From: Gemmatimonadota bacterium
GTDB taxonomy: Bacteria > Gemmatimonadota > Gemmatimonadetes > Longimicrobiales > Gaopeijiaceae
Direction: 5' to 3'
Length of the DNA stretch: 64,000 bases
Assembly: GCA_028873595.1 (NCBI GenBank)
Contig: JAPPOV010000022.1
Location: 1 to 64,000, forward strand
Below, piece by piece: positions 1-64,000 of this stretch (position 1 is the first letter of the stretch; the number at the start of each line of letters is the position of its first letter). Under the pieces are notes generated by a model. That model was given only the letters and a program-made list of their open reading frames with translations, searched no databases and was not told the origin of the DNA. Made by a program: the position numbers and the translations under genes.

Positions 1-837
1 GATGACTTCCCCAAGCTCTTCACTGCTGCTCAAAACGAGGCACGGGCTGCATTCGCGAACCCGGACGTGTACCTCGAACGCTGCATTCTCAAGCCTCGCC
101 ATGTCGAGATCCAGGTCTTTGGCGACCAGCATGGACGCGTGATGCACTTCGGCGAGCGCGACTGCTCGATCCAGCGGCGCCATCAGAAGCTGGTAGAGGA
201 AGCGCCGTCTCCGGTGCTGACACCCGAGCTTCGGACGGAGATGGGTGCGGCCGCGGTCCGGGCGGCCGAGGCGATCGATTACGTGGGGGCGGGCACCGTC
301 GAGTTTCTGCTCGACCAGGACGGCTCGTTCTACTTCATGGAGATGAATACCCGGATCCAGGTGGAGCACCCTGTCACCGAGGTTACGACCGGCTTCGATC
401 TGGTGAAGGAGCAGATTCGCGTGGCCGCCGGTGAGCGTCTCGCCGCACCGGAGGGTGACATCGAGCATCGTGTGCATGCGATCGAATTCCGCATCAACGC
501 GGAGGATCCGGACCGTAACTTCGCCCCAGGCCCGGGAACGATTACGACATTCCACGCTCCAGGTGGTCCTGGGGTACGTTTCGATTCGCATATCTATGCC
601 GGGTACAAAGTCCCGCCGAACTACGACTCACTGCTCGCCAAGCTCATCGTGAGTGGGAAAACCCGAGAAGAAGCGATCATCCGGGCTCGTCACGTCATGG
701 ATCAGATGGTGATCGAGGGAATCCCCACCACCATCCCCTTCCTGCGTCGAATCGTGGACGACGAGTACTTCGTGGCGGGCGATGTAGATACGGGCTTTGT
801 GGCCCGCATGATGGCCGAGGATCAGCCAGCTGAATGA
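1..837 (+). CDS. accC: Biotin carboxylase subunit of acetyl-CoA carboxylase, 3' part
   Basis: Carboxylates the biotin on the carrier protein using ATP and bicarbonate, the first half-reaction of acetyl-CoA carboxylase in fatty acid synthesis. The reading frame is open from base 1, so the N-terminal part lies outside the window and 278 residues are visible. These cover the ATP-grasp core and the C-terminal biotin carboxylase domain: the motif [14 protein letters not shown] carries the catalytic Glu, Asn and Arg of the family, and [12 protein letters not shown] opens the C-terminal domain. The stop overlaps the start of comB (ATGA at 834). Pyruvate or propionyl-CoA carboxylase subunits share this fold, but the end soon after the C-terminal domain fits a stand-alone AccC. 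Confidence 0.93.
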
Positions 838-1568
838 GAATCGACACGTATTTCACTCTGCCCGAGGTTGAGGGGTCGTCGCTCGCTGAGTCGACGGTCG
901 TCGTTATCGACGTCGTGAGAGCCACGACGACGATCATCGAGGCGCTTGCGAATGGAGCGCGTGCGATCTTTCCCACCGTCTCCACCGAGGACGCCGTTCG
1001 TCTTGCTTCCTCGCTTGGTCGCGAGGATTCGATCCTCTGCGGCGAGCGAAAGGGAGAAAAGGTCGAAGGATTCGACCTGGGGAACTCTCCGGGTGAGTTC
1101 GTGCGCGATGTCGTCGAAGACAAGAAGCTCGTCATGAGCACGACGAACGGCACCCGTGCCTTGAACGTGGCACAGGAAGGGGCACGCATTCTTCCGTGCG
1201 CGCTCACGAACCTGGGTGCTGTCGCCGCGGAGCTGGCAACGGTCGAGCACGTGGTGATCATCTGTGCAGGCAAGGAGGATAGCTTCTCCCTCGATGACGC
1301 TCTCTGTGCCGGCCACCTCATCCAGCGCATTCTCGAAGACCCTGACGGCGGGGACGACGAACAACTCGAGTTCAACGATGCGTCCCGGGCGGCTCGGGCG
1401 CTCGCGCAGGCCCGCAAACCGACCAGGCATTTCCTGAGTCTGACATCGGGAGGCCGAGCCGTGATCGATATCGGCTTCGGGGAAGATCTCGTCATCTGTG
1501 CTGACGTCGACCGGCACGACCTTGTGGCCGAGATGCGCGACCAGCAGATCACCCGAGCCGGAGCGTGA
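834..1568 (+). CDS. comB: 2-phosphosulfolactate phosphatase family protein (ComB)
   Basis: A 244-residue protein of the ComB family, which removes phosphate from 2-phosphosulfolactate to give sulfolactate in a Mg-dependent reaction. The family was defined in coenzyme M synthesis of methanogens. Recognisable motifs are [16 protein letters not shown] near residue 22, LCGERKGEK near 68 and [11 protein letters not shown] near 80. The start overlaps the accC stop by four bases, so the two are probably translationally coupled. No ComA-like phosphosulfolactate synthase or other coenzyme M gene is visible nearby. The true substrate in this organism is therefore open, although the family assignment looks secure. 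Confidence 0.85.
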
Positions 1569-1575
1569 CCCGAGC

Positions 1576-4086
1576 GTGACGTCGAAGAAGAGCAAAGGAA
1601 AGAAGACGGCGCCGAAGAAGAAGGCGTCGAAGAGCGGGCGCTCCAGGAAGAGGTCGGGTGGAGACGGTCTTCTCTCACGTGAGCAGCAGCGGGAGATCCT
1701 TGCAGTAGCGCTCTTCGGGGTCTCTCTCCTTTTTCTTCTGTCTCTCTTCCCGGTCGGGGTGTTCGGAGCGCGCAGCCTCGAGTGGTTCCCGTCCGGGAAC
1801 ATGATTGGTGTGGTTGGGGGCACGATCCGGGGACTCCTGGTTGCGTTCGTGGGTGGCTCAGCCGTTGTGGTGCCGGTGGTGATCGCCTGCCTCGGGCTGT
1901 GGAGTGGAGAGTGGATGCCATCATGGCGAGCACTTCGCTTCGGGCTGCTTTCGCTCGGACTTCTTTTCCTTCTTCCGATTGCGACATGGATCGGAACTCA
2001 GTCCGAGGTCGCTGCCGGGTGGCTCGGTACCGCACTGGGTGATCCGCTCGTCGGTCTGCTCGGTACCGTTGGAGCAACGGTGGTGACCGCGACGATCTTC
2101 GTGGCGCTCAGCGTGACGACCCTCGGCTGGAATCCCCTGCGTTCGGTCGGCCGCGGCGTCCTGGTTGGTGGCGATGCGGCAGGCCGGACCATGAAGGCTG
2201 TGGCGGATCGGAGTCGTGAAGCCGCCGCCGCTGCACTGGCGGAGCAGCGGGAGAGTCAGGTCATCGAAGAAGTCGCTCCGATCGAGGGGATGGAGCCGGA
2301 GTGGGCGGCCGAGGATCGCGACATCGCGGCGGCCGTGGTCAGTGCCGTGGAGGATGCTGCGGACGGGTCTGACGATGATGACCTCCCGTGGAGTGACGCG
2401 CTGGACGACGAGGGTGCAGTCCAACATGCAGGTGAGGCCTCGCGGGAGGAGGAGGCCGACGCGGTGGGTGTATCTGAGGACGCGGATGATGCGAACGAGT
2501 TCGAAGACGACGATGGGCTCGCAGATCCGAACGCCGACGTGCTCATGGAGCACGAGGTGCCGCCCGTCGGACTGCTGAGTGCACCCGAGTTCAAGGATCG
2601 CGCGAGCATGGAACGGCAGCTCGACGCGTTGGGTCACGTTCTGGTTGAGAAGCTCGGAACCTTCAACATCAAGAGCTCACTCGGCGGACGTACCACCGGG
2701 CCGGTCGTGACCCAGTTCGAGGTCGTGCCGGCCCCAGGCGTGAAGGTCAACCGGATCGCGAATCTCGATGCGGATCTGGCACTTGCGATGAAGGCGCGGA
2801 CGATCCGCATCGTTGCGCCAATCCCCGGGAAGGGCGCGGTCGGAGTCGAGATCCCGAACCCCGCGCCTGAGATCGTGAACCTTCGTGAGATCCTGGAATC
2901 CAGGGAGTTCACAAAGGCGAAGGGCGTCTTGCCGCTGGCCCTGGGCAAGGACCTCAACGGGACACCCTACGTCTCTCAGCTCGAGAAGATGCCCCACGTT
3001 CTGATCGCGGGGGCGACCGGGGCAGGGAAGTCCGTCTGCCTGAACACGATTGTGACGAGTCTGGTCTACCGGCATACGCCGGAGACCCTCCGTCTTCTGA
3101 TGATCGACCCGAAGATGGTCGAACTTTCAGTCTATTCGAGGCTGCCTCATCTTCGCCACAACGTGGTGACCGACCCTCGAGACGCCGCTGGTGTACTGAA
3201 GTGGGCGGTGATCGAGATGGAGCGCCGCTACGCACTGCTCAAGGCGAACCACGTCCGATCCATCGGTGAGTTCAACAAGAAGGTGCGTGGGGGCCAGGTG
3301 CTCCGTCGGAGCGAGCCTAAGGGGCCGGAAGGAGACGAGAACCGTTGGATCTACGCCGAAGGCATTATGCCGTACATCGTGGTGGTCGTCGACGAGCTCG
3401 CCGACCTCATGATGACCGTGCAGTCCGAGGTCGAGAAGCCACTGACCCAGCTCGCCCAGAAGGCCCGCGCGATAGGGATCCACCTGATCGTCGCCACCCA
3501 GCGCCCGTCCGTGAACGTGATCACCGGGCTGATCAAGGCGAACTTTCCCACGCGGATCGCGTTCCGGGTCGCCTCCAAGACCGATTCGCGCACGATCCTC
3601 GATCAGAACGGCGCGGATGCGCTCCTCGGGAACGGGGACATGCTCTTCCTCCCTCCGGGTGGCAGCATTCCGGTTCGGATCCAGGGCGCCTTCCTGCCGA
3701 CCGAGGATACAGAGCGTCTGATGGCATGGTATGTGGAGCTGCTCGAGCGGCACGCCGAGGAAACGGGGCAGTCGATCGAAGCGCCGGACGAGCCCGACAT
3801 TCTCGAGGAGGTGCGGGGAGCGGAGTTGGAGGAGGACGGCAGTGGACCGGAGGAGATCCGGGGCGACTGGGACGGGCTGTTCCAGAAGGCAGCCGAGGTC
3901 TGTATCCAGAACGGGACAGGCTCGACGTCCCTGCTCCAGCGGAAGCTGGGGATAGGGTACGGGCGTGCCGCGCGGATCGTGGATCAGCTCCACGATGCCG
4001 GTGTGCTCGGCCCGTCGGAGGGATCGAAGGGCCGCGAAGTACTCATGATGCACGACGAGCTCGAGCGGTTCATGAGCGGGGAGTGA
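1576..4086 (+). CDS. ftsK: DNA translocase FtsK/SpoIIIE
   Basis: Septum-located DNA pump that clears chromosome ends during division. The 836 residues run in order: a Lys/Arg-rich N-terminus, about four hydrophobic membrane segments (roughly residues 35-185), a long acidic linker (about 230-330), the motor and a C-terminal gamma winged helix. The motor has Walker A GATGAGKSV and Walker B VVVVDELADLMM. The gamma domain (LLQRKLGIGYGRAARIVDQL) is the part that reads polar KOPS sites. GTG at 1576 is chosen because it lies just after the comB stop. An upstream in-frame start at 1498 would lie wholly inside comB and adds no conserved residues. Confidence 0.95.
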   Translation: MTSKKSKGKKTAPKKKASKSGRSRKRSGGDGLLSREQQREILAVALFGVSLLFLLSLFPVGVFGARSLEWFPSGNMIGVVGGTIRGLLVAFVGGSAVVVPVVIACLGLWSGEWMPSWRALRFGLLSLGLLFLLPIATWIGTQSEVAAGWLGTALGDPLVGLLGTVGATVVTATIFVALSVTTLGWNPLRSVGRGVLVGGDAAGRTMKAVADRSREAAAAALAEQRESQVIEEVAPIEGMEPEWAAEDRDIAAAVVSAVEDAADGSDDDDLPWSDALDDEGAVQHAGEASREEEADAVGVSEDADDANEFEDDDGLADPNADVLMEHEVPPVGLLSAPEFKDRASMERQLDALGHVLVEKLGTFNIKSSLGGRTTGPVVTQFEVVPAPGVKVNRIANLDADLALAMKARTIRIVAPIPGKGAVGVEIPNPAPEIVNLREILESREFTKAKGVLPLALGKDLNGTPYVSQLEKMPHVLIAGATGAGKSVCLNTIVTSLVYRHTPETLRLLMIDPKMVELSVYSRLPHLRHNVVTDPRDAAGVLKWAVIEMERRYALLKANHVRSIGEFNKKVRGGQVLRRSEPKGPEGDENRWIYAEGIMPYIVVVVDELADLMMTVQSEVEKPLTQLAQKARAIGIHLIVATQRPSVNVITGLIKANFPTRIAFRVASKTDSRTILDQNGADALLGNGDMLFLPPGGSIPVRIQGAFLPTEDTERLMAWYVELLERHAEETGQSIEAPDEPDILEEVRGAELEEDGSGPEEIRGDWDGLFQKAAEVCIQNGTGSTSLLQRKLGIGYGRAARIVDQLHDAGVLGPSEGSKGREVLMMHDELERFMSGE

Positions 4087-4090
4087 GCCG

Positions 4091-4744
4091 GTGAACGCCC
4101 GGAGGAGCCTTTGGGTCGCAGCCGCGATCGCCCTCCTGCCGTCCGGAGTGCGTGCCCAGGACCGTGGTGTGGAGATTCTGCACGAGACCGCCGACCGATA
4201 CGGATCGGTCGAGACGCTGTGCGCCGACTTCACGCAGCACCTGCTCGTGCCACTTCTGGGCACCGAGCGAACCGGCGCAGGGCGCCTTTGTCAGACCGCG
4301 CCGAATCTGTTCGCCATGCGTTTCGACGATCCGGAAGGAGATCTGATTGTCGTGGATGGATCGTTCGCTTGGGTGTACTTCCCGAGCAACGACGCCAAGA
4401 CCGTCCTGAAGACCTCGGCCGACGAGAGTGCTGGTGGCCGTGACTTCCACCGCGAGTTCCTCGAAGAGCCCGAGTCGAAGTACGAGGTCACATATGAGGG
4501 TGCCGAGGACATCGACGGCTGGACGACCTACAAGTTGCGTATGACCCCCAAACGTCCGATGAGCTATCGCGTCGCGACTGTGTGGATCGATCAGGGCGAA
4601 CCTGTATTGCGACGGCTCCAGATGGAGGAGGCGAACGGAAATATCCGGACCATCACGCTCGACGACGTGGGGTTCGGTGTCGACCCGGGCGCCGAGTACT
4701 TCACGTTCTCGCCGCCGGATGGCGCGCTGGTCGTGGTTCGATGA
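4091..4744 (+). CDS. lolA: LolA-like outer-membrane lipoprotein carrier
   Basis: Periplasmic carrier that would move lipoproteins from the inner to the outer membrane. The 217 residues begin at a GTG four bases after ftsK. They show a short basic start, a hydrophobic stretch and a signal-peptide end near VRAQD, followed by a LolA-type beta fold with typical early helix sequence (YGSVETLCADFTQ). FtsK-LolA adjacency is common in bacteria, including E. coli, which supports the call. The sequence is divergent, so another LolA/LolB-fold protein is possible. Its presence argues for an outer membrane. Confidence 0.8.
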   Translation: MNARRSLWVAAAIALLPSGVRAQDRGVEILHETADRYGSVETLCADFTQHLLVPLLGTERTGAGRLCQTAPNLFAMRFDDPEGDLIVVDGSFAWVYFPSNDAKTVLKTSADESAGGRDFHREFLEEPESKYEVTYEGAEDIDGWTTYKLRMTPKRPMSYRVATVWIDQGEPVLRRLQMEEANGNIRTITLDDVGFGVDPGAEYFTFSPPDGALVVVR

Positions 4745-4757
4745 CGGTGGTCGTCCG

Positions 4758-6233
4758 ATGAGTCGGACACGCGATCTGCCCGTCTTCCCGCTCTCGACGG
4801 ATCCAGTTCGCCCGGGCGTCTCACCCGACGCGGCTCCGGTCCGCCACGAGTTCGACACCACGGGTGTCGAAGACGGGCCTCGTATCGCACTGGTGACGCT
4901 CGGCTGCGACAAGAATACGGTGGATTCCGAGCGCATGATGGCGGCTCTGGTCGGTCACGGAGCTCGCGTATCCTCGAACGTGGACGACGCCGAAGTTGTC
5001 ATCGTGAATACGTGCGGCTTCATCCAGTCTGCAAAAGAACAGTCGATCGAGACGATCCTCGAAGCCTGCTCTCTGAAGGAAGAGGGGGACGTTCGTGCGG
5101 TGGTTGCGGTGGGGTGTCTGGTTCAGAGGCATGGAGACGAGCTCGCGGAGGAGATCCCCGAGGTAGATCTGTTTCTGGGTCTGACCGAGCTGCCGACCCT
5201 GGTGCCGGAACTCCGAGGTCGTGGCCTGCTGCCGGACGAGTCGGAGGTGATTCTGCTCATGGAGCGGCCACTAAGGCTCCTCTCGACCGAGACGCGGCAC
5301 ACGTCGTACCTGAAGATCAGCGAGGGATGTGATCACACGTGTGCGTTCTGCGCGATCCCTCTGATGCGTGGACTGCACCGCTCCCAGCCTGTCGAGGAAC
5401 TGGTTCGCGAAGCGTCCGGTCTCCATGCCGCGGGCGTACAGGAAATCAACATCGTCTCGCAGGATACCACGTGGTACGGTCGCGACCTCAAGAGGCATGA
5501 CCGTGAAGCGCCTCTCCTTCCGGAACTCCTGCGCGCGCTCGTCGACGGCACGGACGTGCCGTGGTACCGCCTCTTCTACATGTATCCTTCGGGTATCACC
5601 CGGGAGTTGGTCGACCTTCTGGCCGGCGAGGACCGGATCTTGCCGTACCTCGACATGCCGATTCAGCACGGTAGCGATCGGATTCTGACGCTTATGCGCC
5701 GGCCGGAGCGCCGGGATACGATTCAGGAGCGCGTCGGATGGCTGCGTGATGCGATCCCCGGGTTGACCCTTCGCACGACCGTCATCGTCGGCTTTCCCGG
5801 TGAGACGGACGAGGACTTCCGCGAGATGTTGGAACTCCTGGATGAGGTGCAGTTCGAGCGTGTCGGAGCGTTCACGTATTCGGTCGAGGAAGGAACGAGG
5901 GCGGCCGATCTTCCTGGTCACGTGCCGCAGGACGTCATGGACGACCGCCTCGAAGAGCTCATGGAACTCCAGCGTTCCATCTCCTTCGAACGAAATTCGG
6001 TGTGTGTTGGTGAAGAGATGACCGTACTTGTCGATCAATCCATCGAGGGCGACCCCGAGCATGTGGCTGTGGGACGGACTGTCGGCCAGGCCGTCGACGT
6101 CGATGGTGTGACTCACCTGACCGGTCCTGGAACATGGAGCCCGGGGGACTTCGTCCGAGCACGGGTCGTTGAGGCCCACGACTATGACCTCGTGGCCGAG
6201 ATCCTCGGCCCTCTCGACGAGCCGGAGAACTGA
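4758..6233 (+). CDS. rimO: Ribosomal protein uS12 (S12) methylthiotransferase RimO
   Basis: Radical-SAM enzyme that adds a methylthio group to the conserved aspartate of ribosomal protein S12. The 491 residues hold the N-terminal UPF0004 domain with three cluster cysteines (in TLGCDKN, NTCGFI and VGCLVQR), then the radical-SAM motif EGCDHTCAFCAIP (CxxxCxxC), and a C-terminal TRAM-like region. The wording of the radical-SAM motif and the following PLMRG favour RimO over MiaB. ATG 4758 is chosen because the longer frame from 4677 lies inside lolA. Even so, about 40 unconserved residues precede the UPF0004 domain. Confidence 0.92.
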   Translation: MSRTRDLPVFPLSTDPVRPGVSPDAAPVRHEFDTTGVEDGPRIALVTLGCDKNTVDSERMMAALVGHGARVSSNVDDAEVVIVNTCGFIQSAKEQSIETILEACSLKEEGDVRAVVAVGCLVQRHGDELAEEIPEVDLFLGLTELPTLVPELRGRGLLPDESEVILLMERPLRLLSTETRHTSYLKISEGCDHTCAFCAIPLMRGLHRSQPVEELVREASGLHAAGVQEINIVSQDTTWYGRDLKRHDREAPLLPELLRALVDGTDVPWYRLFYMYPSGITRELVDLLAGEDRILPYLDMPIQHGSDRILTLMRRPERRDTIQERVGWLRDAIPGLTLRTTVIVGFPGETDEDFREMLELLDEVQFERVGAFTYSVEEGTRAADLPGHVPQDVMDDRLEELMELQRSISFERNSVCVGEEMTVLVDQSIEGDPEHVAVGRTVGQAVDVDGVTHLTGPGTWSPGDFVRARVVEAHDYDLVAEILGPLDEPEN

Positions 6234-6916
6234 TGATGCCCTGGCCCCGCCGCACTGTCCTGATCGCGACCGCAGCCCTGGGTGTTGGAGTGAGCGGAGC
6301 GAGTGGGCAGGACATTGCGGATATCGATTATGAACACCTCTCGTTCCGCGGGATCGCGCTCGAGTACGGATATCTCTGGCCGGATCGGGTCCAGGAAACG
6401 TCCTCGTTCGGTCTGCGTTTCGATCTGGGGTACGCAGGCCCCGGCCTGCGCGTGGTTCCCTCGATCATGTACTGGACTTCTCCCCTCAACGCTGGCGAGA
6501 TCGTCGAATTCCGCAACCGGGTGCAGGACCTCGTCGCGGAGCAGAATGGCGGCGTTCGTCCCGCGTTGGATCTGGGCCGCATCGACTACACCGACGTCGC
6601 CTTCGGGGTGGATGCCCAGGTGGTGTGGGAGCTCCCCCTGGACGTACTCACTTTCGGGGGTCTGGGTCTGACGGCCCACGTCATGGATGGTGACGGCGAG
6701 GTCATCCGCGGGACCTTTGTCGAGGATCTGCTCGATTCGGTCGAGCCGGGGTTCAACTTGCACCTCGGTACCGAGTACCCGATCCGGGACAACATGCGCC
6801 TGTACGCCAACGGTCGGTACGAGGTGATGCCGGACCTTCAGTATGTTCAGGTACGGGTGGGATGGCAGTTCATGTGGGGCCCGAACGCGCCTGGTGAGGG
6901 GCCGGGCAGCAACTAG
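6233..6916 (+). CDS. Exported beta-barrel-like protein of unknown function
   Basis: I do not recognise a named family. The 227 residues start with two basic residues and a hydrophobic stretch ending GVSGASGQD, a convincing cleavable signal peptide. The rest is rich in alternating polar/aromatic strands such as FGLRFDLGYAGPGLRV and a final strand QYVQVRVGWQFMW with an aromatic near the end, as in small outer-membrane barrels. The first start overlaps the rimO stop by one base. A second ATG at 6236 sits at better spacing from GGAG at 6224. An outer-membrane or periplasmic location is inference. Confidence 0.6.
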   Translation: MMPWPRRTVLIATAALGVGVSGASGQDIADIDYEHLSFRGIALEYGYLWPDRVQETSSFGLRFDLGYAGPGLRVVPSIMYWTSPLNAGEIVEFRNRVQDLVAEQNGGVRPALDLGRIDYTDVAFGVDAQVVWELPLDVLTFGGLGLTAHVMDGDGEVIRGTFVEDLLDSVEPGFNLHLGTEYPIRDNMRLYANGRYEVMPDLQYVQVRVGWQFMWGPNAPGEGPGSN

Positions 6917-6949
6917 ACCGCGGCTGTACGGCCGCCATGATCGGGAGGC

Positions 6950-7975
6950 ATGCGGATGAGTGAGAGGTCACCGGTCCGAGTCGGCATCATCGGCGCGGGC
7001 GCGATCAGCCAACTCGTCCACCTCCCCATACTGACCGAACGCGTAGATGTGGATGTGGTTGCTCTGTCGGATGCCGATGTCCACAAGGCCGAGACGCTTT
7101 CGCGCCGCTTCGGGGTGCCCGTCGTCATGGACACGGACGAGTTGCTTCGGTTCGACGAGGTGGATGCGCTCGTCCTGTGCACACCGAACCATCTCCACGA
7201 AGAGATGGCGGTTACGGCACTCGAGGCCGGTTTGAACCTCCTCGTGGAGCGCCCACTTGCGTCGACGTCGGAAGGTGCGGAGCGGGTCATCGAGGTTGCG
7301 GAAACGGAAGGGCGTGTACTCTCTGTTGGCGTGCCGCATCGGTTCAGGCCGGAAGTGGCCGCGCTCCGAAGCTTCGTCGAAGGGAGCGAACTCGGTGAAG
7401 TGTTCGCTGCGAGAGCGAGCTGGCTTACCCGGAAGCTGCCCGGACAACGAGGAAGCTGGCGATCGGACCGTGAGTCCGCCGGCGGTGGCTCCCTCGTGGA
7501 CCTCGGGATCTCTGCCCTGGACCTGTGCCTTTGGTCCCTGGGTTTTCCCGACGTAGCCAAAGTGAGCTGCGCGTTGGCCTCAGACGGTGACGCCGTCGAG
7601 CACTCCGGCAGCTTGCTCCTGCATACAAGCGGCGGGATGGCGATTTCCGTTGAGGTTTCAAACCGGTTGTTTGCTCGTGAGGATCGCTACTACCTCCGGG
7701 TGATGGGGTCGGAGGGATCGGCGGCGATCCCCCCGCTCGAGGTGTACAAGCTACTCGGCGGACGGCCAATGGATGTCACACCGCGCCAGCCTTTGCCACA
7801 GGGTGGTGAGAATCCATACACGAACGCGTACCGACGCCTGCTCGATGCGTGGGTTCGAAGTCTACTGGGATTGGCCGAGGCGGAAATCCCGCGCGAGCAG
7901 GTTACCATCATGAAGATCATCGAAGCCGCGTACCGGTCGGCGGAATCCGGCTCGGAAGTGGACGTCGAAGGGTAG
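6950..7975 (+). CDS. Gfo/Idh/MocA family oxidoreductase with altered active site
   Basis: NAD(P)-dependent sugar dehydrogenase-like protein of 341 residues. The N-terminal Rossmann fold has [10 protein letters not shown] (residues 11-20), and the C-terminal alpha/beta substrate domain starts near residue 130. Two catalytic signatures differ from the family. The EKP lysine is Arg (VERPLA, E100-R101), and the DxxxH histidine of the second domain is Ser (LVDLGIS, D184 to S188). Dinucleotide binding seems intact, so it could be a catalytically altered or non-catalytic relative. It stands alone between the barrel-like protein and rpmE, with no sugar pathway around it. An alternative ATG lies at 6956. 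Confidence 0.8.
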
Positions 7976-8064
7976 GATCCATCGCTGGCCCCACTGACTG
8001 GACCCCCGCGGGCGCCTCGTTTAGCTTTTCGTGCTCTACCCCAACCGAACTGTTGGAGCAGGAT

Positions 8065-8271
8065 ATGAAGCAGGGGATTCATCCCGAATACATGGCGTCG
8101 ACCGTCGTGTGTGCGTGCGGGAACCGCTTCGAGACGATGGCGACTCAGGACGAGGTTCACGTGGAGATCTGCTCCGTGTGCCACCCCTTCTATACGGGTA
8201 AGCAGCGGCTCGTGGACACCGCCGGACGTGTCGATCGCTTCAAGAAGAAGTACCAAGCGACCGCCGAGTAA
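8065..8271 (+). CDS. rpmE: 50S ribosomal protein L31 (zinc-binding type)
   Basis: A 68-residue large-subunit protein. It has four cysteines in the zinc-binding pattern: VCACGN near residue 16 and [13 protein letters not shown] near 37. This is the C+ form rather than the zinc-free paralogue. ATG 8065 follows GGAGCAGGAT, a good ribosome binding site, and aligns with the usual MKxxIHPxY start of L31. A longer frame from 7849 would overlap the preceding gene and is not credible. It is followed directly by prfA, a frequent gene order. Confidence 0.97.
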
Positions 8272-8319
8272 GAGGACCGGCTTCGGGTGCACATCGCCGT
8301 GCGCCCCGCCCTTCGCCCG

Positions 8320-9417
8320 ATGAAGGTCCCCACCCTCGACCCGCGGCTCGACGATCGCCTCTCCGAGGCGGAGCGTCGCTTCGAGGGAGTCGAGGAGGCT
8401 CTCGCCAGCCCCGAGGTTCTCTCGAGCCCCGACAAGCTGCGCGAACTCGGACAGGAGCGCTCCTGGCTCGAGCCGATTATCCGCGCCGGCAGTGAGCTGC
8501 GTGGTGCTCTTGAGGAGTGTGCGGGTGCCGTCGAACTCGTCGAGTCGTCGGACGATCCGGAGATGGCCACGCTCGCCGAAGAAGAAGCGGCAATGCTGAC
8601 CACGAGGATCGAAGAGCTTTCGCTGAAGGTGAAGGAGCTTCTGATTCCACCGGATCCGCTCGGGGACCGCCCCGCCGTCGTGGAAATCCGGGCGGGGACC
8701 GGTGGTGACGAGGCAGGGCTCTTCGCGGCGGACCTCATGCGTATGTACCGCCTTTTCGCGGAGCGGACCGGGTGGTCGATCGAACTCATCGACCTTTCCG
8801 AAGGTATTCCCGGCGCCGTCAAGGAGGTCGTCTTCACCGTGCGCGGGAAGGGCGTGTATGGTCGCCTGCGTTGGGAGTCCGGCGTTCATCGGGTGCAGAG
8901 GGTACCTGCGACGGAAAGTCAGGGCCGCATCCACACGTCTGCCGCGACGGTGGCCGTGCTTCCCGAGGCCGAAGAGGTCGATGTTGAAATCGACCCGAGC
9001 GAACTTCGGGTCGACACGTTCCGCTCGTCCGGTCCTGGAGGTCAGTCCGTGAATACGACGGACTCCGCGATCCGGATCACGCATATCCCAACAGGGCTGG
9101 TTGTGTCGTGTCAGGACGAGAAATCGCAGCACAAGAACAAGGCCAAAGCCCTCAAGGTCCTGCGCAGTCGGCTGCTCGATGCGAAGATTGCGGAATCCGA
9201 AGCTGAGCGTGCGCGCGAACGAAAGACTCAAATCGGTACGGGCGACAGATCGGCGAAGATCCGCACGTACAACTTCCCGCAGAACCGTGTCACGGATCAC
9301 CGGATCGGGCTGACGCTCTACCGGCTCGGCGAGATTCTCGATGGTGACCTTGAGGAGATGACGGCCGCCCTGCGGCTGGCGGAGCAGGAAGAGCGGATGG
9401 AGGCGCAGGAGGAGTGA
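8320..9417 (+). CDS. prfA: Peptide chain release factor 1
   Basis: Reads UAA and UAG stop codons and triggers peptide release. The 365 residues contain the codon-recognition region with [14 protein letters not shown] (the PxT class motif of RF1, distinguishing it from RF2) and the GGQ loop [16 protein letters not shown], whose glutamine is normally methylated by PrmC, encoded next. ATG 8320 gives the usual family length, whereas an upstream GTG at 8287 adds 11 unconserved residues. The stop overlaps prmC in GTGA. Confidence 0.97.
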
Positions 9418-10397
9418 CGCATCCCGGCCGTCCCGAGGGGGGCACTGTCACGACGGGTGCTTCCTCGGACCAGTGGTCGGACTCCGACCCCTGGACCGTG
9501 CTGCGACTGATTCTCTGGAGCGCCGAGTATCTCACCCAAAAGGGTGTGTCATCGGGGCGTCTCGATGCCGAACACCTTCTGGCGCACGTCCTGGGGGTGA
9601 GTCGACTGCAGCTGTATCTGGAGTTCGAGCGCCCGCTCACGGTGGACGAACTCGACGGGTTCCGACCTCTCCTGAAACGGAGGGCGGCTCGTGAGCCACT
9701 ACAATACATCATCGGCCAGCAGCCATTTCGTGAACTGGAGCTCAAGGTGTGCCCGGGCGTGCTGATTCCACGGCCCGAGACCGAGCAGCTCGTGGATGTC
9801 GTGCTCGAGTGGATTGCCGGGTCGTCCATCGACCGCCCGACGATTCTGGACGTAGGTACTGGAACGGGTGCGATCGGGCTCTCGCTGGCGACGGAAGCAC
9901 GAGCGGTGGTGGTGGCGACCGATGTCTCCGGGGCGGCTCTCGAGGTCGCTCGGGAGAACCGAGAGACCGCAGATCTGACTGACACAGTGGCACTTCATCT
10001 GGGTTCTCTGTTCGAGCCTCTGGACGACAACGCCCGATTTGACGTCATCGTGTCGAACCCGCCCTACGTCGCGGAGGTGGACGAAGACGCCCTGGAGCCC
10101 GAGGTTCGTGACTGGGAACCGCGGGGCGCGCTCTTCGCGGGGGCGGATGGCCTCGACGTGATTCGTAGCCTCGTCGCTGGTGCGGCACGATACCTTAGGA
10201 CTGGCGGATTGCTCGCACTCGAAGTGGGTTCGGGGCAGGCGGGGACCGTTGCTCCCCTGCTCGAGGCGGCGGAAGGGTATACAGCAGTTCGGATCAGGCG
10301 CGACCATGCAGGAATTGAACGCTTCGTGCTGGCGCACGGAGCGATGAATCATGATGGAGTGTCGGGATGGCCGGCACCCTCGACCGGAGATGTGTGA
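9414..10397 (+). CDS. prmC: Release factor glutamine methyltransferase
   Basis: SAM-dependent methyltransferase that modifies the glutamine of the GGQ motif in release factors. The 327 residues have an N-terminal helical domain, then the SAM-binding motif [16 protein letters not shown] and the substrate motif [15 protein letters not shown] (NPPY). It is translationally coupled to its substrate gene prfA (GTGA at 9414) and to ylbF downstream (TGATG at 10395). About 20 extra N-terminal residues precede the helical domain, but no later start codon is available in a sensible place. Confidence 0.95.
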
Positions 10398-10756
10398 TGG
10401 CGGGGATTTACGAGAAGGCAAAGGACCTGGGGAATGCGCTTGCGCGTACCGATGAGTATCAAGCTCTCAAGCGCGCGTCGGACGCAGCGGAAGAAGATCG
10501 GGATCTCGTCGAGTTGAGGAATCGCATCCAGGCCCTCGAAGCGGAGCTTCAGGCTGCCATTCAGGCCGGCCAGGAGCCGAGCGAAGATTTGAAATCGTCG
10601 TATGGCCAAGTGGCCGAAGAGCTTCAGGCCATGCCCGCGTTCCAGCGGGTCATCGCGGCTCAGACGAATTTCGAGAAGGTGATGTACAAGGTGAATGAGA
10701 CCGTTGCAAAGGGCATCGAAGAGGGCGCCCAGAGCCGGATCATCATCGCTTCCTAG
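10397..10756 (+). CDS. ylbF: YlbF/YmcA family protein
   Basis: A 119-residue, almost wholly alpha-helical protein of the YlbF/YmcA (DUF964) family. Key stretches are LGNALARTDEYQALKRA near the start and a final helix with FEKVMYKVNETVAKGIEEG. In Bacillus, family members form a complex that acts with RNase Y and affects competence and biofilm. Whether that holds here is unknown, and no RNase Y gene is visible. Its start shares one base with the prmC stop. Confidence 0.8.
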   Translation: MAGIYEKAKDLGNALARTDEYQALKRASDAAEEDRDLVELRNRIQALEAELQAAIQAGQEPSEDLKSSYGQVAEELQAMPAFQRVIAAQTNFEKVMYKVNETVAKGIEEGAQSRIIIAS

Positions 10757-10806
10757 GCGCTCGCTGACGTACCGTTGGCGGACAACAACGAACCATCGAG
10801 GACAAC

Positions 10807-12120
10807 GTGAAGAAGCCCGAAGAGATCAAGCCAGCCGAAGGTAAGCTCGGCGTGCTCCTCCCCGGATTTGGCGCGGTGGCGACGACGTTTGTCGCCGGCG
10901 TCGAGGCGGCCCGTCAAGGCCTGGCGAAGCCGATTGGCTCGCTGACGCAGATGAACACCATCCGGCTTGGAAAGCGGACCGACGATAACACGCCCTTGAT
11001 CAAGGATTTCGTCCCCCTCGCGGGGCTCGAAGATCTGGTGTTCGGTGCTTGGGATCCGATCCCCGACAACGGCTATGACAGTGCCGTGAACGCCGGTGTG
11101 CTCCACAAGGAGAACCACCTCGATCCGATCAAGGATTTTCTTTCGTCGGTGAAGCCGATGAAGGCGGCGTTCAGCCCGGACTACGTCAAGAAGCTGGATG
11201 GGCCGAACAAGAAAACGGGTACCAAGAAGGAACAGGCGGAAGAGATCCGTGCCGACATCCGTAACTTCATGACCGAGAACGGTTGTGATCGCGCGGTTAT
11301 GGTTTGGTGTGCGTCGACCGAGGTATTCCTCCGCCCCGGCCCGGCTCACGAGACGATCGAGGCCTTCGAGGCCGCGATGGAAGCCGACGACCCTGCGATC
11401 GCCCCGAGCATGCTCTATGCGTATGCCGCGATCATGGAGGGTGTCCCGTACGCCAACGGCGCTCCGAACCTGTCTGCTGATATTCCGGCACTCGAGGAAC
11501 TCGCGAAGCAGAAGGGCGTGCCGATCGGCGGAAAGGACTTCAAGACCGGTCAGACGCTCATGAAGACGATCCTGGCCCCGGGCTTCAAGACCCGGATGCT
11601 CGGTCTGTCGGGCTGGTTCAGCACCAACATCCTGGGCAACCGGGATGGTGAGGTCCTGGACGATCCGGAGTCGTTCAAGACGAAGGAGGAGTCGAAGCTG
11701 GGAGCACTCGAGTACATCCTCCAGCCGGAGAAGTACCCGGATCTCTACGACGACATGTACCACAAGGTGCGGATCAACTACTACCCGCCGCGTGGAGACA
11801 ACAAGGAAGGGTGGGACAACATCGACATCTTCGGATGGATGGGGTACCACATGCAGATCAAGGTCGATTTCCTCTGCCGTGACTCGATTCTTGCGGCTCC
11901 GATCGTGCTCGACCTGGCCATCTTCCTGGACCTCGCCAGCCGGGCTGGCATGAGCGGTATCCAGGAGTGGTTGTCGTTCTACTTCAAGGCGCCTCAGACG
12001 GTGCCGGGTCTGTATCCGGAGCACGACATCTTCATCCAGCACTGGAAGCTGAAGAACACGCTTCGCTGGATGATGGGCGAGGAGATGATCACGCACCTCG
12101 GTGTCGAGTACTACGACTGA
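10807..12120 (+). CDS. ino1: Inositol-3-phosphate synthase (Ino1 type)
   Basis: Converts glucose-6-phosphate to inositol-3-phosphate with bound NAD, the first step to inositol lipids or solutes. The 437 residues show the N-terminal Rossmann start GKLGVLLPGFGAVATTF, then the family blocks VPIGGKDFKTGQTLMKT and GLSGWFSTNILGNRDGEVL, followed by an ESKLGALEYIL segment. Length and motifs match the inositol-phosphate synthase family shared by eukaryotes, archaea and some bacteria. The start is GTG at 10807. No inositol monophosphatase or phosphatidylinositol synthase gene lies next to it. tmk begins one base after the stop. Confidence 0.9.
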   Translation: MKKPEEIKPAEGKLGVLLPGFGAVATTFVAGVEAARQGLAKPIGSLTQMNTIRLGKRTDDNTPLIKDFVPLAGLEDLVFGAWDPIPDNGYDSAVNAGVLHKENHLDPIKDFLSSVKPMKAAFSPDYVKKLDGPNKKTGTKKEQAEEIRADIRNFMTENGCDRAVMVWCASTEVFLRPGPAHETIEAFEAAMEADDPAIAPSMLYAYAAIMEGVPYANGAPNLSADIPALEELAKQKGVPIGGKDFKTGQTLMKTILAPGFKTRMLGLSGWFSTNILGNRDGEVLDDPESFKTKEESKLGALEYILQPEKYPDLYDDMYHKVRINYYPPRGDNKEGWDNIDIFGWMGYHMQIKVDFLCRDSILAAPIVLDLAIFLDLASRAGMSGIQEWLSFYFKAPQTVPGLYPEHDIFIQHWKLKNTLRWMMGEEMITHLGVEYYD

Positions 12121-12121
12121 G

Positions 12122-12802
12122 GTGACGGAGCCGGACGCGACTCCACCCTTCATCGTCCTGGAAGGGGGGGATGGAGTGGGCAAGACCACGCAGGTTGCGC
12201 TCCTGTCCGAATGGTTCGACGCCCTCGGGCTTCCGCACATTTCGACGCGGGAGCCCGGGGGCACGCCCGTGGGCGAGGCGATCCGGAAGATCGTGCTCGC
12301 GGGGCCGGAGATGGACATGCCCGCGGAGACTGAGCTCATGCTCATTCTTGGTGCTCGGGCCGCGTTCGTGCGAGATGTCGTTCGCCCTGCGCTCGCCGGG
12401 GGCAAGGTCGTGCTCGCCGATCGGTTCTCCCTGTCGACGATGGCGTACCAGGGATACGGCCGAGGGCTGGACCTGGACGAGGTCCGCCAGGCGATCGCCA
12501 TCGCCACCGGCGGTATGACGCCGGACCTCTACATCGTGCTCGATCTTCCGGCGGATGAAGGAGAGAAGCGTCAAGAGCACGACGGCGCGCCACCCGACCG
12601 GATCGAGGCGGCAGGCCGGTCCTTCCGAGACACGGTCCGCGATGCGTATCTTGCTCTTGCGATGTCGGAGCCGGGGGTCGAGGTCGTCTCCGCTCGAGGT
12701 ACGCCGGAAGATGTGCATTCCAGGGTCAGATCACGGCTCGCCGCGCGTTTCCCTGCCACATTTCCGGATGCGGGCGTGACCGAAGCAGGACGGCCGGGGT
12801 AG
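12122..12802 (+). CDS. tmk: Thymidylate kinase
   Basis: Phosphorylates dTMP to dTDP. It has P-loop EGGDGVGKTTQVALL near residue 15, the DR motif VVLADRFSLSTMAYQGYGRGL near residue 100 and a LID region after it. GTG 12122 gives 226 residues and sits one base after the inositol-phosphate synthase stop. The alternative GTG 12101 would overlap that gene by 20 bases and add seven residues. No delta-prime clamp-loader gene follows, although that is a common neighbour. Confidence 0.94.
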   Translation: MTEPDATPPFIVLEGGDGVGKTTQVALLSEWFDALGLPHISTREPGGTPVGEAIRKIVLAGPEMDMPAETELMLILGARAAFVRDVVRPALAGGKVVLADRFSLSTMAYQGYGRGLDLDEVRQAIAIATGGMTPDLYIVLDLPADEGEKRQEHDGAPPDRIEAAGRSFRDTVRDAYLALAMSEPGVEVVSARGTPEDVHSRVRSRLAARFPATFPDAGVTEAGRPG

Positions 12803-12851
12803 AGATTTCCTCGACGCCGTTCGAGCCGTGACCAGTGGAGGATGTAGGGAG

Positions 12852-14486
12852 ATGAAGCGCAGCGCTCTTGCACCAATTCTGGTGGTGGCCTTCTCTGCCG
12901 TGGCTGGCGGTTGGCTTCTCCAGCAGGGTGCCGATCGGGCGGACAACCTCTACGTCCGCGTCCGGGTGTTGCAGGAGGTTGTCGATCGAGTTTCGAACAG
13001 CTTCGTCGACGAGGTCGAACGGGACCGACTCTACGACTCGGCCATTGACGGCCTCATCCGTGACCTTGGCGACCCGCATTCGTCCTTTCTTCCGGCGTCG
13101 GACTACGAAGATCTGCGCATTCGTACCGAGGGTGAGTACGGTGGTGTCGGTCTAGAGGTCGTCGACCGCGGAGGATACGTGACGGTCGTCAGTCCGATCC
13201 CGGGCGGACCCGGTGGACGTATGGGTATTCGAGCGGGCGACCAGTTCTACGAGATCGATGGCATCGCCGCCGACACGATGGTCACCGATCAGGCGGTGGA
13301 ATTGCTTCGTGGCCGACCGGGCAGCGAGGTGACGGTTCGCATGCTGCGTCCGGGGGTGGAGGAGCCGATCGAGTTCACGATCGAGCGGGAGGTCATCGTT
13401 CTCAAGGCGGTGCCCTTCTCGGTGATGCTCGATGAGCAAGTCGGGTATGTGCCTCTCCTCTCCTTCCGCGAGACCTCCGCAACCGAGATACGAGCCGCGA
13501 TTGATTCGTTGCGCGCCGAAGGAATGAAGTCCCTCGTCCTCGATGTTCGCGGAAACCCCGGTGGCCTGCTCGACCAGGGTATCGCCGTCAGTGACCTCTT
13601 CCTCTCCGAGGGCCAGGGTATCGTCGAAACGCGTGGCCGTGACGAGCGTCAGAACGAGACGTACGCAGCAGCGCATCCGGACCAGTACCCGGACATGCCT
13701 ATGGTCGTCCTGGTCGACCAGGCGAGCGCCTCGGCGTCCGAAATCATCGCGGGAGCGCTACAGGATCACGATCGGGCGATTCTGGTTGGAGAGACGACCT
13801 TCGGAAAGGGGTCGGTTCAGAGCCTGTACCGGCTTACGGGGGGGGACGTGCTCCGGCTGACTACTGCGAAGTGGTATACCCCCGCCGGACGCTCGATTCA
13901 CCTCGATCCGGATTCGCGGTTCGCGCCGCTCGATGAGGACGCGGATCGCGCGTACTCCATCACCGGCCAGCTCATTGAGCCAATCGGGACCGAAGGTCGC
14001 CCGGAATTCGAGTCAGGGGCTGGCCGGACATTGTACGGTGGTGGTGGGATCACGCCTGACCTCTTTGTCTATCCAGTGACGCTCACCGCGGAGGAGTCGA
14101 GTGGAGTGCTGCGCCTCTTTCGGCGCGGAGGTGGCTTCTCCATCGCCCTGTTCAACTACGCGGTTGAGTACATCGCCGAGCACCCGGACCTCGAGCTCGG
14201 CTTTTCGCTGACCGAGGGGGATGTCGCCGACTTCTACGAGTCGCTCGGTAACGGCGAGGACAGGATCGATCCCGGCGATTTCGCAGCTGCAGGCCGGTTC
14301 GTCCGCTATCACATGGAGCGTGAGATCGCCCTGCAGGCGTGGGGAGACGAGGCTGGATTCCGACAGCTGCAGTCCTACGATCGTCAGCTTTCGCGGGCGA
14401 TCGAACTCCTTCGAAACGCGGAGTCTCCGGAGGATTTGATCACGGTCGCTACCGACGCAGAGCTCGACGCGATCCCGGATCGGTAG
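12852..14486 (+). CDS. S41 family carboxy-terminal processing protease
   Basis: CtpA/Prc-type periplasmic serine protease of 544 residues. A basic N-terminus and hydrophobic stretch (SALAPILVVAFSAVAGGWLL) form a signal peptide or anchor. A Ctp helical region (DLGDPHSSFLPASDYEDL) and a PDZ domain (about residues 95-175) follow. The S41 core has QASASASEIIAGALQDH, holding the catalytic Ser, and GETTFGKGSVQ, holding the Lys. A C-terminal region of some 170 residues after the core is unassigned. ATG 12852 follows a GGGAG site. It stands slightly apart from its neighbours and may be its own transcription unit. Confidence 0.92.
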   Translation: MKRSALAPILVVAFSAVAGGWLLQQGADRADNLYVRVRVLQEVVDRVSNSFVDEVERDRLYDSAIDGLIRDLGDPHSSFLPASDYEDLRIRTEGEYGGVGLEVVDRGGYVTVVSPIPGGPGGRMGIRAGDQFYEIDGIAADTMVTDQAVELLRGRPGSEVTVRMLRPGVEEPIEFTIEREVIVLKAVPFSVMLDEQVGYVPLLSFRETSATEIRAAIDSLRAEGMKSLVLDVRGNPGGLLDQGIAVSDLFLSEGQGIVETRGRDERQNETYAAAHPDQYPDMPMVVLVDQASASASEIIAGALQDHDRAILVGETTFGKGSVQSLYRLTGGDVLRLTTAKWYTPAGRSIHLDPDSRFAPLDEDADRAYSITGQLIEPIGTEGRPEFESGAGRTLYGGGGITPDLFVYPVTLTAEESSGVLRLFRRGGGFSIALFNYAVEYIAEHPDLELGFSLTEGDVADFYESLGNGEDRIDPGDFAAAGRFVRYHMEREIALQAWGDEAGFRQLQSYDRQLSRAIELLRNAESPEDLITVATDAELDAIPDR

Positions 14487-14553
14487 GACAGGAAGCGCAC
14501 GAACGCCCGCTCGGGTATTCCCACGTCCCGTCCACGGTGGTTGATTTCGATTC

Positions 14554-15555
14554 ATGAGCATGGTCGAAGTCGTCCGAGGAGAGATCGTCGAGTCGCGTCA
14601 CCGCGTACACGTGGCGGTCGTATCTCGGGAGGGGGATGTCGTGGCGTCCGTAGGAGACGTCGAGGGCCATACGTACTACCGGTCGGCGGCCAAGCCCATG
14701 CAGGCCCTTCCGCTGGTCGAAGAGGGCGTGGTGGATCGCTTTGGCCTCACGATCGAAGAGTTGTCTCTCTGCTGTGCTTCTCATGAAGGTGAGCCGGCCC
14801 ACGTTTCGGGGGCTCGTTCGATTCTCGCCAAGGCGGGTGCAGACGAGAGCCTGCTGCGATGTGGACCGCACACGCCTTTTTCCGTCCTGGCCGCAGATGC
14901 CCTCGTGGCCGCAGGCGAGGAACCCGGAAGAATCCACAACAACTGCTCCGGAAAGCATGCCGGCATGATCGCCCTGGCGATCGCGATGGGGTGGGATCCC
15001 GTCGACTACCACTTGGCAGAGCATCCGGTCCAGATGCGAATGCTCGATGAAGTGGTCCGCTTTTCAGGTGTCCCGGCTGATCGGATTCCGGTGGGGGTAG
15101 ACGGCTGCGGCGTCTTGTGTTTCGCGGTTCCGCTCAGAGAGATGGCGCGCTCATTTGCAGCCTTTACAGACGCAGCGGATGGCGGAGCCCCCGCCGGCGA
15201 CGTCGTCGACGCGATGACGACCGCGCCCTTCATGGTGGGTGGAACGGGCCGAACCTGCACGGATGTGATGGAGACGGCCGGTGATCGCGTCTTTGTGAAG
15301 CTTGGTGCTGAGGGCGTGTACGCTGCGGGTGTGCGAGATCGGGGGCTGGGTGTTGCGATCAAGGTGGAAGACGGCGGTCGGCGCGCGGTGGAGGTCGCGC
15401 TGATCCACACATTGAACGCGATCGGTGCGATCACCGATGAAGAGGCCCGATTGCTGCGCTCGCATGGTCGCCCGGACGTGACGAACACGCGGGGGGAGGT
15501 GGTGGGTGAGCTACGGCCCGCGTTCAGTCTCGAGATCGCAGGTCAGGGGGTCTGA
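14554..15555 (+). CDS. L-asparaginase, Rhizobium etli-type (class 3)
   Basis: Hydrolyses asparagine to aspartate and ammonia. The 333 residues match the AnsA/R. etli-type family, unrelated in fold to the E. coli asparaginases. Blocks include TYYRSAAKPMQALPLVE near residue 45 (Ser and Lys nucleophile region), CCASHEGEPAHV near 74, IHNNCSGKHAGMIALA near 130 and GVDGCGVLCFAVPL near 188. The cysteines of these blocks are the metal-site positions in the family. The stop shares one base with obgE (TGATG). Confidence 0.9.
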   Translation: MSMVEVVRGEIVESRHRVHVAVVSREGDVVASVGDVEGHTYYRSAAKPMQALPLVEEGVVDRFGLTIEELSLCCASHEGEPAHVSGARSILAKAGADESLLRCGPHTPFSVLAADALVAAGEEPGRIHNNCSGKHAGMIALAIAMGWDPVDYHLAEHPVQMRMLDEVVRFSGVPADRIPVGVDGCGVLCFAVPLREMARSFAAFTDAADGGAPAGDVVDAMTTAPFMVGGTGRTCTDVMETAGDRVFVKLGAEGVYAAGVRDRGLGVAIKVEDGGRRAVEVALIHTLNAIGAITDEEARLLRSHGRPDVTNTRGEVVGELRPAFSLEIAGQGV

Positions 15556-16583
15556 TGTTCGTCGACCGCGCCGTCATCGAAGTGATCGCCGGGACCGGTG
15601 GCTCCGGTGCCGAGGCCTTTCGACGGGAGTCGGGAGTGCCGCGTGGCGGCCCGGCTGGAGGGGACGGCGGAAAGGGTGGAGACGTGGTCCTTCAGGCAGA
15701 CGGCCAGCTGACCACGCTCCTCGATTACAGCTATCGTCGCCATTACAAGGCGAAGCGGGGCATGCACGGCGAAGGTAGCAAGCGTACGGGGAAGTCTGGG
15801 GAGGACCTCGTGCTTCGCGTCCCACCGGGAACCGTGGCGTACGATGCCGAGACGAACGAAGTGATCGGTGAACTCCTCGATGAAGGAGAATCGGTCGTGA
15901 TCGCCCGGGGAGGGCGGGGTGGCCGTGGGAACGCGCGTTTTGCGACGGCGACCAACCAGGCGCCGACGCGGTGGGAGCCGGGAGTTGAGGGCGAGGAGCG
16001 ATCTGTTCGCCTCGAGCTCAAGCTTATCGCGGACGTGGGGCTGGTCGGTGAGCCGAACGCCGGAAAGTCGACCTTCCTGTCGACGGTCACGGCGGCTCAG
16101 CCCAAGGTGGCAGACTACCCCTTCACCACACTGTCCCCGAATCTCGGCGTCGTGCAGCTCTCGGATTTCCGCACCTTTGTCATTGCCGACATTCCGGGGA
16201 TCATCGAAGGTGCACACGAAGGTAAGGGACTGGGGCACCAGTTCCTTCGCCACATCGAGCGAACGCGGGTCTTGCTCCTTATGGTACCCGTGGACTCGTT
16301 CGACCCACAGGCGGAGTTTGACCGTCTACGCGCTGAACTCGAAGCGTACTCGCCGGATCTCGCGGCGACACCGTACGTCGTGGCGCTGACGAAGGTCGAC
16401 ATGCTTCCTCCTGACACGCCCCTACCGATACTCGATGCGGGCGACGCGATCGATGTGGTGCCTCTGTCGTCGGTGGCGCGCATGCATCTCGAAGACCTGC
16501 TCGAGCGCCTCTGGCGGGCCAGTCAGCAGGTGGTGGCGGAGGAGCGTGGGAGTGGAGCCGACGAAGAATGGTGGGCGCCCTGA
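15555..16583 (+). CDS. obgE: Obg family GTPase
   Basis: Ribosome-associated GTPase for 50S assembly and stress response. The 342 residues have the glycine-rich Obg fold (residues 1-160, e.g. GGPAGGDGGKGGDVVLQADG) and then the G domain: G1 GEPNAGKST, G3 DIPGIIEGAHEGKGLGHQFL and G4 TKVD. The short C-terminus has no long OCT domain. The start overlaps the asparaginase stop by one base. The usual partners rplU and rpmA are not adjacent. The 3' end overlaps dprA by 16 bases. Confidence 0.97.
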   Translation: MFVDRAVIEVIAGTGGSGAEAFRRESGVPRGGPAGGDGGKGGDVVLQADGQLTTLLDYSYRRHYKAKRGMHGEGSKRTGKSGEDLVLRVPPGTVAYDAETNEVIGELLDEGESVVIARGGRGGRGNARFATATNQAPTRWEPGVEGEERSVRLELKLIADVGLVGEPNAGKSTFLSTVTAAQPKVADYPFTTLSPNLGVVQLSDFRTFVIADIPGIIEGAHEGKGLGHQFLRHIERTRVLLLMVPVDSFDPQAEFDRLRAELEAYSPDLAATPYVVALTKVDMLPPDTPLPILDAGDAIDVVPLSSVARMHLEDLLERLWRASQQVVAEERGSGADEEWWAP

Positions 16584-17719
16584 CCCGTCCGCGAGGACAC
16601 GCGGACGATCGCGCCCGGGACCTCCTGCTGCTGGGAACTCTTCCCGGTGTTGGGCCCGCTCGGCTCCTGAGACTGGTTCAGGCCTTCGGTGGGGCATCGT
16701 CAGCGCTCAGGGCGCCAGCTGCGGCCTTCGCGACCGTGGCGGGTTCCAAGGCCGCTAGAGCCCGCTCCGACCGCTCGGTCGCCGATCAGGTTGATCAAGC
16801 ACTCGAGCGTGCCGACCGGATGGGTATGACGGTACTGACATGGGGATCCTCGGCATACCCCGAGGATCTTCTGCATCTCGCGGATCCGCCTGCACTTCTC
16901 TTCCTCCGGGGTCGACTTGAGCTGCTCACCCGACAACCCGCGATCACGGTGGTGGGATCAAGGCGTGTGACGACGCGAGGTCGCGAGGTCGCTCGGACGA
17001 TGGGCCGTGCGCTCGCTGAGGGAGGTGCGGTGGTGGTCAGTGGCTTGGCGCTCGGCACCGACGGCGAGGCGCACCGTGGAGCGCTGGACTCAGAGGGCGA
17101 TACGATCGCGGTTCTCGGTGCTGGTGCCGACGTCCCGTACCCGAGGACCCACACGAGACTCTTCGATGCGATTGCGGAGCGGGGTCTCCTCGTCAGCGAG
17201 TTCGCTCCGGGCACCCGCGCCGCCCCGTACCACTTCCCGCGTCGCAACCGTGTGCTTGCTGCCCTCGGACGGGCCGGAGTCGTCGTCGTCGAGGCGGGCG
17301 CGCGCTCGGGTTCACTCATCACCGTGGATCACGCACTGGACCTGGGTCGGGATGTCTGGGTGGTCCCCGGACCGATCGATGGCCCGGCCTGTGCTGGCTC
17401 GAATGGGCTGCTTGCCGACGGTGCTCACCCGCTCGTGTCGATCGATACGTTCGTGGCGGAGTTGGGGGCAAACACGGTGGAGCAAGCGTACGCAGCCACC
17501 GTCGCCCCGACCGCCGTGAACCCTGAGGTCACCCGTGGAGACAGACATGAGCCCGCCGAGGCTGTCCTGCGTCACCTCGCCGAAGAAGCGCTTGCGCCGG
17601 TTGAGCTCGCCAGCCGTTGCGGCTGTTCCGTACCGGACATGCTGGCCACACTGACGTCACTCGAGCTTCGCGGCCGAGTCGTTCGGCTTCCCGGTTTTCG
17701 GTACCGGAGGGCGGCGTGA
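16568..17719 (+). CDS. dprA: DNA-processing protein DprA
   Basis: Binds incoming single-stranded DNA during transformation and loads RecA. The 383 residues have an N-terminal HhH/SAM-like part (LLLGTLPGVGPARLLRLVQAFG) and a Rossmann-like core with TVVGSRRVTTRGREVA, VVSGLALGTDGEAHRGAL and FPRRNRVLAALGRAGVVVVEA. A C-terminal winged helix (PVELASRCGCSVPDMLATL) completes it. Start ATG 16568 lies within the end of obgE. The stop overlaps hemW (GTGA). No other competence gene is in the window apart from ylbF, which affects competence in Bacillus. Confidence 0.96.
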   Translation: MVGALTRPRGHADDRARDLLLLGTLPGVGPARLLRLVQAFGGASSALRAPAAAFATVAGSKAARARSDRSVADQVDQALERADRMGMTVLTWGSSAYPEDLLHLADPPALLFLRGRLELLTRQPAITVVGSRRVTTRGREVARTMGRALAEGGAVVVSGLALGTDGEAHRGALDSEGDTIAVLGAGADVPYPRTHTRLFDAIAERGLLVSEFAPGTRAAPYHFPRRNRVLAALGRAGVVVVEAGARSGSLITVDHALDLGRDVWVVPGPIDGPACAGSNGLLADGAHPLVSIDTFVAELGANTVEQAYAATVAPTAVNPEVTRGDRHEPAEAVLRHLAEEALAPVELASRCGCSVPDMLATLTSLELRGRVVRLPGFRYRRAA

Positions 17720-18876
17720 GCGCGGGGCCTGGTGCTGCGCCGCGGCGCGTCCGATCGGTCTATGTACACGCACCGTTTTGTGCACGACGCTGTGTGTACT
17801 GTGACTTCGCTGTCGCCGTACGAAAGACGGGTGACCTTCCTGCCTGGATCGAGGCTTTGACAGGAGAACTGGCGCACGTCGATCGAGAGGGACTCGTTCG
17901 ACTCGCGGATCGGCTGGAGACCGTGTACGTCGGCGGTGGAACGCCGTCGCTGCTCGGCCCCTCCGCGATGTTCGAGTTGGCCGATGTACTCGGATCCGAC
18001 CGGCTCGCCGACCCCAGTCTGGAGTGGACGGCCGAAGCCAACCCCGAAAGCCTGACTGCTGAGGTGGCCGAAGGGTGGCGCTCCGCCGGTGTGAATCGGG
18101 TGAGTCTCGGGGCACAGAGCTTCGACCCGGCCGCCCTTCGGTGGATGGGGCGCCTGCACGGCTCAGAGGGGCCGCAGTCTGCCGTGCAGGTCGCTCGAGC
18201 GGCGGGCATAGACAATCTCAGCGTCGATCTGATCTTCGGTCTCCCGGCTCATATCGGACGTTCCTGGGCGGATGACCTCCGTCGATTGGTGGGCCTGGGA
18301 GTGCCCCATGTGAGTCTGTATGGACTGACGGTCGAGGCGGGCACGGCTCTGGGGCGGGCGGTGCGCGAGGGACGTGAGACGCCCGTCGACGAAGACCAGT
18401 ACCGGGACGAATTCCTCATGGCGGCCGACGTGCTGACGAGGGCGGGCTACGTGCACTACGAGGTGTCCAACTTCGCCCGACCCGGCTTCGAGTCCCGGCA
18501 CAATTCGATGTACTGGCGTGGGCGGCCGTATCTCGGGCTCGGGAATGGGGCTCACAGCTTTGCTTCACCGGTCAGGCGCTGGAACCTCCGATCGTGGGAA
18601 GAGTATCGGGCCGCCGTAGCAGCCGACTCCAGCCCCGAGTCTGAGAGAGAGACTCTGGATGAAACCGCTCGGGCGCTCGAGGCGATATGGCTCGGTCTCC
18701 GGACCAATCGTGGTCTTGAAGAACCCGCGACGGGTACTGCGCGGGCGGACCTCCTGTCGACATGGATCGAGGGCGGATTGGCTTGCGCAAGCGACGGTCG
18801 CTTCACGCTGACGACCGAGGGTTGGCTCCTCCTCGACCGCCTGGTGATCGACTACGACGAGGCGGGGCCGGGTTGA
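17716..18876 (+). CDS. hemW: Radical-SAM heme chaperone HemW
   Basis: HemW-type protein, formerly annotated as oxygen-independent coproporphyrinogen oxidase, which binds heme and passes it to apoproteins. The 386 residues from GTG 17716 carry the radical-SAM cysteines C22, C26 and C29 in FCARRCVYCDF, then VYVGGGTPSLL and EANPESLT. HemN proper has an additional cysteine after the motif (CxxxCxxCxC), whereas Phe follows here, which favours HemW. It is coupled to dprA upstream. A longer frame from 17617 lies in dprA. Confidence 0.9.
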   Translation: MSAGPGAAPRRVRSVYVHAPFCARRCVYCDFAVAVRKTGDLPAWIEALTGELAHVDREGLVRLADRLETVYVGGGTPSLLGPSAMFELADVLGSDRLADPSLEWTAEANPESLTAEVAEGWRSAGVNRVSLGAQSFDPAALRWMGRLHGSEGPQSAVQVARAAGIDNLSVDLIFGLPAHIGRSWADDLRRLVGLGVPHVSLYGLTVEAGTALGRAVREGRETPVDEDQYRDEFLMAADVLTRAGYVHYEVSNFARPGFESRHNSMYWRGRPYLGLGNGAHSFASPVRRWNLRSWEEYRAAVAADSSPESERETLDETARALEAIWLGLRTNRGLEEPATGTARADLLSTWIEGGLACASDGRFTLTTEGWLLLDRLVIDYDEAGPG

Positions 18877-18907
18877 CCCCTGCCCGCGGGCGTTTCGAGA
18901 TTCGATC

Positions 18908-19978
18908 ATGGCTGCCCTCGACCCCCGCGACATGGTTGGTACGGATCTGACGGATCGGGAACGACAGGTTCTCGAAGCCGTGGTCCGCACGTATGTAGAC
19001 ACCGCCGAACCCGCGGGGAGTCGAACGGTGTCGCGCGCCTATGGTCTGGGAGTTTCGGCTGCGACCGTTCGCAACACGATGAGCGATCTCGAGGAGAAGG
19101 GATATCTCTTCCACCCGCACACGTCGGCTGGCCGGATCCCGACGGACCTCGCGTATCGCTTCTTCGTGGACCGGCTCATGGAGCCGTACCAGCCGTCAGC
19201 TCGTGAGCGAGCCGTCCTGGAAGAGGAAATCGAGCGATCGGGCACGTCGGCGGTAGAGATGCTTGTGCGTCAGGCGACCAGGGCGATGAGCCTCATCTCG
19301 AACGAGCTCGGTGTCGCCGTCGCCCCCTTGGTCGATGACGCGGTGCTCGAGCGGCTGGAGCTGATCAAGGTGTCGAGCAACAAGGTGTTGCTCGTCGCCA
19401 CGATTCGGGGTGGGCTGGTGCGGACAGTGTACGCGGATTTGCCGGTCGAGATCGATGGCGAGACACTGCTGACGGTAACAAGGGCTCTGAACGAGCGACT
19501 CGCGGGCCTGACCTTCTCCGAAATTCGTGGCTCTCTTCCCGATCGACTTCGCGATTCGGTCCCGCCCGAGGCGAGCTCCGAACTCATGAACGTCTTTGTC
19601 CAGTCGGGTGCGGAGCTCTTCGATATCAAGGCGTTGGACGATACCAGTCTGCACCTTGGACCGACCAGCGTTCTGGCCGGACAACCCGAGTTCGAAAGCG
19701 GAGAACAGCTCAAGGAACTCATCAGTCTGACCGAACAGCGGGATCTTCTCGCCCAGACGGTGGGTAGTCGGCGTCACGGAGGTCGCCTCCGGATCACGAT
19801 CGGGGAGGAGAATGACTCGAGTATGCTCTCGGGCTTCACCCTCGTGACGGCGGAGTATCGCGTCGGCGACCTGAAAGGTGTAATCGGAGTCATCGGACCG
19901 ACGCGCATGCCCTACGAGAAAGTCGTGACCATCGTGGACTATACGTCTACCCTTGTCACGCGCATTCTGGCACCATGA
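18908..19978 (+). CDS. hrcA: Heat-inducible transcription repressor HrcA
   Basis: Repressor of class I heat-shock genes, binding CIRCE operators. The 356 residues begin with a winged-helix domain (LTDRERQVLEAVVRTYVDTAEPAG cut short here; then TVRNTMSDLEEKGYLFHPHTSAGRIPT), followed by the GAF-like and dimerisation regions ending MPYEKVVTIVDYTSTLVTRIL. It is 50 bases from dnaJ. grpE and dnaK, which often sit between them, are absent from the window. I see no CIRCE (TTAGCACTC-N9-GAGTGCTAA) upstream of this gene. Confidence 0.95.
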   Translation: MAALDPRDMVGTDLTDRERQVLEAVVRTYVDTAEPAGSRTVSRAYGLGVSAATVRNTMSDLEEKGYLFHPHTSAGRIPTDLAYRFFVDRLMEPYQPSARERAVLEEEIERSGTSAVEMLVRQATRAMSLISNELGVAVAPLVDDAVLERLELIKVSSNKVLLVATIRGGLVRTVYADLPVEIDGETLLTVTRALNERLAGLTFSEIRGSLPDRLRDSVPPEASSELMNVFVQSGAELFDIKALDDTSLHLGPTSVLAGQPEFESGEQLKELISLTEQRDLLAQTVGSRRHGGRLRITIGEENDSSMLSGFTLVTAEYRVGDLKGVIGVIGPTRMPYEKVVTIVDYTSTLVTRILAP

Positions 19979-20014
19979 CGCGTAAAGGCCTGCCGGTGGG
20001 CGGCAGAAACGCGT
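19978..20014 (+). promoter_or_regulatory. Inverted repeat between hrcA and dnaJ
   Basis: A symmetric element starting at the last base of the hrcA stop: ACGCGT (19978-19983), then CTGCCG (19990-19995), a five-base loop, CGGCAG (20001-20006) and ACGCGT (20009-20014). The inner arms pair perfectly and the outer hexamers can also pair. It lies just before the dnaJ ribosome binding site (AGGAAA). It could act as an RNA hairpin tuning dnaJ expression, or as an operator. No poly-T tract follows, so a simple terminator is less likely. Confidence 0.4.
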
Positions 20015-20028
20015 TCAACAGGAAATAG

Positions 20029-21189
20029 ATGTCCGACTACTACCAGCTCCTGGGCGTTTCGCGAGAGGCCGGCTCCGAGGAGATTAAGAAGGCCTACCGA
20101 AAGCTCGCCCTCGAGTATCACCCCGATCGCAATCAGGGCTCCAAGGAGGCCGAAGAGCGGTTCAAGGAAGTCACGGAAGCATACGAGGTTCTTCGCGACT
20201 CCGAGAAGCGCGCCATGTACGACCGGTACGGTAAGCAGGGGGTCCGGGGCGCCAGCGCAGGTGGGGGGGCGGCGGGCTTCGATTTCAGCGACGCCATCGA
20301 CGTCTTCATGCGTGACTTCGGGGGCTTTTCCGGATTCGAGGAGATGTTCGGCATGCGTGGGGCACGCGGGCAGCGTGCATCGAGCCGTAAGGGTCAGACC
20401 GTTCGAATCCGGCTTCCGCTCACACTCGGGGACGTGGCAACGGGTGTGACCAAGACGGTAAAGGTCGCGCTTCTCGACGAGTGCGAAATGTGCGATGGGA
20501 GCGGGGCGAAGACGGGCACACAGCCGCAGCCTTGCACCACGTGCGGCGGATCAGGGGAAGAGCGTCACGTGCAGCGCTCCGTGTTCGGCCAGTTCGTCAG
20601 TGTACAACCCTGTCGAACATGTGGTGGGGAGGGGCGCGTGATCGCCGAGCCCTGCACGACGTGCTCGGCGGAGGGGCGTGTACGAAACGATACATCGATC
20701 GAGGTCGAGGTACCGGCCGGTGTGACGTCCGAGAACTTTCTTACGCTGCGCGGTCGAGGCAGCATCGGTCCACGTGGCGGGGTGCGTGGAGACCTCGTCG
20801 TGCTCCTCGAGGTACAGGACGATCCCCGCTTCGTGCGTGACGGGCCGCACCTCGTGCACGAGTTGCCGATCACCTTCACTCAGGCTGCACTCGGAGCGGA
20901 GATCGATGTCCCGACGATCGACGGCACGGCTCGTGTGACGATCCCTGCGGGCATTCAAAGTGATGAACGGCTGAACCTGAAGGGACTGGGCTTGCCGGAA
21001 TTGAACGGGACTGTTCGAGGGGACCAGGTCATCAGGATTCGCGTCTGGACGCCGCATGATCTTTCCGAGGAGCAGGAAGGGTTGTTGCGTCGACTCTCCG
21101 AAATCGAATCTCCGGCCCCGGAGTCCGTACGTCGTCGGACCCACAAGGGCTTCTGGTCCCGTGTGAAAGAGGCGTTCACCGGCGGATGA
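20029..21189 (+). CDS. dnaJ: Chaperone DnaJ
   Basis: Hsp40 co-chaperone that delivers substrates to DnaK. The 386 residues show the J domain with HPD at 31-33, and a Gly/Phe-rich linker. The zinc domain has four cysteine repeats (CEMCDGSG, CTTCGGSG, CRTCGGEG, CTTCSAEG), and the C-terminal substrate domains include LTLRGRGSIGPRGGVRGDL. The fourth zinc repeat has Ala in place of the first conserved Gly, but all eight cysteines remain. A short hairpin precedes it, and the stop overlaps prmA (ATGA). Confidence 0.97.
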   Translation: MSDYYQLLGVSREAGSEEIKKAYRKLALEYHPDRNQGSKEAEERFKEVTEAYEVLRDSEKRAMYDRYGKQGVRGASAGGGAAGFDFSDAIDVFMRDFGGFSGFEEMFGMRGARGQRASSRKGQTVRIRLPLTLGDVATGVTKTVKVALLDECEMCDGSGAKTGTQPQPCTTCGGSGEERHVQRSVFGQFVSVQPCRTCGGEGRVIAEPCTTCSAEGRVRNDTSIEVEVPAGVTSENFLTLRGRGSIGPRGGVRGDLVVLLEVQDDPRFVRDGPHLVHELPITFTQAALGAEIDVPTIDGTARVTIPAGIQSDERLNLKGLGLPELNGTVRGDQVIRIRVWTPHDLSEEQEGLLRRLSEIESPAPESVRRRTHKGFWSRVKEAFTGG

Positions 21190-22064
21190 CCGAAGACGGA
21201 CGGCGCTGGCTCGAACTTCGTGTGCGCTGTCCCTATGCGGGTGATCGTGCAGACCTGCTCGCCGACGGACTTGTCGCGTTCGGCGCCCGGGGGGTCGAAG
21301 AGCGGGCCGGTTGGTACGTCTCCTACTTCGCTGAGCCGGAGGACGTGGACGCCTTCGTGGCGCAGGCCGTGTCGGTCGTCGAAGCAGAGACGGGACTGTC
21401 CCCCGTGCTCGTCGAGCACGGATGGCAAGCGCACGAAGCGTGGGAGGACACGTGGAAGCGAGGGCTCGACCCACGGCGCGTTACGGACCGAATCGTCGTG
21501 CACCCGTCGTGGGCGCTGCCTGAGGAGGTCCGGCGGGACGACATCGTGATCCGGCTGGACCCGGGTATGGCATTCGGTACTGCCGAGCACGGGACCACCC
21601 GGGGATGTCTGCGTCTTCTGGACGGTCTCGTGGCGACGGGAGACCGACTACTCGATGTCGGGGCGGGGTCGGGCATTCTGTCGATTGCGGGCGCTCGGCT
21701 CGGTGCTGATGCCGTGATGGCGATCGAGGGTGACGGGTTCGCCTGTGAGGCGATGCGGGAGAACGTGGTAGCCAACGGTGTCGAGCGTATCGTGACGGTC
21801 CACGAGGCATGGGCTACAAACGAGAGCCTGGCGTCGTGGGGGCCTGTCGAGGGGCTCGTCGCGAACATCGAAGCCGGTCTCCTTGCACCGCTCCACGAGG
21901 GCTTTCGGGCAGCGCTGAAGCCGGGCGGCTGGTTGATCCTGTCGGGAATCCTGGGACACGAATGGCGCGAGTCGCGGGTGCGCGCCGAGTCCCACGGTTT
22001 CGAATTCGTCGCTCTCGATGAAGACGGGGACTGGCGCTCCGGCGTCTTCCGACGGGACGCATAG
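21186..22064 (+). CDS. prmA: Ribosomal protein L11 methyltransferase
   Basis: Trimethylates lysines of ribosomal protein L11 using SAM. The 292 residues have an N-terminal substrate-binding domain, with the linker block EAWEDTWKRGLDPRRV near residue 80. The methyltransferase core follows: DPGMAFGTAEHGTTRGCL, LLDVGAGSGILSIAGARLGA and ANIEAGLL. dnaJ-prmA adjacency is common in bacteria and the two are coupled here by a four-base overlap. It is the last gene of the hrcA-dnaJ-prmA run, and the next gene is convergent. Confidence 0.95.
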   Translation: MTEDGRRWLELRVRCPYAGDRADLLADGLVAFGARGVEERAGWYVSYFAEPEDVDAFVAQAVSVVEAETGLSPVLVEHGWQAHEAWEDTWKRGLDPRRVTDRIVVHPSWALPEEVRRDDIVIRLDPGMAFGTAEHGTTRGCLRLLDGLVATGDRLLDVGAGSGILSIAGARLGADAVMAIEGDGFACEAMRENVVANGVERIVTVHEAWATNESLASWGPVEGLVANIEAGLLAPLHEGFRAALKPGGWLILSGILGHEWRESRVRAESHGFEFVALDEDGDWRSGVFRRDA

Positions 22065-22109
22065 GAGCCTTGGACGAGGTGCCTGCGCGCGCGTAGCACG
22101 TTGTCCCGG

Positions 22110-22520
22110 TCAAACCGCTCGTCGCACCAATGCCCTGCGCGTTGCACGCTCGGTAAGGGCGATTGCGTACCAGCGTGTGGCATCGGTGCGGGAACGAGTA
22201 TCCATACCGCAACCCAGCCAGCGGACACTCTCACGGAGCCGGTGGCTCAGATGACGTCCGTCCGGTGGAGGGGGTGACGATCCGACGGCAACGACCCACG
22301 TCGAAGGCTCGGATCCTGCAGCGACCTGTCTCCACCCACCCTGCCAGGACTCCAGAATCCGAATGTGCTCCGGGTGCTTGCCGAGCAGCGTGCGCAGGCG
22401 AGCTTCGGTCAGGGTTTGATCCATGTCGGGGCGAAGAAGTCTGAGTAACTCCCGGAGTTGCAGAGCAGGGTGGCTGTTGCTCTAGAGCAGAGCTTCGGCC
22501 CGCTGGACGATCGGATGCAT
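22110..22520 (-). pseudogene. Small unknown gene with an in-frame amber codon
   Basis: On the minus strand an ATG at 22520 follows GGAG at good spacing and opens a frame reading MHPIVQRAEALL. A TAG at 22484-22482 stops it, but the same frame then runs on through SNSHPALQLRELLRLLRPD, a Met at 22424 and about 104 more residues, ending in TGA at 22110. The stretch MDQTLTEARLRTLLGKHPEHI is helix-forming and looks coding. The stop sits in the palindrome GCTCTAGAGC. Options are a recent nonsense mutation, a sequencing error, or a shorter gene starting at 22424. I do not recognise the family. Confidence 0.5.
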
Positions 22521-22678
22521 CGAGGTCTCCTGTGCGTAGCGTGAGTGTGGACGGGTGGCGAAGATCGAGAGGCGAGCGGGGCAGAACCATGTCCGAACCG
22601 GCCACGTTGTACACGGTCGTAGACACCGTGGGGCACGGCTCGTACCGTCGATCGAACCCGTCGCCCAGGAGTACGACC

Positions 22679-23029
22679 GTGCAAGACCCGAATTGCCTCT
22701 TCTGTCGCATCGTCGCCGGTGAAATTCCCGCGGACATCGTCCATGAGACCGAGCGGACGATCTCCTTTCGTGATATTGCGCCGAAAGCTCCGGTGCACGT
22801 GCTGGTGATCCCGCGGGACCATGTGGTGTCCCTGGGTGAGGCGGGCGATGACCACGGGCCTCTCTTCGGTGAACTGATGCTGGCGGCGAGGGACGTAGCG
22901 GCGAAGGAAGGTCTGTCAGACTCGGGCTTTCGTACGGTGCTGAACACAGGCGCCGACGGGGGGCAGGAGGTGATGCATGTGCACGCGCACGTGCTCGGGG
23001 GGCGCTCGCTGACGTGGCCTCCCGGCTGA
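22679..23029 (+). CDS. HIT family nucleotide-binding protein (HinT-like)
   Basis: Purine-nucleoside phosphoramidase-like protein of 116 residues. It has the histidine-triad motif MHVHAHVLGGRSL near the C-terminus, and N-terminal CLFCRIVAGEIPADIVHE, whose two cysteines may bind zinc. GTG 22679 is chosen because CAGGAG lies eight bases upstream and the product then starts at the usual place (xxDCIFCKI in relatives). A longer frame from 22532 adds unconserved residues. It is divergent from the amber-interrupted gene, and the shared 158-base gap should hold both promoters. Confidence 0.93.
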   Translation: MQDPNCLFCRIVAGEIPADIVHETERTISFRDIAPKAPVHVLVIPRDHVVSLGEAGDDHGPLFGELMLAARDVAAKEGLSDSGFRTVLNTGADGGQEVMHVHAHVLGGRSLTWPPG

Positions 23030-23177
23030 GTGGGGGTCACCGCCGTGCGAAGTGAGACGCACAGGACTTCGGGTTCGCCGGTACGCGTTCGATGGGCGCC
23101 CTGCGTTGATGCGGTCGACACACGACGGTAGCTTCTGCGTCCCGAACGAGAACCGAAGCCCCTTCGCCCATCGCATC

Positions 23178-23618
23178 GTGTCCAGCTCCCTCAAAGACCG
23201 CATCCAGGCCGATCTGAACACCGCACGCAAAGATCGGAACAAGTTGCGTACGCTTGTCCTGTCGACCTTGCTCTCCGATATCAAGAACAAGGAGATCGAC
23301 GAGCGCAGTGACGTGGATGACCAGGGTGTGATCCAAGTGGTCAGCAGGGCGATCAAGCAGCGACGGGACGCGTCCGAGCAGATGCGTGCAGCAGGACGCG
23401 GCGAGTTGGCCGACCAGGAAGATGCGCAGGCTGAGGTCTTGAAGGAGTACCTGCCGGAGGGTCTCACGGAGGCTGAGGTGCGAGCGATCGTTCGTGAGAT
23501 CATCGACTCTGGCGTCGATCAGATGGGGTCGCTCATGGGCCAGGTCATGCCCCGCATTCGGGGACGCTTCGACGGCAAGGACGCCAACCGGATCGTTCGG
23601 GAGGAACTCGGCTCCTGA
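23178..23618 (+). CDS. yqeY: GatB/YqeY domain protein
   Basis: A 146-residue protein of the YqeY family, which resembles the tail domain of the GatB amidotransferase subunit and may act on tRNA. Blocks are LKDRIQADLNTARKDRNK near the start, LRTLVLSTLLSDIKNKEID, and a C-terminal helical bundle with MGSLMGQVMPRIRGRFDGKD. The conserved region begins at GTG 23178; the upstream reading frame from 23052 is not conserved-looking. The usual upstream neighbour rpsU is absent. mutS2 follows after ten bases. Confidence 0.93.
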   Translation: MSSSLKDRIQADLNTARKDRNKLRTLVLSTLLSDIKNKEIDERSDVDDQGVIQVVSRAIKQRRDASEQMRAAGRGELADQEDAQAEVLKEYLPEGLTEAEVRAIVREIIDSGVDQMGSLMGQVMPRIRGRFDGKDANRIVREELGS

Positions 23619-23628
23619 TGTCCGCCCG

Positions 23629-26037
23629 ATGACCGATCACGCGCTCGGAGTACTCGAGTTCGGGCGCGTCCTCGAGCGGGTAGCCTCGCGCGCGTCCAGC
23701 GTCGCGGGTCGCCGACGGATTCTAGGGCTACGTCCGCGCGTGGACGTCGAGGGCATTGCACGCGAACTGGACAGGGTGGCGGCCGCGATGCGGCTGGTCG
23801 ACGCATCACCGCACTGGGCACCCGGGCCGATTCCGGATCTGGAGGAGGTGTTGCCTCAGCTCGGAGTCGAGGGCGCGGTACTCGAGCCGATAGGCGTCTT
23901 CCGTATCGGCCAGCTCCTCGGCACCGCTGAAGCTGTCGCGAGACAGCTCGACGCCACCGACGAAGATGTCGTCGCCCTGAGGACGATCCGCGATCGACTC
24001 GTGACGGATCGCGAGCTCGTAGGAATCATCGAGCGCTCCGTGGATGAAGAAGGGACCGTACGTTCTACCGCGTCCACTGATCTGCGATTGATCCGGGATC
24101 GGCTGAAGGGTGCCCAGAACCGGATCGTGAAACGGCTGGAGTCCTTCCTGTCGACTCTATCGGAGCGCTTTGTCGTTCCGGACGCCTCCGTGACGATCCG
24201 CGACGGTCGATTCGTCATCCCGGTGCGCCGGGAGGGCAAAGGGGAGGTCGGGGGCATCGTGCATGACGAGTCCCAGACCGGTGCGACCTTGTACATGGAA
24301 CCACCGGTTGCGATCGAGGCGACCAACCAGCTTCGTGAGCTTGAGCGCGAAGAGAATCGCGAGATCCGGCGAGTCCTCGGCCAGCTTACGGACCGACTCA
24401 CGCCGAGGCGGCACGAGTTGGAGGGTGCGTTCGATGCACTTGTGGATTTTGATACGCTGCATGCTCGTGCCCGAACCGCGAGACTGTGGGATGCGACCCC
24501 ACCGCGCGTGGATGCCTTGGCGCCGTCGCCCCTCGTATTGCAGGGCGCCCGTCACCCTTTGCTGGTCGAAGCACGAGAGGGTCCGGTGATCCCGTATGAC
24601 TTGGCGCTGGGCGAGGGTGAGCGCTGTCTGGTCGTATCGGGGCCGAACACCGGTGGCAAGAGCGTCTTCCTCAAGGCGACCGGCTTGATTGCGGCACTGA
24701 CGCAGTCGGGAATCGTCCCGCCGGTGGGCCCTGAGACCCGGCTGCCTGTCTTTACGTCGTTCTTCGCCGACATCGGAGATGAACAGTCGATCGCGCGAAA
24801 TCTCTCCACCTTTTCGGCCCATCTCGAGAACCTTCGGGATCTTGTCACGGTGGCTGATGAGCGGTCGCTCGTCCTCATCGATGAGATGGGCACGGGGACC
24901 GATCCCGCCGAGGGGGCTGCGCTCTCCCGTGCGGTGCTCGAGGAATTGGTGGCGCGGGGCGCTACGACGATCGTGTCGTCCCATCTTGGAGAACTCAAGC
25001 AGCTCGACGGGGAGGGGACCGGTATCGCGAATGCGTCGATGCACTTTGATGCGGAGCGGATGGAGCCGACCTACCGTCTGACCAAGGGACGGCCGGGGCG
25101 GAGCTACGGACTCGCGATCGCACGGCGACTCGGCTTTCCTGGGCCCATCCTCGATCGTGCGGAGTCGTATCGGCAGGGTGGCGCTGCCCGCATGGAGGAC
25201 GTCCTCGAGCGGCTGGAGGAACAGGAACAGGAAGTCGAACGCCTCTTGCACGAACTGGATCTGGAACGCCGGCAGACCCATCGTCTCCGAACCGACGTGG
25301 AGTCGCGTGAGCAGACGTTGGTCGAGGCTGAACGAACGGCTGAGGGTCGAGCTCGAGCGGATGCTCGCCAACTTCTGATGGACGCCCGGGCCGAGGTCGA
25401 ATCGGTGATCGCCGATCTGCGTGCTGCGGCCGAGGAGGGACGTGACCTGGAAGAGGCGGCCCGCTCCGCGCGGCAGCGCGTCGAGCGCTCGGCGTCTCGG
25501 CAGCAACAGGCTGGAGCCGCTGCGAAGAACACGCAACGTGAAAGACGTAGCGGGTATCCGAAGACCCACGCAACCGCCATCGAAGGGTTGGAGGGCGCGC
25601 ATGTGCGTATTCGATCGACTGGCGCGAAAGGACTCTTGGTGGAGCGCCGGGGTGAACGGGTTCTCGTCGAGGTCGGCGCCCTTCGGTTCGAAGTCCCCTG
25701 CGACGATGTAGAGCCGGTCGATGCGCCGATTCGGCAGGCACCGAAGCAGAAGGCGGGTGCTTGGATCGGACCTCCGCAGCAGCAGGCCCGACTCGAGATC
25801 GATCTCCGGGGGCTACGCGTCGACGAGATGGATTTGGAACTTCGCAGGGGGCTGGATCAAGCCGTACTCGATGATCTGGAGCAGCTCCGGATCATCCACG
25901 GCATGGGAACAGGCGCACTGCGCAAACGCGTAGGCGAGATTCTCAAGATGGATCAGCGCGTCAGTGAGTTTCGCATGGGTGGTCCCGGTGAAGGTGGCTC
26001 GGGTGTCACTGTTGCGACGTTCGGGGGGCACGGATGA
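23629..26037 (+). CDS. mutS2: Endonuclease MutS2
   Basis: MutS paralogue that in other bacteria suppresses recombination or acts on stalled, collided ribosomes. The 802 residues show a helical core with clamp, an ATPase with Walker A SGPNTGGKSVFLK and Walker B VLIDEMGTGTDPAEGAAL, and a charged coiled coil (about 520-650). A C-terminal Smr domain has EIDLRGLRVDEM and IIHGMGTGAL (the DLRG and HGxG signatures). ATG 23629 replaces the longer frame from 23494, which lies in yqeY. The stop overlaps dnaG (ATGA). Confidence 0.96.
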   Translation: MTDHALGVLEFGRVLERVASRASSVAGRRRILGLRPRVDVEGIARELDRVAAAMRLVDASPHWAPGPIPDLEEVLPQLGVEGAVLEPIGVFRIGQLLGTAEAVARQLDATDEDVVALRTIRDRLVTDRELVGIIERSVDEEGTVRSTASTDLRLIRDRLKGAQNRIVKRLESFLSTLSERFVVPDASVTIRDGRFVIPVRREGKGEVGGIVHDESQTGATLYMEPPVAIEATNQLRELEREENREIRRVLGQLTDRLTPRRHELEGAFDALVDFDTLHARARTARLWDATPPRVDALAPSPLVLQGARHPLLVEAREGPVIPYDLALGEGERCLVVSGPNTGGKSVFLKATGLIAALTQSGIVPPVGPETRLPVFTSFFADIGDEQSIARNLSTFSAHLENLRDLVTVADERSLVLIDEMGTGTDPAEGAALSRAVLEELVARGATTIVSSHLGELKQLDGEGTGIANASMHFDAERMEPTYRLTKGRPGRSYGLAIARRLGFPGPILDRAESYRQGGAARMEDVLERLEEQEQEVERLLHELDLERRQTHRLRTDVESREQTLVEAERTAEGRARADARQLLMDARAEVESVIADLRAAAEEGRDLEEAARSARQRVERSASRQQQAGAAAKNTQRERRSGYPKTHATAIEGLEGAHVRIRSTGAKGLLVERRGERVLVEVGALRFEVPCDDVEPVDAPIRQAPKQKAGAWIGPPQQQARLEIDLRGLRVDEMDLELRRGLDQAVLDDLEQLRIIHGMGTGALRKRVGEILKMDQRVSEFRMGGPGEGGSGVTVATFGGHG

Positions 26038-27851
26038 TTCCGGAGCACGTGATCGACGAGGTCCGGGACCGAGCGGACATCGTCGAGATCATCGGTGAAG
26101 TCGTGTCGCTCAAGAAGGCGGGTCGAGAGTTCAAGGCGAACTGCCCTTTCCATGACGAAAAGACACCAAGCTTCTACGTCGTTCCTCAAAAAGGCTTCTA
26201 CAAGTGCTTCGGGTGTGGCAAAGCCGGCAGCGTCTTCGATTTCGTGATGGAACGCCAGGGCATGGACTTTGTCGAGGCGGTGAAATACGTAGCGGGCCGG
26301 GCCGGGGTGGAAGTGGAAGAGGTTCGAGGGCGGAAGCCTGAAGAGGATCCCAACCGGCCGTACTACGAGATCACGAACTTTGCTCAGAGCTGGTTTCGGG
26401 AGCAGCTGCTCGACGACGCGGTCGGGCGCGAAGCGCGTGAATACCTGGAGGGGCGGGGTATCGATGCGGCGATCGCTGAGCGCTTCGAGCTTGGGTACGC
26501 ACCGGACGAGTGGCGGGCGTTCCGAGACGCGGCCGTGAAGCATGGTTTCGATGAAGCGCTCATGCTCGAACTGGGGCTGCTGAAGCAGTCGGAGCGCAGT
26601 AAGGAGCCTTATGACGGCTTCCGCGGCCGGGTGATGTTTCCCATCAAGAGCGTGAGTGGGAAAGTCCTGGCGTTCGGCGGACGCATTCTGGAAACGGCGT
26701 CCGGTGACGGGCCCAAATACATCAACTCTCCGGAGAGCCCGATCTATGAGAAGGGGCGGAATTTGTACGGCCTTTCACGAGGGAAGAACCCGATTCGAAG
26801 GGAAGGTGAGGCGTTGGTCGTCGAGGGGTACATGGACGCTGTGTCCCTCGCGGCGGCGGGTTTCGAAAACGTGGTGGCACCGCTTGGGACCGCACTTACG
26901 CCGGAGCAGGCCAGGCTTCTCAAGAGGTACACCGACCGCGCCTTGTTGCTGTACGACTCGGATCCTGCTGGCCTGAAGGCGACCTTCAAAGCCGGTGACG
27001 TGATGCTGGAAGCCGAGGTGCACCCTTCCGTCGTGACCTTCCCGGACGGTGAGGATCCGGATACGTACGTGCGCGCCCACGGGTCGGAGTCGACCAGGGC
27101 GCTCCTGAAGGATTCGATCGACGTGATGGAGCGCAAGCTCCAGATCCTCGAGGAGAAGAACTATTTCTCGTCGATCGACCGCACGCGTCTTGCCATCGAC
27201 CGCCTCCTGCCGACCCTCCGGGCCGTGAGAGACCACACGTTGCGGGACATCTATGTAGGGCAGGTATCGGAGAAAACCGGGGTCCAGCCCGCGACCCTCA
27301 TGGAGGACATGAAGAAGGCCCCTCGCCCGGGCGTGCCCAAGCCGAGGTCTCGTGACGTGCCGTCGGGTCCGCCGCAGCCCCGTAGTCTGCGTGGCGGGGC
27401 CGAGCGTCACTTGCTCAAGGTTATGGTCCGTGGTGTCGAGTGGGTGGAGCGAGCCGCAGAAGTGATCTCCTCCGAGGACTTTGACGATCCGTATCACCGG
27501 GCCATCTTTGAAGCGCTTCTCGATGATCCGGAGACGCGCACTCCACCGCCGTCGATGGATCCCGTCGCATCCCAAAGATTCCACGAGATTCTTGTGGATC
27601 CTGCGGAACTCGCGCACGGCAGCGAGATCTTCTCGAAGGCGGTTACTCGGATCCGCGTTGCGGCCCTGCACAGGCGCGCTCAGGATCTGCAGACCCGAAT
27701 CGAGAAGTCGGGGAGTGATGAGGAGAAGCTCGAGCTCATGACGAAGAAGTCGCGCCTCGCGGCGGAGATTCGAGAACTGGACGAGAATTATTGGGTGGCG
27801 GCGACACGCCGCCGCCCGAACGATCGAAACCCGAACGAAACGACCAGATGA
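26034..27851 (+). CDS. dnaG: DNA primase DnaG
   Basis: Makes RNA primers for replication. The 605 residues have an N-terminal CHC2 zinc finger (CPFHDEKTPSFYVVPQKG and YKCFGCGKAG), the RNA polymerase core and a TOPRIM fold (VVEGYMDAVSL, then LLLYDSDPAG). A C-terminal helicase-binding region follows a Pro-rich linker near residue 430. It sits between mutS2 and the zinc-ribbon coiled-coil gene with ATGA overlaps on both sides. rpoD often follows dnaG elsewhere but does not here. Confidence 0.96.
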   Translation: MIPEHVIDEVRDRADIVEIIGEVVSLKKAGREFKANCPFHDEKTPSFYVVPQKGFYKCFGCGKAGSVFDFVMERQGMDFVEAVKYVAGRAGVEVEEVRGRKPEEDPNRPYYEITNFAQSWFREQLLDDAVGREAREYLEGRGIDAAIAERFELGYAPDEWRAFRDAAVKHGFDEALMLELGLLKQSERSKEPYDGFRGRVMFPIKSVSGKVLAFGGRILETASGDGPKYINSPESPIYEKGRNLYGLSRGKNPIRREGEALVVEGYMDAVSLAAAGFENVVAPLGTALTPEQARLLKRYTDRALLLYDSDPAGLKATFKAGDVMLEAEVHPSVVTFPDGEDPDTYVRAHGSESTRALLKDSIDVMERKLQILEEKNYFSSIDRTRLAIDRLLPTLRAVRDHTLRDIYVGQVSEKTGVQPATLMEDMKKAPRPGVPKPRSRDVPSGPPQPRSLRGGAERHLLKVMVRGVEWVERAAEVISSEDFDDPYHRAIFEALLDDPETRTPPPSMDPVASQRFHEILVDPAELAHGSEIFSKAVTRIRVAALHRRAQDLQTRIEKSGSDEEKLELMTKKSRLAAEIRELDENYWVAATRRRPNDRNPNETTR

Positions 27852-28723
27852 GTCAGCAGCGGCGGACGGCACTGAAAGAACTTCAGAAACTCGACGTGAG
27901 CATCCTCGACGCTCGCGATCGGATCGGGGGCTTCGATCCACTCTTCGAGGAAGTCGAAGAGCCTGCACTTCTGCTCGAGAGCGAACTCGGTACGAGCCGC
28001 ACGCGGGTCAAGGAGATGAAGCTCGAGGCCCGACGGCTCGAGTCGTCGTCGGACGAACGTCGTGAGCGAATCCGAAAACTCGAAGAGCGACTCGGTTCGG
28101 TTCGAAACCTGCGCGAGGAGTCGGCCGTCACCACGGAGCTCGAGATGGTGAAGCGTGCTCTGGAAAATGACGAAACCGAGGCTCTGACTCTGATCGACCA
28201 GGTTCGGAAGGGTGAGGAGCGGGTGGCGGAGCTGGAGGAAGCCTTCAAGGAAGCGTCCGACCTCGTCGAGCCGAAGAAACGGGCCCTTCTTGCCGAGCGG
28301 GAGCAGGTCAAGGCCGAGCTCGTGTCGTTGGAGAAAGAGCGGGAAAGCTTCGTGGGTGCGATGGATCCAGGTGAGTTGCGGATCTATGAAGCGATTCGCG
28401 GAGGTGGTCGTCGGCAAGCGATCTCGGAGCTCACAGGGGATGGAGCCTGTGGGAACTGTTTCGGGATGGTTCCGCTTCAGCACCAAAATGAGATCCGGCA
28501 CGGAGAGAAGCTGATTCGTTGCGAAGCGTGCGGCGTGATCCTCGCCGCTCCGGAGCCGGTCGACGAGTCGGCAGAGGCGGAAGCCGAATTGGAGGCTGAG
28601 GCGGATGCTGAGGCGGAGGCTGAGGCGGAGGCGGAGGCCGAAACCGCGTCCGACAACGCGACGGCCGACGAAGTCGAAGTCGCGGCCGACGCCGACGCCG
28701 ACGGAGGCGACGAGGAGGAGTGA
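27848..28723 (+). CDS. Coiled-coil protein with C4 zinc ribbon and Glu/Ala-rich tail
   Basis: Member of the widespread coiled-coil plus C4 zinc-ribbon family whose role is poorly known. The 291 residues start with a long charged coiled coil (about 1-180), then a zinc ribbon with CGNCFGMVP and LIRCEACGVIL, and end in an unusual low-complexity tail of about 65 residues. The tail is built of Glu-Ala pairs followed by acidic/Ala sequence. At DNA level the tail is a GAGGCGGAGGCT-like repeat (about 28575-28645). It overlaps dnaG and recJ by four bases on each side, so it is probably co-translated with replication/repair genes. Confidence 0.8.
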   Translation: MSQQRRTALKELQKLDVSILDARDRIGGFDPLFEEVEEPALLLESELGTSRTRVKEMKLEARRLESSSDERRERIRKLEERLGSVRNLREESAVTTELEMVKRALENDETEALTLIDQVRKGEERVAELEEAFKEASDLVEPKKRALLAEREQVKAELVSLEKERESFVGAMDPGELRIYEAIRGGGRRQAISELTGDGACGNCFGMVPLQHQNEIRHGEKLIRCEACGVILAAPEPVDESAEAEAELEAEADAEAEAEAEAEAETASDNATADEVEVAADADADGGDEEE

Positions 28724-30468
28724 GCTCGGCGGGCCAGGGTCCTTCAGAGACCCGCCTACGGCCGCCGAACCCGCGGTGGGAGGATCCTCCTGCTCCTGAC
28801 TCGGGCTGCGTCCGAGCTCTGATGGATGCGTTACAGTTGCCGGAGCCCGTCTGCGCGATTCTCGCGGTTCGGGGCAAGACCGACGCAGACGATGCCAAGC
28901 ATTTTCTTCGGCCTCGCATGGATCAGCTGGGCGACCCGGAACTCCTCGCCGATGGCCCGGCGGCGGCGGTTCGGATCGCCCGTGCGGTCCGGAATGGGGA
29001 GCGGATCTTCATCCACGGGGATTACGATGTGGACGGGATCTGTGCATCGGCGCTGCTCACACGCTGGTTGAGATCGTTGGGTGGAGTCGTGACTCCGTTC
29101 GTGCCACATCGCGTGCGAGACGGGTACGATTTCTCGGCTGCCGGGCTGAGCGCTGCGCACACTGTCGGCGCGACACTTATCGTGACGGTCGATTGCGGAA
29201 CGACGGCACATGACACGGTCGCTCTGGCTAACGAGGCCGGGATCGACGTGATCGTCACCGATCACCACACCGTCGGTGACGATTTGCCGGAGGCGCTCGC
29301 TGTGGTCAACCCGCAGCGTGCTGACTGCTCTTACCCCTTCAAGGGGCTATGCGGCGCTGGGGTCGCGTTTCGGCTGGGAGAGCTCGTGGCGCGTGAGTGT
29401 GGCTCTAGTCTTGACGAGCTGATCGAGCTGGTCGACCTCGTGGCCCTTGCGACGATCGCAGATCTGGTCCCGCTGGAGAGTGAGAACCGCGTGTTTGTCG
29501 CATACGGTCTCCGGCGTTTCCCTCACACGACGCTCCATGGGTTACGGGCGCTCCTGGAGGTCTCGGACGTCCCCGTGGACGGGGTCACCGCCGGGCGCAT
29601 CGGCTATCAGATCGGTCCTCGCATCAACGCCGTGGGGCGGATGGGAGAGTCGGAAGATGGACTGGCGCTCCTTCTATCTGACGATCAAGCGGAATCCCGA
29701 GCGCTCGCCGGCGTACTCGATCGGGCGAACCGTGAGCGACGTGACGAGGACCAGCGGACGCTGAATGAGGCGTTGGTAGATCTCGAGTCGCACTTTGATC
29801 CGGAGCGAGACTTCGGTGTCGTCCTCGCCGGGCACGGGTGGCATCCCGGGGTGATTGGCATTGTGGCGTCCCGGGTGGTTGAGCGTATCCACCGTCCGGT
29901 CGTCATGATCGCACTCGACGGCGAGTCGGGACGAGGGAGTGCCCGCTCGATTCCGGGCTTCAATCTGTACGACGCAATTGCCGATTGCGCCGAGCATCTG
30001 AGGCGCTTCGGGGGGCATCGACAGGCGGCCGGGATGGACCTCCGGGCGGGAGCGCTGGATGCCTTCCGCACCGCGTTCAATGAGGCTGCGCGCGCCCGAC
30101 TCGACGAGGAACTGCTACGACCGGTTCTGCGCCCTGACGTGGACGTCGAACTCGGTGAGATCGACCTGCAGCTCGTGCACTGGCTTTCGTATCTGGGCCC
30201 GCACGGGGTCGGTAACCCTGGGCCCCTCTTCCGAGCCAGGAACATCGAGGTCGTGGGTGCTCGCCTGGTGGGCAGCAACCACCTCAAGGCCGAGCTCCGC
30301 TCCTCCAGTGGGTCTGTGGACGCCATCGGCTTCGGCCTGGCGGAGCGATTCGCTCCTGCATCGCTCGCTGGCAGACGCTGGGAGGCGCTCTTCCGCCTCG
30401 AGCGAAACGAGTGGCGAGGAAACGTTCGGGTTCAGGCGAAGCTCGCGGACCTGAGGCCGGGATCGTGA
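28720..30468 (+). CDS. recJ: Single-stranded-DNA-specific exonuclease RecJ
   Basis: 5'-3' exonuclease acting in recombination and mismatch repair. The 582 residues hold the DHH catalytic motifs IHGDYDVDGICASALL, TVDCGTTAHD and VTDHHTVGDDLPEA, then the DHHA1 block GRGSARSIPGFNLYDAI and an OB-like C-terminus. The start is GTG 28720 in overlap with the zinc-ribbon gene. The first 30 residues are unconserved. The stop overlaps rsmD (GTGA). Confidence 0.95.
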   Translation: MSSAGQGPSETRLRPPNPRWEDPPAPDSGCVRALMDALQLPEPVCAILAVRGKTDADDAKHFLRPRMDQLGDPELLADGPAAAVRIARAVRNGERIFIHGDYDVDGICASALLTRWLRSLGGVVTPFVPHRVRDGYDFSAAGLSAAHTVGATLIVTVDCGTTAHDTVALANEAGIDVIVTDHHTVGDDLPEALAVVNPQRADCSYPFKGLCGAGVAFRLGELVARECGSSLDELIELVDLVALATIADLVPLESENRVFVAYGLRRFPHTTLHGLRALLEVSDVPVDGVTAGRIGYQIGPRINAVGRMGESEDGLALLLSDDQAESRALAGVLDRANRERRDEDQRTLNEALVDLESHFDPERDFGVVLAGHGWHPGVIGIVASRVVERIHRPVVMIALDGESGRGSARSIPGFNLYDAIADCAEHLRRFGGHRQAAGMDLRAGALDAFRTAFNEAARARLDEELLRPVLRPDVDVELGEIDLQLVHWLSYLGPHGVGNPGPLFRARNIEVVGARLVGSNHLKAELRSSSGSVDAIGFGLAERFAPASLAGRRWEALFRLERNEWRGNVRVQAKLADLRPGS

Positions 30469-30983
30469 GGATCATCGCAGGCCGATGGAGGGGGCACACG
30501 TTACGACCTCTGAAGGGGCGAAACATCCGTCCGACGACCGATCGTGTTCGGGAGGCATGGATGTCTGCGCTCGGCGATTCCGTAGTGGGTGCACGAGTCG
30601 TCGATCTCTTCGCCGGTTCGGGGGCCCTCGGACTCGAGGCGCTGTCACGCGGGGCTGCGTCGGTGGTCTTCGTAGAGAAGGCTCGGACTTCGGTAGACGT
30701 GATCCGTCGGAACGTGATGTTGCTGGGTGCTGCGGAGGAGACGACGATCGTCTCGGACGACGTCTTCCGCTTTCTCCGCCGGTTGGACGAACCCTTCGAT
30801 CTCGCCTTCGCCGACCCGCCGTACGGTCGCGGAGATGCGGTCACTCTGGTCGAGCGATTCGTCGAGACTCCGTTTGCCAACGAACTCTGGTTGGAGCATC
30901 CTGTCCGAGAGTCGCTTCAGCTGCCCGAAGGCGCGAAGACCCGGCGCTACGGTGACACCGCACTTTCGACCCTGACCACTTGA
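30465..30983 (+). CDS. rsmD: 16S rRNA (guanine966-N2)-methyltransferase RsmD
   Basis: Methylates G966 of 16S rRNA. The 172-residue methyltransferase has the N-terminal block RIIAGRWRGHTLRPLKG, SAM motif VVDLFAGSGALGLEALSRGA and active-site FADPPYGRGDA (DPPY). GTG 30465 overlaps the recJ stop, while an ATG at 30411 would lie 54 bases inside recJ. rsmD followed by coaD is a very common pair, and coaD follows here after 15 bases. Confidence 0.95.
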   Translation: MRIIAGRWRGHTLRPLKGRNIRPTTDRVREAWMSALGDSVVGARVVDLFAGSGALGLEALSRGAASVVFVEKARTSVDVIRRNVMLLGAAEETTIVSDDVFRFLRRLDEPFDLAFADPPYGRGDAVTLVERFVETPFANELWLEHPVRESLQLPEGAKTRRYGDTALSTLTT

Positions 30984-30998
30984 TCGGGAACTGCAATC

Positions 30999-31499
30999 AT
31001 GAGCCGCCCCGCCTCTGTTGTCGCTCTTTATCCGGGTTCGTTCGACCCCATCACACGTGGGCACGAGGACATTGCGAGACGCGCGCTCCGGGTCGCGGAC
31101 CGGGTGATCGTCGCCGTGGCGTACACCAGCACACACACGAAGAGCGGGCTTTTCGAGATCGACGAGCGGGTCGAACTCATTCAATCCGTTTTCGAGGGAG
31201 AGTCGCGAATCGAGGTGATGTCGTTCACGGGATTGCTCGTTGACTTCGCTCGGGAGCAGGGCGCTCACCTTGTGGTTCGAGGCCTCCGCGCCGTCTCCGA
31301 TTTCGAATACGAGTTGCAGATGGCGCAGATGAACCAGGAGCTGAACCCGGATCTGGAGACCCTCTTCCTCGTGCCGGAGGTGAAGAACTCATTTATCTCT
31401 TCGTCGCTGGTGCGTCAGGTAGCGGCGTTGGGTGGTGATGTGTCCACCTTTGTCTCGCCCGCCGTACTGAATCGACTCCTGGCCAAGCTCGACACGTGA
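30999..31499 (+). CDS. coaD: Phosphopantetheine adenylyltransferase
   Basis: Makes dephospho-CoA from 4'-phosphopantetheine and ATP, the penultimate step of coenzyme A synthesis. The 166 residues contain the nucleotidyltransferase motif [17 protein letters not shown] near the start and the second signature [17 protein letters not shown] near the end. Length is normal for the family. The stop overlaps pta (GTGA), so a CoA-synthesis gene is coupled to an enzyme that uses CoA thioesters. Confidence 0.97.
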
Positions 31500-32668
31500 G
31501 GGAAGGGGTAGTCTCCCCACAGGACGACTTCCTCGCCTCCCTGCGTGCGCGCTCCTCGTCGGTTGCCCGCCGAATCGTCTTTCCCGAGGCGACGGAGGCG
31601 CGCGTCCTCGACGCCGTGGCTCGGATTCTGGAGGAGCGGCTGGCGTCACCGGTGCTGATCGGTGACCCCGCTGAGATTCGAGCAGGCCTTGAAGCGCGGG
31701 ATGTGGCGACGACACTGATTGCGGACCGCGTCGAATGTTTCGATCCGTCGGACCCGGCGCTGGTGGAGAGAACGTTCATGCATGTGGCGAGTCGTCGTGC
31801 TCATCGAGACGATACTCGGGAGGCCCTGACCGGAATGGCCGGCGACCCATTGATGCAGGCGGGCACGATGGTCGCGACCGGGATTGCTGACGGTGCCGTC
31901 GCGGGCTGCGTTCGGACAACGGTCGACGTCGTGCGAGCAGCGCTGGTCACCGTCGGACTCAGTGATGAGTTCGATACGCTGAGTTCCGCCTTCTACATGG
32001 TCTTTGACGCCGACCATGCGGCGGGACCGATGGTGCTCACCTTCACCGACGCGGGGGTGGTTCCCGACCCGAGCTCAAGCCAGCTGGCGGAGATCGCTCA
32101 TGCGGCTGCCGTGGCGCGGGGGCGCATCGTGGGAGACGAACCACGTGTCGGCTTCCTTTCCTACTCGACTGCGGGTTCGGCGGAGGGGCCGACGGTGGCT
32201 GCCGTGCGAAAGGCCTTCGAGATCTTCCGTGAGCGAGCGCCTTTGATCCTGGCGGAGGGCGAAGTACAGGGAGACGCAGCGCTTTCGGTCGCGGTGGCGC
32301 GTCGCAAGGCTCCGGACTCGTCTGTCGCAGGCCGGGTCAACGTTCTGGTCTTCCCTGACCTCGACGCTGCGAACATCGCGTACAAGCTGGTTCAGCACCT
32401 CGGGGGCGCGGTGGCCCTGGGCCCGATCCTCCAGGGCCTGGCGCGACCCTTCAACGATCTGTCGCGCGGCGCCGTCGCCGGCGACATTGTCGACGTGACA
32501 TGTATTACGGCGCTCATGGCTGGGGATGTGGCAGGACATGGCACCTTGTCGACGGATGGGGTAAACATGCCGGTTGCCCCGGGAAACCGTCCGTCTTTAT
32601 CATGTCATGTCGATCCGAACGTCGAAGCGGCCGAAGCTGCGGGCGATCCGGACCCAGAAGAACGCTAG
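31496..32668 (+). CDS. pta: Phosphate acetyltransferase, short form
   Basis: Interconverts acetyl-CoA and acetyl phosphate. The 390 residues begin in typical style ([21 protein letters not shown]) and include [32 protein letters not shown] and [20 protein letters not shown]. The family usually ends shortly after the [11 protein letters not shown] block. Here about 48 unconserved residues follow and run to within 13 bases of the next gene. No ackA is adjacent, so a related phosphate acyltransferase specificity cannot be excluded. Confidence 0.88.
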
Positions 32669-32681
32669 GAGCGTCCAATTC

Positions 32682-33014
32682 ATGAGCTTTCAGGTTTCCA
32701 AGGTGAACGACGTCACGCTTATCGAGGTTGAAGGTCAGCTGATTGTCGGAAACCGTCAGGAGCTCAAACAGGGAGTGCTCGACAAGCTCGAGGGCGGTGA
32801 CCTGAAGTTCGTCGTTGATTTCGCGAACACGGGCTACATCGACTCGTCGGGTCTGGGTGTTCTGGTGAGCTTGTCCAAGAAGATCCGCGAACAGGGAGGA
32901 GAACTCCGTCTCTCCAGCCTCAACGAGGATCTGCGCACGCTCTTCGAGCTTACGAAGCTCGATACGCTGTTTCGCATCGCAGACGACAAAGATCAGGCGC
33001 TCGAAGGCTTTTGA
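32682..33014 (+). CDS. STAS-domain anti-sigma factor antagonist
   Basis: Small 110-residue single STAS domain of the SpoIIAA/RsbV type. In this family the unphosphorylated form captures the partner kinase and frees a sigma factor. The phosphorylation site region is GYIDSSGLGVLVSL, with the likely acceptor Ser56. ATG 32682 is used; a frame from 32574 adds sequence that lies in pta. It is the first gene of a module with the kinase and phosphatase that follow, 12 bases apart. No sigma factor gene is adjacent, so the output is unknown. Confidence 0.9.
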   Translation: MSFQVSKVNDVTLIEVEGQLIVGNRQELKQGVLDKLEGGDLKFVVDFANTGYIDSSGLGVLVSLSKKIREQGGELRLSSLNEDLRTLFELTKLDTLFRIADDKDQALEGF

Positions 33015-33026
33015 TCGGTCTCCGTA

Positions 33027-33479
33027 ATGAGTGAAACCATGGACGGGGACCTGGTCCTGGAGATCCCGACCGACGTGCACTCTATCGCCGGTGCGGTCGA
33101 TTACGTCATGAGCCGGTGCATGGCGTGCCAGGTTCATGCAAAGAAGCTCAACCTGAACTTTCGGGTCGGGCTCACCGAGGCACTCTCCAACGCGATGATG
33201 TACGGCAACGGGCACGATCCATCGAAGAACGTTGTCGTGGAACTCGCAATGAGCGAGGGTCGTCTTGAGGCGACGGTTCGCGATCAGGGAGCCGGCTTCG
33301 ATCCGACATCGATCCCCGACCCGACGCTTCCGGAGAACCGTTCTCGGCCGTGCGGTCGAGGTGTCTTCCTTATGCGCGAGCTGCTCGACGAGGTCTCATA
33401 CAACGATCAGGGCAACGAGGTGACGCTCGTGCTTCGGCTCGAGTCGGGTGGCGCCTTCGAAGGTGGCGCGCCCGCTTGA
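33027..33479 (+). CDS. Anti-sigma factor serine kinase (RsbW/SpoIIAB-like)
   Basis: ATP-binding GHKL-fold protein of 150 residues that would phosphorylate the STAS antagonist and hold a sigma factor or other target. The N box is GLTEALSNAMMYGNGHDPSK, followed by ATVRDQGAGFDP (G1) and CGRGVFLMRELLDEVSY (G2 and lid). The neighbours on both sides complete a partner-switching circuit. Its stop overlaps the phosphatase start (TTGA at 33476). The first 30 residues contain two cysteines (SRCMACQVH) not needed for the fold. Confidence 0.88.
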   Translation: MSETMDGDLVLEIPTDVHSIAGAVDYVMSRCMACQVHAKKLNLNFRVGLTEALSNAMMYGNGHDPSKNVVVELAMSEGRLEATVRDQGAGFDPTSIPDPTLPENRSRPCGRGVFLMRELLDEVSYNDQGNEVTLVLRLESGGAFEGGAPA

Positions 33480-35053
33480 GTGAGTCCGGCCGGCTCGTCC
33501 TGGGGGCGCTGCCGGAGCCGGTTCTGCAGACGCTCGAGCACTTCGAGAACGCGTTTGGCGCTGTCCTCCGTCTGATTGTACCCCCCACCGAACCGGGGGC
33601 TGCAAACGAAGTCCTGTATCAGTCTTCGGGTGATCAAGCCGGGACTGGCACGCCGGTGACCACCACCGTCGTGCCCCATCTCGGCCCCGAGTTGCAGCTC
33701 CAGGTCCTGAGCGCCCGACACGCTCCGATCGAGTCCGTGTCCGAGGCGTTGACCCCGGCGCTGGCCCAGGGCTTCGAAGCCACCCGTGACATCCAGTTCT
33801 TCACCTACGAACTCAGTGAGCGATTCGAGGAGATCAACCTCCTGTACTCGATCAGCGAGACGCTCGGTTCGACGCTGGACATGGATTCGGGAGCATCGAC
33901 GATCCTCTCTGAGATTCGGGACGTGATGGGGGCGAAGCGTGGCTCGCTCTGGGTGCACGAATCCTATGACGACGCCCTGCATCTGGCAGCCGAGGTCGGG
34001 GACGATGGCCGCTCGGAGCCCCTCAATCCCGACGACCCAGATACGATCACGGCGATGGTTTTCCGAGAGGGCCGTTCCATCATCGCGTCGCGGCAGCCGA
34101 CCGCTGCCGAGCGTGAAGCGGGCGCAACCGCAGATTCGTTCCTCTCGGTCCCAATCCGTTATTCGCCAGGTACAGGTGGTTCGCGTACCGTCGGAGTGAT
34201 CAATCTGATCGGCCGCCTCGACGGCGGGCGTTTCAGTGCGGCGAATCAGAAGCTCCTCGCTGCGATCGCCTCCCAGATCGGTGCGGCGATCGAGAACCAC
34301 CGCCTGGTTCAGGAGTCGCTGTCCAGGGAACGGATGTCTCGAGAGATGGAGCTTGCGCACGACCTGCAGATGAAGCTGCTGCCAGCTGTAGAGACGTTCG
34401 AGTTCGCTCAAGCGGCAGGGAGAGTGCAGCCGACGGAGCAGGTCGGCGGCGACTTCTACCAGCTCTTCAAGCTCCCGGGAGGACGTGTCGGTGTCATGCT
34501 GGGTGATGTCTCGCTGCACGGCTTTCCGTCCGCGCTCATCATGATGCTCACGATGAGTGCTGCCGGCATCTACGCGCGGGAGGTTGAATCTCCGGCTCTC
34601 GTTCTCCGCAAGCTGGACGATGCGCTTGCGGACGAGCTGGCGACGACCGAGATGTTTCTCACCGTCTTCTACGGTGTCATCGATCCTGCCGCGGGCGTGC
34701 TGACGTATGCCAACGCGGGACACCCGCACGCATTCGCGGTCCGAGCCGATGGAGAGACAGAGCGACTGCTGGCGACGGACCCGCCGGTGGGGTTCGCCGG
34801 CGCTGATTCGTATTCGGAAGAAAGCGTCACATGGGCCAGTGAAGACGATCTTCTCCTCCTTTTTACGGACGGGCTCTCCGACACGCTCGCCACCAAAGGG
34901 CTCAAGAACGGAGAAACCCAGGTCGTGGATTGTGCGATCCGGCATCGATTCCGAAGCCCACCGGAGATTATCGACGAACTCTTCCAGCTCTCGGCGGATG
35001 TCGCCAGGTCGGCGCTGGCTGACGATCGGACGGCCCTGGTCGTCCGCGGCTGA
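33476..35053 (+). CDS. GAF-domain SpoIIE/PP2C-type serine phosphatase
   Basis: Would dephosphorylate the STAS protein and so set the switch. Starting from TTG 33476, which overlaps the kinase stop, the 525 residues show an unassigned N-terminal region and a GAF sensor domain (about 130-290; INLLYSISETLGSTLDMDSG at its start). A linker helix (REMELAHDLQMKLLP) leads into a SpoIIE-like PP2C domain with EQVGGDFYQLFKLPGG, VMLGDVSLHGFPSALIM and the closing DDRTALVVR. The usual GDVSGHG reads GDVSLHG, but the metal-binding Asp residues remain. No transmembrane segment is visible, so the sensed signal is probably cytoplasmic. Confidence 0.85.
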   Translation: MSESGRLVLGALPEPVLQTLEHFENAFGAVLRLIVPPTEPGAANEVLYQSSGDQAGTGTPVTTTVVPHLGPELQLQVLSARHAPIESVSEALTPALAQGFEATRDIQFFTYELSERFEEINLLYSISETLGSTLDMDSGASTILSEIRDVMGAKRGSLWVHESYDDALHLAAEVGDDGRSEPLNPDDPDTITAMVFREGRSIIASRQPTAAEREAGATADSFLSVPIRYSPGTGGSRTVGVINLIGRLDGGRFSAANQKLLAAIASQIGAAIENHRLVQESLSRERMSREMELAHDLQMKLLPAVETFEFAQAAGRVQPTEQVGGDFYQLFKLPGGRVGVMLGDVSLHGFPSALIMMLTMSAAGIYAREVESPALVLRKLDDALADELATTEMFLTVFYGVIDPAAGVLTYANAGHPHAFAVRADGETERLLATDPPVGFAGADSYSEESVTWASEDDLLLLFTDGLSDTLATKGLKNGETQVVDCAIRHRFRSPPEIIDELFQLSADVARSALADDRTALVVRG

Positions 35054-35054
35054 G

Positions 35055-35864
35055 GTGCGAGGCGCTCAGGCTGCACGGGCGAAGAAGTCGCTCGGCCAGA
35101 ATTTCCTCGTCGATGCCAACCTTCAGCGCAAGATCGTCGAGGCGCTTGGCGCGTCCCCCGATGATGAGGTGTTGGAGATCGGCCCAGGGCGCGGAGCGCT
35201 AACGCGACACCTGGTAGGCCGGGTCGGTCGGCTCACGCTCGTCGAGATCGACGATGCTCTTGCTGCAGCTCTCCGAGAGCGCTTCGACGGCCGCCCCGAT
35301 GTGCGGATCGTGCAGGCCGATGTGCTCGACGTTGATCTGCCGTCGATCCTCACGAAACCCGAGAACACGAGGGTCATCGGAAACATCCCGTACAACATCA
35401 CCACCCCGATCATCTTCAAGCTGCTTGAGCGACCCCGCCCGCTCGACATCGTCCTCATGGTGCAGGCGGAAGTCGCCGATCGCATCACCGCGAGCGTCGG
35501 TACGAAGTCCTACGGGGCCCTCTCCGTGGGGGTCAGGTCCGTGGCCAGAGTTGAACGGTTGTTCAAAGTAGGGCGAGGGGCGTTTCGGCCTGTGCCACGG
35601 GTAGAGTCTGCCGTCCTGCGAATTACGCCGATTCGCCCGGAGCCGCTCGACCCGACCGAGGAAGAGCGAGTCCGTCGTGTGGTCAGAGCCTCTTTTGAAT
35701 GGCGTCGGAAGCAGCTCCGGAAGATCCTGCGGGATCACCCGGCTCTGAACATTAAGGCCGACAGGGTGAACGAGGTCCTGAATCAGCAAGGCCTTTCGGG
35801 CCAGGCCCGCCCCGAAACGCTCGAGCCGGAGCGTTTCGTTGCGCTGGCGAACGCCTTGCTCTGA
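35055..35864 (+). CDS. rsmA: 16S rRNA (adenine1518/1519-N6)-dimethyltransferase
   Basis: KsgA, which dimethylates two adenines near the 3' end of 16S rRNA late in small-subunit assembly. The 269 residues start at GTG 35055, one base after the phosphatase stop. They show KKSLGQNFLVDANLQRKIVE, the SAM motif VLEIGPGRGALTRHLVG and the catalytic VIGNIPYNITTPIIFKLL, then a C-terminal helical domain. The longer frame from 34707 lies in the phosphatase gene. Confidence 0.96.
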   Translation: MRGAQAARAKKSLGQNFLVDANLQRKIVEALGASPDDEVLEIGPGRGALTRHLVGRVGRLTLVEIDDALAAALRERFDGRPDVRIVQADVLDVDLPSILTKPENTRVIGNIPYNITTPIIFKLLERPRPLDIVLMVQAEVADRITASVGTKSYGALSVGVRSVARVERLFKVGRGAFRPVPRVESAVLRITPIRPEPLDPTEEERVRRVVRASFEWRRKQLRKILRDHPALNIKADRVNEVLNQQGLSGQARPETLEPERFVALANALL

Positions 35865-35960
35865 GGCTTTCGTTGCCGCCCGGATCGGCCGCGTGTACCT
35901 TTGCGGAGCTCTTTGTGACACCGTGAAAGACCATGTAAACACTGGCGTTTCGGGGTATTC

Positions 35961-36593
35961 GTGAGCAGAAAAATCCCTGAGAGCACGGTCCGTCGACTGT
36001 CACACTACCTCCGTTCTCTGGAGGGCTTCCCCGAGTCTGGTGGAACCGTGTCGAGTGAGGAACTCGCAGCGCGCGGCCAGACGACGGCGGCTCAGGTACG
36101 GAAGGACCTCTCACACTTCGGGTCCTTCGGCAAGCGCGGCCTCGGCTACCAGGTGGATGAACTCCGTGACCGACTCCGCTCCATTCTCGGGATCAACCGG
36201 TCGTGGACGGTCGCCCTGGTCGGGGCGGGACGTATTGGCCTCGCGCTCTTCGAGTACCCCGCGTTTCGCTCCAGGGGGTACAATTGCGTTGCGATCTTCG
36301 ACTCCGATCCTGAAAAGATCGGGCGGGTATGGGGAGACCAGGTCATCCGGTCGCCCGAAGAATTCGAAAAGACGATCGTAGAACTGGACGTCGAACTGGT
36401 GATTCTGGCCATACCGGCCGAGGGCGCCCAGGACATGGCGATGCGTGCGGTGGACGCCGGTGTGAAGGGCATCCTGAACTTCGCGCCGATCCGGCTCAAC
36501 GTTCCGCCGCGAGTCCCGGTCGAGGATGTGAACCTGGTGATGGAGCTCGAGGCGCTCTCGTTTCAGATCACGCAGCGCGAGCAGGACGCGTGA
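35961..36593 (+). CDS. rex: Redox-sensing transcriptional repressor Rex
   Basis: Represses fermentation and respiratory genes and is released by NADH. The 210 residues have an N-terminal winged helix (STVRRLSHYLRSL; TTAAQVRKDLSHFGSFGKRG), a Rossmann fold with TVALVGAGRIGLALFEY, and a C-terminal swapped helix. GTG 35961 is the start used. A half-site TTGTGA at 35913 lies upstream, but I could not find the matching half of a Rex operator. It is coupled to the exonuclease gene that follows (GTGA). Confidence 0.95.
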   Translation: MSRKIPESTVRRLSHYLRSLEGFPESGGTVSSEELAARGQTTAAQVRKDLSHFGSFGKRGLGYQVDELRDRLRSILGINRSWTVALVGAGRIGLALFEYPAFRSRGYNCVAIFDSDPEKIGRVWGDQVIRSPEEFEKTIVELDVELVILAIPAEGAQDMAMRAVDAGVKGILNFAPIRLNVPPRVPVEDVNLVMELEALSFQITQREQDA

Positions 36594-37453
36594 CGGGAGG
36601 AGATCAGAGTTCCCTTGTCCGCACTGCCGCAGACCTGCTCGAAGTCGGGTCTGTCCACACGATTGACCTGGCCCGTCAGGTACTGGGTCTTGCCGGACAC
36701 GTCGGAGCCGCTTCCGCTGCTGTCTTCGAACTCCTCGGTACCGATCCTCGCTTTCGGGTCGACAAGGAAGGCATGTGGAGCCTCGACCCGGATGTCGTGC
36801 CTCTTGGGGCTCCCCTCGACACCGTTCGATTCGCGGTGGTCGATGTAGAGACCACCGGCGGTGCTTCTTGGCGCGGACATCGAGTCACGGACATTTCGAT
36901 CGTGGAGGTCCTCGGAGGGGAAATCGTCTCTGAGTACGAATCCCTGGTCAATCCCGGGCGAGGGATCCCGCCGATGATCACGGCGCTCACGGGGATCACA
37001 ACCGACATGGTCCAGGGCGCGCCGTACTTCGATCATATTGCGGACGACATTTCGGCGCGGCTGCGGGGGCGTGTCTTCGTCGCACACAACGCCACCTTCG
37101 ACTGGGGTTTTGTCACGTCTGAGCTCCAGCGAGCCACGGGCGATTCGCTCGACGTCCCCCAACTGTGCACGGTGCGCATGACTCGTCGCCTCGTACCCGA
37201 GTTACGTAGGCGGAATCTGGATGTGGTCACGCGGCATTTCGGGATCGACATTCATGCACGACACCGCGCGCACGGAGATGCGCTCGCTACAGCGCGTGTG
37301 CTTCTCCGTCTGCTCGATGAGGCGAAGGGGCGCGGTATCGAAGACCTTTCGACCCTGCAGTGGTACCTGGAGCGCCGACGTCAGCGGAAGCGCTTCGATC
37401 CCGAGCAGTTCTCTCTGGAACTGCCCGGATACGAACCCAGAAGGAGAGGTTGA
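36590..37453 (+). CDS. DnaQ-like 3'-5' exonuclease with N-terminal helical domain
   Basis: DEDDh-type exonuclease related to DNA polymerase III epsilon. The 287 residues from GTG 36590 begin with about 75 residues that look like a small helix-turn-helix domain (TIDLARQVLGLAGHVGAASA). The exonuclease follows: ExoI FAVVDVETTGGASW, ExoII VFVAHNATFDWGF and ExoIII RHRAHGDALATARVLL. A basic C-terminal tail ends the protein. It is coupled to rex upstream and a metallo-hydrolase downstream. A frame from 36329 lies within rex. The biological role (proofreading, repair or RNA turnover) cannot be told from sequence. Confidence 0.82.
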   Translation: MTGGDQSSLVRTAADLLEVGSVHTIDLARQVLGLAGHVGAASAAVFELLGTDPRFRVDKEGMWSLDPDVVPLGAPLDTVRFAVVDVETTGGASWRGHRVTDISIVEVLGGEIVSEYESLVNPGRGIPPMITALTGITTDMVQGAPYFDHIADDISARLRGRVFVAHNATFDWGFVTSELQRATGDSLDVPQLCTVRMTRRLVPELRRRNLDVVTRHFGIDIHARHRAHGDALATARVLLRLLDEAKGRGIEDLSTLQWYLERRRQRKRFDPEQFSLELPGYEPRRRG

Positions 37454-38337
37454 TGCACGAGGGACTTCCGCTCAGTCGGAGCATACAGGTTGGCTCGGTC
37501 CGGATGCACGGGATCGAGGCCGGCGTACAACAACTCGACGGAGGCGCCATGTTCGGCGTGGTGCCCAAGCCTCTCTGGGAACGCCGCATCCCGGCTGATT
37601 TGCGGAATCGGATTCCGCTCGCGCTCCGGTGCCTGCTCGTCGAGGCCCCCAACGCCCTCGTACTCATCGACACGGGGATCGGCAACAAATACGGGGAGAA
37701 GTTCGCCGACATCTACGGTGTACTGAATGCGGGGGAGCCGACTCGCCTGGAGGACGGCATCCGTGATGCCGGCTTCGATCCAGCCGACGTCGACATTGTG
37801 CTCAGTACGCATCTCCACTTCGACCACGCAGGCGGTAACACGGTGCGGGACGAGTCCGGTGTGATCCGTCCGTCGTTTCCGAATGCCCGGTACGTCGTCC
37901 AGAGAGGAGAACTCGACTTCGCGCACAGTCAGAACGAGCGTATCCGGGCGAGTTACCTGCTGGAGAACTTCGAGCCGATCACCGAGGCGGGGCTTTGGCA
38001 CCTGGTCGAAGGAGAGGCTGATGTCACGGAAGGGATCAGCGTCGTGCCCACACCGGGGCACACACCTCACCACCAATCCGTGCTCATCCGCAGCGACGAC
38101 GAGACCGCCTGCTTCCTCGCGGACGTCTGTCCGACCTCCGCGCACCTTCCGCTGCCGTGGATCATGGGATACGACCTCGAGCCGCTCGTGACCCTCGAGT
38201 CGAAGCGCGGTTTGTGGCAGCGGGCGCGAGAAGAAGACTGGCTCCTCGTGTTCGAGCACGATCCGCGAGTCCCGTGGGGACGTCTCGATCCGGCCGAGGA
38301 TCGACCGGTCCTGGCCGAGGACGTGGCGTTACTCTGA
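37453..38337 (+). CDS. Metallo-beta-lactamase fold hydrolase
   Basis: Zn-dependent hydrolase of 294 residues with the signature STHLHFDHAGGN near residue 117 (HxHxDH), a later metal His in VPTPGHTPHHQSVL, and Asp in ACFLADVCPTSAHLP. The overall order resembles lactonase-type and MBL hydrolases of unknown substrate. No signal peptide is visible, so it is likely cytoplasmic. The start shares one base with the exonuclease stop. It closes the rex-exonuclease-hydrolase run, and an 83-base gap follows. Confidence 0.85.
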   Translation: MHEGLPLSRSIQVGSVRMHGIEAGVQQLDGGAMFGVVPKPLWERRIPADLRNRIPLALRCLLVEAPNALVLIDTGIGNKYGEKFADIYGVLNAGEPTRLEDGIRDAGFDPADVDIVLSTHLHFDHAGGNTVRDESGVIRPSFPNARYVVQRGELDFAHSQNERIRASYLLENFEPITEAGLWHLVEGEADVTEGISVVPTPGHTPHHQSVLIRSDDETACFLADVCPTSAHLPLPWIMGYDLEPLVTLESKRGLWQRAREEDWLLVFEHDPRVPWGRLDPAEDRPVLAEDVALL

Positions 38338-38420
38338 ACACATCCGGGAATTCAGAACGGATGGACTTCTTGGTATCTTCGGAGGCTGTCCAATCTGGAT
38401 ATGAGAGGATGTTTCGATAG

Positions 38421-39635
38421 ATGAGTGACGCTTCGAGGACTCCGGTCCTCCTGAAGGGGGGTGCACGGAGTCCGATCGGTCGATTTCTGGGCGGATTGAG
38501 CCGTTTTTCCGCCCCGGATCTCGGCGCCATGGCCGTGCGTGCTGCGGTCGAGCGATCCGGCATCGACGTTGCGGACGTCGAAGAAGTCATCATGGGCAAC
38601 GTGGTCACTGCGGGCGCTGGCCAGGCGCCAGCCCGTCAGGCCGCGATCCGCGGCGGGATTCCCGAGACGGTCCCGGCGGTCACGATCAACAAGGTCTGCG
38701 GGTCCGGCTTGAAGGCCGTTATGCTTGCTGCCCAGGCCATCCGGGCGGGTGATGCCCGGCTGATCGTCGCCGGCGGAATGGAGTCGATGTCGACGGTCCC
38801 GTTCTACGTCCGTGGGATGCGGGGCGGCGTGAAGTTCGGAAACCAGACGATGGAAGACGGCCTCATTTACGATGGGCTCTGGTGCTCCTTTGGAGACTGC
38901 CACATGGGTGGTCATGCGGAGTATACGGCCACGAAGGCCGGCGTATCTCGAAACGACGCGGATTCCTTCTCGCTCCGTTCTCACCAGAAAGCGGTCGAAG
39001 CGGCCAGAGCGGGCCGGTTCGAGGACGAAATCGTCCCCGTCGAGGTGAAGACGCGAAAGGGTGTCACCGTGGTCGAGGCGGATGAGAGTCCGCGGGCAGA
39101 CACATCTCTCGAAGCCCTCGGAACCCTGCGCCCGGCGTTCGTGCGGGACGCTCCCGAAGGCATTGAAGAGCACGTTGTCACGGCCGGAAACGCACCGGGC
39201 CTGAACGACGGTGGAGCCGCTGTCGTCGTGTCATCGCTCGAGTACGCTCAGGCTCATGGCCTGGAGGTCGACGCGGTCATCTCCGGCTATGCGACTGGTG
39301 CTACGGCTCCGCAGGACTTGTTTTTTGCGCCGATCGCAGCCGTCCAGAACTTGATGAAGAAGGACAGGAGGACGATCGGGGACTATGACCTCTTCGAGGT
39401 CAACGAGGCGTTCGCGGTCCAGGCGATCGCGGACATGCGTGCGCTCGAGATGGACGAGGCGCGCGTCAATGTGAACGGTGGAGCTGTGGCGCTCGGTCAC
39501 CCCATCGGTGCCTCCGGCACACGGATCCTGGTCACCCTCCTCAACGCGATGGCTCAGAACGACGCCTCCACCGGCTTGGCGACGCTGTGCCTGGGCGGTG
39601 GAAACGCCGTCGCGCTCTCGGTCGAAAAGGCTTGA
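38421..39635 (+). CDS. Acetyl-CoA C-acetyltransferase (thiolase)
   Basis: Thiolase of 404 residues that joins or cleaves acetyl-CoA units. The nucleophile Cys93 lies in NKVCGSGLKAV, the GHP histidine in ALGHPIGASGTRIL and the second active Cys in TLCLGGGNAVAL. It heads the metabolic block that continues with hydroxyacyl-CoA and acyl-CoA dehydrogenases, suggesting degradation of short-chain or branched-chain acyl-CoA or the reverse. The preceding gap (38338-38420) probably carries the promoter, but no clear -35/-10 pair is visible. Confidence 0.93.
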   Translation: MSDASRTPVLLKGGARSPIGRFLGGLSRFSAPDLGAMAVRAAVERSGIDVADVEEVIMGNVVTAGAGQAPARQAAIRGGIPETVPAVTINKVCGSGLKAVMLAAQAIRAGDARLIVAGGMESMSTVPFYVRGMRGGVKFGNQTMEDGLIYDGLWCSFGDCHMGGHAEYTATKAGVSRNDADSFSLRSHQKAVEAARAGRFEDEIVPVEVKTRKGVTVVEADESPRADTSLEALGTLRPAFVRDAPEGIEEHVVTAGNAPGLNDGGAAVVVSSLEYAQAHGLEVDAVISGYATGATAPQDLFFAPIAAVQNLMKKDRRTIGDYDLFEVNEAFAVQAIADMRALEMDEARVNVNGGAVALGHPIGASGTRILVTLLNAMAQNDASTGLATLCLGGGNAVALSVEKA

Positions 39636-39657
39636 CGCCCAACAACGGAGCATACGC

Positions 39658-40242
39658 ATGACGAACTTCACCGAATCGCTCGCTGGACAAACCTTCGACG
39701 GCGTAGCCGACGAAAAACGGGGCAGGTTCGCCGTTGGCACCGTGGCCTTTGCAGTTGCGGCCGCGTTCTCCGCGCAGGTTGCGGTCCCGCTGCCCTGGAC
39801 ACCGGTGCCGGTTACGCTCCAGCCGCTGATGGTGATTCTGGCGGGAGCCGTCCTTGGCCCCCGGCTGGGCGCGGTCGCGATGGCTGCGTACGTGACCGTT
39901 GGGGCGCTCGGTGCACCCGTCTTTTCAAACGGCGGTGCGGGGCTCGGTTGGCTCTTCGGGCCGACAGGGGGCTACCTCCTGGCTGCCCCGGCGGCGGCGT
40001 TTGTGACAGGGACCATCGCCGGCCGCGCGGGTACCGCGTGGCGGCTGCTTCTCGGGCTCTCGGGAGGTGTGGTCGTGATGTACGCAGGTGGCGTACTTCA
40101 GCTCATGGCGTTTACGGGTCAGGATCTCGGCATGTCGCTCGCTGCCGGTGTCGCACCCTTCATCGTGGGCGATCTGACGAAGATCGGTTTCGCCTTCTTC
40201 GCGCTGACCGCCGCTGGTACCGCGACTCGAGCCCGCGATTGA
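39658..40242 (+). CDS. bioY: Biotin transporter BioY
   Basis: Substrate-binding membrane component (S unit) of a biotin ECF transporter. The 194 residues show about six hydrophobic segments and the family block VPVTLQPLMVILAGAVLGPR near residue 50, then GWLFGPTGGYLLAAPAAAF. ATG 39658 follows CGGAG. No EcfA/EcfT (BioM/BioN) genes are in the window, so it either uses shared energising subunits or works alone, as reported for some BioY proteins. Biotin is the cofactor of the carboxylase at the window start. Confidence 0.93.
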   Translation: MTNFTESLAGQTFDGVADEKRGRFAVGTVAFAVAAAFSAQVAVPLPWTPVPVTLQPLMVILAGAVLGPRLGAVAMAAYVTVGALGAPVFSNGGAGLGWLFGPTGGYLLAAPAAAFVTGTIAGRAGTAWRLLLGLSGGVVVMYAGGVLQLMAFTGQDLGMSLAAGVAPFIVGDLTKIGFAFFALTAAGTATRARD

Positions 40243-40276
40243 CCCAACGCCCATTGAGCGTACGCGAGCGCTCTTG

Positions 40277-41173
40277 ATGCGCGTTTCGAGGCCCTTCCTG
40301 ACCAAAACGGGTCGGGTTCGGATCGGGTGGCGCCTGGGAGGCTTCTTCGGTGTAACCCTTCTTGCAGGCGTGGCGGTGGAGGGGTTCGTGCCCTCAGGGG
40401 TCCTTGGTGGCTCTTTCGCCGTGCTCTTTGGTGCGCTTGTGGCGGGCTGGACTCTGCTTGCGCTCGACGGACGGAGGCCGAGTGCGCTCGGCTTCTACCT
40501 CGCAAGAGACAGTGTGACGGAAACCCTGCGGGGTACTGCCCTCGGTGTGCTGATTGGAATGATGGTCGTTGGGGGGATGGCGCTTCTCGGTGGACTGACG
40601 TGGAACACCCAGCCGGGCTCGGGGATGGGCTGGTGCGTGGGTGCTGTGGTTGCTCTGATGTGGTTCGCGATTCCTGCGGCCGCGGAGGAGGCACTGCTTC
40701 GCGGATATCCGCTTCAGGCGCTGACCGAATCGTACGGGCCGACAGTTGGCGTTATCGCTACGTCCGTCGCGTTCGGTGCGCTCCATCTGGGCAATCCGGG
40801 CAGCGGTGTGCTCGAGGTCGCAAACGTGACCGCAGCCGGGCTTCTCTTCGGCGTCGTATACGTAAAGACATTGAGTCTTTGGTGGGTGACCGGATTGCAC
40901 CTGGGCTGGAACTGGGCGCACGGATATCTCGCGGACGTTCCGGTAAGCGGACTCGACGTCGTCGACGCACCGCTGTACGAGGGATCGACGCGGGGTGCCC
41001 AATGGCTGGGGGGAGGGGAGTTCGGGCCGGAAGGGAGTTTAGTGGCCACGGCGGTTCTGCTCGCGGTGACGGCATGGTGGTGGCGTTCGGAGGGGTTGAA
41101 GCCAGGTGTTGCAGCGTCGAAGTCGGGCGCACTGGTGTCGCATGAAACGAACGGGAACGAACAGAGGAACTGA
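40277..41173 (+). CDS. CPBP family intramembrane metalloprotease
   Basis: Abi/CAAX-type membrane protease of 298 residues with several hydrophobic segments. The family motifs are AEEALLRGYPLQAL (EExxxR), FGALHLGNPG (FxxxH) and GLHLGWNWAHGYL. Start ATG 40277 is preferred to the overlapping TTG at 40274. Members process prenylated proteins in eukaryotes; in bacteria they are linked to peptide maturation or self-immunity, usually without a known substrate. Its neighbours, bioY and a hydroxyacyl-CoA dehydrogenase, do not hint at the target. Confidence 0.88.
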   Translation: MRVSRPFLTKTGRVRIGWRLGGFFGVTLLAGVAVEGFVPSGVLGGSFAVLFGALVAGWTLLALDGRRPSALGFYLARDSVTETLRGTALGVLIGMMVVGGMALLGGLTWNTQPGSGMGWCVGAVVALMWFAIPAAAEEALLRGYPLQALTESYGPTVGVIATSVAFGALHLGNPGSGVLEVANVTAAGLLFGVVYVKTLSLWWVTGLHLGWNWAHGYLADVPVSGLDVVDAPLYEGSTRGAQWLGGGEFGPEGSLVATAVLLAVTAWWWRSEGLKPGVAASKSGALVSHETNGNEQRN

Positions 41174-41180
41174 CACATAC

Positions 41181-42035
41181 ATGAGCATCGAAACGATTGC
41201 GGTCGTGGGTGGGGGAACGATGGGCAACGGGATCGCCCACGTCGCTGCACAGGCCGGCAAGACGGTTTGCCTGATCGACCTCTCCGATGAGGTCCTCGAG
41301 AAGGCGGTGGCTACGATCGGGAAGAACCTCGATCGTCAGGTCAAGAAGGGACTGATCGATCAGCCCCAGCGCGACGAGACGCTGGCTCGGATCGAGACGG
41401 CGAACGATCTCGAGGCCGGCGCCGCCGAGGCAGATCTGGTCGTCGAAGCCGTGCCTGAGGTTCCAAGCCTCAAGTATTCGATCTTCGAAATCCTCGATCG
41501 CGTGACAGGCCCGAACACGATCCTGACCTCAAACACGTCGTCGATCTCGATCACAGAGATCGCCGCGCGGACGGCGCGTCCCGACAAGGTGATCGGGATG
41601 CACTTCATGAACCCCGTACCGGTCATGAAGCTGATCGAAGTCATCCGCGGGCTCGCGACCAGCGATGAAACGACGAAGGTCACGGTTGCTCTGTCGGAGG
41701 AACTCGGAAAGATCCCCGTGGAGGTCAACGACTTCCCCGGCTTCGTATCAAACCGTGTTCTGATGCCGATGATCAACGAGGCGGTGTTCGCGCTCATGGA
41801 GGGGGTCGCTGAGCCAAACGCGATCGACACGGTCATGAAATTGGGGATGAACCACCCCATGGGACCGCTGGCTCTCGCGGACCTGATCGGTCTCGACACC
41901 TGCCTGAACATTCTCGAGGTGCTTCATCGCGAACTCGGAGACGATCGCTATCGTCCGTGTCCGCTCCTCAGGAAGTACGTCGCTGCTGAGTGGCTTGGTC
42001 GAAAGTCCGGCCGCGGCTTCTACGAGTACGACTGA
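41181..42035 (+). CDS. 3-hydroxybutyryl-CoA dehydrogenase
   Basis: NAD(P)-dependent dehydrogenase interconverting 3-hydroxyacyl-CoA and 3-oxoacyl-CoA. The 284 residues show the Rossmann motif IAVVGGGTMGNGIAHVAAQAG, the catalytic region GMHFMNPVPVMKLIEVI (His in HFMNPV) and the C-terminal helical domain with FPGFVSNRVLMPMINEA. It forms a set with the thiolase upstream and the acyl-CoA dehydrogenase downstream. An enoyl-CoA hydratase is missing from the set. ATG 41181 is used because the longer frame from 41106 lies in the CPBP gene. Confidence 0.94.
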   Translation: MSIETIAVVGGGTMGNGIAHVAAQAGKTVCLIDLSDEVLEKAVATIGKNLDRQVKKGLIDQPQRDETLARIETANDLEAGAAEADLVVEAVPEVPSLKYSIFEILDRVTGPNTILTSNTSSISITEIAARTARPDKVIGMHFMNPVPVMKLIEVIRGLATSDETTKVTVALSEELGKIPVEVNDFPGFVSNRVLMPMINEAVFALMEGVAEPNAIDTVMKLGMNHPMGPLALADLIGLDTCLNILEVLHRELGDDRYRPCPLLRKYVAAEWLGRKSGRGFYEYD

Positions 42036-42077
42036 GAACCTGTCCACCGCTCCCGCGGAGGGCGATCGGATGACGAT

Positions 42078-43244
42078 ATGCTGAATGACGAACAGCTCGA
42101 GCTCCAACAGCTCGCGCGTGACTTCGCCGAGGCGGAGCTCCGGCCGTATACGGCCATATGGGACGAACAGCGATCTCTCGATGACAGCGTGTTCGAGAAG
42201 CTCGCTGAATCGGGCTTCCTCGGTATGATGATTCCGGAAGAACATGGTGGGCTCGGCTTCGAGCTCGCTACGTATCTGACGGTACTGGAGGAACTCGCAT
42301 GGGGTGATGCGGCCGTGGCTCTATCGGTCGCGATTCACAACGGTCCGGTCGCCGAGCTTGTGCGCAGGCACGGAAGCGACGGGCAGAAGAGTGACTGGCT
42401 GCCACGGATGGCGACCGGTGAGGTCCTCGGTGCGTTCGCGTTGTCGGAGCCCGAGAGTGGTTCGGACGCCTCTTCGATCTCGACGACCGCTCATTTCGAC
42501 GGGTACGAGTGGGTTCTCGACGGTACCAAGCGCTGGGTCACGAACGGGGCCCGGGCTGGTCTGGTCGTCGTGTTCGCCAGGACCGACGAGGATGGTCTGA
42601 GCGCCTTTCTCGTGCCGACCGATGTCGCGGGATACATGGCTGGCGATCAGGAAAAGACACTCGGCATGCGGGCCTCCGAGACCGTGTCCGTGCGCCTGAA
42701 TGGAGTGCGACTCCCAGCCGATGCTCAGGTGGGAGAGGCCGGTCAGGGGCTGCGCTACGCACTCGAGGTACTCGATCTCGGCCGGATCGGGATCGCGATG
42801 CAGGCGACGGGGATCGGGCGTGCCGCGATCGAGCATGCCGCCGGATATGCCCTCGAACGTCAGCAGTTCGGTCGGCCGATTGCGCGGTTCGGTGCGCTTC
42901 AGGCCAAGCTCGCTGACGCTGCGCAGCGTGTGGCTGGAGGGCGAGCCCTTGCCTTCCAGGCTGGAGCCGTATGGTCGCGCCAGGCAGAGCACGGAGGCCG
43001 TCGGGGGTTGGATGGTGTCACCGCGCAGGCGGCCATCGCCAAGCTGGCTGCTTCCGAAGCGGCCAGCTTCGCCTCCGATGAGGCGATCCAGATTTTCGGT
43101 GGTTACGGGTATATGCGGCACTACCCGGTGGAGCGCCTGCTGCGCGACGCGAAGGGCACCGAGATCTACGAAGGGACGAACGAAATCATGAGACGAGTCA
43201 TTGCCGGCGAAATCCTTCGGGAAGCCGGGGACGAGAACTTCTAG
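42078..43244 (+). CDS. Acyl-CoA dehydrogenase
   Basis: FAD-dependent dehydrogenase of 388 residues that makes enoyl-CoA. Family blocks are GAFALSEPESGSDASSISTT (FAD and substrate loop), ERQQFGRPIARFGALQAKLA, and the catalytic Glu in EIYEGTNEIMRRVIAGEIL. The position of the Glu fits short-chain or branched-chain acyl-CoA dehydrogenases. Its immediate downstream neighbour is a leucine/valine-type dehydrogenase, so a branched-chain substrate such as isovaleryl- or isobutyryl-CoA is a reasonable guess. An electron-transfer flavoprotein is not encoded here. Confidence 0.94.
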   Translation: MLNDEQLELQQLARDFAEAELRPYTAIWDEQRSLDDSVFEKLAESGFLGMMIPEEHGGLGFELATYLTVLEELAWGDAAVALSVAIHNGPVAELVRRHGSDGQKSDWLPRMATGEVLGAFALSEPESGSDASSISTTAHFDGYEWVLDGTKRWVTNGARAGLVVVFARTDEDGLSAFLVPTDVAGYMAGDQEKTLGMRASETVSVRLNGVRLPADAQVGEAGQGLRYALEVLDLGRIGIAMQATGIGRAAIEHAAGYALERQQFGRPIARFGALQAKLADAAQRVAGGRALAFQAGAVWSRQAEHGGRRGLDGVTAQAAIAKLAASEAASFASDEAIQIFGGYGYMRHYPVERLLRDAKGTEIYEGTNEIMRRVIAGEILREAGDENF

Positions 43245-43255
43245 AAAAGAGGACC

Positions 43256-44311
43256 ATGGAACTCTTCAACTTGATGTCCGAGAGCGGGCACGAGCAGATC
43301 ATATACTGGAGTGACCCCGAGTTCGGATACCGGGGCATCATCGCCGTGCACGACACAACCCTGGGGCCGGCGCTCGGGGGAACGCGCTTCTGGACGTACG
43401 AGGACGCTCGCGAAGCGACGATCGATGCACTCCGACTGTCTCGAGGGATGACATACAAGGCCGCCATCACCGGATTGAACCTCGGCGGTGGAAAGTCGGT
43501 CATCTGGGGGGACAACAAGCAGGTCGACCGCGAGATGATCTTCCGTGCACATGGTCGGGCGGTTGAGTCACTCGGTGGCCGGTACATCACGGCGGAGGAC
43601 GTAGGGACATCACCGGACGACATGGAATACGTGGCGATGGAGACGGAGTACGTGGTCGGCCTGCATGGTCGCTCCGGCGATCCTTCACCGGTGACCGCGT
43701 ACGGCGTGTATCAGGGCATTAAGGCGTCGGCAGCGCAGCGCTACGGGAATGACTCGCTCAAGGACCGTCACATCGCGGTGCAGGGCCTCGGACACGTCGG
43801 CTATTACCTCTGCGAGGACTTGGCGGCAGAAGGCGCAAAGCTCACCGTAGCCGACATCGATCCGGAGGCAGTGAGTCGAGTCGTCGAGGAGTTCGGTGCG
43901 ACGGCGGTTGATCCCGAAGCAATCTATGGGGTCGATGCCGACATTTTTGCGCCCTGTGCTCTCGGTGCTGTGGTCAACGACGAAACAGTGGCTCAGTTCA
44001 GCTTCGATATCATCGCCGGTGCGGCCAACAACGTCCTGGCACGGAGCGCTGTTCACGGTCCCGCTCTGACCGAGAAAGACATCCTGTATGCACCCGACTA
44101 CGTGATCAACGCGGGTGGCCTCGTGAACGTATACGGCGAAATCCACGAGTGGGACGCAGAGCGTTCGAAGAAGAAGGCCGGCGAGATCTACCAGACGCTT
44201 CTTCGCATCTACGAACTTGCAGAAACGGAAGGTGTTGGGACCTATGCCGCGGCGGATCGCGTGGCCGAAGACCGGATCGCCCAGGCGCACCACCTGCAGC
44301 GGACCTGGTAG
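43256..44311 (+). CDS. Leucine/valine/phenylalanine-type amino acid dehydrogenase
   Basis: NAD-dependent oxidative deaminase of 351 residues in the Glu/Leu/Phe/Val dehydrogenase family. Blocks: [13 protein letters not shown] (substrate glycines), [19 protein letters not shown] (catalytic Lys residues), [16 protein letters not shown], and the Rossmann motif [18 protein letters not shown]. The short length and the GPALGGTR start favour leucine/valine dehydrogenase over glutamate dehydrogenase. Placed after an acyl-CoA dehydrogenase, it would feed branched 2-oxo acids to that pathway. The ribosome binding site is AGAGGA. Confidence 0.92.
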
Positions 44312-44312
44312 T

Positions 44313-45572
44313 GTGCTGGAGCACCTGAGCAAGGAAGACCCGGCGGTCTTCGACGCGATCATCTCGGAGATCGACCGTCAGGAGAACGGGCTCGAGATGA
44401 TCGCGTCAGAGAATTTCACGTCCATCGCCGTCATGGAAGCCACGGGCTCGGTCATGATGAACAAGTACGCAGAGGGCCTTCCGGGCCGTCGCTACTACGG
44501 TGGGTGCCAGTTCGTCGATGTCGCCGAGAACCTCGCTCGTGACCGGGCCAGGGAGCTGTTCGGAGCCGAGCACGCCAACGTGCAGGCCCACTCGGGTGCG
44601 CAGGCCAATATGGCTGCCTACTTCACCCTCCTCGACCCAGGGGACTGCATCCTGGGGATGGACCTGAGCCACGGAGGACACCTGACACACGGCTCGGACG
44701 TCAACTTCAGTGGTACGGTCTTTCGTGCCGAGGCATACGGCGTCCGCACCGATGACGGTCTCATCGATTACGATGCGCTTCGTGATCGGGCCCGTGAGGT
44801 CAAGCCGGCCATGCTGATCGCCGGTGCAAGCGCGTATCCGCGGGTCATCGACTTCGAAGCATTCGGGGAGATCGCCCGCGAGGTCGGAGCCTACCTTCTC
44901 GTCGACATGGCGCACATCGCGGGACTGGTCGCGACAGGACACCATCCATCGCCTGTTCCCCACGCCGATGTTGTCACGACCACCACTCACAAGACGCTGC
45001 GCGGTCCGCGCGGCGGCCTGATCCTCTGCCGGGAAGAGCACGCCAAGGGGATCGACAAGGCGGTCTTTCCGTTCATGCAGGGTGGGCCGCTGATGCACGT
45101 GATCGCGGCGAAAGCCGTGGCCTTCGCTGAGGCGTTGGAGCCGGCCTTCTCGGCATATTCGGGCCAGGTGATCGCAAATGCGTCTGCGTTGGGTGACCGC
45201 TTGATCGAGCATGGCTTCGAACTCGTATCAGGCGGGACGGACAATCACCTCGTCCTCGTGGATCTGCGTACCAGCCACGAAGACCTCTCCGGGAAGGATG
45301 CGGAAGAGGCGCTTGAGGCGGCGGCGATCACGGTGAACAAGAATACCGTACCAGGAGAGGCCCGGTCCCCGTTCGTTACCTCCGGTCTCCGAATCGGAAC
45401 GCCAGCGCTCACGACCCGGGGAATGACCGAAGCGGAGATGGCGTGCATTGGAGACTGGATCGCCGAGATCCTCGCGCGGCCGGGAGACGAAAGGGTCAGG
45501 GCTCGCGTCCGGGCGTCCGTGAGCGAGTTGTGCGAACAGTTTCCACTCTATCCGGAACTCGCTCGGGACTGA
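44313..45572 (+). CDS. glyA: Serine hydroxymethyltransferase
   Basis: PLP enzyme linking serine, glycine and one-carbon folate units. The 419 residues match the family along their length: [52 protein letters not shown] and the PLP lysine in [17 protein letters not shown] 44313, one base after the stop of the preceding dehydrogenase, gives a normal N-terminus, whereas the frame from 44217 overlaps that gene. No folate riboswitch or other leader is visible. Confidence 0.96.
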
Positions 45573-45651
45573 TTCGCGTGACCGGCGTCTGGTCGAGGTG
45601 TCCGGCTGTCCTACCTAGCGCGAGGCCAAGCGGTTTCACAGATTCGACTCC

Positions 45652-46032
45652 ATGACTGAACTACAGTTCGCAGATGAGATCCTCGACCAGCTCCAGGAGC
45701 GGAACCCAAGGTTCCACGCCCGCTCCTATGAGTTCGTGCTGCGCGCCCTTCATTCGGTCATCCGGTCTCTCGACGAACCGCGCCACATCACGGGGCGCGA
45801 ACTCACCGATGGCGTTCGAGAGCTGGCGCTCGGCCAGTACGGTCCCCTGGCCAGGACTGTGCTCGAGCACTGGGGTATCCACGAAACGGAAGATGTGGGT
45901 CGTGTCGTATTCGCGATGGTCGAACAGGGTATTCTCGTGAAAGAGGATGAAGACCATCAGGAGGATTTCACGGACCTCTTCGACTTCGAAGAGGTGTTCG
46001 ACCTTGATTACCCGTGGAGCGCGCACCCCTGA
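45652..46032 (+). CDS. Minf_1886 family protein
   Basis: A 126-residue protein of the family named after Minf_1886, first noticed as restricted mainly to Planctomycetes and Verrucomicrobia. Recognisable features are FHARSYEFVLRALHSVI near residue 20, ITGRELTDGVRELALGQYG and TVLEHWGIHETEDVGRVVF. It ends in an acidic tail with aromatic residues. Function is unknown. It is followed by a tiny zinc-ribbon protein, and the two may form a unit. The family call rests on remembered sequence pattern, not a search. Confidence 0.7.
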   Translation: MTELQFADEILDQLQERNPRFHARSYEFVLRALHSVIRSLDEPRHITGRELTDGVRELALGQYGPLARTVLEHWGIHETEDVGRVVFAMVEQGILVKEDEDHQEDFTDLFDFEEVFDLDYPWSAHP

Positions 46033-46137
46033 CTGACCGGATCGGTCCGCGAGACCGGTCGACAACCAAGACAAGCCCGGCGCAGTCGGGCAAACCGACG
46101 GCCGCGGCCGTCACGAAGCCCTCGGGAGGGGATGGAC

Positions 46138-46335
46138 ATGGTGGATGGCGGCGGATTTCCGAGTTGTCAGAAGTGTGAGGGAGGCATTCTGCTTCCGCTT
46201 TCCGACTACGGGAGAGACGGAGCACCGATTCGCTACAAAGCATGGGTCTGCTCGAGTCCGGAGTGCGGGTTCAACATCCGCATCGACAATGGTGAGATCA
46301 CGCTCGGCCGACAGATCGGACAGAGCTACAAGTAG
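46138..46335 (+). CDS. Tiny zinc-ribbon protein
   Basis: A 65-residue protein with two cysteine pairs, CQKC near residue 10 and CSSPEC near residue 39, enough for one small zinc ribbon. It ends in a basic/aromatic tail (GRQIGQSYK). ATG 46138 is chosen because the strong GGGAGGGG site ending at 46131 is then six bases away; an ATG at 46132 is directly against it. No known family is recognised. It lies between the Minf_1886 gene and nnr. Confidence 0.65.
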   Translation: MVDGGGFPSCQKCEGGILLPLSDYGRDGAPIRYKAWVCSSPECGFNIRIDNGEITLGRQIGQSYK

Positions 46336-46386
46336 GCCTCCCTGCGTTTGCCGCACCGACTCGTCGGTGTGGCTCTCCGCAAAGCC

Positions 46387-47958
46387 ATGAGCCCGGATCG
46401 CACCCTGCCGAGCCCCTGCTCGAGAGGTGACGTCTTCGCGCAAACCGGGCCGGAGGCGTCCGCCTTCGACTCGAGCGCGATCCAGGACGTGGGTGTGCCG
46501 GAGCGTGTCCTCATGGAGAACGCCGGTCGGTCGGCCGCGCTCGTGATCCAGTCAATCTTCTCGGCTCATCGTGTCGTTGGAGTCGTGGGTGCGGGCAACA
46601 ACGGAGGCGATGCTCTCGTCGTTCTGAGGTCGTTGGCAGCGTGGGGGGTCGACAGCACCGCGATCCTCGTCGCTGATCGCGATCATGAGGAGCCGTTGCT
46701 GCACGCTTGGCCGATCCCAATGGTCCAAGACGCTGATTTGTCCGACGCCGACGCCCTCCAACTCATGGATGGTGCCGACGTGATCGTCGATGGGGTGCTC
46801 GGCACGGGAGTCCATGGTGCTCCGCGAGAGCGACAGGCGACGATGATCGAGCACATGAACGCATCCTCAACGCCCGTGGCCGCACTCGACATCCCGTCCG
46901 GTGTGGACGCAACGACCGGCGCCGTGCCGGGCGTTGCGGTGGACGCAGACGTGACGATCTCGTTTGGCGCTCCGAAGACCGGAGCACTACTCCACCCTGC
47001 GCGTAGGCGCGTCGGCCGTCACGTCACGGTCGAGATCGGTTTTCCGGCTCTCACGGAGGCCGATTCCATCGCGAGGGTCGTGACCCCGGCCTGGGCGCGC
47101 CGGCATCTGCCTGCCCGCGAGACAGATACGCACAAGAACCGAGTCGGTCGACTTCTGATCGTGGGCGGCGGGCTCGGCATGGCCGGAGCAGTGATCCTTG
47201 CCGCCCGCGCTGCGTTTCACGCGGGTGCCGGTCTGGTTCAGGTGTGTTCCTTGTCCGAACACCGCGATGCGATTCAGGCGGGGATCCCGGAAGCCATATT
47301 CATCCCTCTCGATGATCCCGACGGGCTTGAAGAGGCGGCGATCCGGGCGGATTCGCTTGTGGTCGGGCCGGGACTCGGAGACGGGGAAGACAGCGCCGAG
47401 GTGCTTCGGCGCATCGTGAGACGCGGGTCACAGCCACTTCTCCTCGACGCCGATGCACTCAACCTTGCGGCTACGGGTACCATTTCACTCTTCGAGGTCG
47501 GTGCCCGACGTCCGGTGCTGGTAACACCTCATCTGGGAGAGATGGGACGGCTGGCGCCGCATCATGTGGATTCGGGTTCTCCCATCGATGTGGCGCGCGC
47601 TGTGGCTACCGAGAGCGCGATCTCCGTGTTGCTGAAGGGGGCTCCGTCAGTCGTTGCCGCCGCTTCGGGATCGGTGCTCGTCGATACGCAGAGTTCCTCA
47701 GATCTTGCCGTCGCGGGTATGGGTGACATGCTCTCAGGCGTGTGCGGCGCCCTCTTGGCGCAGGGATTGGACACGCACGTCGCGGGTGCGGTGGGCCTGT
47801 ATCTGTCCGGACGGGCTGCGAAGCTCGCGGGTCGTGGTGCCGGGCTGACACCCTCTGACGTGTCCGCACATCTGCCGGATGTGCTCACCGAGACGGCCCG
47901 GGCGGAGACCGAACTTCCGTTTGCGTTCGTCATCTTCGACGCGGAGGCCCCCCGATGA
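46387..47958 (+). CDS. nnr: Bifunctional NAD(P)H-hydrate epimerase/dehydratase
   Basis: Repairs damaged NADHX and NADPHX. The 523 residues combine an N-terminal epimerase (YjeF_N; ERVLMENAGRSAALVIQ and GAGNNGGDALVVLRSL) with a C-terminal ADP-dependent dehydratase (ribokinase-like; RLLIVGGGLGMAGAVILAA and VAGMGDMLSGVCGALL). This is the E. coli NnrD-like fusion order. ATG 46387 is the start used. The stop overlaps thiL (ATGA), and nnr beside thiL is a recurring order. Confidence 0.95.
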   Translation: MSPDRTLPSPCSRGDVFAQTGPEASAFDSSAIQDVGVPERVLMENAGRSAALVIQSIFSAHRVVGVVGAGNNGGDALVVLRSLAAWGVDSTAILVADRDHEEPLLHAWPIPMVQDADLSDADALQLMDGADVIVDGVLGTGVHGAPRERQATMIEHMNASSTPVAALDIPSGVDATTGAVPGVAVDADVTISFGAPKTGALLHPARRRVGRHVTVEIGFPALTEADSIARVVTPAWARRHLPARETDTHKNRVGRLLIVGGGLGMAGAVILAARAAFHAGAGLVQVCSLSEHRDAIQAGIPEAIFIPLDDPDGLEEAAIRADSLVVGPGLGDGEDSAEVLRRIVRRGSQPLLLDADALNLAATGTISLFEVGARRPVLVTPHLGEMGRLAPHHVDSGSPIDVARAVATESAISVLLKGAPSVVAAASGSVLVDTQSSSDLAVAGMGDMLSGVCGALLAQGLDTHVAGAVGLYLSGRAAKLAGRGAGLTPSDVSAHLPDVLTETARAETELPFAFVIFDAEAPR

Positions 47959-48959
47959 GTGACGCTCGTGGCCCGTACGGACCGGGCGCAGAATTTGAGC
48001 TCATTCGTCGGCTTGCCAAGCTAGGTGGAGATTTGCCGGCTGAGGTGCGGATTGGGCCCGGGGACGATGCCGCTGTACTCGACGACGGATGGGTGATCAG
48101 TACCGATCTGACGGTGGAGGACGTGCACTTCCGACGCGCGTGGATTACAGATCAGGAGGTCGGTTACCGCGCTGCGACGGCGGCGTTGTCTGACATGGCG
48201 GCGATGGCCGCGACACCGGTGGGCCTTCTCGTCTCGATCGCTGCGCCCCGGGGCGGGGCCGTCGACGTCGAGTCCGTTCAGGCAGGGATCGTGGAGGCGG
48301 CCAGTATGGTCGGGGCAGGGGTGATCGGTGGCGACGTATCGCGGTCACCCGGTCCGCTGATGATCGATGTCGTCGCACTCGGCCGGACGATGTGGCCGGT
48401 ATGCCGTGATGGAGCTGGACCCGGTGATCACGTCTGGGTGACGGGCTCGCTCGGCGCAAGCGCCGCCGCAATTCGGGCTTGGGACGCCGGGGAGGAACCT
48501 GCGAAAGAACTTCGTCATGCTTTCGTTCGGCCGACCGCCAGGGTCAGCGAGGCGCGGTGCCTGGCAGAACACGACGTCGTCGACGCGATGATCGATATCT
48601 CCGATGGATTGATCGGTGACGTCGGACATATCGCGGCCGCCTCAGGAATGAAGATCACACTCGAGCTCGCGAAGATCCCGGTCGGAGAGAGCGTCGTCGA
48701 AGCCTTGGGCCAGGACGATGCACTACAGGCTGCATTGACGGGGGGTGAAGACTACGAGCTCTGCTTTGTCACGGATCCGGGTATCGTGGATCCGGGCTAC
48801 TTCCTCGAGCGTTACGGGGTCACGGTAACCCGAGTCGGAGCAGTCACCGAAGGCGAAGGTGTCTGGCTTCAGACAGAGGACGGGACTGCGGACCGGGTGG
48901 CTACGGGTGGTTTCGATCACTGGGACGCTACAGGGACCGCGAAGGAGGAAGGGGTGTGA
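47955..48959 (+). CDS. thiL: Thiamine-monophosphate kinase
   Basis: Final step of thiamine diphosphate synthesis, ATP-dependent phosphorylation of thiamine phosphate. The 334 residues show FELIRRLAKLG, the Mg/ATP motif GPGDDAAVL and STDLTVEDVHFRRAW, then TAALSDMAAMAATPVG and ISDGLIGDVGHIA. No TPP riboswitch precedes it, since the gene starts inside nnr. It is coupled at its end to plsC (GTGA). Confidence 0.96.
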   Translation: MSDARGPYGPGAEFELIRRLAKLGGDLPAEVRIGPGDDAAVLDDGWVISTDLTVEDVHFRRAWITDQEVGYRAATAALSDMAAMAATPVGLLVSIAAPRGGAVDVESVQAGIVEAASMVGAGVIGGDVSRSPGPLMIDVVALGRTMWPVCRDGAGPGDHVWVTGSLGASAAAIRAWDAGEEPAKELRHAFVRPTARVSEARCLAEHDVVDAMIDISDGLIGDVGHIAAASGMKITLELAKIPVGESVVEALGQDDALQAALTGGEDYELCFVTDPGIVDPGYFLERYGVTVTRVGAVTEGEGVWLQTEDGTADRVATGGFDHWDATGTAKEEGV

Positions 48960-49690
48960 TCCGCTTGCTCGGCGTCTTCGTGTGGATTGTGCCGGCGACG
49001 ATCTGGTATGGTGGGCGTATGATCCTCTCGGGACTGCGCGGATCGACGGAGCCCGGCTGCATGTGCAGGCAGGGACCACGCTACTGGGCTCGGCAGCTCC
49101 TCTGGATTTCGGGTGTCGACATCGCCTTCGAAAACATCGAGGTGATCGACCCGACGCGCCCTCAGATCCTCGTGGCCAACCACACATCGTGGTACGACGT
49201 TCTCGCACTGTCTGCGTTGCCGGGCACGTACCTCTTCGTCGCCAAGAAAGAGCTGGCGAAGATCCCGATCTTCGGCCGGGCAATCGGTGGATGCGGACAC
49301 ATCTTCATCGATCGACAGGATCGCACGTCTGCGGTCGAGTCGCTCGGGGTCGCGCGCGACCTGTTGGAGAACGAGAGCCCTACCATCATCATGTTCCCTG
49401 AAGGAACGCGGTCCAAGACGGGCAAGCTGCAGCGGTTCAAGAAGGGTGCGTTCGTCCTCGCGGTGCAAACCGGTGTCGATATCGTGCCGGCCGCGATCAT
49501 TGGATCACATGAAGTGATGAGTAAAGAGTCTCTGAAGATTACGCCCGGGACCATCACTGTGCGGTTTGGAACACCGATTCCTGTCGAGGGACTCGGCATG
49601 GATGACCGAAACGAGTTGACCGAACGGGCCCAGGCCGCGGTACGCGAACTTCAGGCGGACGGAGCTCCGTCCGACCAGGAAATCACATAA
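48956..49690 (+). CDS. plsC: 1-acyl-sn-glycerol-3-phosphate acyltransferase
   Basis: Adds the second acyl chain to make phosphatidic acid. The 244 residues have a hydrophobic N-terminus (membrane anchor), the HX4D motif ANHTSWYDVLAL and the glycerophosphate-binding FPEGTRSKTGKL. GTG 48956 follows the strong GAAGGAGGAA site at the thiL end. The protein would sit at the inner-membrane face. Other lyso-lipid acyltransferases share these motifs. Confidence 0.93.
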   Translation: MIRLLGVFVWIVPATIWYGGRMILSGLRGSTEPGCMCRQGPRYWARQLLWISGVDIAFENIEVIDPTRPQILVANHTSWYDVLALSALPGTYLFVAKKELAKIPIFGRAIGGCGHIFIDRQDRTSAVESLGVARDLLENESPTIIMFPEGTRSKTGKLQRFKKGAFVLAVQTGVDIVPAAIIGSHEVMSKESLKITPGTITVRFGTPIPVEGLGMDDRNELTERAQAAVRELQADGAPSDQEIT

Positions 49691-50980
<1,290 letters not shown>

Positions 50981-50983
50981 CCG

Positions 50984-51331
50984 ATGCGACGCCGTGGGAA
51001 CGGGAGTCGATCGGTTTCATCCGCGCTGAAGCGGCTCGTCGTACCCGGCCTTCTTCTCATGTCGGCGTACTACGCACTTTTCGGGGGTGGGTACTCCGTG
51101 TTCGACTTGTATATGGCACGCGGCGGGGTGGAGGAGGAGCAGCTGCGTCTCGAGCAGGCTCGTATGGAGATCGATTCCCTGCTTCTGGAGTTGGATCGGC
51201 TCGAGAACGACCCAGCGACGATCGAACGAATCGCCCGGGAGGAGTACGGAATGGTGCGTGAGGGTGAGCTGCTCTACCGCTTCACGGACGCGGAAGACGC
51301 GGGCGAGCGGAAAGCCCCGCCCGCCCGCTGA
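50984..51331 (+). CDS. ftsB: FtsB/DivIC-type cell division protein
   Basis: Septum formation initiator of 115 residues. It has a basic cytoplasmic start, one membrane segment (VVPGLLLMSAYYALFGG), a coiled coil (EEEQLRLEQARMEIDSLLLEL) and the family tail ENDPATIERIAREEYGMVREGE cut here to its core IERIAREEYGMV. Together with FtsL and FtsQ such proteins link the divisome to peptidoglycan synthesis. Its position after eno matches many bacteria. The next gene is convergent. Confidence 0.9.
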   Translation: MRRRGNGSRSVSSALKRLVVPGLLLMSAYYALFGGGYSVFDLYMARGGVEEEQLRLEQARMEIDSLLLELDRLENDPATIERIAREEYGMVREGELLYRFTDAEDAGERKAPPAR

Positions 51332-51340
51332 AATCCGGAC

Positions 51341-52285
51341 TCAGTCCTCGGCTTCGTTACGTCCGATCGGCTCAGGGGCTTCCGTTTCCAGCAGGGCTCG
51401 GCCCGCCTCGACGAGCTTTTGCGCATCGGCATCACCTACGGCCTCGGACCCCTCGGCTCCATCCGCCAGGCTCGCCATCGCTGCCTCGGCCACCAGCTTG
51501 AGGGCCCGTGCCTTGCCCTCGGCTGATACTGGATTCGGCTCCTTCACGAACGGTGCGAACAGATCGATCGGTATCGGGAAGAGCGTGGTCGAGTTGTTCT
51601 CTACGGCGACCTCGGTCACGGTCTGAAGGAAGCGTAGCTGCATGGCCACCGGGAACTGTTCGATGACTTCAGCGGCCTGAATGAGCTTCGTCGACGCCTG
51701 ATATTCACCCTCGGCGTTGATCACCTTGGCCCGACGTTCTCGTTCCGCCTCGGCCTGCTTCGCCATCGCCCGCTTCATCTCCTGAGGCAGATCAATGTCC
51801 TTGATCTCGACTCCGGTCACCTCGATGCCCCAATGATCGGTTCCCGCGTCGATGATCTCCCTCACGACCTCGTTGATCCGCTCACGCTCAGCGAGGAGTT
51901 CGTCGAGCTCCGACTGCCCGATGACCGAACGGAGCGTCGTTTGTGCGAGTTGGCTTGTCGCGAAGTAGTAGTCCTCGATCTCGATGACAGCCTTCGTCGG
52001 GTCGGCCACTCGGAAGTACACCACCGCGTTCACTCGCACGGAGACATTGTCCTTCGTGATCGTGTCCTGCGGTGCGATGTCGAGAGCTACGATACGCAGG
52101 TCCATCTTGCGCAGTCGGTCGATCCCGAACGGTACGAGAAAGATCAGTCCCGGCCCTTTCGCCCGGGTCAGCTTTCCGAGTCGGAACACGACACCGCGCT
52201 CGTATTCGAACAGCACACGGATGCTGGTCATGATCGCACCACCCGCCACTACCAGGGCCGGGATCAGCAGTGCATTGGAAATCAT
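51341..52285 (-). CDS. Slipin (SPFH/band 7, stomatin-like)
   Basis: Membrane-microdomain protein of 314 residues. It has an N-terminal hydrophobic hairpin ([15 protein letters not shown]), the SPFH domain with [22 protein letters not shown] and [17 protein letters not shown], and an oligomerisation coiled coil ([20 protein letters not shown]). A C-terminal acidic tail completes it. ATG 52285 follows GGAG; a start at 52303 is less well placed. Slipins often pair with an NfeD protease-like gene, which is not present here. It marks the change from + to - strand genes. Confidence 0.93.
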
Positions 52286-52386
52286 CGGTCCTACTCCAGT
52301 CAATGAAGCGAGTGCGAAGTCCTACCCCGAAGCATGAGTTTGAATCCATCCCTGCGCGAGCACCCGAGAGATCCGTCGGGGAGTGG

Positions 52387-52392
52387 TTGACA
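52387..52392 (+). promoter_or_regulatory. Possible -35 element of the tRNA gene
   Basis: A perfect TTGACA lies 34-39 bases before the tRNA 5' end, the right distance for a housekeeping promoter. The expected -10 region near 52408-52416 reads GATGAGCTT and is a poor match, so support is partial. Confidence 0.3.
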
Positions 52393-52425
52393 CACGTCTA
52401 GGGCCCGATGAGCTTTTTCGCCCTT

Positions 52426-52499
52426 GCCGGAGTAGCTCAGTTGGTTAGAGCAGCGGAATCATAATCCGCGTGTCGGGGGTTCAAGTCCCTCCTCCGGCA
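52426..52499 (+). tRNA. tRNA with anticodon CAU (elongator Met likely)
   Basis: A full cloverleaf can be drawn: acceptor GCCGGAG with CTCCGGC (52426-52432 and 52492-52498), D arm GCTC/GAGC, anticodon stem GCGGA/TCCGC around the loop ATCATAA, and T arm GGGGG-TTCAAGT-CCCTC. The discriminator is A52499. CCA is not encoded. The anticodon CAU fits elongator tRNA-Met. The same anticodon, once modified by TilS (gene at 62569), is read as Ile2, and identity elements are not decisive by eye. The initiator is unlikely, since the anticodon stem lacks three G-C pairs. Confidence 0.95.
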
Positions 52500-52512
52500 C
52501 TGAGCAAAGACC

Positions 52513-52550
52513 AGGCGGCTCAAGGGTTTTCTCCTTGGGTCGCCTTTCTT
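52513..52550 (+). terminator. Terminator-like hairpin after the tRNA
   Basis: Arms 52513-52525 and 52533-52545 can form 13 pairs (two or three of them G-U) around the seven-base loop GTTTTCT, followed by TTCTT. It lies 14 bases after the tRNA and would end its transcript. Confidence 0.6.
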
Positions 52551-52658
52551 GTGCCTGGTGGTTGGGTGCCGACTGTCCAGCGAATTGTCCGCTTCGCGTC
52601 GAGAATCCGGTGTGGACAGGGCCGGCGGAATGGCGGTGACGCCGGAAAAGAGGGGACT

Positions 52659-52701
52659 CGGGTAGCGACGGGGCCCCAAAGTACGAGGTGTGCGCTACCC
52701 G
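52659..52701 (-). terminator. Inverted repeat downstream of the sulfotransferase operon
   Basis: CGGGTAGCG (52659-52667) and CGCTACCCG (52693-52701) form a perfect nine-base inverted repeat around a 25-base loop. It lies about 30 bases after the last gene of the minus-strand operon. Read on that strand it is followed by a pyrimidine-rich stretch (TCCCCTCTTTT), compatible with a terminator. The long loop weakens the case. Confidence 0.4.
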
Positions 52702-52729
52702 CACCTTACAGGCGCCGACGGGTCGTCTG

Positions 52730-53815
52730 TTAGGTGGAGCCACCTTCTTCGCCTCTCAGAGAGGTCGCCGTAAGACTTGTCTGACAGTGCCGTTTTGAAT
52801 CCTCGTCTACACCTCTGACGAGCGCTCCAGTGTTATCGGATCCCATTTCCAGCTCTCCTCGATACGTCCGGTACCACTTAGCGAATTCTCGGATGCCCTC
52901 TTCCAGGGTTACCTGTGCCTTGTAACCTATTAGCCGCTCGAGCTCGGACGTATCCGCGTAGGTGGTGTAAACGTCTCCAGGCTGCATGCCCACCATCTCC
53001 TTCCTAGCACTGACCCCGAATTCTTCTTCTAGGACGGAAATTAAGTCGAGCAGACTTACAGGCTCTCCGCGCCCAATGTTGTACACCACGTGGAAGGAAC
53101 CGTCGCTGCGCCGCGTCTCGATGAGGCGGACGGTCGACTCGACAATGTCGTCGATGTAAGTGAAATCGCGGCTCAGCTTGCCTTCGTTGAAGACCTTGAT
53201 GGGTTCACCCCTCGTCATCTGGTCGGTGAAGCTGAAGTAGGCCATGTCGGGGCGTCCCCACGGTCCGTAGACCGTGAAGAAGCGCAGGCCGGTGGCCCTG
53301 AAGCCGTAAAGATGCGAATAAGCGTGGGCCATCAGCTCGTTGGACCGCTTGGTGGCCGCATAGAGCGAGACAGGACTCTCTGCCGGCTCGGAGGTCTGAA
53401 ATGGCACCGCTGAATCGACTCCGTACACCGAGCTCGACGACGCGTAGACTAGGTGCTCCACGCCCGTGTGCCGGCAGGCCTCCAGGACCGACAGAAAGCC
53501 GATCACGTTGCTTCGGGTGTAGGCGAACGGATTGTCGATCGAGTGGCGGACGCCGGGCTGCGCAGCCAGGTTGACGACAAGATCGAAGGGCTTCTCCCTG
53601 AACAACTGGAGCACGCCCTCCTGCTCCGTCAGGTCCATGCGGACGAACCGGAACGCCGTATGCGTCCCAATCGCCTCGACACGAGCGCGCTTAAGTGCGG
53701 GGTTGTAGTAGTCGTTGAGATTATCAAGCGCCGTGACCTCATGCCCATCCCGGAGCAGACGCCGGACCAGGTGAAACCCAATAAATCCTGCCCCGCCCGT
53801 CACCAGAACTCTCAT
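52730..53815 (-). CDS. NAD-dependent sugar epimerase, UDP-glucuronate 4-epimerase-like
   Basis: Short-chain dehydrogenase-type sugar-nucleotide enzyme of 361 residues. It has NAD motif GGAGFIG (7-13), YxxxK at Y152/K156 (SLYAATKRSN), ALDNLNDYYNPALK, and TVYGPWGRPDMAYFSFT with RDFTYIDDIVES. The last two blocks are typical of UDP-glucuronate 4-epimerases (CapI/LpsL type), which make UDP-galacturonate. ATG 53815 follows GGGAG. About 30 unconserved residues extend the C-terminus. It is the last gene of the four-gene operon and would supply an acidic sugar donor. Confidence 0.88.
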   Translation of the reverse strand: MRVLVTGGAGFIGFHLVRRLLRDGHEVTALDNLNDYYNPALKRARVEAIGTHTAFRFVRMDLTEQEGVLQLFREKPFDLVVNLAAQPGVRHSIDNPFAYTRSNVIGFLSVLEACRHTGVEHLVYASSSSVYGVDSAVPFQTSEPAESPVSLYAATKRSNELMAHAYSHLYGFRATGLRFFTVYGPWGRPDMAYFSFTDQMTRGEPIKVFNEGKLSRDFTYIDDIVESTVRLIETRRSDGSFHVVYNIGRGEPVSLLDLISVLEEEFGVSARKEMVGMQPGDVYTTYADTSELERLIGYKAQVTLEEGIREFAKWYRTYRGELEMGSDNTGALVRGVDEDSKRHCQTSLTATSLRGEEGGST

Positions 53816-53828
53816 CACACTCCCTTGC

Positions 53829-55664
53829 CTATTCCTTGTTGTACGGTGCCGCCTGGAGGCTGAACAGATCCCGGTAGATCCCCTGCTTCTCCATCAGGTC
53901 GCCGTGCGCGCCGAATTCCACAATCCTGCCATCCTGCATCACCACAACGGCGTCTGCATTGCGAATGTTCGCCAGCCGGTGGCTGATCAGCACTAGGGTT
54001 CGATCGTGATCATTGAATGTGAACGAATCGAACAACTCCGCCTCGGCGACCGCGTCCAGCGCCGAGGTCGGCTCGTCTAGAATCAAGATGTTCGCATCCT
54101 CCCTGAGAAGAGCCCGGGCTAGCGCCAGACGTTGCCACTGGCCGCCGGAAAGCTCCTGGCCATCCAGAAATCTTCGGGTCAGGCGGGTACCTAGGCCGCC
54201 CGGTAGGGAATCGACAAGGGCCCGTGCCAAACCTCGATCGGCCGCCGCCAGAAGAAGCTCCTCATCGGTGATCCGCAGGCCTGAGCCGAAGGAGATGTTG
54301 TCCGCTACGGTCGACTTGTATCTCACGAACGGCTGGAACAGGACCCCCATCCTGGACCGGAGTGCCTCGCGATCCCACTCCTCAAGATCGAGGCCATCGA
54401 GGAGGACGCGCCCGGCATCCGGCCGGTACAGGCCAGTCATCAGCTTGACCATTGTCGTCTTGCCCGAACCGTTCACTCCGATCAGTCCCAGGTGGTATCC
54501 CGGAGGAAGATGGAGAGACACGCCGTCGACGGCTGGCCGCAACGACCCAGGGTAGGTGTAGCTGACGTTTTCCAGCCGGAGACCGTCGTCGGGGTGCGGC
54601 CCCTCGCGTGCGTTCCCCCCTCTGGAGATCTCGGGAAGATCCAAATAAGCGTACAAGTTCGATGCGTACAGTAGATCATTGTACATGCCACCGACCGAGG
54701 CCAGGAGAGACGTCACTGCAGCCTGGCCTTGTTTGACAAGCGTTATGAACATCGTCATCTGGCCAAGCGTGATCACCCCCGCGATCGTCTCCCACACAAT
54801 CCAGATCTTGGTGGCGAAGAATACGCCGGAGCTCGCGACGCTGAGTGATGCCCCGGCCGCAGCCCCTCGTCGTTGCAGGCTTCGATCCTGGCGGTAGACT
54901 CGTGAGAACAGCGTTTCATACAGCTCCATGATTGCTGGACCGCTGTCGAAATGAATCCGCTCGGGTGCACCTGAATCGCTGGTCATCAAGCTTTCCAGGT
55001 ACGATCGCTCCCTGAGCTCCGGAGTCTTACCGGTGTAGAACCGGAACATCACCCCGGAATATCGAAGCTCGCCGAAGAACAGCGGCAGGCCGCCGATCAG
55101 GACGACGACCACTGCCCACGGCGAAAACGTGACCAGAAGTGCCGCGAACGACAGCAGCGTTACAGAGTACTGCGAGACCTCGAAGATTCGGTTGACGAGC
55201 GCGAAGGGTTTCGAGGTCGCCCGCTGCTTCGCCAGGAGCACCATCTCCTGGATTCTGGGGGTCTCGATCTGCTGCAGCTCCAGCTTCAGAGCTTTGCTGT
55301 GGATGAGCTGACTGACCGAGAAGCCGAGCTCGGCGTGCAGCAGCCGCTTCTGAAACTGAAGCATTCTCCGAGAAACGATGAGAGCCCCAAAAATGATGGC
55401 CTCCAGCAGGACCCAGAGGAGCGCCTGGTCACGATCTGGCTCAAGGCCTGAGGCGATGGCTGCCAGAACCCCATCGACAATCAACTTGCCCACCCAAGCC
55501 GCGGCCGTCGGAAGTAAAGCTACGGCAAGCGTCAGGCTGGCTATGACCAGCGTCAGGCTACGGCTGCTGCTCCAGACCAGGCCGAACGCTCGACGACCGT
55601 ACCCAACGACCTCCCGGAGGGAGGGGGTCGCGCCTTCAGCTCCGGGCTGTGCCCGTTCTTCCAT
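53829..55664 (-). CDS. ABC exporter, fused membrane and ATPase domains
   Basis: Homodimer-type exporter of 611 residues. The membrane domain (about 30-330) carries some five to six hydrophobic segments. The ATPase domain has Walker A GVNGSGKTT (396-404), Q-loop LFQPFVRYKSTVADNI, signature LSGGQWQRLALARAL, Walker B ILILDEPTSALD and H-loop VLISHRLANI. The FVRY-type Q-loop region resembles exporters of peptides and other natural products as well as lipid flippases. It overlaps the fusion gene upstream by 29 bases and lies 13 bases before the epimerase gene. Its likely job is moving the sulfated product or its lipid-linked precursor across the inner membrane. Confidence 0.92.
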   Translation of the reverse strand: MEERAQPGAEGATPSLREVVGYGRRAFGLVWSSSRSLTLVIASLTLAVALLPTAAAWVGKLIVDGVLAAIASGLEPDRDQALLWVLLEAIIFGALIVSRRMLQFQKRLLHAELGFSVSQLIHSKALKLELQQIETPRIQEMVLLAKQRATSKPFALVNRIFEVSQYSVTLLSFAALLVTFSPWAVVVVLIGGLPLFFGELRYSGVMFRFYTGKTPELRERSYLESLMTSDSGAPERIHFDSGPAIMELYETLFSRVYRQDRSLQRRGAAAGASLSVASSGVFFATKIWIVWETIAGVITLGQMTMFITLVKQGQAAVTSLLASVGGMYNDLLYASNLYAYLDLPEISRGGNAREGPHPDDGLRLENVSYTYPGSLRPAVDGVSLHLPPGYHLGLIGVNGSGKTTMVKLMTGLYRPDAGRVLLDGLDLEEWDREALRSRMGVLFQPFVRYKSTVADNISFGSGLRITDEELLLAAADRGLARALVDSLPGGLGTRLTRRFLDGQELSGGQWQRLALARALLREDANILILDEPTSALDAVAEAELFDSFTFNDHDRTLVLISHRLANIRNADAVVVMQDGRIVEFGAHGDLMEKQGIYRDLFSLQAAPYNKE

Positions 55665-57129
55665 CGGTCGAGGCGATCGCGTCGCCCTGCGAAGAGGGGG
55701 GCGACTCGGGTACCATCTTGGTTGCTGCGGCCATCCGTTTGGACAGCATGTTGCCCTTGTGCGGGAAGGGCTCTCGAGGTGTCGGGCGACCGAGGAAGGG
55801 AGCTAGTTTTTCGAATCCTTCCCCCGCCACGATGTCGATCACGAGCAGATCGTCAGGGCGATCCTTGAAGTACTCTTTGACGTTCCGCACATGCTGCTCA
55901 TAGACGAATCTGAAGCGCTCCGGAACAAAAGCGTACGTACCGTACGTCGCTGCACGAAGCAGGCGGCGCACCTTGAGATGGATCTCCTCCTCAGTGGTTT
56001 CCACGTTCTTGAAAGCGGGGCGATTGAACCAATGGTTTTCACACGACTTAAGCCAAGTATCCGTATCCCTTACGGTCAGGATGAATTTTGATCCCGGGTA
56101 GGCCGCATCGAGCTGGGCGAAGAAAGGCGCGGCTGAGATGTCGGTCAGGCCATCATGATTTTTGAGAATGGAGAGGTCGTACTGACCGTAGGCCAGCTCG
56201 GTGAACGTGTCTTCGTCGATCGGATAATGCACCGCGTCGAAACCGATCATCTGGAGTGCCGCCGTCAAGCTACGGGTTCCCGTGCGGCTCAGGCCGATCC
56301 CGAAGACCTTCGGCTTGGGCGTGGAATACCCGTAATGGACCCGATCTGCGTTGCGCGCCAACCACTCGTTTAGCTCTGCCTCCGTGAATGGGGATTTCTC
56401 CTGAATACCGAGGCGGCCCATCTCGGATTTCGACCGCTCCGGGAGCGTCTCGATGAACGCGTGAACTTCTGCCGGTGAGGCGCTCTTATCCACGTTCCTT
56501 CGCGCGTACTGGATGGCCTCTCGGGCGATCAAGTAGTCGTTCGCTTCTATTTCGTTGCCAGGCCAGTCGTCCATCGCCATTTCCAATCGCTTCAGCTGTT
56601 TGCCGGAGCGACTTCGAAGCTCACGGAGCGCGTATTTGACGAAGATGTGCCGGTAGTACTGAAAGTGGTCGTGAAGCACGTCAAAGTTGCGGAACCGCTT
56701 TCCCATGCGCATGGGCTTCATGGCCAGGTTCCGGAGCCTGGACTCCGGCCTCAGCACGTACTTCATGTCGTCCTCGGGCACCTCGACGGACGCCATCGCT
56801 CGCACCAGGTCGATACGGGTGATGTGGAGTCCGCAATGCACTCGGCCGCGAAAGCGATCCGACACGAATGAGTCGATGTAGACAGCCGTGCACTGGTCCA
56901 GAAATGGACGCAGGTCCTCCAGAATGAGGCAATCAGCATCCAGGTAGACGACGTAGTCGCATTGGTGGTCGATCCTGAGCATCTGGTTGACACATTCCGT
57001 GAACGGTCTCACATCGTCGATGACATGCACGTTCTCCGGTTGGATGTGCCGCTTCGCCAGCTTGAGCGACAACTCGCGCGTTCGCTCGTCCACCTGCCTG
57101 AATACTAGGTCGATCTTCGCCACGGTCAT
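55636..57129 (-). CDS. Glycosyltransferase-like / sulfotransferase fusion protein
   Basis: A 497-residue two-part protein. Residues 1 to about 210 resemble a GT-A glycosyltransferase: YVVYLDADCLILEDL gives a DxD motif at D64-D66, followed by FVSDRFRGRVHCGLHI. Residues about 275-460 are a sulfotransferase: VFGIGLSRTGTRSLTAALQ (279-288) is the PAPS 5'-phosphate loop, and KFILTVRDTDTWLKSC matches the 3'-phosphate strand with Arg and Ser/Thr region. A charged 60-residue linker joins them. No signal peptide or membrane segment is seen. It could add a sugar and sulfate to the same acceptor. The sulfotransferase half is secure, but the N-terminal half is inferred from the DxD context. Confidence 0.75.
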   Translation of the reverse strand: MTVAKIDLVFRQVDERTRELSLKLAKRHIQPENVHVIDDVRPFTECVNQMLRIDHQCDYVVYLDADCLILEDLRPFLDQCTAVYIDSFVSDRFRGRVHCGLHITRIDLVRAMASVEVPEDDMKYVLRPESRLRNLAMKPMRMGKRFRNFDVLHDHFQYYRHIFVKYALRELRSRSGKQLKRLEMAMDDWPGNEIEANDYLIAREAIQYARRNVDKSASPAEVHAFIETLPERSKSEMGRLGIQEKSPFTEAELNEWLARNADRVHYGYSTPKPKVFGIGLSRTGTRSLTAALQMIGFDAVHYPIDEDTFTELAYGQYDLSILKNHDGLTDISAAPFFAQLDAAYPGSKFILTVRDTDTWLKSCENHWFNRPAFKNVETTEEEIHLKVRRLLRAATYGTYAFVPERFRFVYEQHVRNVKEYFKDRPDDLLVIDIVAGEGFEKLAPFLGRPTPREPFPHKGNMLSKRMAAATKMVPESPPSSQGDAIASTDGRTGTARS

Positions 57130-58007
57130 TCAGCCCATCTGATGGATCGATTGGCAAGGCCAGCAACTCTCTCGAACAGCTCCTGATGCTTCGGATTCAT
57201 CTCGGCTTTCCAACGCAGGTCTAGCTGGATTCCACTCCCGTGCTCTTCGTAGTAGCTACGACTTCGCTCCCCAACTGAGACGAATGCCTGCCCCGAACTC
57301 GCGATCATGGAGCGAGCGGCCAGGTACTGGGTGCCGTTGTTGCCCCCGAGAGGATGATGCGGGTGTCGATCGAATTTCAGCATATCGACCGAGAATTCCA
57401 GGTCGAGCAGCGTGCAAATTCGACGGAGGCTGGCTTTCGGATTCGTAGCGAATTCCTCATACCGAAGCCGCAGTTTGGGACCCTGATGTTCCGCATAAAG
57501 CCTTCTCGAACGATCGATCTGCTCCATCCAGTCGCGGATCTGCTTCTCCGGGTCGCGGTCCGGGTATTTTCGGATACGCGAGTTGATCACGGCACGTCCG
57601 TCTCGCACCAGAAACAAAAGTGTTGATCGCGCCCGGGAATCCGATGCTTGCAACTCCTTGGTCCGAGCGCGAATCCACTCCGGATCCTTTGTCGAGTCGA
57701 CGATGAGCTGCCGACCGACATGGCGGGCGACTTGGGGATACAGCGGTTCGTCGCGGTTCCACTCGAACGTGGACCACACCGGACAACCCTCACCGCAGAT
57801 CTTGCAAACACGCTTGCGCAGTATCTTGCGTTCGTCGTGCAGGTACCTAGCCTTCGCTCCCTCGCCCATATAGAACACGTCGGCGTGCCCATCTAGGACG
57901 AGGCCGAGTAGCGTGGAGCCCGAATGCCCGGCCCCACATATAGACACAGAATGAGTCGGGGCAAGCTTAGACAAGAATGGGCGCGAGCGGTGCTGATTTG
58001 GAAACAT
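57126..58007 (-). CDS. PAPS-dependent sulfotransferase
   Basis: A 293-residue sulfotransferase, first gene of the operon. The 5'-phosphosulfate loop is SICGAGHSGSTLLGLVLDG (25-34 core) and the 3'-phosphate motif is LLFLVRDGRAVINSRIRK (R135, S143). A cysteine cluster between them (VCKICGEGCPVW: C68, C71, C75) may bind a metal and is typical of a subgroup of bacterial sulfotransferases. The stop overlaps the fusion gene in ATGA on the minus strand. PAPS-synthesis genes are not in the window. The acceptor is probably a carbohydrate or glycolipid, by inference from the neighbours. Confidence 0.87.
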   Translation of the reverse strand: MFPNQHRSRPFLSKLAPTHSVSICGAGHSGSTLLGLVLDGHADVFYMGEGAKARYLHDERKILRKRVCKICGEGCPVWSTFEWNRDEPLYPQVARHVGRQLIVDSTKDPEWIRARTKELQASDSRARSTLLFLVRDGRAVINSRIRKYPDRDPEKQIRDWMEQIDRSRRLYAEHQGPKLRLRYEEFATNPKASLRRICTLLDLEFSVDMLKFDRHPHHPLGGNNGTQYLAARSMIASSGQAFVSVGERSRSYYEEHGSGIQLDLRWKAEMNPKHQELFERVAGLANRSIRWAE

Positions 58008-58537
58008 CGCAGGAACAAGGCATCCAGAGGTTTTCTGAATGAGGAGCGGAAGTTAAGCCAGGCGTTGTCGGTGGACCAGTTTGCGCCGGGCGCGTTCCAC
58101 CAGACGCCACAGGGGGAGTGTTGCTTCGTAGGGCACCTCCATTGTCCTGGCTCCCACGTTCCCAAACCGAGAGCCAACCTGACGCGGCGACTCCCGGGGC
58201 GTTAGGCATCTTTACTAAGGAGACGGGCGCACGTGGTCCCAGCGAATCTGTGCCACGGGAATCAGCCGCGTACTCGACTGGGTCGAGGAGCTGAAGGCGC
58301 GGGTCTCGCCACAGCTCGCTGTCGTAACGAAGCTGGCCGGCTTGACGAACCGGAGTTCGGAAGAACTGGACGGCATCGAAGCCATCGCTGAAGGCTTTTG
58401 GGGCTGCTCTGCTTCGGCTAAATTACGACCCGGCGCCCTCCAGCAGTATCCACAGCTTCTCGGTACGCAGTCCAATCTTCGCTGAATCACTCTTCGAGCC
58501 GCTCGAATTGGACCGGTGACCTCGCCGCCGATTTCGC
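58008..58537. other. 530-base gap without a convincing intact gene
   Basis: This interval lies between the start of the sulfotransferase operon and the end of the TVP38 gene. The first 200 bases must hold the operon promoter on the minus strand, but no clear -35/-10 pair stands out. The remainder contains a start-less coding-like stretch listed separately (58219-58485). No inverted repeats or transposase remnants were recognised. Confidence 0.5.
58219..58485 (+). pseudogene. Coding-like fragment without a start codon
   Basis: A + strand frame open from 58219 (after TAA) to TGA 58483-58485 encodes about 88 residues with protein-like composition. Examples are ISRVLDWVEELKARVSPQL and LAGLTNRSSEELDGIEAIAE. 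There is no ATG, GTG or TTG at its beginning with a ribosome binding site. It may be the remains of a decayed gene. I recognise no family, and chance is possible because high-GC DNA gives long open frames. Confidence 0.3.
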
Positions 58538-59146
58538 TCAGCGCGAAATCAGCAGATCTAGAAGGGCGGAGCCGCCGAAGACGTAGATCGCCATCAGCAC
58601 GGCTTCTCCGGCGAGCACGGAGAGGAGTATGGTTGCGGTCCTCATGCGAATCAGCGTGGCCAGGTACACGATGAGATCCGTCGGAACGAAAGGAAAAAAG
58701 CTCCAACCGACGATGATTGGCGGGCCGAAGCGGGCCAGCTGCAACTCCATTCTGTGGTACGCGGGCTTCGACGCTCGCAATTTTTCGAGAGCGCTCGCGA
58801 ATCCGAAGTGTTTAATCGCAGTGATCACGATGAAGCTCGACAGTACGATTCCGATCAGGTTCAGCCAGTAATTCTGCCACGGGGGGAAGATGACCACCCC
58901 GATCAGCAGAACAGGCGTGCTGGGCAGAAACACAAGGCCCCTGAGACTGACCACGAGCAGGTAGACCAGCACCACGGCAGCAAAGTTGTCCTGCACGTAT
59001 TGGCGTACAATGTCCAGTGTCCCCTCGAAGTCGACCGCGAGGTATTTCCAGTTGAAATACAGGGCGATCGCGATGACTCCGATCCAGACGACCAAAACGA
59101 CACGCCGGAGGCGAGTGTCGACGGCGAGTCTGGCTGGTTCGTTCAT
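58538..59146 (-). CDS. TVP38/TMEM64 (VTT domain) membrane protein
   Basis: Integral membrane protein of 202 residues related to DedA/TMEM41/TMEM64, a family linked to lipid scrambling or membrane homeostasis. It has a first segment RVVLVVWIGVIAIALYF, then LRGLVFLPSTPVLLIGVVIFPPW (shown in part: FLPSTPVLLIGVVIF) and GPPIIVGWSFFPFVPTDLIV, the re-entrant-loop region with a Pro. ATG 59146 is chosen; the frame from 59236 adds 30 hydrophilic residues without a better ribosome site. Upstream of the glycan operon on the same strand, but 530 bases away. Confidence 0.82.
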   Translation of the reverse strand: MNEPARLAVDTRLRRVVLVVWIGVIAIALYFNWKYLAVDFEGTLDIVRQYVQDNFAAVVLVYLLVVSLRGLVFLPSTPVLLIGVVIFPPWQNYWLNLIGIVLSSFIVITAIKHFGFASALEKLRASKPAYHRMELQLARFGPPIIVGWSFFPFVPTDLIVYLATLIRMRTATILLSVLAGEAVLMAIYVFGGSALLDLLISR

Positions 59147-59284
59147 GAAAAACGCTTGGCTTGTTCGAGTATGAAGGTTCTGGTCAGTGTCTGACCGACC
59201 TCGTACCTGTTGACAGCCATGGGTCGATCCAGTCATTGGTGAGCTTACTCATTCCAACAATCCGCACAACCTGAGGAGATCGCC

Positions 59285-59566
59285 GTGCTGTTCGCCGCTG
59301 AAATCAATTATGGTGGGTCCGATGTAGACACCATCGTTCGTCGTTTCGCTGGTGTGGGAGACGATGAATTCCCAGAGGGCGTGCGTTTGGTTAATCGCTA
59401 CCACTCGCCCGGGACGAAGTGGGCCGTCGTGATCGTCGACGTGGACAATGTCGTTGCTTTACAGCTGTGGCTCGCTCAGTGGATAGACATCCTTGATATT
59501 ACTCTGCACCCCGTGACCACGGATGAGACCGTCGCGCCCGTGGTGGAAGCAATGCTGGCTGATTGA
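59285..59566 (+). CDS. DUF3303-like small protein
   Basis: A 93-residue protein that resembles the DUF3303 family (ferredoxin-like alpha/beta dimer proteins). It shows MLFAAEINY at the start, LVNRYHSPGTKWAVVIVDVDN in the middle (core YHSPGTKWAVVIVD) and VTTDETVAPVVEAM at the end. GTG 59285 follows GAGGAGATC, a strong ribosome site. Function is unknown. It is divergent from the TVP38 gene and convergent with the PH-domain gene. Confidence 0.6.
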   Translation: MLFAAEINYGGSDVDTIVRRFAGVGDDEFPEGVRLVNRYHSPGTKWAVVIVDVDNVVALQLWLAQWIDILDITLHPVTTDETVAPVVEAMLAD

Positions 59567-59594
59567 GTTTCGCCTGCCCGTCCATGGCGGAGCT

Positions 59595-59630
59595 GAGGAC
59601 CCGCCCCTCCGAGGGGAAGAGCGGGGCCTC
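59595..59630. terminator. Long hairpin between convergent genes
   Basis: GAGG-A-CCCGC (59595-59604) pairs with GCGGG-G-CCTC (59621-59630), with an inner CCCTCCGAGGGG self-pairing loop. It lies 29 bases after the DUF3303-like gene and in front of the 3' end of the PH gene, so it may block transcription from both sides. No T tract follows. Confidence 0.4.
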
Positions 59631-59743
59631 CTAGCGTTGGCTCTTATCTGACCAACAGATCCTTTTCAAACGAAGGCCTCTGTCCGCAGGAAGTCTCTGA
59701 CGATATGGACAGCCTTGCTGCCCGGGCGGCGGCGAGGAACTGT

Positions 59744-60385
59744 CTAGGGGAGCTTGTTCTCAATCCGCATCAGCGTGTCGCGGATCTCCCGCAGTAACTC
59801 GTCGCTCCCTTTCAGCGGATCGGCGATTGCTTCGGTTGGTGCGGAGTGGGCGGCGGCCGCCACCGCGTCGCGTTGCCGCAGCACCGTATCCCGAAACTTT
59901 CTCGCATCGACGATGCCGACGAGCGTGATGAGAGCGCCGGCTGAAGAGTGTCCGGCCGTCTCGACCTTTATTGCCTGTAGGTCGAAACAGCGCATTACGG
60001 GTCCCTCGATCAGCGCGAGATCCGTGATCTTGTCCAGAGGGACGGTCTGCTCTTGGCGGACAAAAATGCCGCGGCTGACCTTCAGCGACCGTTCTGTAAG
60101 GACGCAGCTCATGTGCTTCAGGTATCGCTCGGTGAAGTGAGTCCCAACGAGGAACCAAATTGGAAGAAGGAGAATCCCAACGACTGTGGCCGTGCAGATC
60201 AGGGCCCCTGAGAGGAGCCAGTAAGTTCTGACTTTTCGGTTGAACGCGGCTTGCGCCAAGACGGTTTCGTGGGCCAACGGGATCTCCAGAATTGTGAGGA
60301 GCCGAGCGAGATTGCGCCCGACGGTAGTGTGGCACAGCGAGGACCTCAACGGCCACCTCCACCGCTGGGCTTCCTGAACGAGCAT
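59744..60385 (-). CDS. Bacterial PH-domain (bPH2) membrane protein
   Basis: A 213-residue protein. It has a membrane segment pair near residues 55-85 (YWLLSGALICTATVVGILLL), then a bPH2 domain: ERYLKHMSCVLTERSLKVS, GIFVRQEQTVPLDKITDLAL and FDLQAIKVETAGHSS. The C-terminal part is charged and coiled. The first 45 residues are not typical for the family, and the real start may lie closer to AQAAFNRKVRTYW, though no good start codon is there. Related YdbS/YdbT proteins affect envelope and antibiotic tolerance. The role here is unknown. Confidence 0.75.
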   Translation of the reverse strand: MLVQEAQRWRWPLRSSLCHTTVGRNLARLLTILEIPLAHETVLAQAAFNRKVRTYWLLSGALICTATVVGILLLPIWFLVGTHFTERYLKHMSCVLTERSLKVSRGIFVRQEQTVPLDKITDLALIEGPVMRCFDLQAIKVETAGHSSAGALITLVGIVDARKFRDTVLRQRDAVAAAAHSAPTEAIADPLKGSDELLREIRDTLMRIENKLP

Positions 60386-60603
60386 GCCAGCGCCTGATTC
60401 GCACTGGCCGGCCGCGGAAGGGAATCGTCACGACAACACCGTGACCCAGGGGTTCCTGGAGAAGAGGATGAACGTTCTCGCCACGCTCAGCTGGATGCGG
60501 CTATGCGTGTTGTTTGGAACAGGCCCGGGTCCCGGGTTTTCGACACGTCTTTCTGCCGTCATTTCCCGGATCCACAAATGTCATTGGCGCCGCAGCCAGC
60601 ACA

Positions 60604-60999
60604 TCACCTGAAATACTGATGACGGATGTACCCCACACGTGTTCGCTCGAAGTGCTTCAGGGGCACATCCATCTCCTGGAAGACATCGACCACCTCTTGA
60701 GTGATGTTGCCGTAGATCTCGATGGCGAGGCTTTCCGCCAGCTCTGCGTGCCTTTCGACGTAATGCTGCACGGGAGGGTTCATGACGTGCGCCAGCAGCG
60801 CAGAACTGTCCTTGTAGATCTCAGTCCAAGTAAAGACCGAAGGGTCATCAGGGTCTGAATCGAAGTTGTGGAAGAGCATTCCCGGTTCGCTTTCCTCCAC
60901 CGCTTTGTCGACCTCCTCTGCTATCTGCAGATAACGATCTTCGGATCCGGCACGTACACGAACGCGTGCGATCAGGACGAAGGGTTCTTGATCAGACAT
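60604..60999 (-). CDS. Antibiotic biosynthesis monooxygenase (ABM) domain protein
   Basis: A 131-residue protein with a dimeric ferredoxin-like ABM fold. It has FVLIARVRVRAGSEDRYLQI at the start, GMLFHNFDSDPDDPSVFTWTE in the middle (core SVFTWTEIYKD) and NPPVQHYVERHAELAESL at the end. Members degrade quinones or heme or act as small monooxygenases without cofactors. Without a partner gene the substrate is unknown. ATG 60999 follows AGAGGTG. It stands alone, with about 200 bases on each side. Confidence 0.8.
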   Translation of the reverse strand: MSDQEPFVLIARVRVRAGSEDRYLQIAEEVDKAVEESEPGMLFHNFDSDPDDPSVFTWTEIYKDSSALLAHVMNPPVQHYVERHAELAESLAIEIYGNITQEVVDVFQEMDVPLKHFERTRVGYIRHQYFR

Positions 61000-61062
61000 T
61001 CTTCACCTCTGGTATTGTTGGGACAGTCAGGCACTTGGAAGCTCGGTTGAAGCTACGCGATT

Positions 61063-61117
61063 CTGCCTCCTCTGAGGCGATGATGCCGGTCGGAGGCGCG
61101 AATATCGGAGGAGGCAG
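61063..61117. repeat. Inverted repeat in a divergent intergenic region
   Basis: CTGCCTCCTC (61063-61072) and GAGGAGGCAG (61108-61117) are a perfect ten-base inverted repeat with a 35-base spacer. It lies between the divergent ABM gene and the hypothetical gene at 61206, where an operator for either could lie. Chance cannot be excluded in GC-rich DNA. Confidence 0.4.
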
Positions 61118-61205
61118 TATCGACGGGCAGCCCGATTCCCCCTGTCGGCGCCGTTTCGTATCTTGTCGTCCCCGTACGACTGCTTTTTACCGGAATCGAA
61201 CGACC

Positions 61206-61715
61206 ATGTCTGAACGTGCTGCTACACTTCTCGAAGGCCGTCGAGAGCGCATCGAACGCATTCTCGGGCGTGAAATCGAGGCACCGACCGCTGGAGCCAA
61301 TGCGCCGATTTCCGATGAGACTCGGTCGTACCTGCTCAGTGAAGTTCAGGATCTTTACTGGAATGAGATTGAGTGGGAGCACATTACGGATGAGGAGTCT
61401 CTGGAAGCCGGCCCACTCGCCGAGCTAACGTTTCCGGGACTTCTGGCGTACGTGCGCGGTCTCCTTCTCAGCGAGGTGATGCCGGATTCGCTCTCGCCGG
61501 CCAACCCCAGGCCCCAGGCCGTCGCTGATGCACTCGATTTCCTGGCCGTCCGTGTGGTCCAGCTCCAGGATGAGTTGTCGGGGCCGGACGCCGGAGATCG
61601 GGAGCGCCAGCAGGCAGAACTGGATATGACGAACGGCCTCATCGATCAGGTGCTTTATCTCTACCACGGTCTCGATGAGGGGGATGTCGAACGGGTGGAG
61701 CAGGCCCCGGCCTGA
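61206..61715 (+). CDS. Hypothetical acidic helical protein
   Basis: A 169-residue protein I do not recognise. It is helix-rich and acidic: RAATLLEGRRERIERILGRE near the start, then SYLLSEVQDLYWNEIEWEHI, a loop with SLSPANPRPQAVADALDFLA, and AELDMTNGLIDQVLYLYHGL near the end. No signal peptide, membrane segment or cysteine pair is present, so it is likely cytoplasmic. ATG 61206 is used; the frame from 60966 overlaps the divergent gene. It precedes the phosphodiesterase gene by eight bases and is probably in its operon. Confidence 0.65.
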   Translation: MSERAATLLEGRRERIERILGREIEAPTAGANAPISDETRSYLLSEVQDLYWNEIEWEHITDEESLEAGPLAELTFPGLLAYVRGLLLSEVMPDSLSPANPRPQAVADALDFLAVRVVQLQDELSGPDAGDRERQQAELDMTNGLIDQVLYLYHGLDEGDVERVEQAPA

Positions 61716-61723
61716 CACTGACG

Positions 61724-62572
61724 ATGGCGTTTCGGCTCAGGCCTCGCCCCGGCCGGGCGTATCTGGCTGGAGCCCCCATGCTTGTTGCTCATCGGGGTGG
61801 AGGCCGGCTGGCGCCCGAAAACACGATGGTTGCTTTCCAGTCGGCGCTCGACGATTGGGGGGCGGACATGCTCGAACTCGATGTTCGACTCTCACGGGAC
61901 GGCGTCGTGATGGTGATCCACGACGAGACGGTCGATCGCACGACGGACGGAACGGGGCGGGTGTCCGAGTTCACGCTCGCGGAGTTGAAGGAGTTCGACG
62001 CAGGATACCGCTTCGAGGACCTCGAGGGCGCTCCATCGTTTCGGGGCAGAGGGGTGAGGATTCCGACGTTACGTGAACTCATGGAGGCCTGCCCTCACGT
62101 CTGGCTCAACATCGAAGCGAAGGAGGCCCAGGTCGCGGGGCCGCTCGTCGAGACGATCCGGTCGTTCGGCGCCGAGTACCGGGTGCTGGTCGCTGCAGAA
62201 CACGAGCGCAACCGTGTCGCTGCGCGTGGCTACCAGGGCCCGTGGGGAGCTAGTCGGACTGACTGTCTTCTGTTTTGGGCACTGCACCGACTTCCCGGGG
62301 GTGGAGGATTTACGCCGAAGGTCGACGCGTTCCAGATTCCGGACCGATGGAAAGGGCGGCAGGTGCTCACGCCGCGCCTGGTCGAGGAGGCGCATCGCAG
62401 AAACATCCCCGTACATGTGTGGACGATCGACGAACCGGATGACATGCGGCGACTTCTTTCGTGGGGCGTCGACGCGATCCAGACGGATCGACCGGACCTG
62501 CTGTCGGAGGTACTCGTTGCCGAGTCGGGGCGGCCGTTCCCACCCGTCAAGCGACGCTCAGGCTCATTGTGA
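61724..62572 (+). CDS. Glycerophosphodiester phosphodiesterase
   Basis: Cleaves glycerophosphodiesters to glycerol-3-phosphate and an alcohol. The 282 residues show MLVAHRGGGRLAPENTMVAF near residue 20 (catalytic His-Arg), MLELDVRLSRDGVVMVIHDE (metal Glu and Asp, second catalytic His) and a C-terminal HVWTIDEPDDMRRLLSWGVD followed by TDRPD. No signal peptide is seen, so it is the cytoplasmic UgpQ-like type. The stop overlaps tilS (GTGA). Confidence 0.93.
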   Translation: MAFRLRPRPGRAYLAGAPMLVAHRGGGRLAPENTMVAFQSALDDWGADMLELDVRLSRDGVVMVIHDETVDRTTDGTGRVSEFTLAELKEFDAGYRFEDLEGAPSFRGRGVRIPTLRELMEACPHVWLNIEAKEAQVAGPLVETIRSFGAEYRVLVAAEHERNRVAARGYQGPWGASRTDCLLFWALHRLPGGGGFTPKVDAFQIPDRWKGRQVLTPRLVEEAHRRNIPVHVWTIDEPDDMRRLLSWGVDAIQTDRPDLLSEVLVAESGRPFPPVKRRSGSL

Positions 62573-63981
62573 GCGCTCAACTGCACAGGCCCTCGCCACA
62601 TCCTTCGGTTATCGAAGCCGTCTCGACCTTTCTCGACGGTGTCCCGGGGGGTATACACCTGATCGTGGCTTTTTCGGGAGGCCTGGATTCGTGTGTGCTG
62701 CTGCATGCCCTTCGGTTCGGCGCGCTGGCGCGCGACGGGAGCACGCCGAATGTCAGTGGAGCTCATTTCGACCATGCGATGAGAGCAGGAAGTCGCGCGG
62801 ACGCAGCATGGTCGGCAGGTGTGTGTCGAGCATGGGGCGTCCCTGTCGTGAGCGAGGCTTCCTCCACGCGACTGACTTCGGAGGCCGATGCCCGCTCGGC
62901 TCGGTACGCGTTCCTGGATCGCATCCGCTCCGCCGCGGGGCCAGATGCAGTCATGTTGACCGCCCATCATGCCGACGACCAGGCCGAAACGGTGCTCTTT
63001 CGCGCCCTTCGAGGTACCGGGCTGGACGGTCTCCGTGGAATCTCCCGGCGGCGCGGAGGGCTGGTTCGTCCGCTACTCGACGTTTGGCGGAAGGACCTGG
63101 AAGCGTATGCCGCCGAAGTGGGGCTGTGCTGGAGAGAGGACCCGACCAATGAGCACCTGGGTTACGCGCGCAATGCGCTTCGCCGTGAGATCATTCCGGG
63201 CATCGAGCGCGATGTGGTTCCCGGGGCGCGCAAGGCGCTGGTCCGACTCGCCCAGCTGGCCGATGCGGACGCACAGGCGTGGGCCCAGGTTCTGCCGCTG
63301 GTCGTAGCCACGCTCGATCTGGCCGACCGTGCCCCGGTCGATCCTGCTCACGAGCCTCGGCTGGACGTTGCCCGGGCCTCGCTTCTCTCTTTGGCGCGCC
63401 CTCTTCGCAGCCGTGTGATTCGTTATCTGGTCGCGGATCTCGACATCGCGCTCGACGCGGCCACGGTCCTCCGGATTCAGGACTTCCTCGAGTCCTCGAT
63501 CAGCGGTCGGGTGTTAGAACTGGGAGGAGGGGCTACGGTACGTCTGGAACTCGAGCGAGTCGTCTTTGCCGTCAAGTCCGGAGAGCCGTCCACTCCGGAG
63601 ACGAGGGAAGTCGTGATCGAGTCGGACAGCGAGGGATGCAGGCAGGCGGTACTCGCCGGCCGAACCGTGAGGGTCGCGTGGTCCGTGGGAGAAGAGGCTG
63701 TGCAGGCGAGCGACGCCACCGCTTCGTTCGATTCGACCGCGATCGCGATGCCTCTCAAGCTTCGCGCGCGCGCGCCCGGCGACCGGATCCGACTCCGAGG
63801 CGGTTCTCGCAAAGTGAAGAAAGTTCTCCTGGAACATCGTATCCCCTTCGCCACCCGGGATACGCTCCCCGTGCTGGTGGACGCCGAGGGTGAGGTGCTC
63901 TGGATCCCTCGGGTCGTTCGCTCTACTGTGGCCCGGCCTCGACCGGGTGTCCCCTCGCTCAACGTCAGGATCGAGCCATGA
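62569..63981 (+). CDS. tilS: tRNA(Ile)-lysidine synthase
   Basis: Adds lysine to C34 of the CAU anticodon of tRNA-Ile2 so that it reads AUA. The 470 residues have the PP-loop SGGLDS (36-41), SGAHFDHAMRAGSRADAAW, the family block LTAHHADDQAETVLFRALRG and a C-terminal domain with KLRARAPGDRIRLRGGSRKV. GTG 62569 gives a normal N-terminus, and the longer frame lies in the phosphodiesterase gene. A CAU tRNA is encoded 10 kb upstream. The stop overlaps the next start (ATGA). Confidence 0.95.
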   Translation: MSAQLHRPSPHPSVIEAVSTFLDGVPGGIHLIVAFSGGLDSCVLLHALRFGALARDGSTPNVSGAHFDHAMRAGSRADAAWSAGVCRAWGVPVVSEASSTRLTSEADARSARYAFLDRIRSAAGPDAVMLTAHHADDQAETVLFRALRGTGLDGLRGISRRRGGLVRPLLDVWRKDLEAYAAEVGLCWREDPTNEHLGYARNALRREIIPGIERDVVPGARKALVRLAQLADADAQAWAQVLPLVVATLDLADRAPVDPAHEPRLDVARASLLSLARPLRSRVIRYLVADLDIALDAATVLRIQDFLESSISGRVLELGGGATVRLELERVVFAVKSGEPSTPETREVVIESDSEGCRQAVLAGRTVRVAWSVGEEAVQASDATASFDSTAIAMPLKLRARAPGDRIRLRGGSRKVKKVLLEHRIPFATRDTLPVLVDAEGEVLWIPRVVRSTVARPRPGVPSLNVRIEP

Positions 63982-64000
63982 CCACAGATTCGGCGATTCA
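63978..64000 (+). CDS. Start of the next gene, truncated by the window end
   Basis: ATG 63978 overlaps the tilS stop and reads MTTDSAI to the window edge. In many bacteria the gene after tilS is hypoxanthine phosphoribosyltransferase (hpt) or ftsH, but seven residues cannot tell. Confidence 0.5.

Follow-up and report, generated by a model that had tools for sequence, protein, structure and literature searches.

ABC half-transporters of the MsbA and PglK types move lipid-linked substrates, and the rhizobial ABC exporter NodIJ handles the finished lipochitooligosaccharide. Several systems combining sulfation with export have also been described. NodH is a sulfotransferase of the PF13469 family whose substrate is a bacterial glycolipid (PMC11625862). 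In Vibrio sp. KMM 8419, a sulfated capsular polysaccharide locus includes PAPS synthesis, sulfotransferases, and an ABC transporter (PMC11641403), and in the raxX-raxSTAB layout a sulfotransferase stands beside an ABC exporter (PMC8872720). Here we compare these systems with a compact locus from a Gemmatimonadota bacterium, in which two sulfotransferase modules, a glycosyltransferase (GT)-like domain, and an ABC exporter are encoded side by side.

Gene layout and protein families

In the 64,000-nucleotide stretch of DNA that was analyzed (the window, from a 3.2-Mb genome that is 94.6% complete), four tightly packed open reading frames (ORFs) lie on the minus strand at 52730-58007, in the order sulfotransferase (ST), GT-ST fusion, ABC exporter, and epimerase. 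These genes and their immediate surroundings are as follows:

57126-58007, minus strand: sulfotransferase (ST), PF13469, 293 aa
55636-57129, minus strand: fusion of a likely GT-A-like domain (residues ~1-265) to a Sulfotransfer_4 domain (PF17784; residues ~270-460), 497 aa
53829-55664, minus strand: ABC half-exporter of the MsbA/ABCB type, with hydrophobic segments and a nucleotide-binding domain, 611 aa
52730-53818, minus strand: UDP-glucuronate-4-epimerase-like SDR enzyme, 362 aa; in the same insertion as the other three genes, outside the trio in relatives
52426-52500, plus strand: tRNA-Met (CAT), the attachment point of the insertion; homology to the empty site of a congener stops at 52502
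52503-58491, no strand: inserted segment with the four genes, ~6.0 kb; the site is empty in a congener

A sequence-only reading of this DNA had described four packed minus-strand genes with overlaps of 4 and 29 bases and a gap of 13, and all four reading frames were found: the ST stop lies over the fusion start (4 bases), the fusion and ABC genes share 29 bases, and the gap between ABC and the epimerase is 10 bases with a GTG start or 13 with the ATG three bases on. Its family calls were borne out by Pfam for the sulfotransferase (PF13469), the ABC exporter (PF00005), the epimerase-like enzyme (PF01370), and the PF17784 part of the fusion.

ST matched Sulfotransfer_3 above the cut-off (E = 1e-11) and carries a PAPS 5' loop (CGAGHSGSTLL), a 3' motif (LVRDGRAV), and a conserved CxxC...C. 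Its structure model has a pLDDT of 80 and is similar to the CurM sulfotransferase and to tyrosylprotein sulfotransferases. Because the first ~12 residues of ST are not conserved, its true start may lie downstream of the annotated one. In the fusion, residues 274-458 matched Sulfotransfer_4 above the cut-off (E = 6e-36), and the best solved relatives of this domain are Cpz8 and SgdX2; the solved relatives belong to small-molecule pathways. In alignments of 13 to 14 sequences, the PAPS-binding motifs are invariant in both modules, and both are assigned as PAPS-dependent sulfotransferases by family profile and phosphate-binding motifs.

The remainder of the fusion had been called glycosyltransferase-like in the sequence-only reading. 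Residues 1-265 matched no Pfam family, and no significant profile match to this domain, including to any solved glycosyltransferase, was found among structures in the PDB. However, a YxDADC motif (DAD at residues 64-66) is invariant across 13 homologs, and the best non-sulfotransferase Foldseek matches of the moderate-confidence fusion model (mean pLDDT 62) were GT-A or nucleotidyl-sugar folds, for example, B4GalT7, GT8 proteins, ArnC, and KdsB. The match to B4GalT7 had a probability of 0.99 but an E value of 0.011 on this model. Given the invariant motif and these fold matches, we consider the N-terminus likely, though not proven, to be GT-A-like.

The ABC protein (ABC_tran) retains Walker A, LSGGQ, Walker B, and H-loop motifs and resembles multidrug and lipid exporters. 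Its membrane domain gave no match to Pfam ABC_membrane in any of 14 members (the window copy and 13 orthologs), and from sequence we assign it to a divergent exporter subfamily with a membrane domain outside known profiles. Orthology to a transporter of known, unrelated substrate had been named in advance as evidence against the earlier interpretation; none was detected, but ABC reaches no NCBIfam equivalog cut-off (its best match, MsbA_lipidA, scored 247 bits versus a cut-off of 602), so its substrate is not predictable from sequence. The earlier statement that the locus has no flippase is unsafe, since an MsbA/PglK-type ABC protein may itself be the flippase. A search for anti-phage defense systems returned only generic ATPase matches, from ABC, and a defense reading was dropped. 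No polymerase and flippase pair (Wzx/Wzy), KpsMT exporter, or glycosyltransferase series was detected in the 51.3- to 61.7-kb interval of the window, and no capsule-type genes (Wzx/Wzy, Kps, or a glycosyltransferase series) recur in the flanks of relatives' loci, in agreement with the contrast drawn earlier with ordinary capsule loci.

The epimerase aligned end to end with its best solved relatives, 5u4q (E = 6e-118), 6zl6 (E = 3e-57), and MoeE5 (6kv9; E = 2e-43), with SSS and YxxxK kept. Every NCBIfam equivalog match of this protein fell under its cut-off.

A co-inherited trio in Maricaulaceae

The order ST, GT-ST fusion, ABC recurs in 27 loci of Maricaulaceae (Alphaproteobacteria), with most gaps in the range of -16 to +28 bp; the family name is applied to these loci by named members and similarity, 13 of the 27 coming from other genomes of that order. 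ABC directly follows the fusion in every locus, and ST precedes it in 26, the contig of the 27th beginning at the fusion. Full-length fusion orthologs in Maricaulaceae are 63 to 68% identical to the window protein. Patterns derived from the fusion protein were scanned against 84,980 species genomes, an approach whose reach is limited to close relatives, and returned 14 fusion loci in Maricaulis, Hyphobacterium, Euryhalocaulis, and other alphaproteobacteria (64 to 68% identity, nearly full length). Across 299 genomes of the Maricaulis order, the distribution was bimodal: 19 encode a full-length fusion at 64 to 68% identity, and the next matches cover only the sulfotransferase domain at no more than 44%. 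In the phylogenetic profile of 299 genomes, a strong ABC match was likewise present in 19, 18 of them shared with the 19 fusion genomes. The ABC outlier is weak (37%), and in the fusion genome missing from the ABC profile the ABC gene is truncated. Apart from the trio and ORFs overlapping it, no neighbor was present in more than 9 of the 27 loci. Since the same gene order occurs in 27 other loci, the arrangement is not due to chance, and ST, the GT-ST fusion, and ABC are one co-inherited unit. Thus, the pairing of two PAPS-type sulfotransferase modules and a GT-like domain with an exporter, proposed from sequence, proved to be inherited as such, and the genes are not merely scattered among relatives.

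Apparently damaged copies were also observed in two Maricaulaceae genomes: the fusion and ABC reading frames are split at one locus (L062), and the ABC match stops after ~177 residues at another (L114).

The epimerase does not travel with this unit in relatives. It never adjoins the trio in the 27 Maricaulaceae loci, and all seven trio-bearing genomes searched encode an epimerase homolog (50 to 57% identical) in other loci. This homolog adjoins cysD-cysNC in Hyphobacterium indicum and lies on the same contig as APS kinase, 3 to 40 kb away, in five of the seven. A recurring four-gene unit was therefore rejected: in the 27 loci, a search for the original four-gene order found three genes in that order but never the fourth, and the uronate-linked unit of the sequence-only reading does not hold in these relatives. 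What remains of the link is local to the window. There, the epimerase shares an insertion with the trio, and in a tree it is sister to the Maricaulaceae epimerases (support, 0.89), the same placement as that of the window's sulfotransferase domain from the fusion. The common insertion and matching tree positions make a common source plausible, and the epimerase probably arrived together with the trio. The case for a uronate link is thus made by the window locus and a moderately supported tree.

Our literature search returned no paper describing sulfated glycans or glycolipids of Maricaulis or a sulfotransferase system in this genus, and none in which a GT-sulfotransferase fusion is paired with an exporter. 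The trio was not found described in the literature searched; it consists of known families apart from the GT-like domain and the ABC membrane domain.

Insertion beside tRNA-Met

Gene order around the locus in congeners is eno-ftsB-SPFH-tRNA-Met, a variable segment, and then g60966-gdpd-tilS. In the close congener G097, alignment to the window runs up to position 52502, 2 bases past the tRNA-Met 3' end, and resumes at 58492 (90% identity), with ~220 bp in between. For the block 52503-58491, G097 shows a clear empty site. G+C content of this block is 0.594, versus 0.634 and 0.644 in the flanks, and no integrase was seen within it. A full-length fusion was absent from the other 120 genomes of the family and from the other 394 sampled from the phylum, where partial matches covered the sulfotransferase domain only or, in one genome (G065), the GT-like domain at 31 to 34% identity. 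Taken together, the empty site in the congener and the absence of a full-length fusion from these samples argue that a single insertion of ~6 kb brought in all four genes. Contamination of the metagenome-assembled genome or a chimeric contig was ruled out, as both flanks match congeners, one of which has the empty site.

The tRNA-Met site is a hotspot for insertions in the genus: it is empty in G103, near-empty in G097, and filled with other cargo in G100, G101, and G102, that of G101 including a large outer-membrane-like protein, an amidohydrolase, and others. Elsewhere in the window, positions 59681-61121 (a bacterial PH-domain protein and a monooxygenase-like ORF of ~130 aa) are absent from G097, which suggests another small insertion or a loss.

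The tree of sulfotransferase domains does not place the window copy within the Maricaulaceae clade, and a Gemmatimonadota protein branches next. Given this branching, we do not claim Maricaulaceae as a proven donor. The nearest unfused relative of the fusion's domain (48 to 49%) is a sulfotransferase from another Gemmatimonadota locus (L031; contig C154 of G307), which encodes several sulfotransferase-like genes, two GT2 genes, halogenase-like oxidoreductases, and an AMP-binding enzyme.

Supply of PAPS and UDP-glucuronate

Within a polysaccharide region of the window's genome (contig C29, ~72.4 to 77.5 kb; L128, 12407-17462), genes for ugd (UDP-glucose 6-dehydrogenase), an SDR, cysD, and fused cysNC are arranged head to tail. 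The sulfate-activation genes are thus on a contig other than that of the trio. APS kinase was detected in 12 of 13 Maricaulaceae genomes tested. With cysD-cysNC and ugd present, PAPS and UDP-glucuronate are both available in the window's own genome, and the search for PAPS-synthesis genes proposed in the sequence-only reading, which had counted their absence against it, gave a positive answer in both lineages. Judging from the ugd-SDR-cysD-cysNC cluster in its polysaccharide region, the organism may also make its own sulfated or uronate-bearing polysaccharide.

Proposed function of the trio

On balance, these data favor, by a small margin over even odds, the hypothesis that the trio is mobile, is inherited as a unit, and serves to build a sulfated glycoconjugate and export it. 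Under this hypothesis, the resident CysD and CysNC enzymes, which are present in the genome, would generate PAPS. The GT-A-like domain would then add a sugar to an acceptor already present at the inner leaflet; this acceptor would probably be a lipid-linked sugar or a glycolipid of the membrane. The Sulfotransfer_4 domain of the fusion and the stand-alone Sulfotransfer_3 enzyme, both of recognizable catalytic families, would place two sulfates on this presumed acceptor, with the fusion coupling glycosylation to sulfation. Finally, the ABC half-transporter, by family an MsbA/PglK type and presumably homodimeric, would flip or export the product. In the window, the epimerase could convert UDP-glucuronate from resident Ugd to UDP-galacturonate and so may supply the sugar; in Maricaulaceae this function would sit elsewhere in the genome. 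We prefer a lipid-linked acceptor because half-transporters of this type move lipid-linked substrates and because NodH, a member of ST's Pfam family, sulfates a glycolipid. In none of the loci is the trio accompanied by a gene for lipid synthesis or for an initiating or other glycosyltransferase. Because no gene for the acceptor travels with the trio, both phyla must possess that acceptor. To call the locus a minimal pathway, as was done from sequence, overstated its content, since it encodes no acceptor-making enzyme and an endogenous acceptor must be assumed.

A more specific version of the glycoconjugate hypothesis is offered tentatively, as we judge it to have well under an even chance: Maricaulaceae would have a characteristic, dedicated sulfated glycolipid that is as yet undescribed. 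A bifunctional GT/sulfotransferase would make it together with the other sulfotransferase, an ABC protein with a membrane domain outside known profiles would flip it, and the trait would pass from phylum to phylum as a cassette of three or four genes, inserted as four genes in the Gemmatimonadota copy. If the glycoconjugate hypothesis is right, a short set of known-family genes would explain both a sulfated surface compound in a marine clade and its intact passage to an unrelated phylum. The product should be findable, as cultured Maricaulis and Hyphobacterium strains, M. salignorans and M. parjimensis among them, possess the trio. The fusion would also supply a GT-like family without a Pfam profile, and its sequence could mark sulfated glycoconjugates in metagenomes.

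Alternatively, the enzymes could decorate a polymer, sulfating and glycosylating the lipid-linked repeat unit of a resident exopolysaccharide, with ABC flipping the unit as PglK does. The grouping of ugd, SDR, cysD, and cysNC in the large polysaccharide region on C29 is consistent with such a role, as is the proximity of epimerase homologs to APS kinase in Maricaulaceae, one of them adjoining cysD-cysNC. However, the trio was never found within those polysaccharide loci, and it passed to another phylum by itself, unaccompanied by genes for a polymerase or repeat unit; we consider polymer decoration unlikely. Less probable still is a sulfated small molecule, a secondary metabolite made and exported with the Sulfotransfer_4 domain acting like Cpz8 or SgdX2. 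The identity of that domain's best solved relatives and the resemblance of ABC to multidrug and lipid exporters would fit, but no nonribosomal peptide synthetase, polyketide synthase, or terpene core gene recurs beside the trio in the 27 loci, and its retention across the clade in differing neighborhoods looks like that of an envelope or housekeeping trait. A raxX-raxSTAB-like system, in which ST would sulfate a peptide secreted by ABC, was rejected as a sulfated RiPP candidate and is very improbable: despite the tyrosylprotein sulfotransferase-like fold of ST and the shared layout, Pfam detected no peptidase domain in ABC, neither a membrane-fusion partner gene nor a companion ORF of at least 60 aa recurs in the 27 loci, no feature in common with the window occurs within 700 bp on either side, and a GT domain would have no role.

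Comparison with known systems

We prefer the glycoconjugate hypothesis to these alternatives, and the trio resembles each of the described systems in part. With raxX-raxSTAB it shares a sulfotransferase and an ABC exporter in one operon; however, it has no peptidase domain, membrane-fusion protein, or detected precursor peptide, and it includes a GT-like domain. As in the capsule locus of Vibrio sp. KMM 8419, PAPS synthesis, sulfotransferases, and an ABC transporter occur in the same genome, although, unlike sulfated capsule loci, the trio locus is without KpsDMET, a glycosyltransferase series, and polymer genes, and the sulfate-activation genes are on another contig. The ABC protein shares the half-transporter layout and nucleotide-binding domain motifs of the MsbA and PglK flippases but scores far under the MsbA_lipidA equivalog cut-off, with a membrane domain unmatched by Pfam ABC_membrane. 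In NodH-NodIJ, too, a glycolipid is sulfated by a PF13469 enzyme (PMC11625862), and the completed product has an ABC exporter. The resemblance is at the family level only: the trio lacks NodABC-like synthesis genes, its second sulfotransferase is fused to a GT-like domain, and its exporter is a half-size MsbA-type protein rather than NodIJ. Finally, whereas Cpz8 and SgdX2 are single-domain enzymes, here the PF17784 domain is fused to a likely GT-A-like domain and encoded in a three-gene operon with an exporter.
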